This document shows, in pieces, positions 1 to 34,193 of a stretch of 34,193 bases of DNA (its first letter is position 1; the number at the start of each line of letters is the position of its first letter). Location: the NCBI GenBank assembly GCA_903933915.1, contig CAIZLW010000063.1, positions 1-34,193 on the forward strand, given 5' to 3'. The notes under the pieces were generated by a model. That model made no database searches and was not told where the DNA came from. It was given only the letters and a program-made list of their open reading frames with translations. The translations under genes were made by a program, and so were the position numbers. The DNA is from an uncultured beta proteobacterium. GTDB lineage: Bacteria > Pseudomonadota > Gammaproteobacteria > Burkholderiales > SG8-41.

Positions 1-81
1 AAACGGCGCCGGGTGGACGACAAGCGGCAACAGGGTGCGCGCAAACGCGATCGCAGCGGCAGTGGCTGGGATTGATTGCAT
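1..81 (-). CDS. Possible N-terminal fragment of a gene running off the left edge
   Basis: An ATG at 79-81 opens a minus-strand frame that stays open to the window edge (27 codons). The peptide begins MQSIPATAAAIAFARTLLPL and is rich in Ala and Leu. It is too short to assign a family. Only a weak purine stretch precedes the ATG. The following 200 bases up to the cytochrome gene are AT-rich and would hold divergent promoters, but I see no clear -35/-10 pair. It could also be chance open sequence. Confidence 0.3.
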   Translation of the reverse strand, partial: MQSIPATAAAIAFARTLLPLVVHPAPF

Positions 82-288
82 CAGTATCTGTAATAACTCT
101 AATATTCAATTAAAAACAAATACTTAAAGAACATCGCCGGGCGCTGGCCCTTACTCAATTCGTCATAAGGAACTGCTAAACTACGCCGCGTGAAGGAATA
201 AAACCTGCGCTGCAAGCGTTTGCCGGCAGGTCACTTGGATAATTCGTTGCATCTACCTACATCACCACCAAACCAAGGGGGATTTTTA

Positions 289-747
289 ATGAAGCACGTA
301 CTGATCGCCGCACTCATCGGCACCTCGACGCTGCTCGCCAGCGGCACCGTATCGGCTCAGGCCAAGCCTGAAGACGTCATCAAGTTCCGCAAGAGCGTTT
401 ACACCGTGGTCGGCTGGCACGTACGCCCGCTGGGCGCAATGGTCAAAGGCCAGATGCCGTTCGACCAGGCCGTGTTTCTAAAGAACGCCGAAATCGTCGC
501 CGACATGGCTTCCATCGCCCCGGATGCGTTTGCTGCAGGCTCCGACAAGGGTGCCGAGACCCGCGCCAAACCGGAAATCTGGTCGGACGCCGCCGGCTTC
601 AAGAAAGTCATGGACAACTTCCAGGCCGAATCCGCAAAACTGGTTCAGGTCGCCCGGACCGCCAAGGATGTTGACGCCGTGCGCTCGCAGTTCAGTGCGC
701 TGAGCAAATCCTGCGCCGGTTGCCACGACAATTACCGGACCAAATAA
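289..747 (+). CDS. Cytochrome c'-type monoheme periplasmic cytochrome c
   Basis: The protein is 152 residues with a Sec signal peptide (about residues 1-23, ending VSA). The single heme site is C-A-G-C-H at residues 142-146, close to the C terminus. C-terminal placement of CxxCH in a roughly 130-residue helical mature protein is typical of the cytochrome c' family (PF01322), which binds a high-spin heme and gases such as NO. I chose the ATG at 289 because GGGGGA precedes it and the signal peptide follows directly; the frame is open to 220, but that extension lacks a leader. It converges on a cytochrome b561 gene, and c' and b561 genes are often neighbours, so b561 may be its membrane electron donor (inference). 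Confidence 0.88.
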   Translation: MKHVLIAALIGTSTLLASGTVSAQAKPEDVIKFRKSVYTVVGWHVRPLGAMVKGQMPFDQAVFLKNAEIVADMASIAPDAFAAGSDKGAETRAKPEIWSDAAGFKKVMDNFQAESAKLVQVARTAKDVDAVRSQFSALSKSCAGCHDNYRTK

Positions 748-776
748 TCCGGCTGATATCGTTCTCAGCAGCTCTC

Positions 777-810
777 AATAAACAAGCCGCCTCCGGGCGG
801 CTTGTTTATT
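777..810. terminator. Bidirectional intrinsic terminator with UNCG-type loop
   Basis: A perfect 15-bp inverted repeat (777-791 paired with 796-810) encloses the 4-base loop TCCG. The loop belongs to the very stable UNCG tetraloop class and is closed by a C-G pair. The stem outer ends are A/T-rich, giving a U-tract in either direction. It lies between the convergent cytochrome c' and b561 genes and can serve both. Confidence 0.9.
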
Positions 811-824
811 TCACGGACTCCGGA

Positions 825-1499
825 TCAGCTGTTGATCAGCGCCCACACGCTCGCGGCGCAGAACGCCAGCAGCACAATTGCCAGTCCAACGCCGCGCATC
901 GTCGCCGGCGCCGCGCCAGCGGGCAAGTGCTTGCGGCCGGTGAACATCGGCTTGATCAGGTTCTCCGATTTGTAGATGAGGTAATACAGTACCGCGCCGA
1001 CATGCACGCCGATCAGCCCCAGCAGCACATTGAAGTTGTACTTGTGGATGGTCGTCAGCCAGTCGCTCAATTCCTTGGTGACCTGCTTAAAGAGCGGGCC
1101 TTCGGTGAGGATATCGTCATTGGAAAACAGCCCGGTTCCCGTCTGCACCAGGATGCACAGCAACAGCAGCACGACGCTGATGCCGCCTAGAGGATTGTGG
1201 CCGGCGAATTTCGCCGCGGTGCGCGAAGGCAGAGTGCGGATGTACGCAATCACCGCGCCGGGGCTGTAAATAAAATCACTGAAACGCGCGTGACTGCTGC
1301 CGACAAAACCCCAGATCACCCGGAACAACACCAGCGTCAGCACGGTGTAACCGGAATACATATGCCATTCCATCCAATCCATTTCGCTGGACAGCCACGA
1401 GAATGCGATCAGCAGCACCAGCGCCCAGTGAAAAAAACGCACCGGAATGTCCCACACCGGCGTTGCCACAGTACCTTCAGTCTTTTGCGTTTCCGCCAT
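825..1499 (-). CDS. Cytochrome b561-family di-heme membrane protein
   Basis: The 224-residue integral membrane protein has about five hydrophobic segments. It matches the bacterial cytochrome b561/Ni-hydrogenase b-type family (PF01292): a WDIPVRFFHW start, histidines at 24, 46, 152 and 166 suitable as axial ligands for two b hemes, and the characteristic HNPLGG at 101-106. Family members pass electrons between the quinone pool and periplasmic partners. The gene converges on the cytochrome c' gene across a shared terminator, so that cytochrome is a plausible partner (inference). The distal end (after about residue 198) is one extra hydrophobic helix. Confidence 0.88.
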   Translation of the reverse strand: MAETQKTEGTVATPVWDIPVRFFHWALVLLIAFSWLSSEMDWMEWHMYSGYTVLTLVLFRVIWGFVGSSHARFSDFIYSPGAVIAYIRTLPSRTAAKFAGHNPLGGISVVLLLLCILVQTGTGLFSNDDILTEGPLFKQVTKELSDWLTTIHKYNFNVLLGLIGVHVGAVLYYLIYKSENLIKPMFTGRKHLPAGAAPATMRGVGLAIVLLAFCAASVWALINS

Positions 1500-1551
1500 G
1501 CTTATTCTCCCCTTGCGAACCGTAATCGTCTGAATGACCGGATGACGGCCA

Positions 1552-3675
1552 TCATGACACCGTCTGCTGCTTCAGCGTCACATAATCGACCTTGCCCGAG
1601 CCGAGCAGCGGCAGCGTGTCCACCTTCATTACCCGCCGCGCCACCGCCAGTTCCCGGATATTGAGCTGGCGCGCTGTATGCATCAGCGTAATGCGGTCGA
1701 GCTGCGGATCGGTCGTCAGCAGCACCGTGCTCTCTCCGGTATGGGTCATTTCCACCAGCGCGGCATGTTTGAAAGCGGGCGAAGCCTGATAAGCGATGTG
1801 CTCGACGCGCTCCAGCGACACCATTTCCCCGGCGATCTTGGCAAAACGCTTGACCCGGCCGTGGATGGTGACAAACCCGTCGTCATCGACACTGACCACA
1901 TCACCGGTGTTGTACCAGCCGGCGCCGAGTTCGGAACGCGGCGGCTGCAGCACGCCCGGCGCATCGGAGAACATATACCCCATCATCAGGTTGGGGCCGC
2001 GCACATGGAGCACGCCGCCCTGCTCGATACCCGGCACCGGAACGATGCGGTATTCAATGCCGGACAGGAAGCGCCCCACGCTGCCGTCGCGAAAGGCCAG
2101 CGGCGTATTCAGCGACATCGCAGGCCCGCATTCGGTGGCGCCGTAACCCTCGTAGACGCGCAGACCGAATTTGCTGAACCACAGTTTAGACACTTCCGGG
2201 TTGAGCTTTTCGCCGCCGGCAATGATGAAGCGGGCTCGGTAAAAATCGTACGGATGCGCCTGGCGCGCGTAATTGCCGAGGAAGGTGCTGGTGCCGAAGA
2301 TGTAGGTGCAGTCGCGGGTGTAGGCGTACTCCGGAACCACCTTGTAATGCAGCGGATTGGTATATAAAAACAGTCGCGTCCCCGACAGCAGCGGCATCAG
2401 CGTGCAGGCGATCAGGCCAAAGGTGTGATACATCGGCAGCGCATTGAGATATTTGTCGTCCGGCCCGAAATCAATCACCGCGCGCAGCTGCGCCATCACA
2501 CCAAGCATGGTGTCGTGGCTGATGACCACCCCTTTGGGCCGCGCCTCGGAACCCGAGGTGAACAGCACGATGGCCGGCGATGCGGGATCCTGCTGCGGCA
2601 GCGCGGCGCCCGGCCGCAGCAGCGCCTTGATGATCCACAGCTTGTCAGCCAGTGTCATCGTCTCGCGCAGGTCTTCAAGATAAACAATGCGGCAGCCCTC
2701 GAGGGCGGTCAGCAGATGCTCGAGATGTGCTGCCTGGATGAACGCGCGCGACGTGATGACGGTGCGCAGGACGCCCGCTACACAGGCAACGCGCAGCGCT
2801 TCGACGCCGCTGGAGTAGTTGAGCATGGCCGCCACCCGGCCGCGCGACGTCAGTCCGAACACCAGGCAGACGGTTGCGCCGAGATTGGGCAGCATCACGC
2901 CGACCCGTTCGCCGGGCGCGGTGAAGCGCGCGGTGAGCCGTCCCAGCGCCAAACTGCCTTTGAGCAGATCGCCGTAGGTATTCACCTGGCGGCGCAGATC
3001 TTCAATGATGCGGGTGCGGCGGCCATACAGCGCGGCGGCATCCACCAGCGCGTCAAACAGCGTGCGGCGCGGCGCAGCATTAGCCATCGATTGCTGGAGG
3101 ATGCGCAGCAGATCTTCCGACAACTGGCGGCGGCGCGCGCCGCCGGCGCCGCTGCGCGCCGGAAACCGCGTGGAGGGCTGCACCGCGAGGGTGACGCGCG
3201 GAAACCGGCGGCGCGGCCAGCGGTGGCTGGTGGCCGCCCAGCGCGACTGCAATGTGCCCTCAATACGCAACGGCACGATGTCGGCATCAGCCCGCGCCGC
3301 AATCACTGCCACCGCACCGTAAATCTTCATGGTGCTGCCGGTCGTCGTCACGCGATCCTGCGGAAACACCACCACCGGCCGTCCGGATCGCACGACCCGG
3401 ACCAGCCCCTTGACGGTGTAATCGCCAGCGATGCCGAGTTCAGCGCAATCCGCCACGCGACGCACCAGCCGCCCCAGCCGGTGACCGGACAGCGTCCTCG
3501 GCAGCACGATCAGCGGGTTGTCCGGCAGGAACAGGGCCACCAGCAGCGCGTCCAGCAGCGAATCATGGTTGGCGACGACCAGCGGACGACCGCGGGAGAG
3601 CTGACTGACATGCCCGGTCACCCGGACACCGAACAGCAGACCGAGCAGGAGGCGGAGTATGGCGCGCAGCAGCAC
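1552..3675 (-). CDS. Aas-like fusion: lysophospholipid acyltransferase plus acyl-ACP/acyl-CoA synthetase
   Basis: The protein is 707 residues, close to E. coli Aas (719). Residues 1-200 form a PlsC-type acyltransferase with the HX4D motif at H37-D42 (NHDSLLD) and an FPQDR motif at 104-108. Residues 205-707 form an AMP-forming ligase with P-loop TSGSEARPKG at 373-382, YGATE at 511-515, GD at 591-592 and catalytic lysine K695 in GSGK. Such fusions activate free fatty acids and transfer them to lysophospholipid. The predicted start is GTG at 3675, since no ATG lies between it and the upstream stop. It is divergent from an rpfF-like gene. In Xanthomonas the rpf cluster carries a fatty-acyl ligase (RpfB) beside RpfF, so a role in handling the same fatty acids is a reasonable inference. 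Confidence 0.85.
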   Translation of the reverse strand: MLLRAILRLLLGLLFGVRVTGHVSQLSRGRPLVVANHDSLLDALLVALFLPDNPLIVLPRTLSGHRLGRLVRRVADCAELGIAGDYTVKGLVRVVRSGRPVVVFPQDRVTTTGSTMKIYGAVAVIAARADADIVPLRIEGTLQSRWAATSHRWPRRRFPRVTLAVQPSTRFPARSGAGGARRRQLSEDLLRILQQSMANAAPRRTLFDALVDAAALYGRRTRIIEDLRRQVNTYGDLLKGSLALGRLTARFTAPGERVGVMLPNLGATVCLVFGLTSRGRVAAMLNYSSGVEALRVACVAGVLRTVITSRAFIQAAHLEHLLTALEGCRIVYLEDLRETMTLADKLWIIKALLRPGAALPQQDPASPAIVLFTSGSEARPKGVVISHDTMLGVMAQLRAVIDFGPDDKYLNALPMYHTFGLIACTLMPLLSGTRLFLYTNPLHYKVVPEYAYTRDCTYIFGTSTFLGNYARQAHPYDFYRARFIIAGGEKLNPEVSKLWFSKFGLRVYEGYGATECGPAMSLNTPLAFRDGSVGRFLSGIEYRIVPVPGIEQGGVLHVRGPNLMMGYMFSDAPGVLQPPRSELGAGWYNTGDVVSVDDDGFVTIHGRVKRFAKIAGEMVSLERVEHIAYQASPAFKHAALVEMTHTGESTVLLTTDPQLDRITLMHTARQLNIRELAVARRVMKVDTLPLLGSGKVDYVTLKQQTVS

Positions 3676-4033
3676 TGGCAGTTCCGTGGTTGGGCGGTTG
3701 AAGTCTGTTGTTGATCAGCGGCGTATGCAGCCACCGCTTGTAACGGCTCTGCATGCCCTAGTCAAACACTAGGTCATTACAGTCACACCGGTGTTGCCAA
3801 ATTGCCATAGCAGCAGAAATCCTTAGACAAAAAAACAAGCGCACAAAAATCTCCCGCACACCACTATATATGGCAAATTTACAGAATTAACTACTTGTTT
3901 TAGTGAGTATTTTTTAAAACCTCCCATTTTGTTAGATTTGCCTGTCGTTGCACCCCGACGCTTTAATCACCCCCGGGAACATCAGCTGTATCCCGCCAAC
4001 CTATTCATGTAAAACCATCGCAGGGGACCCACC
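3676..4033. promoter_or_regulatory. AT-rich divergent intergenic region between the Aas-like gene and rpfF
   Basis: These 358 bases carry no convincing gene and are markedly more AT-rich (about 3810-3940) than the surroundings, as expected for divergent promoters. Two operator-like symmetries are visible: CCTAGT-CAAAC-ACTAGG at 3757-3773, and TTGCCATA at 3802-3809 matched in inverse by TATGGCAA at 3869-3876. A TTTACA hexamer at 3878-3883 could be a -35 for rpfF, but I see no good -10 at the right distance. The neighbouring MerR-type regulator is a candidate binder (inference). Confidence 0.5.
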
Positions 4034-4960
4034 ATGGAAATGCAAGTTCCAGCCGCCGTCATTGACGTACACCACGCCGCCGTCAAACCCGATTTCAGCA
4101 GTGGCACCGAATTCCGCTTCTCACCGCAACTGCATGCCCGTTTCGACCGGCAGACCCGCGCGCTGTGGTCACGCTGGACGGCGGCACCGCGCCCCTGCTT
4201 CAACGCCGGCCTGCTCGCCGATATCCGCGCCTATTACAACTTCATCGCCGGCAGCGACGGGGTCATCGCCTGCGGCGACAGCGAAGAGCCCATTGATTAC
4301 GTGGTCCTCGCCTCGGGCATGCCCGGCGTATTCCAGCTCGGCGGCGACCTCGACCTGTTCCGCCAGAAAATCGACAATCGCGACCGCAATGCACTGACCA
4401 CCTACGGCCGCGCCTGCATCGATGTCCTCTACCGCAACTACCGCGGCCATGACCTGCCGCTGACCACCGTGTCGCTGGTGCAGGGCGAATGCCTGGGCGG
4501 CGGCTTCGAGGCTGCGTTGTCGAGCGACGTCATCGTCGCCGAAAAAAGTTCGCGCTTCGGTTTCCCGGAAATCCTGTTCAACCTGTTCCCGGGAATGGGC
4601 GCGTACTCCTTCCTTGACCGCAAGGTCGGCCAGCGCAAGGCCGAGGACATCATCTCGTCGGGCAAGATCTACAGCGCGGACGAAATGCTGGAGCTGGGTG
4701 TCATCGACGTCGTCGCTGAAGACGGCGGCGGTGAAACCGCCGTCAACGCCCTGATCAAGCAGCGCTCGCGTTCGCGCAACGGTCTTGCTGCGCTAGCTGC
4801 AGTGCGGCGCCGGGTACACCAGATCACCTACGAAGAACTGGAAGACGTCGTCGGCGTGTGGGTGGATGCTGCCCTGCGGCTGACCACACGAGACCTGAAG
4901 CTGATGCAACGGCTGGTGTCCCGCCAGAACGGCCTGCAGGAACCGGCGGTTATTCACTAA
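4034..4960 (+). CDS. rpfF: RpfF-family DSF (diffusible signal factor) synthase, crotonase superfamily
   Basis: The protein is 308 residues. It has the crotonase fold signatures of RpfF: RPCFN at 53-57, oxyanion-hole strand QLGGDLD at 101-107, GGGFEAAL at 155-162 and GFPEI-FNLFPGMG at 176-189. E159 and E179 correspond to the two catalytic glutamates of RpfF (E141/E161 in Xanthomonas), with the same 20-residue spacing. RpfF enzymes dehydrate 3-hydroxyacyl-ACP and release a cis-2-unsaturated fatty acid used as a cell-cell signal. AGGGGA lies about 8 bases before the ATG. The next gene on the same strand, 105 bases on, is a PAS-GGDEF-EAL protein, recalling the rpfF-rpfR pairing of Burkholderia. 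The chain length made cannot be read from sequence, and an ordinary enoyl-CoA hydratase role is less likely. Confidence 0.85.
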   Translation: MEMQVPAAVIDVHHAAVKPDFSSGTEFRFSPQLHARFDRQTRALWSRWTAAPRPCFNAGLLADIRAYYNFIAGSDGVIACGDSEEPIDYVVLASGMPGVFQLGGDLDLFRQKIDNRDRNALTTYGRACIDVLYRNYRGHDLPLTTVSLVQGECLGGGFEAALSSDVIVAEKSSRFGFPEILFNLFPGMGAYSFLDRKVGQRKAEDIISSGKIYSADEMLELGVIDVVAEDGGGETAVNALIKQRSRSRNGLAALAAVRRRVHQITYEELEDVVGVWVDAALRLTTRDLKLMQRLVSRQNGLQEPAVIH

Positions 4961-5065
4961 AACAGCTTTGATTCGCAGCCAGCCCTGCTCTGCTAGACTG
5001 ACCAGGCAGCGGCTGAACTTGACCCATGCCGGCCAGCAAAACCGGCGCAAATGAAAGCCTGACGC

Positions 5066-7000
5066 ATGCCCGAACTCGAACACTCGTACGCGATTGAACA
5101 AACCTCCCGGCTGCTGGGAATCTCCGCGCAGAAACTGCGCCGCTGGGATGAACAGGGCATCCTCGGCGCACTGCGCACCGAAGGCGGTCATCGCCGTTAT
5201 CCCAAGGAAGTCGTCGACCGGCTGGTCCTCGCCAATGGCGGCGGATTCGCCGAAAAAACCTCGCGCGAACTGGCAAGCGTCAAACGCACGCTGGCTGAAA
5301 AACGGCGGATCATCCAACTGCTGATCGAGAGCGAAGGCCGTTACCGCGATCTGGTCGAAACCTCCCACGACCTGATCTGGCAGACCGACGCTGAAGGCCG
5401 CTTCACCTACCTGAACGCCGCCGCCCACGAAATTTTCGGACTCACCCCGCCCGACCTGCTCGGACGCTGTTTTTTCAGTTTTGAAACCAACGGTTCGCAC
5501 GTGCCGAACCGGCGCTTCCTGTCGATGCTGCGGCGCAACGGCGAAGTGCAGAACCATGTGACCCACCTGACCACCGCCCGCGGCGAAGACCGCTGGATCG
5601 GCATCAACGCCCGCGTCACCCGCGACGAGAATGGCGGCATGCTCGGCATCCGCGGCACTGCCCGCGACGTCACCGACCAGCATCTGGCGATCCGCCGTGC
5701 AGAACACGTGGCGATGCACGATGCGCTGACCGATCTGCCGAACCGTTATGAACTGCAGCGCCAGGTCGAGAACGCACTGCAGAACAACCAGGTCGGCGCC
5801 ATCCTCCTGGTCGACATGGATCATTTCAAGCGCATCAACGCGGCATTCGGTCATGGCGCCGGCGAACAACTGGTGCTCGGCCTCTCCGGCGTGCTGCGCA
5901 GCGTCGCGCGCAGCCGCAACGGCGAACTGTTCCGCATCGGCGAAGACCAGTTCGTGCTGCATGTGGCGGAAGCGCTGCGCGAAGACGCGCAGACCACCGC
6001 CGCCGTGATGCTGGACGCCATACACAACTACCGGCTGGAGATGGCGCGCAACCGCGTGGTCTCCAACATCACCGCCTCGATTGGCATTGCCATGTATCCC
6101 TTCCATGGCAACGACTGGCCGGCGCTGCTGGCCGCGGTTGATGCCGCCACCCACCAGGCCAAGGACGAGGGCCGCAACCGCGTGGTGCTGTTCAATCCGG
6201 CCTCCGACTCCCTGCGCGCCAATCACCGGCGCACCCACTGGTCGCGGCTGATCACCGAAGCGATCGAACAGGACGAAATCGCGCTCTACGTGCAGTCGGC
6301 GATGAATATCCGTACCGGCGCACCGATCCACCACGAAATCTTCCTGCGCATCCGCGACGAGCATGGCGCCTGGGCTGATCAGCAGCAGTTCATGGGCACT
6401 GCGGAATCACTGGGTTTCGCCCCCGCACTTGACCAGCGTGTGATCGCCCGCGTGCTGACCCATATCCACGAGCAGGGCAAGAATTCGCCGCTGCGCTATG
6501 CCGTCAATGTATCGGCACCATCCATTGCCGATCCAAACTGGGTGCGCGAACTGGCCGACATCATCCGCACCTCCGACGTTCCCGGAAACCGGCTGATTTT
6601 CGAAATCAGTGAACGCGCAGCAATGGAAAACATCGATGCCACCGCAGCCTTCATCGAACAGATGCGCGCGCTCGGCGCGCGCGCCGCGCTCGATGACTTC
6701 GGCACCGGCTTCAGCTCGTTCTATTATTTGAAGCGCTTCGACGTGGATTACCTGAAAATCAGCGGCGCGTTCACCCAGGATCTGAGTGACAACGAGGAAA
6801 GCAGGGTATTCGTCAAGGCCGTCAACGATCTCGCTCGCAACCTCAAACGTCAGGTCATCGCCAAAGGCGTCGAAACCGAATTGATGGTGAAACTGCTGAA
6901 GGAAGCCGGCGCGCTCTACGCTCAGGGCCATTACTTCCAGCCGGCCGCACCACTGGGCACAGCGATACCAGCGCCCGGCCGCAAATCCTCGCGCGGTTGA
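5066..7000 (+). CDS. MerR-type HTH / PAS / degenerate GGDEF / EAL regulator (RpfR-like receptor with DNA-binding head)
   Basis: The protein is 644 residues. Residues 8-54 form a MerR-like winged helix (AIEQTSRLLGIS, KLRRWDEQGIL, EGGHRRY). A short helical linker follows at about 60-90, then PAS at 92-205, GGDEF at 214-375 and EAL at 392-628. The GGDEF signature is GEDQF (292-296) and the I-site position reads RNGE (284-287), so diguanylate cyclase activity is unlikely. The EAL domain keeps E424, N481, E513, D543, D544, K564 and Q620, but EAL reads EIF, KID reads KIS (S566) and EGVE reads KGVE (K600), so phosphodiesterase activity is doubtful. The PAS-GGDEF-EAL order and the rpfF neighbour match RpfR, the DSF receptor of Burkholderia. 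The HTH in place of the usual N terminus suggests a signal-responsive transcription factor (inference). Confidence 0.87.
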   Translation: MPELEHSYAIEQTSRLLGISAQKLRRWDEQGILGALRTEGGHRRYPKEVVDRLVLANGGGFAEKTSRELASVKRTLAEKRRIIQLLIESEGRYRDLVETSHDLIWQTDAEGRFTYLNAAAHEIFGLTPPDLLGRCFFSFETNGSHVPNRRFLSMLRRNGEVQNHVTHLTTARGEDRWIGINARVTRDENGGMLGIRGTARDVTDQHLAIRRAEHVAMHDALTDLPNRYELQRQVENALQNNQVGAILLVDMDHFKRINAAFGHGAGEQLVLGLSGVLRSVARSRNGELFRIGEDQFVLHVAEALREDAQTTAAVMLDAIHNYRLEMARNRVVSNITASIGIAMYPFHGNDWPALLAAVDAATHQAKDEGRNRVVLFNPASDSLRANHRRTHWSRLITEAIEQDEIALYVQSAMNIRTGAPIHHEIFLRIRDEHGAWADQQQFMGTAESLGFAPALDQRVIARVLTHIHEQGKNSPLRYAVNVSAPSIADPNWVRELADIIRTSDVPGNRLIFEISERAAMENIDATAAFIEQMRALGARAALDDFGTGFSSFYYLKRFDVDYLKISGAFTQDLSDNEESRVFVKAVNDLARNLKRQVIAKGVETELMVKLLKEAGALYAQGHYFQPAAPLGTAIPAPGRKSSRG

Positions 7001-7043
7001 TCATGCGGCGCGCCGCAAGGCGCTGCCGCGACAGCACGGCGTA

Positions 7044-7604
7044 TTACCACTCTCCCCGGCGGATCTTCTCCGCCCACAGCAGACCGGTGACGGCCTTGGC
7101 TTCGGTGATGGTGCCGTCGCGCACCCAGTCCAGCGCCTGATCGAGTCGCACGATCATCACTTCCAGAAACTCGCCTTCATCGAGCGCACTGCCGACCTGC
7201 TGCAGGTCGCACGCCAGGAACAGCTCGATGCATTCATCGGCATAACCGATGCAGGGATGCAGCGTGGCCAGATGCCGCCATTCTTGCGCTGTGTAACCGC
7301 ATTCTTCACGCAGTTCACGCTGAGCCGTGGCCAGCGGCGCTTCGCCGGCATCGATTTTTCCGGCGGGCAGTTCGATGAAGTGTCGCCCCAGCGGATAGCG
7401 GAACTGGCGTTCCAGCAGGATCGTATCCGGGTCAGGCTGGGCAACAATCATCGCCGCGCCGGGGTGGTGGATGTATTCGCGGGTGGCACGGCTGCCATCC
7501 GGCAGATTGACGGTATCCCGCCGCACCTTGAGCAGTCGCCCCTCGAACACCGATTCCGAGGACACCAGGGTTTCGGTGAAATCAGCGGGGTCGTGCGGCT
7601 TCAT
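7044..7604 (-). CDS. NUDIX hydrolase, ADP-ribose pyrophosphatase type
   Basis: The 186-residue protein contains a perfect Nudix box, G-x5-E-x7-REUxEExGU, spanning residues 82-104 (G82, E88, R96-E97, E100-E101, G103). An upstream GAAMIVAQ strand and the ERQFRYPLG segment are typical of ADP-ribose pyrophosphatases, which hydrolyse ADP-ribose to AMP and ribose 5-phosphate. It starts 9 bases after the DUF2818 stop and is the last gene of the nuo unit, an arrangement common in betaproteobacteria. NADH turnover by complex I and cleanup of NAD-derived ADP-ribose make a plausible functional link (inference). It converges on the PAS-GGDEF-EAL gene across 43 bases. Confidence 0.88.
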   Translation of the reverse strand: MKPHDPADFTETLVSSESVFEGRLLKVRRDTVNLPDGSRATREYIHHPGAAMIVAQPDPDTILLERQFRYPLGRHFIELPAGKIDAGEAPLATAQRELREECGYTAQEWRHLATLHPCIGYADECIELFLACDLQQVGSALDEGEFLEVMIVRLDQALDWVRDGTITEAKAVTGLLWAEKIRRGEW

Positions 7605-7613
7605 GCCGGAGGA

Positions 7614-7916
7614 TCAGATTCCCGGCTTGCGCCAGAAAAAGCGATAGACAAAACCCGGGTAGGCAAACACCAGAAACAGGCAGACGGTGACCGCGTAGAA
7701 CTCCCAGCGCTGCGGATGCACCTGCCCGGCGCGGCTTTCCATCAGCCAGGCCGCGATGCCAGCGATGCAATACAGCAGCATCAGTTCCAGCACCCGCCAG
7801 CCCCCCGCTTTACCGCTGGCGGGAGCGGGCCGCACGAAGAGAATTCGTTCGCTGAGGAACGGCAGATTGGCGAGCACCAACGCCAGCAGCAGCAGCGCGG
7901 CGGTGCTCCAGTCCAT
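7614..7916 (-). CDS. DUF2818 membrane protein, nuo-linked
   Basis: The 100-residue protein starts MDWSTAALLL at the ATG at 7916, two bases after the nuoN stop; a longer upstream frame overlaps nuoN and is not used. Three hydrophobic segments are visible (about 4-23, 43-59 and 72-92), with a basic C terminus. Length, context and the N-terminal NLPFLSER segment fit the DUF2818 family (PF10993), found directly downstream of nuoN in betaproteobacteria. Its function is unknown; a role in complex I assembly or as an accessory subunit is only inferred from position. Confidence 0.82.
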   Translation of the reverse strand: MDWSTAALLLLALVLANLPFLSERILFVRPAPASGKAGGWRVLELMLLYCIAGIAAWLMESRAGQVHPQRWEFYAVTVCLFLVFAYPGFVYRFFWRKPGI

Positions 7917-7918
7917 GA

Positions 7919-9367
7919 TCAGATCGAAGCGCGGACGGCTTCGATGCAGAGCACCAGCAGCGGCTGCGGCGCGATACCCAGCACCAGCACGGCGAGGCCG
8001 TTGACCGACAGCAGCGCGCGCACGTCGCCCGACGCGGTGATCGGCGCGGTATCCACCGGCGCATCGAAATACATCAGCTTGACGATGCGCAGGTAATAGA
8101 AGGCGCCGATCAGCGAGAAAAGCACCGCCACCACAGCGATCCACCACATGCCTATATGCACCACGGCCTGCAGCACCGACAGCTTGGCGTAGAAACCGAC
8201 GGTCGGCGGGATGCCGGCCATCGAGAACATCAGCAGCAGCATCAGGAAAGCGTACCAGGGACTGCGCTGGTTGAGACCCTTGTAGTCCTCAAGATTCTCG
8301 GCCTCGAAGCCGCTGCGGGCGAGCAGCAGGATGATACCGAAGGAACCCAGCGTCATCAGCACATAGACGACAACATAGAACATGCTGGCGCCGTAGCCGT
8401 CGATGGTGCCCGACAGCACGCCGAGCAGCAGGAAGCCCATGTGCGAGATCGTCGAATAGGCCAACATGCGCTTCAGGTTGGTCTGCATGATCGCCGTCAG
8501 GTTGCCGATGGCCAGCGACAGTATCGCCATCACCGCCAGCATGTGGCGCCATTCGTCGACCAGCATCTCCGCACCCAGCCCCTGGGCCAGCAGGCGCATC
8601 ACGATGGCGAACGCGGCGAATTTCGGCGCCGAACCGATGAATATGGTCACTGCCGTCGGCGCGCCCTCATAGACGTCGGGCACCCACATGTGGAACGGCA
8701 CCGCGCCGAGCTTGAAGCCGAGGCCGGCGACGATGAACACCAGGCCGAACACCAGCACCAACTGGGCCTGCACGCCTTCGGTCGACAGTTGCGCGAGTTC
8801 AGTGATTTCAAGCGTGCCGGTCGCACCATAAAGCATCGACATGCCGTAGAGCAGTACGCCGGAGGCCAGCGCACCGAGCACAAAATATTTCATCGCCGCT
8901 TCGGTCGCGCGCACCGAGTCGCGCTGCAGCGCGACCATCGCATACAGCGACAGCGACAGCAGCTCGAGGCCGAGGTACAGCGTCAGCAGATGGTTGGCCG
9001 AGATCATCACCATCATGCCCAGCGTCGCGAACAGCGCCAGCGTGAAAAACTCGCCGCGGAACAAGCCGCGGGCGGCGTTATAGGCGCGGGCGTAGACCAT
9101 CACCATAATCACCGAGACGCAGGTCAGCAATTTCAGCGCGTCGGCCATCAGGTCGTCGACGAACATGCCGCTGAAGGTGTAGACCGGCTCCGCATTGCCG
9201 GTGAAAAAGGTCAGCAATGCGCAACCCGCGAGCGTGAACTGGGTCAGCCCGTAGGTGACGATGCGGTTGTCGTCGCTGACAAACAGATCGACGACCAGAA
9301 TCACGCACGCCATCACGAGCAGGAACAGCTCGGGGTAGGCGGGCCACAGCGGCATGATGTATTCCAT
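7919..9367 (-). CDS. nuoN: NADH-quinone oxidoreductase subunit N
   Basis: The 482-residue polytopic protein is one of the three antiporter-like proton-pumping subunits of complex I. It carries the family channel segment [19 protein letters not shown] with its lysine, the [14 protein letters not shown] stretch and a conserved membrane glutamate in [14 protein letters not shown]. Length is normal. It follows nuoM by 8 bases and precedes DUF2818 by 2 bases, so translation is probably coupled. No frame damage is seen. Confidence 0.97.
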
Positions 9368-9375
9368 AGTCAGCT

Positions 9376-10869
9376 CTATTGCGCCGGCAGCTTGCTGAAG
9401 GACACGTGCGCCAGCAGTTCATTAACCGAAACGTGCAGCACATCGGCGAAAGGCTGCGGCCACACGCCCATCACCAGCACCAGCACCGCGAGCACGCCCA
9501 GCACCAGGAATTCGCGGGCATTGATGTCCTGCAGTTCACCGACATGGGCGTTCGCCACGGCACCAAAAATCACCCGCTTGTACATCCACAGCGTGTAGGC
9601 GGCGCCGAAAATCAGCGTGATCGCGGCGGCAAAGGCGAACCAGAAATTGACCTGCATTGCGCCCATGATCACCAGGAATTCGCCGACGAAGCCGCTGGTG
9701 CCGGGCAGACCAGCATTGGCCATCGAGAAAAACATGAACAGCGCGGCAAACACCGGCATGCGGTTGGCGACGCCGCCGTAATCGGCGATCAGCCGCGAGT
9801 GCATGCGGTCATAGAGTACGCCGACGCAGAGGAACATCGCGGCGGAAATGAAACCGTGCGAAATCATCTGGATGACCGCGCCTTCCATGCCCTGCGCGTT
9901 GAACAGGAAAATGCCCAGCGTGACAAAACCCATGTGCGAGATCGACGAATAGGCGATCAGCTTTTTCATGTCGGTCTGCACCAGCGCGACCAGGCCGATG
10001 TAGACCACGGCAATCAGCGACAGGCCGATGACCACCGGCGCCAGCAAATGGCTGGCATCCGGCACGATGGGCAGGCTCAGCCGCAGGAAACCGTAGCCGC
10101 CGAGCTTCAGCATCACCGCAGCCAGCACCACCGAGCCGCCGGTGGGCGCCTCGACGTGGGCGTCGGGCAGCCAGGTGTGCACCGGCCACATCGGCACCTT
10201 GACCGCAAAGGCCATAAAAAATGCAATAAAAACAGATACTTGCACGGCGATCGGCAGTTGCGTCTGGTAAAAGTCGAACAGGCTGAAACTGCCGCCCGCG
10301 GAGAAATACAGATAGATCAGCGCGACCAGCGACAGCAATGAACCCATCAAGGTGTAGAGGAAGAACTTAACCGCCGCATACACGCGGTTGGGGCCGCCCC
10401 AGACGCCGATGATGATGAACATCGGGATCAGCGTCGCCTCGAAGAACACGTAGAACAGCAGCGCATCCAGCGACGAGAACACGCCGTTCATCAGGCCGGA
10501 CAGGAACAGGAAGGCCGCCATGTACTGCGACACGCGCGACTCGATGATCTGCCACCCCGCCACCACCACCAGCACCGTGGTCAGGCTGTTCAACAGGATC
10601 AGCAGCAGCGAAATGCCGTCGATGCCGAGATGGTAATTGGCGTTCAGCGTGTCGATCCAGGTGCGCATTTCGACGAACTGGAAACCGCCCTGCTGCAGGT
10701 TGAATCCGGTGTACAGCGGAATGGTCACCGCAAAACCGATCAGCGCACCGATCAGCGCAATGACGCGCGCCGCCGGCGCATTGCGGTCGCCACCGGTCAG
10801 CAATACCGCCACACCGGCGATGATCGGCGCCCAGATGGCGAGGCTCAGTAGTGGTAATCCCTGCATCAT
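9376..10869 (-). CDS. nuoM: NADH-quinone oxidoreductase subunit M
   Basis: The 497-residue antiporter-like subunit of complex I has about 14 membrane helices. Diagnostic segments are [18 protein letters not shown] (membrane glutamate), [20 protein letters not shown] followed by VMLKLGGYG (channel lysine), and [18 protein letters not shown]. Two consecutive ATGs (10869 and 10866) are possible starts. It lies 19 bases after nuoL and 8 bases before nuoN. Length and motifs are complete. Confidence 0.97.
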
Positions 10870-10888
10870 GAGGTCTTTTTCTTCAGTT

Positions 10889-12937
10889 TCACCGGGTATA
10901 GGCCAGTGTCAGCAGCAGCAGGATGCCGATGATCATCGCGAATGCGTAGTGGTAGATGTAACCCGACTGCACATGGCGGATCACCGAGGCAAACCACCCG
11001 ACCAACCGCGCCGAGCCGTTCACCATCACGTTGTCGATAATGGCGACATCGCCGCCCTTCCACAGGCCCGTGCCCAGGGCACGCGAGCCGCCGGCAAAGA
11101 ACCAGTCGTTGAAGCGGTCAAGGCCGTATTTGTCCATCAGGATCGTCACCACGAAGCCCCACTGGCGGCGCAGCTTCGCCGGAAGCTCGGGACGGACGAT
11201 ATAGAGGAACCAGGCCGTGGCCGCGCCCGCCACCGCCAGCCAGAACGATTGGGTGGCCAGCGCATGCCGCATCATCCCCACGACACCCTGAAACTCCTTG
11301 GCGAGCATGGCAAGTGCTGGATGCTCGGGGCTCACCAAGATCGAACTGCCGAAGTAGCCGCCATAGACAAAGGAACCGATCAGCCAGCCGGCACAGACCG
11401 AAGGGATCGCCAGCATTACCAGCGGGAAGGTCACCACCCAGGGTGATTCGTGCGGCTTGCCATGGCTGCCATGATGGTCGTCGTGATGATCATCATGGGC
11501 GTGGTCGGTGAGCTGTCCCGCTGCCCGGGCATCGGCGTCGGCCGCAAGCACGTCAGGATCATGCGCATCGGCAAAACGTTCCTTGCCATGGAAGGTGTAG
11601 AAAATAAGCCTGAATGAATAAAATCCGCCGACAAACACACCCGCCACCGCCAGCATGAAAGCGAAGCCGGCGCCCGGCACCGTGGCATGGTGAATGGCCT
11701 CGATAATGGTGTCCTTGGAGAAGAAGCCGGCAAACGGCGGCAGGCCGGCATTCGCCAGCGCGCCGATCAGCATGGTCATATAGGTAATCGGCATGTACTT
11801 GGCGAGACCGCCCATCTTGCGCATGTCCTGCTGGTGATGCATCGCGATGATCACCGAGCCCGCGCCGAGGAACAGCACGGCCTTGAAAAAGGCATGGGTA
11901 AACAGATGGAATATCGCCGCCGAATAGGCCGAGGCGCCCAGCGCCATGGTCATGTAACCGAGCTGTGACAGCGTCGAATACGCCACCACGCGCTTGATGT
12001 CGTACTGCACCGTGGCGACCAGCGCCATGAAGAAGGCGGTGATCGCGCCAATAATCAACACGAACGACAGTGCGGTTTCCGACAGCTCGAACAGCGGCGA
12101 CATCCGCGCCACCATGAATATGCCGGCGGTAACCATGGTCGCGGCATGGATCAGCGCGGAAATCGGGGTCGGCCCTTCCATCGAATCCGGCAGCCAGACA
12201 TGCAGCGGGAACTGCGCCGATTTGCCCATCGCACCGATGAACAGCAGGATGCAGATCACTGTCATCAGCGACCAGGGCACACCGGGGAAAAGCTCGATGG
12301 TGTTGCCCGATAAACGGTCGGCGCCGGCAAACACTGCAGCGTAATCCAGCGTGCCGAAATACATCAGCACCAGCGCAATACCCAGCAGGAAACCAAAGTC
12401 GCCGACACGGTTGACCAGGAAGGCCTTCATGTTGGCGTAGATCGCCGTCGGCCGGGTGTACCAGAAACCGATCAGCAGGTACGACACCAGACCCACCGCC
12501 TCCCAGCCGAAGAACAGCTGCAGGAAATTGTTGCTCATCACCAGCATCAGCATCGAGAAGGTGAACAGCGAGATATAGCTGAAGAAACGCTGGTAACCGG
12601 GATCTTCGGCCATATAGCCAATGGTGTAGATGTGCACCATCAGCGACACGAAAGACACCACAATCATCATCGTCGCCGACAGCGGATCGATCAGGAAGCC
12701 GATTTCGAAATGGATGCTGCCAGAAGCCAGCCAGGTATAGACCGGGCCGTTGAAGACATTACCGGCCATCACATCCTGGAACACCACGATCGAGGCGACC
12801 AGGCACACCATCATGCCCAGAATGGTGATGGTATGCGCGGCGCGGCGGCCGATAGCCCAGCCGAACAGGCCGGCGATGATCGCACCGAACAGCGGCGCCA
12901 GCGGCACCAGCAGATAAAGTTTTTGCATCTCGGTCAT
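10889..12937 (-). CDS. nuoL: NADH-quinone oxidoreductase subunit L, with histidine-rich loop
   Basis: The 682-residue distal proton-pumping subunit of complex I carries FFGWEAVGLVSYLLIGFW (membrane glutamate), HVWLPDSMEGPTPISALIHA and KRVVAYSTLSQLGYM. The extended C terminus (after about 590) fits the long amphipathic helix and terminal helix that clamp the membrane arm. Between about residues 475 and 495 there is a cytoplasm- or periplasm-facing loop dense in His and Asp (DHAHDDHHDDHHGSHG), preceded by an acidic DPDVLAADADARA segment. Histidine-rich loops at this place also occur in other betaproteobacterial NuoL as I recall; the role is unknown. It starts 7 bases after nuoK. Confidence 0.97.
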   Translation of the reverse strand: MTEMQKLYLLVPLAPLFGAIIAGLFGWAIGRRAAHTITILGMMVCLVASIVVFQDVMAGNVFNGPVYTWLASGSIHFEIGFLIDPLSATMMIVVSFVSLMVHIYTIGYMAEDPGYQRFFSYISLFTFSMLMLVMSNNFLQLFFGWEAVGLVSYLLIGFWYTRPTAIYANMKAFLVNRVGDFGFLLGIALVLMYFGTLDYAAVFAGADRLSGNTIELFPGVPWSLMTVICILLFIGAMGKSAQFPLHVWLPDSMEGPTPISALIHAATMVTAGIFMVARMSPLFELSETALSFVLIIGAITAFFMALVATVQYDIKRVVAYSTLSQLGYMTMALGASAYSAAIFHLFTHAFFKAVLFLGAGSVIIAMHHQQDMRKMGGLAKYMPITYMTMLIGALANAGLPPFAGFFSKDTIIEAIHHATVPGAGFAFMLAVAGVFVGGFYSFRLIFYTFHGKERFADAHDPDVLAADADARAAGQLTDHAHDDHHDDHHGSHGKPHESPWVVTFPLVMLAIPSVCAGWLIGSFVYGGYFGSSILVSPEHPALAMLAKEFQGVVGMMRHALATQSFWLAVAGAATAWFLYIVRPELPAKLRRQWGFVVTILMDKYGLDRFNDWFFAGGSRALGTGLWKGGDVAIIDNVMVNGSARLVGWFASVIRHVQSGYIYHYAFAMIIGILLLLTLAYTR

Positions 12938-12944
12938 GTGCGGC

Positions 12945-13250
12945 TCAGCCCTTCAACTGATCGAGGTCTTCGACATTGATGGTGCGCAGATTGCGGAACA
13001 ACACCACCAGGATCGCCAGACCGATCGCCGATTCGGCGGCGGCCACGGTCAGGATGAAAAACACGAATACCTGGCCGGCGGTATCGCCGAGGAAATGAGA
13101 GAACGCGACGAAATTCGTATTCACCGCCAACAGCATCAGTTCGATCGCCATCAGCAGCACGATGATGTTCTTGCGGTTGAGGAATATGCCGATCACCGAA
13201 ATCGCGAACAGGATCGCGCCGAGGACCAGATAATGGGACAGTGAAATCAT
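12945..13250 (-). CDS. nuoK: NADH-quinone oxidoreductase subunit K
   Basis: The 101-residue protein has three membrane helices. The two conserved membrane glutamates of the E-channel are present in [12 protein letters not shown] and [11 protein letters not shown]. It is the MnhC/MrpC-related subunit of complex I that contributes to proton translocation near the quinone-coupled part of the membrane arm. It begins 2 bases after the nuoJ stop. Confidence 0.97.
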
Positions 13251-13252
13251 GG

Positions 13253-13861
13253 TCAGTCCCCCTTCTTTTCGGCCGGCATCGAAATGATCTTCAGCCGGTC
13301 ATTGCGCTTTACCCGCACCTGCTCGCCCGGATCAATATATTTGCCGTGCTTGCGGCGGCGCAGCGTCAGCGCGATGGCCGCGACGATGGCCACCAGCAGG
13401 ATCACCGCGGCCAGTTCAAATGGATAAACGTAATCGGTGTAAAGCAGCCGACCCAGTTCCTTGGTGTTGCTGTACCCCGCGGGCGATGCCGGCGGACGCG
13501 GCGCATCCTCCAGCCCGAACCACGGTCCGGTCAGCACCAGCGCCATCTCGGCCACCATCAGCAGCGCAACCGTCGCGCCCACCGGCAGATAGCTCCAGAA
13601 ACCCTCGCGCAGCTTCTCGATATTGATGTCGAGCATCATCACCACGAACAGGAACAGCACCATCACCGCGCCGACATAGACCAGCACCAGCGTGATGCCG
13701 AGGAACTCCGCCTCAAGCTGTATCCACAGTCCCGCCGCCGTGCAGAACGCCAGCACCAGGAACAGCGCGGCGTGCACCGGGTTGCGCGCGGTAATCACGC
13801 GCAGCGCGGCGAAAATCAGCACCGCCGAGAAGAACCAGAATATGAGTTGTTGAAATGTCAT
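13253..13861 (-). CDS. nuoJ: NADH-quinone oxidoreductase subunit J
   Basis: The 202-residue membrane subunit of complex I has five helices. The third helix segment [20 protein letters not shown] is the conserved pi-bulge helix implicated in coupling quinone reduction to proton pumping. The C-terminal third is basic and soluble. It is the first gene after the repeat-bearing gap downstream of nuoI (about 106 bases), so its translation is less tightly coupled than that of the other nuo genes. Confidence 0.96.
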
Positions 13862-13869
13862 AAAAGCTT

Positions 13870-13958
13870 AGCCACAGAGCTCACAGAGTTCACAGAGAAA
13901 AACCGGTGAACCCTGCTCTTGCTTAGAAATCTCTGTGTTCTCTGTGTCCTCTGTGGCT
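13870..13958. repeat. Inverted ACAGAG-type repeat element in the nuoI-nuoJ gap
   Basis: Left arm 13870-13898 starts AGCCACAGAGCTCACAGAG. The right arm 13930-13958 is its near reverse complement (about 25 of 29 positions), ending TCCTCTGTGGCT. Each arm is three imperfect copies of a 9-base CACAGAGNN unit. A 31-base centre separates them. The same arm sequence recurs at 28931-28949 and 29125-29143. The RNA would form a long hairpin inside the nuo message. Confidence 0.88.
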
Positions 13959-13967
13959 GAATGGGTT

Positions 13968-14462
13968 TTAACGATACTTCGCATCTGCAGCACGGTCCTG
14001 CGCGATCTGTTCTTCGTAAGCATCGCCGATCGCCAGCAGCATCGGCTTGGTATAGATCAGGTCGCCGCGTTTTTCACCGTGGTATTCGTAGATCCGGGTT
14101 TCGACGATCGAATCCACCGGGCACGATTCTTCGCAGAAGCCGCAGAAAATGCACTTGGTCAGGTCGATGTCGTAGCGCGTGGTACGGCGCGTGCCGTCTT
14201 CACGCTGCTCGGACTCAATGGTGATTGCCAGCGCCGGGCACACCGCCTCGCACAGCTTGCAGGCGATGCAACGCTCTTCTCCGTTCGGATAACGGCGCAA
14301 CGCATGCAGACCGCGGAAACGCGGGCTCTGCGGCGCTTTTTCTTCCGGATATTCAACAGTGATCTTGCGCGCGAACAGGTAGCGGCCGGTAACGGCCATG
14401 CCTTTCAGCAGTTCGAACAGCAGGAAGGTATTCAAGAAATTGCGGATGCTCTGGATCATCAT
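13968..14462 (-). CDS. nuoI: NADH-quinone oxidoreductase subunit I (two 4Fe-4S ferredoxin)
   Basis: The protein is 163-164 residues with two CxxCxxCxxxCP clusters ([12 protein letters not shown] and [12 protein letters not shown]) that bind clusters N6a and N6b, carrying electrons to NuoB. The start is one of two tandem ATGs at 14462 or 14459. The first overlaps the nuoH stop as ATGA. A longer open frame to 14672 lies inside nuoH and is not used. Length matches the family (about 162). It is followed by the repeat element before nuoJ. Confidence 0.96.
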
Positions 14463-15529
14463 TTCCACCATATCCACAGCGGGGTTTGCATCCAGGCGCC
14501 GAGCACGACGATCCACACCAGCGTCACCGGAATGAACACTTTCCAGCCGAGGCGCATGATCTGGTCGTAGCGATAACGCGGGAACGTCGCGCGGAACCAC
14601 AGGAACAGCGATGCCACAAAGAAAATCTTCAGGAACAGCCAGCCGAAGCCGCCGATGCCGAGCACGCCCCACGACACCGGGAACGGCGACAACCAGCCAC
14701 CGAGGAACATGATCGAGGTCAGCGTCGAGATCAGGATCATCGCCGAGTATTCCGCCAGCGAAAACACGGCGAAGGCCATGCCCGAGTATTCGACGTGGAA
14801 ACCGACGATTTCCGATTCACCCTCGGCGACGTCGAAAGGCGCGCGGTTGGTCTCGGCCACGCCGGCGATCAGGTAGGTGATGAACAGCGGGAACAGCGGC
14901 AGCCAAAACCACCCAAATGCGCCAGCCGAATTTTGCTGCGCCTTGACGATCTCGGCCAGGTTCAGACTCTGCGACGCCATCAGCACACCGACCAGCGAAA
15001 AGCCCATGGCGATTTCATACGACACGATCTGTGCCGCAGAGCGCAGGCTGCCGAGGAAGGCGTATTTCGAATTCGACGCCCAGCCGGCGATGATAATGCC
15101 GTAGACGCCGAGTGAGGTCATCGCCATCAGATAGAGCAGTCCGGCATCGATGTTCGACAGGATCAGTTCCGGCGAAAACGGAATCACCGCCCACGCCGCC
15201 AGCGCCGGGCCCAGCGCCATCACCGGCGCGAGCACGAACAGGAACTTGTTCGAGCCCGTCGGGATAATCACTTCCTTGACCAGCAGCTTGAGGCCGTCGG
15301 CGATCGGCTGCGCCCAGCCGCCCAGCCAGCGGATGCCGAAGAACGTCACCCGGTTCGGGCCCTTGCGGATCTGCATGTAGCCGATCAGCTTGCGTTCCCA
15401 CAGGGTCAGGTACGCCACGCACAGCATCAGCGGCGCGACGATCAGCATGATCTTGACCAGCGTCCACACCACCGGCCACAACGGACCGAGTAGCGCCTGC
15501 GGATAAGCGAGCAGCGAATCGAGCATCAT
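14459..15529 (-). CDS. nuoH: NADH-quinone oxidoreductase subunit H
   Basis: The 356-residue, eight-helix membrane subunit forms the quinone cavity with NuoB and NuoD. Conserved parts are [20 protein letters not shown] near the first loop, and [19 protein letters not shown] with VEYSGM, the acidic loop of the E-channel. It overlaps nuoG by 4 bases (ATGA) and nuoI by up to 4 bases, so translation is coupled. Confidence 0.97.
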
Positions 15530-17895
15530 GCGCTCGCTTTCTGCGCCTGCGCGACGCGCTCAAGAACCAGCGGCGCATAGTCAGCGCCCAGCGTTGCGGT
15601 TTCACCGCGTGCCGCAGCGAGGCGCACACATTCGGCCGGCAATTTGTCATCAATGCCGTACGGCACCACTGCGGAGCCGCCATCCTGCACCACACGCAGT
15701 GCATCGCCGTCTCGCAAGCCCAGCTTTTCGGCCAGCGCGCGATTCATTGTCGCCACAGGCGGCAGCGCATCACGCGTCTGCTGCAGGCTGGGCGCGCGAC
15801 GCGCCAGGGCATCGGCGGCGTAGATCGGCGTTTCGGCGATTCGCGCAATGCCGGTTGCAGCACTCGGCAACGCTGCGACGGTAACATTCAAGACATTGTT
15901 TTTATTGAATATTTCCGATTTACCGTGAAGTGCTTCGCGCTGCGCATCTTCGGCGCTGTCATGTTCGAAGCCGGACAGGCCCAGCAGATTGCCGAGCACG
16001 CGCAACACTTTCCATGCCGGCCGGGTTTCGCCCAGCGGCTTGACCACACCGGCAAAGGTCTGCACGCGGCCTTCGCTGCTGATGAACGTGCCCGCGGTTT
16101 CGGTAAACGGCGCAATCGGCAACAACACATTCGCGTATTCGGTCGCACCATGCTGGAACGGGCTCAGCGCCACCACCAGCTCCGCCTGTTTCATCGCCGC
16201 AACCGCCTGTCGCGGATTGCCCATGTCGAGTTCGGGTTCGACGCCGAGCAGAAGATAAGCCTTCAGCGGCGCGTCTGTCATCTGCCGAGCGTTAACGCCA
16301 GTCACCTTGCCGGTCGGCACGCAGCCGGCGACATAAGCGCCGACGCTGTTGGCTGCGGCACCGAGCACGCCGAAAGGACAACCGATGATTGTCGCCAGTG
16401 CCTGCGCCAGCGCCAGCAGCGTCGCCGCGGCAGCATGCTGTTCGGCGAAGTTGCCGAGAAACACACCGGCTTTTTGTCCGGCGACCAAACTGGCAGCAAT
16501 ACGTTTGGAGGCATCGTCAACATTCACTCCGGCCACCGCGCTACGCACGGCTTCGGGTATTGCGACGTTTTTCAATTCGGCCGCCGCCTTCACCACCTGC
16601 GCCATTACCTGCGGCAGCAGCGCGGGCGCGACGATGGCCTTGTTCGCGACACGCATCAGCAGATCGTCGTCGACGGCGTGGATGATATTGAGTTCGGCGC
16701 CCTTTTTCGTCGCCTGGCGCAGGCGGTGCGCCAGCAGCGGATGATCCTTGCGCAGCGTCGAGCCGATCACCAGCGCGCGGTCGAGTTGCGCGAAGTCGGC
16801 GATGCTCATGCCCAGCCAGGGAATGCCGGCGCGTTTGCCGTCGGCGCTGAAATCAGCGTGACGCAGACGGAAATCGACGTTGCCCGAACCCAGCCCGCGG
16901 ACCATTTTCTGCAGCAGGTGCAGTTCTTCCAGCGTCTGGTGCGGCGTCGCCAGCGCGCCGATCGCGGCGGCGCCATGCGCGGCCTTGATCCGTTTCAATT
17001 CCGCAGCGACAAACTCCAGCGCCACCGGCCATTCAACGTCCCGCCACACGCCGTCGCGTTTGACCATCGGCTTGGCCAGGCGTTTCTCCGAATTCAGCGC
17101 CTCATACGAAAAGCGGTCCTTGTCTGAAATCCAGCATTCGTTGATCGCTTCATTGTCGCGCGGCAGCGCGCGCATCACGCGGTTTTGTTTGATCTGCACC
17201 GTCAGGTTGGAACCGAGGCCGCAGTGCGGGCTCACGGTCGGCCGGCGCGTCAGCTCCCAGGTACGGGCGCTGTAGCGGAACGGCTTCGAGGTCAGCGCAC
17301 CCACCGGACACAGGTCGATGGCATTTCCCGACAGTTCCGAATCGACGGTCTTGCCGACGAAGGTGATGATTTCCGAATGTTCGCCACGGCCGATCATGCC
17401 GAGTTCCATGATGCCGGCGACTTCCTGGCCGAAACGTACGCAGCGCGTGCAGTGGATGCAGCGCGTCATGTCGGTGGAAATCAGCGGGCCGAGATTCTTG
17501 TTGGCGACAACGCGTTTGTCTTCGGCGTAACGCGATTCACTGCCGCCGTAACCCACGGCCAGATCCTGCAACTGGCATTCGCCGCCCTGATCGCAGATCG
17601 GGCAGTCGAGCGGATGGTTGATCAGCAGGAATTCCATGACGCCCTTCTGCGCGGTCACTGCGGCATCGGAATGCGTCCACACCTTCATGCCGTTGGTCAC
17701 CGGCGTCGCGCAAGCGGGCAGCGGCTTCGGCGCCTTCTCGACCTGCACCAGGCACATGCGGCAGTTCGCGGCAATCGACAGCTTCTTGTGATAACAGAAG
17801 TGCGGTACGAAGGTGCCGGCCCTGTTGGCAGCATCCATGATCGTGCTGCCTTCGGGCACTTCCATCAGCTTGCCGTCGAGTTCGATTTCGAGCAT
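15526..17895 (-). CDS. nuoG: NADH-quinone oxidoreductase subunit G
   Basis: The 789-residue largest peripheral subunit has an N-terminal [2Fe-2S] ferredoxin domain (C34, C45, C48, C62), the HxxxCxxCxxxxxC site (H94, C98, C101, C107) and a 4Fe-4S site at C146, C149, C152 and C195. A molybdopterin-oxidoreductase-like domain without cofactor function follows from about residue 215. It relays electrons from NuoF/NuoE toward NuoI. It starts 9 bases after the nuoF stop. The C-terminal half is Ala-rich and divergent, as is usual for this subunit. Confidence 0.97.
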
Positions 17896-17904
17896 GGCGT
17901 CAGT

Positions 17905-19230
17905 CTAGAAATAAGGTGCGACCAGGCACTTCTTGTGGTCGATGTGGTGTTGGAATTCGTCGCGGTAGTGCTTCAGGAACGCCCGCACCGGCATTGCCGC
18001 GGCGTCACCCAGCGCGCAGATCGTGCGCCCCTGGATGTTCTGCGCCACGTTGTCGAGCATGTCGAGATCCTCGGGCCGGCCCTTGCCGTGCTCGATGCGG
18101 TCGACTATGCGGTACAGCCAGCCAGTGCCCTCGCGGCACGGTGTGCACTGGCCGCATGACTCTTCGTAGTAGAAATAGGACAGGCGCAGCAGCGACTTCA
18201 CCATGCAGCGCGTCTCGTCCATCACAATCACCGCACCGGAGCCGAGCATCGAGCCCGCCTTGGCGATCGAGTCATAGTCCATGTCGGTGGCCATCATGAT
18301 CTCGGCCGGCAGCACCGGCATCGACGAACCGCCGGGGATGACTGCTTTGAGTTTTTTCCCATCACGCATGCCGCCTGCCATCTCCAGCAGTTTCGCGAAC
18401 GGCGTGCCGAGCTTGATTTCGTAGTTGCCGGGACGCGCAACGTCGCCCGAAATCGAGAAAATCTTGGTACCACCGTTGTTCGGCTTGCCGAGGGCGAGGA
18501 AAGCGTCGCCGCCGTTGTTGATGATCCACGGCACCGCGGCAAAGGTCTCGGTGTTGTTGATCGTCGTCGGCTTGCCGTACAGGCCATAACTCGCCGGAAA
18601 CGGCGGCTTGAAACGCGGCTGGCCCTTTTTGCCTTCCAGCGATTCCAGCAACGCGGTTTCTTCGCCGCAGATATAGGCGCCGAAGCCGTGGTGCGCATGC
18701 AACTGGAAGGAAAAATCGGTGCCGAGGATTTTGTCGCCGAGATAACCCGCAGCGCGCGCCTCTTCCAGCGCCTCTTCAAAACGCTCGTAGACGTCCCAGA
18801 TCTCGCCGTGGATGTAGTTGTAGCCCACGGTGATGCCCATCGCGTAACCGCCGATGATCATGCCTTCGATCAGACTATGCGGGTTGTAGCGCAGGATGTC
18901 GCGGTCCTTGAATGTGCCCGGCTCGCCTTCGTCGGAATTGCACACCAGGTATTTCTGCCCCGGGAACTGCCGCGGCATGAAGCTCCACTTCAGGCCCGTC
19001 GGGAAACCGGCGCCGCCGCGGCCGCGCAACGCGGATTTCTTCAGTTCGTTGACGACCTGCTCGGGCGGAATGTTCTCGGCGATGATTTTCTTCAGCGCCG
19101 AATAGCCGCCGCGCGCCTCGTAATCCTTGAGACGCCAGTTGCTGCCGTTGATGCCCTTCATGATGATGGCATCCGGCCCGAATATATCCGCGGCAAACGG
19201 TGGCGTCGGCAACCCGATGTGCAGGCCCAT
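17905..19230 (-). CDS. nuoF: NADH-quinone oxidoreductase subunit F (NADH/FMN-binding)
   Basis: The 441-residue protein oxidises NADH and passes electrons to FMN and cluster N3. The [13 protein letters not shown] nucleotide-binding motif is at 70-82. The 4Fe-4S ligands are C359, C362 and C365 ([11 protein letters not shown]) with C405. The Rossmann-like [13 protein letters not shown] segment is intact. The ATG at 19230 overlaps the nuoE stop by one base (TAATG). The N-terminal 25 residues before the conserved region are less conserved, so a start at the internal methionine M24 is possible. Confidence 0.97.
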
Positions 19231-19718
19231 TATTTAAGGTCCTTCAGCAACAGGTCGATCTTTTCATTGCTCATCGCGCACAGCATTCGCTTGTTGTTCT
19301 GGATCATCACCGGCGCATCGCCGCAAGCGCCCATGCATTCGCCTTCCTTCAGCGTGATGCGGCCGTCGGGGGTGGTTTCACCGAAACCGATTCCCAGCGT
19401 CTTTTTCAGGTGCTCCGCAGCGTGGGTCGCGCCCTGCAGCGCGCACGGCAGGTTGGTGCAGATGGTCAGCTTGTATTTGCCCGTGGGCTTCAGGTCGTAC
19501 ATCGTGTAGAACGTCGCGACTTCATACACCGCGACCGGCGCCATGCCGAGATACTGGGCGACAAAATCCATGGTTTCCGTGGACAGCCAGCCCTTCTCGT
19601 CCTGAGCGATGGTCAGCGCCGCCATCACCGCCGAATCCTTGCGCTCCGGCGGGTACTTGGCGACCGCCTTGTCGATTTTCGCCAGCGAATCGGGCGATAA
19701 GGTCATGGGCGCGTTCAT
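19230..19718 (-). CDS. nuoE: NADH-quinone oxidoreductase subunit E
   Basis: The 162-residue thioredoxin-like [2Fe-2S] protein has cluster N1a ligands C87, C92, C128 and C132 (CTNLPC and ECMGAC). It pairs with NuoF in the NADH dehydrogenase module. It starts 7 bases after the nuoD stop and overlaps nuoF by one base. Length and motifs are normal. Confidence 0.97.
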
Positions 19719-19725
19719 CGATCAC

Positions 19726-20979
19726 TCATCTGTCAATGTCCCCGAATACGATGTCCTGGGTGCCGATGATCGCCACCACATCGGCGATCATGTGACCCTT
19801 GGCCATCTCATCCAGCGCGGCCAGATGCGGGAAACCCGGCGCGCGAATCTTCAAACGGTACGGCTTGTTCGCGCCGTCGGATACCAGATAGATGCCGAAC
19901 TCGCCCTTCGGATGCTCGACGGCGGCATAAGCCTCGCCTGGCGGCACATGCATGCCTTCGGTGAAGAGCTTGAAGTGATGGATCAGCTCTTCCATGTTGG
20001 TTTTCATCGCCACGCGTGACGGCGGCGCTACCTTGTGGCTGTCAGCCATCACCGGGCCCGGATTCTTGCGCAGCCAGTCCACGCACTGCTTGATGATGCG
20101 GTTGGCCTGGCGCATTTCCTCGACGCGAACCAGATAACGGTCGTAGCAATCGCCGTTGACGCCGATGGCGACGTCAAAATCCATGCGGTCGTACACTTCA
20201 TACGGCTGCTTCTTGCGCAGGTCCCAGGCGATACCCGAACCGCGCAGCATCGGACCGGTAAAGCCCAGCTGCAGCGCGCGCTCCGGCGACACCACGCCGA
20301 TGCCCACCGTGCGTTGCTTCCAGATGCGGTTGTCGGTCAGCAGCGTTTCGTATTCGTCGACATAAGCCGGGAAACGTTTGGTGAAATCATCGATGAAATC
20401 GAGCACTGAACCCTGGCGGTTTTCGTTCAGCGCGCGGGTGGCCTTTTCATTGTGAATGGGTGTCGCGGTGTACTGCGGCATGGTGTCCGGCAGGTCGCGG
20501 TAAACCCCGCCCGGACGGTAATAAGCCGCATGCATGCGCGCACCGGATACCGCCTCATAGACGTCGAACAGGTCCTCGCGCTCGCGGAAGCAATACAGAA
20601 AGATGGTCATCGCGCCGATGTCCAGCCCGTGCGCGCCCAGCCACAGCAGGTGGTTCAGCAGGCGGGTGATTTCATCGAACATCACGCGGATGTACTGCGC
20701 GCGCTCCGGCACCTGGATGCCAAGCAGCTTCTCGATCGCCATCACATAGGCGTGCTCGTTGACCATCATCGACATGTAGTCGAGACGGTCCATGTACGGC
20801 ACCGACTGGATGAACGTCTTGTGTTCAGCGAGTTTTTCGGTCGCGCGGTGCAGCAGGCCGATATGCGGATCGGCGCGTTCGATGACCTCGCCGTCCAGTT
20901 CCAGCACCAGGCGCAGCACGCCGTGGGCCGCCGGATGCTGCGGCCCGAAGTTCATCGTGTAGTTTTTGATCTCAGCCAT
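19726..20979 (-). CDS. nuoD: NADH-quinone oxidoreductase subunit D (49-kDa)
   Basis: The 417-residue subunit is homologous to NiFe-hydrogenase large subunits and forms the quinone-binding pocket with NuoB. The N-terminal [14 protein letters not shown] and the C-terminal [11 protein letters not shown]-like [18 protein letters not shown] segments are diagnostic. NuoC and NuoD are separate here, unlike the fused NuoCD of enterobacteria. The gap to upstream nuoC holds a repeat element (20986-21060), so nuoD is not translationally coupled to nuoC. Confidence 0.97.
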
Positions 20980-20985
20980 TTTTAA

Positions 20986-21060
20986 TTAACAGGATGGACA
21001 GGATTAGCAGGATTAAACCTAAGAGCAAGCAGAGACCCGTCTTTTATCCTGTTCATGCAG
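20986..21060. repeat. ACAGGAT-type repeat element in the nuoC-nuoD gap
   Basis: The segment 20986-21017 contains three tandem imperfect units: ACAGGATGG, ACAGGATTAG and CAGGATTAA. A partial inverse arm, ATCCTGTTCATGCAG, lies at 21046-21060. The same unit appears at 28967-28990, with its inverse at 29071-29094. It fills nearly the whole gap between nuoC and nuoD. Confidence 0.82.
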
Positions 21061-21069
21061 TTCTTCATG

Positions 21070-21684
21070 TCAGCCCTTGCGGAACCCTTCGGAGTCCGCG
21101 TAATTTTCTTCGCGCACGATGCGCGGCGTGATCACGCGCGGTTCGATCGTCACCGGCTGGTAGATCACGCGTTTCTGGTCGGGGTCGTAACGCATCTCGA
21201 CGTTGCCCGACAGCGGGAAATCCTTGCGGAACGGGTGACCGACAAAACCGTAATCGGTGAGAATGCGGCGCAGATCCGGGTGACCGGTGAACATGATGCC
21301 GTAGAGGTCGAACGCTTCGCGTTCGTACCAGTTGGCGCAGGCCCAGATGCCGATGACCGACTCCAGCACCGGAAAATCGTCATTCGCGGCAAATACGCGC
21401 AACCGCAGGCGCCAGTTGTGCTTCAGGCTGAGCAGATGATAGATCGCGGCAAAGCGCGGGCCTTCGTAAGTGCCGTCGCCGTAATGGCTGTAATCAATGC
21501 CGGTGATATCGATCAACTGCTCGAAATGCAGCTTCCCGTCGTCGCGCAATGCGGCACACACCGACAGCAGATGCTCAGCCTTGACGACAACGGTCAACTC
21601 ATCCAGCGCGGTCGTGGCACTGACCAGCCGTTCGCCCAGGATTTCCTGGATCGCTGCTGTCAGGGTTTCGATGCTTTTGGACAT
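21070..21684 (-). CDS. nuoC: NADH-quinone oxidoreductase subunit C (30-kDa)
   Basis: The 204-residue protein belongs to the respiratory-chain NADH dehydrogenase 30-kDa family. The [20 protein letters not shown] motif is intact and is followed by RRILTDYGF and [11 protein letters not shown]. It is a structural subunit of the connecting module with NuoB, NuoD and NuoI. It starts 28 bases after nuoB. Confidence 0.97.
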
Positions 21685-21712
21685 GAAATCTCGATGTTCT
21701 TCCGGTGTCGTC

Positions 21713-22204
21713 TCAGCGTGAGATCGTATTGGTGCGCTTGATCTTGTTCTGCAGCTGGATGATGCCGTAGAGCAGCGCTTCCGCCGTCGGCGGGCAGCCC
21801 GGCACGTAGATGTCGACCGGCACGATGCGGTCGCAGCCGCGAACGACAGAATAGGAATAGTGGTAATACCCGCCGCCGTTGGCGCAGGAACCCATCGAAA
21901 TCACCCAGCGCGGCTCGGCCATCTGGTCATAAACCTTGCGCAGCGCCGGCGCCATCTTGTTGCACAGCGTGCCGGCGACGATCATCACGTCGGACTGGCG
22001 CGGGCTCGGACGGAACACGATGCCGAAACGGTCGAGGTCGTAACGCGAAGCGCCGGCGTGCATCATTTCCACCGCGCAACAGGCCAGGCCAAAGGTCATC
22101 GGCCACATCGAACCCGTACGGGTCCAGTTGACCAGCGCGTCCACCGAGGTGGTGAGGAATCCGCGCTCGTTGAGGTTTTCGTTGATGGTTTCGATGGCGC
22201 CCAT
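21713..22204 (-). CDS. nuoB: NADH-quinone oxidoreductase subunit B (PSST, cluster N2)
   Basis: The protein is 163 residues from the ATG at 22204. A TTG at 22225 would overlap nuoA and gives an atypical extension, so I did not choose it. The terminal 4Fe-4S cluster N2 is bound by the tandem C42-C43 pair ([10 protein letters not shown]), C107 ([11 protein letters not shown]) and C137 ([12 protein letters not shown]). It delivers electrons to quinone. It starts 7 bases after the nuoA stop. Confidence 0.96.
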
Positions 22205-22211
22205 AGTCACA

Positions 22212-22580
22212 TCATTCCCAGTCAAGAGCGCCTTTTTTCCACTCGTAGATGAAGCCTACGACAAGGATGGCGAGGAAAATCATCATCGCGACAAAACCGA
22301 ACAGGCCGATTTCCTGGAGCACCACGGCCCACGGAAACAGGAATGCGATTTCAAGATCGAACAGGATGAACAGAATGGCAACGAGGTAATAACGCACGTC
22401 GAAGCGCATGCGTGCATCTTCGAAGGCCTCGAAGCCGCACTCGTAAGGCGACAGTTTCTGCGAGTCTGGACGGTGCATCCCGACCAGCCGGCTGACGATC
22501 CAGCCGGACACAATCGGCATGACGCCGAACGCCGTGCCTACGGCAATGAACATCAGAATCGGAAAATAGCCTTCCAGCAT
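22212..22580 (-). CDS. nuoA: NADH-quinone oxidoreductase subunit A
   Basis: The 122-residue, three-helix membrane subunit is the first nuo gene. The conserved loop [20 protein letters not shown] and the second-helix acidic motif [13 protein letters not shown] are present. The 114 bases upstream separate it from tRNA-Leu and presumably hold the operon promoter, although readthrough from secG-tRNA is possible. Confidence 0.96.
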
Positions 22581-22611
22581 CTGCCGCCTTCAGAAACGTT
22601 ACTTGAAACCC

Positions 22612-22632
22612 GCGGTCATTCTAGCCGACCGC
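22612..22632 (-). other. Small hairpin upstream of nuoA
   Basis: GCGGTC (22612-22617) pairs with GACCGC (22627-22632) around a 9-base loop, between tRNA-Leu and nuoA. There is no downstream U-run, so it is not a clear terminator. It might mark the end of the tRNA transcript or part of the nuo leader. Confidence 0.35.
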
Positions 22633-22694
22633 TTCCTGTAACCGGGTTGCGTTACATCAAATCTGCACAGCATTCCCAACACCTGCATACAGCC

Positions 22695-22779
22695 TGGTGT
22701 CGACGGAGAGACTCGAACTCTCACGGCTTTCGCCACCGCCCCCTCAAGACGGCGTGTCTACCAATTCCACCACGTCGAC
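22695..22779 (-). tRNA. tRNA-Leu (anticodon GAG)
   Basis: The 85-nt cloverleaf reads from 22779 to 22695. Acceptor GTCGACG pairs with CGTCGAC, followed by discriminator A and an encoded CCA (22695-22697). The D-arm has the Leu-type TGGTGGAATTGGTAGACACG, the anticodon loop is TTGAGGG with GAG in the middle on stem CCGTC/GGCGG, there is a long class II variable arm, and the T-loop is TTCGAGT. It decodes CUC/CUU. The secG-tRNA-Leu(GAG) neighbourhood is also found in E. coli (secG-leuU), so this is conserved synteny. Confidence 0.96.
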
Positions 22780-22839
22780 CTACCCACTGCACTCGACTAA
22801 ACCGGGTCGCCGCAATGCGGCCACCCGGTGAAATCCGTT

Positions 22840-23241
22840 TTACTTCGGTACGTCACCTGCTTTGGAACCGGCGGCCGATCCGGGCACCGGAATCACCGGG
22901 GCCGGCGCCGTCAGCGGCGAAGACGGAATCTGCGCCGGCAGCGTCTGCGATTGCGCCGGATCCACCGGCTGCGACGACACATCCTTGGTCATCACACCCT
23001 TGTTCTCGGTTTTTTTGGTCGCAACCACGGTCAGGCCGATGCTCGATATAAAAAAGACCACCGCCAGGACCGCCGTGGTTCGGCTCATGAAGTTGGCCGA
23101 CCCTGCGGAGCCGAACACGCTGCCCGAGGATCCGCTGCCGAAGGCCGCGCCCATGTCGGCGCCCTTGCCATGCTGCAGCAGCACCAGCCCGATGATGCCA
23201 AAGGCTGCAATCACGTGAACCACCAGTATCAGGACATCCAT
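22840..23241 (-). CDS. secG: Preprotein translocase subunit SecG
   Basis: The protein is 133 residues from the ATG at 23241 (MDVLILVVHV). Two hydrophobic helices (about 2-22 and 53-73) are separated by the Gly/Ser/Phe loop AAFGSGSSGSVFGSAGSANF, the hallmark of SecG. It assists SecYE in protein export. The C-terminal 55 residues are Pro/Ala/Ser-rich and low complexity, longer than E. coli SecG (110). It sits 31 bases after tpiA and before tRNA-Leu. Confidence 0.95.
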   Translation of the reverse strand: MDVLILVVHVIAAFGIIGLVLLQHGKGADMGAAFGSGSSGSVFGSAGSANFMSRTTAVLAVVFFISSIGLTVVATKKTENKGVMTKDVSSQPVDPAQSQTLPAQIPSSPLTAPAPVIPVPGSAAGSKAGDVPK

Positions 23242-23272
23242 CTCGCTCTCATCCAGTCTTGTTCTGTTTCCG

Positions 23273-24028
23273 TTACCGGGACGCTGCCCGGCAGATCGCT
23301 GCAAATTCGCCGGCCACCAGTGCGGCGCCGCCGATTAATCCACCATCAATGTCCGGCATGCCGAACAATTGCACTGCATTCGAAGCTTTCACGCTGCCGC
23401 CGTAAACGATACGCACTGCCGCAGCCACCGCCGCATCCGACTTCGCCAACAGGCTGCGGATACCCGCATGCACCGCCTGCGCTTCTTCCGGCGATGCCGT
23501 CTTGCCGGTGCCGATCGCCCACACCGGTTCGTAGGCAATCACCGCGCTACCCAATGCCGCCGCGCCGGAGCGCTGCAACACCGCATTCAACTGTCTCGCC
23601 ACCACACTGTCCGTCGCACCGGCATCACGTTCCGCCAGCGTCTCGCCGACACACAGGATCGGCTTCAGGCCGGCCTGTTGCGCCAACGCGAATTTCTCCG
23701 CCACCAGCGCATCGCTCTCGCCAAACAACGTGCGCCGCTCGGAATGCCCGACGATCACATGACTGCAACCTAAATCCTTGAGCATCACCGCGGACACACC
23801 GCCGGTATAGGCTCCGTTGCCGAACTGGCAAAGATCCTGGCCGCCAAGCGCCACGGGTGAACCCTGCAGCGCACACTGCACCTGCGCCAGATACGGATAC
23901 GGGGGACAAACCGCGCTTTCCATGCCGGTCAGGGCCGCAAGCGCCGGCACCAGATCCTTCAACAGGGTGTCGTTGGCGGACAGACTGCCATTCATCTTCC
24001 AGTTGCCTGCAACGAACTTGACGCGCAT
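23273..24028 (-). CDS. tpiA: Triosephosphate isomerase
   Basis: The 251-residue TIM barrel interconverts glyceraldehyde 3-phosphate and dihydroxyacetone phosphate in glycolysis and gluconeogenesis. Catalytic residues are K11 (GNWKMNG), H95 (VIVGHSERR) and E167 (AYEPVWAIGTGKTA). The phosphate-binding YGGSVK is also present. Length is typical. It is followed by secG at 31 bases on the same strand. Confidence 0.97.
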   Translation of the reverse strand: MRVKFVAGNWKMNGSLSANDTLLKDLVPALAALTGMESAVCPPYPYLAQVQCALQGSPVALGGQDLCQFGNGAYTGGVSAVMLKDLGCSHVIVGHSERRTLFGESDALVAEKFALAQQAGLKPILCVGETLAERDAGATDSVVARQLNAVLQRSGAAALGSAVIAYEPVWAIGTGKTASPEEAQAVHAGIRSLLAKSDAAVAAAVRIVYGGSVKASNAVQLFGMPDIDGGLIGGAALVAGEFAAICRAASR

Positions 24029-24118
24029 TTCCTGTCCGGCCTCGAATAAACCGACGAATTTTACCGTTTGCGACTACCCGGGTCAATTTATGACTGTTTC
24101 TGCTGCAACGCGAAAAGC

Positions 24119-24688
24119 TTATGAATTCAAAAAGAAATTCTGCTTTTGCCCGGCATCCGGCAGCGACCCGCGCATTGCGCAAATGCGCTGGACCACCGCC
24201 GGCTTCGGGCTGACCTCAAAACCGTTCTCATAGGCCAGCACATGGAGGTCGGGGCCGACCGCTTCGATCAACTCGCAGGGACGCAGCAAAAACGCCGGAT
24301 TGGCAGGCCGTCCATAGGCCTCGTTACCTAGGCCAAAGATCTCGTAAATCAGCACGCCGCCCGGCGCCAGCGCCGCCAGCAGCTGGGGAAACAGTGGACG
24401 GTGCAGATAATTGGTCACAACCACCCCTGCATATTGACGGCCGGCATACGGCCAGGGGCCGTCTTCAATGTCCGCGCAAAGTGCGGTGACGCCCTCAACA
24501 CCCGCCATTGCGGCGATAGCCTCGGGATCTCGGTCCACCGCATCAACGGGATGACCGAGCCCGGCAAAAAAACGCGCATGGCGTCCGCCGCCACAGGCCA
24601 CATCCAGCACCCTGCCGCCCTTGCTCAACAGCGGCGCCCAGCGTCGCACCCAGGCCGATGGTGTTGCCATCAAAGAATGTCCGGTCAT
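24119..24688 (-). CDS. Class I SAM-dependent methyltransferase, TehB-like
   Basis: The 189-residue protein has the SAM-binding motif I VLDVACGGGRH at about 27-37, an acidic residue at the end of strand 2 (D52) and a motif near VVVTNYLHRPLF typical of TehB/UbiE-like methyltransferases. The substrate cannot be read from sequence. It lies 90 bases upstream of tpiA on the same strand and is divergent from a TctC gene. Confidence 0.85.
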   Translation of the reverse strand: MTGHSLMATPSAWVRRWAPLLSKGGRVLDVACGGGRHARFFAGLGHPVDAVDRDPEAIAAMAGVEGVTALCADIEDGPWPYAGRQYAGVVVTNYLHRPLFPQLLAALAPGGVLIYEIFGLGNEAYGRPANPAFLLRPCELIEAVGPDLHVLAYENGFEVSPKPAVVQRICAMRGSLPDAGQKQNFFLNS

Positions 24689-24865
24689 CTATCGCATCAT
24701 CCAAAATTGCAAAAATTACATTTTAATCAAATACATCCGGCAGCATCGCCGGGCTTGCCTAGCCGACGGAAACTCCTCTAGTCTGTGCGCAGCGCCGGAT
24801 CACACACAACAACAACCGGCGCACCCCAGTCCCGGGACATCCGCAAGCCAACACGGAGGAGAAAC

Positions 24866-25831
24866 ATGCTGTCACGCATTCTCGTATCGCTGTTGCTGTT
24901 CATGGTGGCCGGTTTCGCATCGGCACAAACACCGTATCCCGCGAAACCCATGCGCATGATCATTCCCTACCCGCCCGGCGGCGGCACCGACATTCTCGGC
25001 CGCCCGATCGCCAAACTGCTCGGCGACAAACTGGGACAGCAGGTTCTGGTCGACAACCGCGGCGGTGCTTCCGGCATGGTCGGCGCCGAAATCGCGGCGC
25101 GCAGCCCGGCTGACGGTTACACCATCCTGATGAGCACTTCCGGCGAAGTCGCACTCAATGTCGCGCTGTATCCGAAGATGAGCTACGACCCGGTCCGCGA
25201 TTTCACACCGGTCACCCAGGTCGGCATCTCGCCGCTGGTGCTGGTGGCACACCCCTCGCTGCCGGTGAAAAACGTCAATGACTTTGTCACGCTGGCGAAA
25301 AAGCAGCCGGGCTTGATCAGCTATTCGTCAATCGGCTCTGGCAGCGCCCAGCACATGGCCGGCGAATGGATGCGCCTGCTCACCGGCATCAACATCATCC
25401 ACGTGCCGTATAAAGGCGGCGGTCCGCAAATGACCGACCTGCTCGGCGGTCACTCCCCCAGCGGATTCCTCGCACTGCCGGTCGCCGCACCGAACATCAA
25501 GAACAACCGCATCCGCGCCGTCGGCATGACCTCGGCCAAACGCTCAGCCGCTTTTCCCGCTGTGCCGACCTTCGATGAATCCGGCATGCCCGGCTTCGAA
25601 GTCAGCCAGTGGTGGGCGATCCTGGTGCCGCGCGGCACACCGAACGATGTCGTCGCCAAACTGCACACGGAAATTTCCGCTATCGTCAAAACTGCGGAAA
25701 TGAAAGGCCGCATGGCCGAGCTGGGTGTGGATCCCGTTGGCGGCACGCCGGATCAGCTGGGCGAACTGGTGAAAACCGAAATCGCCAAGTTCAAGAAGAT
25801 TGTTGCTGACGCGAAGATCACGCTGAACTGA
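24866..25831 (+). CDS. tctC: Tripartite tricarboxylate transporter substrate-binding protein (TctC/Bug family)
   Basis: The protein is 321 residues from the ATG at 24866, preceded by a strong GGAGGAG site; an upstream extension to 24785 lacks a signal peptide. Signal peptide at about 1-22 (GFASA-Q). Bug hallmarks: YPAKPMRMIIPYPPGGGTD, the RSPADGYT segment, HVPYKGGGP, and the Pro-rich loop around VSQWWAILVPRGTP. Such periplasmic receptors capture small carboxylates for TctAB permeases or signal to two-component systems. No tctA/tctB is in the window, so it is an orphan receptor, as is common in Burkholderiales. Ligand unknown. Confidence 0.9.
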   Translation: MLSRILVSLLLFMVAGFASAQTPYPAKPMRMIIPYPPGGGTDILGRPIAKLLGDKLGQQVLVDNRGGASGMVGAEIAARSPADGYTILMSTSGEVALNVALYPKMSYDPVRDFTPVTQVGISPLVLVAHPSLPVKNVNDFVTLAKKQPGLISYSSIGSGSAQHMAGEWMRLLTGINIIHVPYKGGGPQMTDLLGGHSPSGFLALPVAAPNIKNNRIRAVGMTSAKRSAAFPAVPTFDESGMPGFEVSQWWAILVPRGTPNDVVAKLHTEISAIVKTAEMKGRMAELGVDPVGGTPDQLGELVKTEIAKFKKIVADAKITLN

Positions 25832-25859
25832 GTCACGCTGAGCTCAATCGGCTTCCGCG

Positions 25860-25892
25860 CCGTTCGTCCTGATCTTGTCGAAGGGCGAACGG
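25860..25892. repeat. Hairpin repeat between convergent tctC and hss
   Basis: CCGTTCG at 25860-25866 pairs with CGAACGG at 25886-25892. The stem continues through TCCT/AGGG with one G-T wobble, for about 11 pairs around an 11-base loop. The interior CTTGTCGAAGG matches a widespread bacterial extragenic palindrome of the GTCCTGAGCTTGTCGAAGG type (from memory). It may act as a terminator for both genes, although there is no clear U-tract. Confidence 0.7.
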
Positions 25893-25908
25893 TCACTACA
25901 AGTACGAT

Positions 25909-27324
25909 TCAGTTAACCCGAATGTTCTTGAACTGCCAGGGATCCGATTCATCCAGATCTTCCGGGAACGGATGACTGCGTCCCTGCAACGGATTCCAGT
26001 CGGAATACTGACCGAACACCTTGCCCAGATAGGGGTTGGCAATCTCCAGCACGCGCTGGAAATCCATTTCTTCCGGATCGATGATGCCGGCCTGCGGATT
26101 CTCCATCGCCCACACCACCGCGCCGAGCACGCCGGCAGAAACCTGCAGGCTGGTGGCGTTGTTGTGCGGCGCCAGCTTGCGCGCCTCATTGATCGAAAGC
26201 TTGGAGCCGTACCAGTACGCGCCCTTCTTGTGACCGAGCAGCAGCGCGCCGAGTTCGTCAAAGCCTTCGGTAATCTCATCACGGTAAAGGCGCCGCTGTT
26301 CCTGCCCCACCCAGTTGCGCCCGGCGAGTTCATGCACCGACAGCACGGTGTCATCGCAGGGATGGTAGGCGTAATGACAGGTCGGCCGGTACACCACCTG
26401 CTCACCTTTTTTGACGGTCAGGTAATCGGAAATCGAAATCGCCTCGCCGTGGGTGATCAGGAAACCGTGAAACTCGCCTTCATCGGGCGCCCAGGTACGC
26501 ACCTTGACCGAAGCACCGGGCCGGTCGAGGTAAATCGCCGCCTTGCAGCCGAAATCGTGTTCACGACCGTCGGGCGGGAAATGTTTCTCGTGACTGCCCC
26601 AGCCCAGTTCACAGGGCTGCGAACCTTCGCCGATGAAACCGTCCACCGACCAGGTGTTGACGAACTCGCCGCGCCGCTTGCGCGGACTGGCGACCTGGGT
26701 GTCACGCTCCGAGCAATGAATGCTCTTGATGTTCAGTTCCATCGCCAGTTGCGCCCACTGCGCCCGCGATTGCGGAATGTCGGTGCGGCCGAGGATGTCG
26801 CGCGCGAGGTCGACCAGGCCTTGTTTCACCCAGTGCGAGATCAGTCCCGGGTTTGCGCCATTGGTCGGGATGACGGTGACCCCGCTCGGGAATTTCTTGC
26901 GCAGCCCGAGCACTTCCTCGCGCTGGCCGTAATTGGAACGCCGCGACGCCGACACCGACTGGTCGGTGTAGCCGCCCGCCCACGGCTCGATGCACGAGTC
27001 GAGGTAGATCACGCCTTTTTCGCAGCAGAATTCGATCAGCGCGGAACTCGCCACGTCGACCGACAGATTGATCAGGAAATCGCCGCGCTCCAGCCGCGAG
27101 CCGAGGATGGCGCGATGGTTTTCACGCGTCAGCGGGTTGATTTCATAGTGGATGCCGTAGGCTTCGGCCTCGGCGCGACCGCGCTCGTGCGCGGTGATGA
27201 TGGAAATGCGTTCTTTCGGTATCTCGATGTGCCGCAGCAGCAGCGGCAATACGCCCTGCGCTACGGAACCGAAACCGACGAAAACGATTTTTCCCTGGAA
27301 TTTGAAATATGTTTGATCGGCCAT
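25909..27324 (-). CDS. hss: Homospermidine synthase
   Basis: The protein is 471 residues from the ATG at 27324; a GTG at 27387 gives a 21-residue extension unlike the family. N-terminal Rossmann motif GFGSVAQG at 17-24. It resembles Blastochloris viridis homospermidine synthase throughout: INLSVDVAS, EPWAGGY, TNGANPGLISHWVKQG, NTWSVDGF-GEG-QP-ELGWG, YRPTCHYAYHPCDDTVLS and YWYGSKLSI. The enzyme is NAD-dependent and joins two putrescines (or putrescine and spermidine) to make sym-homospermidine. It stands alone with divergent and convergent neighbours, and no polyamine decarboxylase is nearby. Confidence 0.93.
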   Translation of the reverse strand: MADQTYFKFQGKIVFVGFGSVAQGVLPLLLRHIEIPKERISIITAHERGRAEAEAYGIHYEINPLTRENHRAILGSRLERGDFLINLSVDVASSALIEFCCEKGVIYLDSCIEPWAGGYTDQSVSASRRSNYGQREEVLGLRKKFPSGVTVIPTNGANPGLISHWVKQGLVDLARDILGRTDIPQSRAQWAQLAMELNIKSIHCSERDTQVASPRKRRGEFVNTWSVDGFIGEGSQPCELGWGSHEKHFPPDGREHDFGCKAAIYLDRPGASVKVRTWAPDEGEFHGFLITHGEAISISDYLTVKKGEQVVYRPTCHYAYHPCDDTVLSVHELAGRNWVGQEQRRLYRDEITEGFDELGALLLGHKKGAYWYGSKLSINEARKLAPHNNATSLQVSAGVLGAVVWAMENPQAGIIDPEEMDFQRVLEIANPYLGKVFGQYSDWNPLQGRSHPFPEDLDESDPWQFKNIRVN

Positions 27325-27416
27325 TTCATAAACTGGTTTTGTCGTTTTGCGGAAGCAGCAGTCTATCAATTTTTGTGCGGCGCGCACAGTAAAACCGGCC
27401 CCGCGCCGGCGCTGGC

Positions 27417-27422
27417 TATAAT
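27417..27422 (+). promoter_or_regulatory. Possible -10 element before the aldehyde dehydrogenase gene
   Basis: A perfect TATAAT lies 66 bases before the dehydrogenase ATG in the 163-base divergent gap from hss. No matching -35 is seen at 16-18 bases, so this is suggestive only. Confidence 0.3.
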
Positions 27423-27487
27423 GTCTATCAAATCAACACGACGCCGGCAGCAGCTCACTCGCAGACCGGCGCAACCTGGGAACCGAC

Positions 27488-28915
27488 ATGACTGGAATAA
27501 CTCCGCAATCCGCGCCGTCACCCGCCGCACAGGCCGTGACCGCGCTCGTTACGCGCGCGCGCAAGGCGCAGGCGGCGATCGCGAAATACTCGCAAGCGCA
27601 GCTCGACGAACTGGTCACCGCCGCCGGCTGGGCGATCATGGAACCCGCGCGCAACCGCCTGCTCGCCGAAATCGCGGTGCGCGACACCGGCTTGGGCACT
27701 GTCGACGACAAGATCAACAAAAACCACCGCAAGACGCTGGGTCTATTGCGCGACCTCAAGGGCGCGATCTCCACCGGCGTGCTCGCTGAACTGCCGGAAC
27801 TGGGCCTCACCGAAATCGCCCGCCCGGTCGGCGTTGTCGCTGCCGTGGTGCCGTCGACCAACCCCGGCGCCACACCCGCCAACAACATCATCAACGCGCT
27901 GAAGTGCGGCAACGCGGTGATCCTGTCACCGTCGCCCAAGGGTTATTCGACCTCCGCCAAGCTGATCGAATTCATCTACGAAGAATTTGCGCGCATCGGC
28001 GCACCGACTGATCTGGTACTGACACTGCCGCATCCGGTGACCAAGGAACTGAGCCAGGAACTGATGAAGCAATGTGACCTTGTGGTCATCACCGGCTCGC
28101 AGGCCAATGTGCGCGCGGGTTACTCCAGCGGCACGCCGGCGCTGGGCGTCGGCGCCGGCAATGTCGCGGTGATCGTCGACGACTCCGCCGATCTCGACGA
28201 AGCTGCGCAGAAAATCATGCGCTCGAAGATTTTCGACAACGCCACCAGCTGCTCTTCCGAAAACAGCCTGATCATCCACGCTGCGGTATACGACAGGATG
28301 ATCGCCGCGCTGACCCGCGTCGGCGGCGCACTGCTCACCGTCTCCGAAAAAGCCACGCTGCAACAGAGCATGTTTCCCGGCGGCAAGCTCTCTTCGGCGG
28401 TCACTGCGCAAAGTGTCGAAAAAATCTGCGGCATCGCCGGACTGTCTCGCGCCGAACTGATCAAAGCCAAATGCCTGATGGTCGAAGAAACCGGAACCGG
28501 CCCCTCCACGCCCTTCTCCGGAGAAAAACTGTCACCGGTGATGACGCTGTACAAGGCGCGCGATTTCGACCACGCCTTCAGCACGCTGCGCGCCCTCTAC
28601 AACTATCAGGGCGACGGCCACTCCTGCGGCATACACACAAAAAATAATGAGCATATTCAAAGACTTGGAATGGACATGACGGTGTGCCGGGTGATCGTCA
28701 ACCAGGCCCACGCCATCGCCAACGGCGGCAACTTCGACAACGGCCTGCCGTTCTCGCTGACCATGGGCTGCGGCACCTGGGGCGGCAACAGCTTTTCCGA
28801 AAATTTAAATTACCAACACTTCATGAACACCACGCGCATCGTGCGCACCATCCCGCCGCGCGAACCGTCGGTGGATGACATCTTCGGCGACTACCGCAAA
28901 AAATACGGGGCTTAA
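27488..28915 (+). CDS. Acylating (CoA-dependent) aldehyde dehydrogenase, EutE/SauS-like
   Basis: The 475-residue NAD(P)-dependent aldehyde dehydrogenase is of the acylating type. The nucleotide-binding region includes PVGVVAAVVPSTNPGATP (113-130), and the nucleophile is C255 in NATSCSSEN. It lacks the usual Glu base region of non-acylating enzymes, as in EutE, AdhE-N and SauS. The gene is followed by an AMP-forming CoA ligase. A dehydrogenase plus ligase pair of this kind reduces or oxidises a carboxylate via its CoA ester; the closest described pair I know is SauS/SauT of Cupriavidus (sulfoacetate to sulfoacetaldehyde). The substrate here is not proven and xsc is absent from the window. Confidence 0.85.
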   Translation: MTGITPQSAPSPAAQAVTALVTRARKAQAAIAKYSQAQLDELVTAAGWAIMEPARNRLLAEIAVRDTGLGTVDDKINKNHRKTLGLLRDLKGAISTGVLAELPELGLTEIARPVGVVAAVVPSTNPGATPANNIINALKCGNAVILSPSPKGYSTSAKLIEFIYEEFARIGAPTDLVLTLPHPVTKELSQELMKQCDLVVITGSQANVRAGYSSGTPALGVGAGNVAVIVDDSADLDEAAQKIMRSKIFDNATSCSSENSLIIHAAVYDRMIAALTRVGGALLTVSEKATLQQSMFPGGKLSSAVTAQSVEKICGIAGLSRAELIKAKCLMVEETGTGPSTPFSGEKLSPVMTLYKARDFDHAFSTLRALYNYQGDGHSCGIHTKNNEHIQRLGMDMTVCRVIVNQAHAIANGGNFDNGLPFSLTMGCGTWGGNSFSENLNYQHFMNTTRIVRTIPPREPSVDDIFGDYRKKYGA

Positions 28916-28930
28916 AGGCAAAACCTTTTT

Positions 28931-29143
28931 AGCCACAGAGGCCACAGAGAAAATCAAGGACGGTTTAACAGGATGGACAGGATATTCAGGTTAAAACCAC
29001 CGAATCGATGCTTTTTATTTTCTGCAGGCACCTAGACGATTGAGCGCAAGTCATTGCCCCCTGTTTTGAATCCTGTACATCCTGCCCATCCTGTAAATTG
29101 CTTTTGTCTTTCTTTCTCCCTGTCCTCTGTGCCCTCTGTGGCT
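28931..29143. repeat. Nested double inverted repeat (ACAGAG arms around ACAGGAT arms)
   Basis: Outer arms AGCCACAGAGGCCACAGAG (28931-28949) and CTCTGTGCCCTCTGTGGCT (29125-29143) match in inverse at 18 of 19 positions. Inside lie ACAGGATGGACAGGAT-type units (28967-28990) and their inverse (29071-29094). The outer family is the one in the nuoI-nuoJ gap and the inner family is the one in the nuoC-nuoD gap. A central 80 bases carry no recognisable gene. The element fills the gap between dehydrogenase and ligase genes. Confidence 0.88.
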
Positions 29144-29170
29144 GGCTCTTGATCTTCAGGTATTAAAACC

Positions 29171-30679
29171 ATGCGCACCATCCGCCACATCGTTGACCAC
29201 CAGGCACGCGAGCGTCCCGACGCCCGCTGGCTGATCGCACCCGAAACCGGCGCGACGATGACCTTCGCGCAACTGCAGCGCAACTCGCAGGACCTCACGC
29301 GCTTCCTGATCGGCGCCGGCCTCAAAAAAGGCGACAAGGTCGCGCTGATGCTGCACAACAGCTATCAGACCGCACGACTGCTGATCGGCGTGATGTACGG
29401 CGGCTTCATGGTTGCACCGCTGAACCTGCTGGCGCAGCCGTCGCAGCTGACCTATGTATTGCAACACTCCGACACGCGCATCATTTTCACCAGCGAAGAA
29501 TTTGCCGGTCGTCTGGAAGCGGCTCTGGAAGGCCTCGATCACGGCATCACCATCATCGCCATCGACCCCGACGCCACCTCGCTGTTTGAACACGCCCACC
29601 TGCCCGACACACCGCTGCCCGACGTCAAGGAAACCGACGACGCGCTGCTGATGTACACCTCGGGTACCACCGGCAAACCCAAAGGCTGCGTGTTATCCAA
29701 CCGCAGCGTCTGCGCCGGCGGTGAATTCACCAGCAGCGCGCATGAACTCAGTGCCAAAGACCGCGTGTTGTGCGCGATGCCGCTGTACCACATCAACGGC
29801 CAGATCGTGACCACGGTCGCGCCGCTGGTACACGGCGGCAGCGTGGTGATGCCGCAGCGCTTCAGCGTCAGCAACTACTGGGAACTGGTGGCGAAGCATG
29901 AATGCACCTGGATCAACGTCGTGCCGACCATCATCGCCTATCTGATGAATGCACCGACGCCCAAGGACAAGGGACTCGACGTCTCACGGGTGAAGTTTTG
30001 CCGCTCGGCTTCGGCGCCGCTGCCGCCCGAACTGCACCGCGCGTTCGAGGATAAGTTCGGTATCGGTATCATCGAAACTTTCGGCATGACCGAGACCAAC
30101 GCGCCCTGCTTCACCAATCCCTACGACCAGAAACAACGCAAGATCGGCAGTCCCGGCACCGCCTACGGCAACGAAGCCAAGGTCATTGACCCGAACACCG
30201 GCAAGGAACAATCACGCGGCACCCCCGGCGAACTGATGCTCCGCGGCGACAACGTGATGACCGGTTATTACAAGGATCCGGAAAACACCGCGAAAACGCT
30301 TGAGCCCGACGGCTGGCTGCACAGTGGCGACCTCGGTTACATGGATGATGACGGTTTTGTCTTTGTCACCGGCCGCATCAAGGAACTGATCATTAAGGGC
30401 GGCGAAAACATCGCACCGCGCGAAATCGACGAAGCACTGCTGAAACACCCGGCCGTGCTCGAAGCCGCGGCAGTCGGCATCCCCGACGCCAACTACGGCC
30501 AGGAAATCATGGCCTGCGTGATTCTGAAGCCGGGGATGGAGTGTTCGATTGAAACGCTGACGGCGTTTTCAAAACAGGAACTCGGACCTTACAAGACGCC
30601 GAAGGTGATCAAGTTTGTCAGCGAGCTGCCCAAGGGGCCTTCGGGGAAGGTACAACGGCTGAAGCTTTTGGAGTCTTAG
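29171..30679 (+). CDS. AMP-forming acyl-CoA synthetase (CaiC/SauT-like)
   Basis: The 502-residue ANL-superfamily ligase has P-loop YTSGTTGKPKG at 162-172, the FGMTET motif, the HSGDLGYMDDDGFVFVTGR hinge region, and the C-terminal catalytic lysine in GPSGKVQR near residue 494. It activates a carboxylate to acyl-AMP and then acyl-CoA. The substrate is unknown. It is co-directional with the acylating dehydrogenase upstream, 255 bases away across a repeat element, so the two probably act on the same acid (inference). Confidence 0.87.
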   Translation: MRTIRHIVDHQARERPDARWLIAPETGATMTFAQLQRNSQDLTRFLIGAGLKKGDKVALMLHNSYQTARLLIGVMYGGFMVAPLNLLAQPSQLTYVLQHSDTRIIFTSEEFAGRLEAALEGLDHGITIIAIDPDATSLFEHAHLPDTPLPDVKETDDALLMYTSGTTGKPKGCVLSNRSVCAGGEFTSSAHELSAKDRVLCAMPLYHINGQIVTTVAPLVHGGSVVMPQRFSVSNYWELVAKHECTWINVVPTIIAYLMNAPTPKDKGLDVSRVKFCRSASAPLPPELHRAFEDKFGIGIIETFGMTETNAPCFTNPYDQKQRKIGSPGTAYGNEAKVIDPNTGKEQSRGTPGELMLRGDNVMTGYYKDPENTAKTLEPDGWLHSGDLGYMDDDGFVFVTGRIKELIIKGGENIAPREIDEALLKHPAVLEAAAVGIPDANYGQEIMACVILKPGMECSIETLTAFSKQELGPYKTPKVIKFVSELPKGPSGKVQRLKLLES

Positions 30680-30682
30680 CGT

Positions 30683-31979
<1,297 letters not shown>

Positions 31980-31999
31980 GGTGATGCTCCTCTGGGATT

Positions 32000-32005
32000 A
32001 TTATA
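32000..32005 (-). promoter_or_regulatory. Candidate -10 of the second tctC gene
   Basis: On the minus strand a TATAAT sits in an AT-rich stretch (31995-32030) about 20 bases before the ribosome binding site of tctC. The -35 is unclear. The AT-rich island stands out in the GC-rich surroundings. Confidence 0.4.
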
Positions 32006-32116
32006 AATACTTGATTATTAATGATATTTAATGCGTGGCGCGGCGGACGCTGCCCGTGCGGTCGTGCTTGAGGATAACGCAGCTCACTGCATGCGAAAAC
32101 CCGCAAGACCAAACCC

Positions 32117-32222
32117 GTAGCCCGGATGAAGGCCGCAAGGCCGTAATCCGGGGATGGGATCATGATGAAACTGTGGCACATGGACAATATCCCCGGATTT
32201 CGCTGCGCTGCATCCGGGCTAC
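32117..32222. repeat. Extragenic inverted repeat, GTAGCCCGGATG family
   Basis: The left arm begins GTAGCCCGGATGAAGGCCGC and ends AATCCGGGG (32117-32153). The right arm is the inverse, CCCCGGATT...GCATCCGGGCTAC (32191-32222). The arms match at their outer 12 and inner 8 positions and differ in the middle, and each also forms its own small hairpin. This resembles a well-known dispersed proteobacterial repeat (from memory). It lies in the 274-base gap between tctC and the thioredoxin-like gene; the rest of the gap has nothing else I can name. Confidence 0.85.
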
Positions 32223-32253
32223 AAGACTGCGCCAGCTATCGGCAAACCGCGGA

Positions 32254-32496
32254 TTACGCGGCTTCGCTGATCCAGTCAGCGATGGTCGCCGGCGCGGGGA
32301 TGCGCCCCGAAGACAGCAGTTTGCCGTTGATCATCAGCCCCGGCGTTTTGATGACACCGGCGGCAATGATCTCCTGCATATCGGTGACCTTGATAATTTC
32401 CGCCTCGACCTGCGCCAGACCTGCGGCAGTGCGCGACACCTCTTCCAGCTTCTTGCAATTGGAACAACCGGGACCGAGAACCTTGATGATGATCAT
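32254..32496 (-). CDS. Small thioredoxin-like protein (redox-active disulfide protein 2 family)
   Basis: The protein is 80 residues from the ATG at 32496; a longer frame to 32616 lies inside the permease gene. The beta-alpha-beta thioredoxin core has a CSNC redox pair at C11 and C14 (VLGPGCSNCKK) and a cis-proline in KTPGLMINGK. It fits the TIGR00412-type mini-thioredoxins, which are often encoded beside YraQ/ArsP permeases. It begins 2 bases after the permease stop, so the two are translationally coupled and probably cooperate, perhaps in thiol or metalloid chemistry (inference). Confidence 0.9.
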   Translation of the reverse strand: MIIIKVLGPGCSNCKKLEEVSRTAAGLAQVEAEIIKVTDMQEIIAAGVIKTPGLMINGKLLSSGRIPAPATIADWISEAA

Positions 32497-32498
32497 GA

Positions 32499-33965
32499 TC
32501 AGACTCCTTTTACTGAAGGTGTACTTCGACCAGCGACATAAAGCAGCATCGCCAGCACCACAACAAATCCCGCCAGCCCGAGCGCCAGCGTCCACAACGA
32601 AGTGCCGTCTACCCATGCGCCATAAGTCATGCCGGCACTGGCGCTGAACAACGCAACAAGGCCGACATAGGTCCAGGCTTTTTTGCGGCCGATGATTGCA
32701 GAGATGATCAGGATGCTCTGCAGCGACAGCTCCGGATCGGACATCAGGTAGGCCAGCAGCGGCCCGCGGTGCATGCCGAGATCAAGGAACATGCGCGCGA
32801 TCGGCACTTCAACCAGTGTCGGGAAATACATGAACACGCCGAAGGTCACGCCGGCAAGATTGCCGAGCACGGTATTGGCACCGGCAAGCATCTCGATCCA
32901 TTCCGGGCGGATCAACACGCGGATCATGCCGACGACGAAGACGCCGATCACCAACAACGGAAAAATCTGTTTTGCGAATCGCCACGACTCCCACAACCAG
33001 TCACCGACGGCTTCCGGCGACAGGCGGGTGCGGACAATCCAGTAGAGCGCTGCCAGCGCAGCGGTGACGCCGAAAAATTTCCCGGTCAGGCCGATGCGCA
33101 AACCCGCCGGCGTCGCCTGTACCGCCAGAGCCGCCAGCATCAGCGTCATTGCGATCAGCGCAAGGCTCACCCCTGTCCAGCGGTTGGCGCCATCCTGAAT
33201 ATTCTCCAGACCACGCCACGCCGCCCAGCCGATGGCCGCCAGCAGTGCAATCAGCGCCACACCCTGTATCGATACGCCCTCCTCGCCTTTGGCGGCGTCG
33301 AAGGGCACGAGCTGGTTGAGCGTGTCCTGCCATGACGATGCGGCCAGCAATGGCAGATCGATTTGCACATAGCTGCCGGTCAGCAGTTCCAGCTTCAATG
33401 TGCCAGTCAGCAACAGCACCACCCAGACGAACAACAGCGCGACCGCACCACGCGCCATGCCAACACCGGCGTGATGCGCAAACAGACTGTCGGCTTCCTG
33501 TTCATGCGCGGCGTCATCGGCGCGGAACACCAACGCCATGATCAGCCCGATGCCGATGCCGAACACCAGCGACAGAATCAGCCGCGCCGCAGCCAGATCA
33601 ACGCCGATGATGCTGCCGGTGTACACCAGCGCAAGAATATTCGCCGCTGGCGCAAAAAACAGGAAGGTGATCGCCGGGCCCAGGCCGGCGCCTTTTTTAT
33701 AAATGCCCGCGAACAGCGGCACGATGGTGCAGGAACACACCGCCAGCAACGATCCGGCTGCAGCGGCCGCCGGATACGACACGGTCTTGCTGGAGTTACG
33801 CCCGAGAAAGCGGGTAACGATATCCGTCGGAATCAGCGCCGCCATCGCGCCGGCAATAAAAAACGCCGGCAGCAGGCACAGCAGCACATGCGCCGCGAGG
33901 TAGGCGGCGAGATTGCCCAGGCCACCATGAATCACCGGCCAGACCGCAGAGAGCAGCGCTTCCAT
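32499..33965 (-). CDS. YraQ/ArsP-type permease (DUF318)
   Basis: The 488-residue membrane protein has about 10-12 helices in two halves. The N-terminal half has the family signature VCSCTIVPLFAGIYKKGAG followed by PAITFLFFAPAANI; the C-terminal half has FMYFPTLVEVPIA and LAYLMSDPELSLQS, a diverged repeat of the same fold. Family members (PF03773) include the ArsP organoarsenical exporter, and most others have unknown substrates. The Cys pair in CSC could bind a soft metal. It is coupled to the mini-thioredoxin downstream. Confidence 0.9.
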   Translation of the reverse strand: MEALLSAVWPVIHGGLGNLAAYLAAHVLLCLLPAFFIAGAMAALIPTDIVTRFLGRNSSKTVSYPAAAAAGSLLAVCSCTIVPLFAGIYKKGAGLGPAITFLFFAPAANILALVYTGSIIGVDLAAARLILSLVFGIGIGLIMALVFRADDAAHEQEADSLFAHHAGVGMARGAVALLFVWVVLLLTGTLKLELLTGSYVQIDLPLLAASSWQDTLNQLVPFDAAKGEEGVSIQGVALIALLAAIGWAAWRGLENIQDGANRWTGVSLALIAMTLMLAALAVQATPAGLRIGLTGKFFGVTAALAALYWIVRTRLSPEAVGDWLWESWRFAKQIFPLLVIGVFVVGMIRVLIRPEWIEMLAGANTVLGNLAGVTFGVFMYFPTLVEVPIARMFLDLGMHRGPLLAYLMSDPELSLQSILIISAIIGRKKAWTYVGLVALFSASAGMTYGAWVDGTSLWTLALGLAGFVVVLAMLLYVAGRSTPSVKGV

Positions 33966-34193
33966 TCGTCAGTTTTTTCCGGTGGCGCTACAACAGTGAA
34001 AACCGGCTTCCGCATCCGATGGATGACCAGACGACACGGATTCGGTAAGCGATGTGTTGATTGTGTCTGCGCATCTGGTGGCCTTCGTTGATATGGGTCA
34101 GCAATGCCTTGATCCGCATATTGCTGCGCCAGACCCTGTTCCCCGGCCGACACACCGGGCATATGCAGCACTTCAGGCTCTACATGTGAAATC
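33966..34193. other. Right-end stretch without a supported gene
   Basis: These 228 bases would hold the promoter of the permease operon. Two minus-strand frames are open over part of it (one of about 79 codons overlapping the permease start, one ending at 33988 that contains CCICPVC), but neither shows a recognisable family or a good start. A truncated gene entering from the right cannot be excluded. Confidence 0.4.

Follow-up and report, generated by a model that had tools for sequence, protein, structure and literature searches.

Genomic context of the rpfF-hybrid locus

The window analyzed here, a stretch of DNA of 34,193 nt, carries on its forward strand an rpfF-like crotonase gene (4034-4960) followed by a gene encoding a MerR-PAS-GGDEF-EAL protein (5066-7000), hereafter the hybrid, both lying where the initial annotation had placed them. 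The locus comprises the following features:

1552..3675, - strand: aas-like gene, divergent from rpfF, encoding an acyltransferase and acyl-ACP/CoA synthetase (AMP-binding) (Pfam)
3738..3765, - strand: promoter-like block (TTGACT, 16 bp, TTACAA) ahead of the divergent aas gene, mostly conserved in an 18-row upstream alignment
3917..3939, + strand: 23-bp dyad AAACCTCCCA TTT TGTTAGATTT, candidate operator of the hybrid (upstream alignments, motif counts)
3938..3967, + strand: predicted rpfF promoter, -35 TTGCCT (3938-3943), -10 TTTAAT (3962-3967), spacer 18 (-10-like hexamer at a fixed offset)
4034..4960, + strand: RpfF-like crotonase, putative DSF-type synthase, E159/E179 (NCBIfam, PDB search, tree)
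5066..7000, + strand: MerR-PAS-GGDEF-EAL hybrid regulator (Pfam, alignment)
5087..5227, + strand: MerR-type winged-helix head, aa 8-54 (Pfam), with LRRW and GGHRRY invariant in 39/39 rows
5258..5359, + strand: long helix, aa 65-98, linking head to PAS, nearly invariant from aa 76
5336..5680, + strand: PAS domain, aa 91-205 (Pfam), the best-conserved domain across all 39 rows
5699..6190, + strand: GGDEF domain, aa 212-375, with degenerate motif GEDQF (Pfam, alignment)
6248..6949, + strand: EAL domain, aa 395-628, with AKGVE for AEGVE (Pfam, alignment)

The aas-like protein scores 792 bits against PRK08043, under the cut-off of 886. Its gene is the divergent neighbour in 45 of 49 loci of the hybrid-linked crotonase clade and in none of 75 other crotonase loci (some contigs having been fetched twice). 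For this count the clade was defined as loci of at least 334 bits plus L069, and the remaining 75 include L066 (with only 9 bp upstream) and L187, both placed in the clade by the tree, as well as a few more loci with less than 1 kb upstream. The divergent aas gene belongs to the module.

The crotonase groups with RpfF

The crotonase (308 aa) carries E159 and E179 at the 20-residue spacing that the initial annotation had read as an RpfF mark. The pair is kept in 64/64 rows of at least 330 bits, in 74/74 other RpfF-like rows and in 3/3 PDB rows, but it is not diagnostic alone: among 12 hydratases from the window's genome, 6 and 4 also carry Glu at these sites. By family, the protein matches Pfam ECH_1 and NCBIfam PRK08788 (351 bits, cut-off 177). 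It falls below the NCBIfam RpfF equivalog NF053515 (203 bits, cut-off 550); since no genome among 300 from the order attains that cut-off, the RpfR-linked-type loci G171, G313 and G315 included, we regard this model as narrow. The best four PDB matches (5fus, 6dgn, 7zq7 and 3m6m, E ≤3e-47), two of which are named RpfF by their depositors, precede an ordinary hydratase in fifth place (E 3e-15). In a tree of 154 rows, built with a quick method, with long branches flagged and with 12 of the genome's 16 other PF00378 matches included, 142 RpfF-type rows split from the 12 own-genome hydratases with support 100, and the hybrid-linked crotonases form one clade of 68 rows (SH-aLRT 100) within the RpfF group. 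Tree and PDB ranking rule out a plain enoyl-CoA hydratase. The crotonase probably makes a fatty-acid cell-to-cell signal.

Domain architecture and conservation of the hybrid

The hybrid (644 aa) shows above-cut-off Pfam matches to MerR (10-45), PAS (92-202), GGDEF (216-372) and EAL (396-626), which bears out both the MerR-type head proposed for its first 54 residues, where PF00376 and PF13411 each exceed their cut-offs, and the RpfR-like order of the remaining domains. Residues L24, R25, R26, W27, G31, L33, A35, R37 and G40-Y45 of the head are invariant in 39/39 rows, so that the head is conserved at the sequence level. Over all rows, conservation is higher in PAS (76%) and head (72%) than in GGDEF (60%) and EAL (58%); where position 600 is Glu (20 rows), EAL (70%) comes close behind PAS (73%). 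The window protein has GEDQF as its GGDEF motif and Lys in place of the first Glu of AEGVE, a residue that we take to be functional in EAL domains. AKGVE is found in the window and in 18 other rows, Glu at that position in 20/39, and by the PdeL-type criterion the window protein, having AKGVE, lacks a catalytically complete EAL domain. In the window's genus, where GGDEF and EAL motif residues are lost and head and PAS are kept, the two enzymatic domains have decayed.

The proposed kinship of the PAS domain with that of RpfR was not supported. Identity between the hybrid and RpfR-type proteins is 25-31%, mostly across GGDEF-EAL, with blastp alignments beginning at aa 86 or beyond, and sequence alignments give no support for an RpfR-type PAS. 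The hybrid's PAS is closer (35-43%) to PAS domains of another group, found in proteins some 1000 aa long. Read by eye, the alignments show no more than one of RpfR's fatty-acid contacts (five residues, S169, N172, Y183, R187 and N202) to be kept, the hybrid residues opposite being N148, F151, Q162, T166 and, depending on gap placement, N181 or A182. No RpfF-interaction domain was detected in the hybrid, whose aa 1-90 consist of the MerR head and the helix. Cys135 of the PAS is invariant (39/39 rows). The best fold matches of head and PAS, obtained with a weak N-terminal model (pLDDT 67, too low for ligand placement), include LOV/flavin and haem PAS domains; LOV domains have the motif GXNCRFLQ, which is absent from the sequence, and a LOV-type PAS was therefore rejected. 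We consider the chances evenly balanced that this PAS binds the RpfF product.

Distribution of the gene pair

Among 399 genomes of the order searched (Burkholderiales, by its named relatives), the hybrid occurs in 46, spanning 11 families, and an RpfF-type crotonase lies just upstream in 39 of these, so that the architecture is found next to rpfF in genomes well beyond the window. The 39/46 adjacency, together with the single crotonase clade within the RpfF group, indicates that the pair is no accident, and chance neighbourhood was rejected on the pairing count. The combination of head and PAS was not found outside the order in samples from the class (369 genomes) and the phylum (398 genomes), the matches being the window's own genome and G044. 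A PAS match is present in 8 class genomes; the one in G680 aligns from aa 11, and the MerR model finds no head there. The remaining 7/46 hybrids have neither an adjoining rpfF nor a dyad before their own gene; GSDH-like and HSP90 genes lie upstream of the hybrid in G119, and an HSP90 gene lies beside that of G314. Six of these genomes (G065, G110, G119, G243, G302 and G314) are not among the 54 that gave an RpfF match in a search of 300, their inclusion in the 300 being inferred from handle numbers, and G1061 was outside that search. Conversely, L066, a clade member by the tree, lacks a hybrid in the 4.5 kb downstream.

A candidate operator overlapping the rpfF promoter

The region 3676-4033, which the initial annotation had named as a binding target, contains an operator-like dyad with copies elsewhere in hybrid-bearing genomes. 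The 23-bp dyad, AAAYCTANCA-N3-TGTTAGATTT, overlaps the rpfF -35 box in 58/63 upstream regions (distinct by their last 140 bp). Of the five regions lacking it, one (L048) comes from a locus without a hybrid, and two (L058 and L060) accompany a frame-split hybrid; in L062 the dyad is present although the hybrid is split near its end. Dyad scores of at least 14/18 occur in 117/128 hybrid-clade upstreams, 1/75 others and 29/2560 shuffles, counts that include repeated loci (63 and 61 upstreams being distinct), and the lone high-scoring 'other' is L069, a clade member on a contig ending in rpfF. A -10-like hexamer lies at one fixed offset from the dyad in 48/58 sites, with a promoter spacer of 18 in the window and 17 in most relatives. 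MerR-family operators lie inside a 19-20 bp promoter spacer, whereas here the putative operator lies upstream, overlapping the -35 box. Because rpfF upstreams served to define the motif before it was searched for, independent tests come only from the constant offset of the -10 hexamer and from the sites away from rpfF.

Away from rpfF, the motif is present in 26/34 hybrid-bearing genomes and in 1/27 hybrid-less genomes (Fisher p 3e-9, uncorrected for kinship), distal and hybrid-bearing status having been assigned by hand and G061 being counted as hybrid-less because it is missing from the hybrid-search matches; a reversed-pattern control yielded 0/61 genomes. A -10-like hexamer recurs at the same offset in 24/122 oriented distal half-sites, versus 0 to 8 at other offsets. 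The 99 distal sites include L305, an rpfF upstream, leaving 98. GGDEF/EAL genes begin within 450 bp of eight of them (L302, L306, L307, L315, L318, L322, L328 and L404), for which the binomial chance, computed on 8/99, is 8e-6, 9e-4 or 0.01 for background rates of 1, 2 or 3%; four of these eight represent a single orthologous gene, seen in four congeners. The motif also precedes a conserved 126-aa gene that neighbours acyl-CoA genes, among them a thiolase; the 126-aa product has no family match in Pfam or NCBIfam. The window's own genome has only two exact dyad sites, none at a c-di-GMP gene, and the exact site is absent, with a broader pattern, in 6/29 genomes carrying hybrid and rpfF. G029 has dyad sites and no detected hybrid, the congeners G012 and G017 have neither, and the motif is missing from G177, G302 and G243, where the family's MerR model detects no head (the head itself being read in G177 only).

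As the dyad at rpfF and the distal motif track hybrid-bearing genomes, it is very probable that the hybrid acts as a one-component transcription factor. We hold it highly likely that it binds the dyad, and somewhat favor activation over repression. That this DNA site precedes the synthase gene and a small number of others points to a sensor that switches genes directly.

Interpretation and alternative models

We lean towards a three-gene fatty-acid signalling module in which a one-component receptor is the transcription factor. The rpfF product would be a cis-2-unsaturated, DSF-type fatty acid made from acyl-ACP, with Aas reactivating free fatty acids, and the receptor would itself be the transcription factor, a single component. 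The hybrid would probably dimerize through the long helix, the PAS and the GGDEF-EAL part, its MerR-type head binding the 23-bp dyad on the -35 box of a sigma-70-like promoter before rpfF and thereby establishing autoregulation; the same dyad would serve a few other genes, encoding c-di-GMP enzymes and the conserved 126-aa protein beside the thiolase. Support for this model comes from sequence comparison and encompasses gene pairing, the crotonase clade, head conservation, the dyad, promoter geometry and the co-occurrence of dyad and hybrid.

Several observations would also fit a DNA-binding c-di-GMP effector or trigger phosphodiesterase resembling PdeL, with a PAS that responds to flavin, redox, light or a metabolite instead of the RpfF product, and with rpfF as one target. 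The PAS is nearer to those of other GGDEF-EAL proteins than to that of RpfR, its Cys135 is invariant, the weak fold model matches LOV/flavin and haem PAS domains, EAL is well conserved in the 20/39 rows that keep Glu, c-di-GMP genes are among the targets and some hybrids occur without rpfF. The pairing with one synthase clade is, however, far tighter than for an ordinary target, and the window's genus has lost GGDEF/EAL motif residues while head and PAS remain; we judge this explanation unlikely. We assign similarly low credence to a fatty-acid homeostasis system, in which the crotonase product would enter lipid or storage metabolism with no signal and Aas would act with a thioesterase-like RpfF and a fatty-acid-sensing regulator. 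The aas neighbour and the conserved target beside the thiolase and other acyl-CoA genes agree with it; the c-di-GMP genes among the targets argue against it, as does the placement of the clade within the RpfF group, in which the members that have been studied synthesize signals according to the accessible text of PMC4504480. We find it quite improbable that the dyad serves a different, unlinked regulator, such as a fatty-acid repressor, as its operator, with the hybrid head acting elsewhere or not at all. The rpfF-less hybrids without a dyad before their own gene and the sites in G029 would accord with such a regulator, but the dyad otherwise tracks the hybrid: G012 and G017 lack both, the hybrid-less rpfF locus L048 has no dyad, and G177, G302 and G243, headless by the MerR model (head read only in G177), lack the motif.

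Comparison with known systems

DSF perception is described, in the accessible text of PMC4504480, as following two core pathways, RpfC/G and RpfR. RpfF/RpfR of Burkholderia and Cronobacter (BDSF) likewise sets a crotonase-type synthase beside a PAS-GGDEF-EAL protein. In the accessible parts of PMC6361424 and PMC9684580, however, RpfR has an RpfF-interaction domain where the hybrid has its DNA-binding head, a different PAS and active phosphodiesterase function, its gene is convergent with rpfF, and it reaches DNA through partners such as BerB. In Xanthomonas, rpfF adjoins the fatty acyl ligase gene rpfB, comparable to aas, but the RpfC/G receptor is two-component (PMC4504480, in part). Escherichia coli PdeL, too, joins a DNA-binding head and a c-di-GMP domain in one protein; its binding site is an imperfect palindrome, and it controls the promoter of its own gene. 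Unlike the hybrid, it has a LuxR-type head and is an active phosphodiesterase, and the accessible portion of PMC5052742 mentions no PAS, GGDEF or synthase partner. BluR/BluF and MlrA/DgcM/PdeR of E. coli place a MerR-like factor under EAL or GGDEF proteins, the BluF EAL being degenerate and the BluR site including the -35 box, which the dyad here overlaps; in the accessible text (PMC3509220, PMC5052742) these are separate polypeptides with light or c-di-GMP input and no synthase. FadD1 of Pseudomonas aeruginosa is a DSF-family receptor that itself binds promoters, though as a fatty acid-CoA ligase with a leucine zipper it is unrelated to the hybrid (PMC12754631, in part).

No description of rpfF paired with a MerR-headed protein was found in the accessible PMC literature, outside which subscription papers mostly lie, and the arrangement would be a new form of DSF signalling. 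A broader proposal, to which we give slightly less than even credence, is a third kind of DSF circuit resembling LuxI/LuxR, with a synthase and a single cytoplasmic receptor and transcription factor, autoregulation of the synthase, and fatty-acid signal and c-di-GMP merged in one polypeptide, from which one genus would have shed the c-di-GMP enzyme activities, keeping sensor and head. In the window's genus, EAL may have kept c-di-GMP binding as a second input, although we think this somewhat less likely than not. If correct, the model would add a one-component type to DSF perception in 11 families of the order, and the predicted operator and target genes make it directly testable. The natural series from complete to degenerate GGDEF/EAL motifs within one orthologous, putative transcription factor would also be of use for studying how c-di-GMP enzymes become receptors.

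Gene organization and assignment of the crotonase

The window corresponds to contig C63 in a 3.8-Mb draft genome. As the initial annotation had observed, the gene for a protein combining MerR, PAS, GGDEF and EAL domains (the hybrid) sits next to an RpfF-like crotonase gene (rpfF), in the following arrangement:

3675-1552, minus strand: aas-like gene, encoding an acyltransferase and acyl-ACP/CoA synthetase (profile matches)
4034-4960, plus strand: RpfF-like crotonase (profile matches)
5066-7000, plus strand: MerR-PAS-GGDEF-EAL protein (profile matches)
beyond the hybrid gene, minus strand: nudix gene, then respiratory complex I genes

The assignment to RpfF had been read from a catalytic Glu pair, which is present in all 64 crotonase rows scoring at least 330 bits. 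The RpfF-like identity stands, but the spacing alone is not diagnostic: Glu also occupies the two positions in 6/12 and 4/12 hydratases of the same genome, so the assignment is decided by family evidence. The four top solved-structure matches are RpfF-type proteins (1e-51 to 3e-47), and the fifth is an ordinary hydratase (3e-15). In a 154-row tree, built by a quick method that flags long branches, RpfF-type rows split from the 12 hydratases with full support, placing the crotonase apart from plain enoyl-CoA hydratases. Crotonases adjoining the hybrid form one clade (68 rows, support 100), which also includes two loci without the hybrid (L048, L066) and one whose contig ends (L069). The crotonases of L066 and L187 are divergent, and L066 has no hybrid within 4.5 kb downstream.

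Conservation of the aas-rpfF-hybrid module

A sample of 399 genomes of the order contained the hybrid's head-PAS region (1e-30 or better) in 46, spanning 11 families; outside the order, samples of 369 class and 398 phylum genomes yielded no head-plus-PAS protein. The architecture recurs beside rpfF, with a same-strand RpfF-like crotonase within 600 bp upstream in 39/46 hybrid-bearing genomes. Counted among the 39 are G177, in which no MerR head was detected and the gap before the PAS match is 579, and G247, whose frames are broken and whose crotonase is a 69-bit fragment. No such crotonase was found in the other seven (G065, G314, G1061, G119, G110, G302, G243). A divergent aas gene precedes the crotonase at 45/49 clade loci versus 0/75 other crotonase loci, counts that include some contigs twice and some loci whose upstream sequence is short. 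L048 retains aas and rpfF, with a complex I gene in place of the hybrid.

Five loci (L237, L238, L239, L231, L233) carry hybrid genes without adjacent rpfF, two of them near GSDH- and/or HSP90-like genes; such hybrids might be orphan receptors, comparable to LuxR solos.

Domain structure and conservation of the hybrid

The AlphaFold2 model of the hybrid (pLDDT 81, pTM 0.44), for which PA0861, a PAS-GGDEF-EAL protein, is the top fold match, comprises:

aa 2-57: winged helix
aa 65-98: helix
aa 102-201: PAS
aa 203-217: helix, followed by GGDEF and EAL

Among 39 full-length homologues, head residues L24, R25, R26, W27, G31, L33, A35, R37 and GGHRRY (40-45) are invariant, and PAS has the highest mean pairwise identity (76%), ahead of the head (72%), GGDEF (60%) and EAL (58%). 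For the 19 rows carrying Lys600, of which 17 belong to the window's genus and two are L061 and L063, the corresponding values are 87, 82, 71 and 68%; they are 73, 76, 67 and 70% in the other 20, where EAL is thus nearly as constrained as PAS. Lys600 replaces a Glu that we take to be catalytic in EAL domains, and the GGDEF motif is intact at two variable positions in 22/39 homologues and GEDQ/R-like in 17. Judging from these alignments, head and PAS are retained throughout the family, and the motif and identity pattern indicates that c-di-GMP enzyme functions have probably been lost in the window's genus.

In one genus (G177, G302, G243), the family's MerR model detects no head on the PAS-GGDEF-EAL protein (L187:4105-6237, L235, L236), a divergent HTH-like head can be read in the G177 sequence, and the dyad motif described below is absent; DNA specificity may have changed in this genus.

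A candidate operator upstream of rpfF

Some 95-120 bp ahead of rpfF, 18 aligned upstream regions from the window's genus share a conserved block, which in other genera corresponds to the dyad AAATCTAACA-N3-TGTTAGATTT. Allowing up to 2 mismatches among 16 scored positions, the dyad occurs in 58/63 distinct rpfF upstreams. Of the five lacking it, L048 has no hybrid, L058 and L060 have one that is split between frames, and the remaining two are L181 and L230; L062 keeps it though its hybrid is split near the end. Best scores of at least 14 of 18 were obtained in 117/128 clade upstreams versus 1/75 other crotonase upstreams, both sets containing repeated loci and the single positive (L069) being itself a clade member, and in 29/2560 shuffles.

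A G directly follows the dyad in 57/58 sites, yielding TTGnnn, and 48/58 have a -10-like hexamer (at least 4 of 6) at a single fixed offset, with a 17-bp spacer, whereas no other offset tested gave more than 10; the spacer in the window is 18. The dyad therefore overlaps the -35 box from the upstream side, whereas the classical MerR operator sits inside the promoter spacer. The binding site of the repressor BluR takes in the -35 box together with a portion of the spacer (PMC3509220). Since the promoters are poor and the centre of the dyad would fall near -45, we lean towards activation by the hybrid rather than repression.

Distal sites and predicted targets

With up to three mismatches allowed, the window's genome contains two exact matches, at 3917-3939 of the window and on contig C47, besides one place with 2 mismatches and one with 3. 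Across the window's genome and 60 relatives (61 in all), sites with at most one mismatch occur in 30/34 hybrid-bearing genomes versus 1/27 others (G029), and a reversed-pattern control returned none. Leaving out rpfF sites, the figures are 26/34 versus 1/27 (Fisher 3e-9, kinship not corrected). Two congeners, 98-99% complete (G012, G017), have neither hybrid nor sites. A broader pattern, run on 63 chosen genomes, located sites in 23/29 genomes with hybrid and rpfF, 3/7 with a hybrid but no adjacent rpfF, 0/1 for G177 and 4/26 without the hybrid (three of these four sites look unlike the motif); its reversed control gave 2/63.

At distal sites the -10-like hexamer favours the same offset as at rpfF (24/122 versus 0 to 8). 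A gene encoding a conserved 126-aa protein that belongs to no recognized family lies downstream of the site at 14 loci; in nine of these, 60-67 bp separate the site from its mechanical start, and a thiolase gene flanks the other side in 3/3 loci tested. Examples without Pfam or NCBIfam family are L317:3052-3429 and L269:7232-7519; in the window's genome the gene is matched over residues 63-125 only. GGDEF/EAL genes adjoin 8/98 distal sites, and four of them are orthologues (81-91% identical). These four, from congeners (L318, L307, L315, L328), encode a GGDEF-EAL protein and are each preceded by the dyad; on visual inspection the protein seems to have a degenerate GGDEF motif but to retain its EAL residues. 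The window's genome has 11 GGDEF proteins in all.

A proposed one-component DSF circuit

The simplest account of the module is a one-component DSF circuit. RpfF would make the signal, Aas would recycle fatty acids, a role likened to that thought to be played by RpfB, and the hybrid would sense the signal and bind DNA at rpfF and at a small gene set including c-di-GMP enzymes. Of the interpretation first proposed, the transcription-factor half is well supported by the comparative sequence evidence; kinship of the PAS with that of RpfR is not supported, and the ligand step is the weakest link of the proposed circuit. By eye, hybrid residues N148, F151, Q162, T166 and N181 or A182 align with the residues through which RpfR binds BDSF (S169, N172, Y183, R187, N202; PMC6361424), so that at most one of the five is kept. 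The hybrid PAS more nearly resembles (35-43%) those of ~1000-aa proteins in other orders, near which no rpfF match was found in stretches of about 1.5 kb each side. A different fatty-acid pocket is possible, as is a different ligand.

Burkholderia RpfR acts jointly with a distinct regulator, for example BerB (PMC9684580), whereas the hybrid has its own DNA-binding head. In E. coli, MerR-like factors can be controlled through contact with EAL and GGDEF proteins (PMC5052742, PMC3509220); there the partners are separate, but here they form one chain. The module would constitute a further variant of DSF signalling.

Additional observations

A gene pair that has no relation to the module lies at 220-1499 of the window, where genes for a cytochrome c' and a cytochrome b561-type protein converge. 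L047:5634-7292 is a 553-aa open frame between rpfF and hybrid with no Pfam match, and may not be a gene. L039 and L048 belong to metagenome bins titled Bordetella parapertussis; their genes are close to those of the window's genus or family, and the species label is probably wrong. An RpfF-like crotonase gene on a Methylibium plasmid (L150:4947-5897) has a different context for this family, flanked by a ferritin gene and one for an iron-containing redox enzyme. On a Methylobacterium plasmid (L149:5902-9183), a crotonase gene converges with that of a GGDEF-EAL protein which, at its N-terminus, does not look like RpfR.
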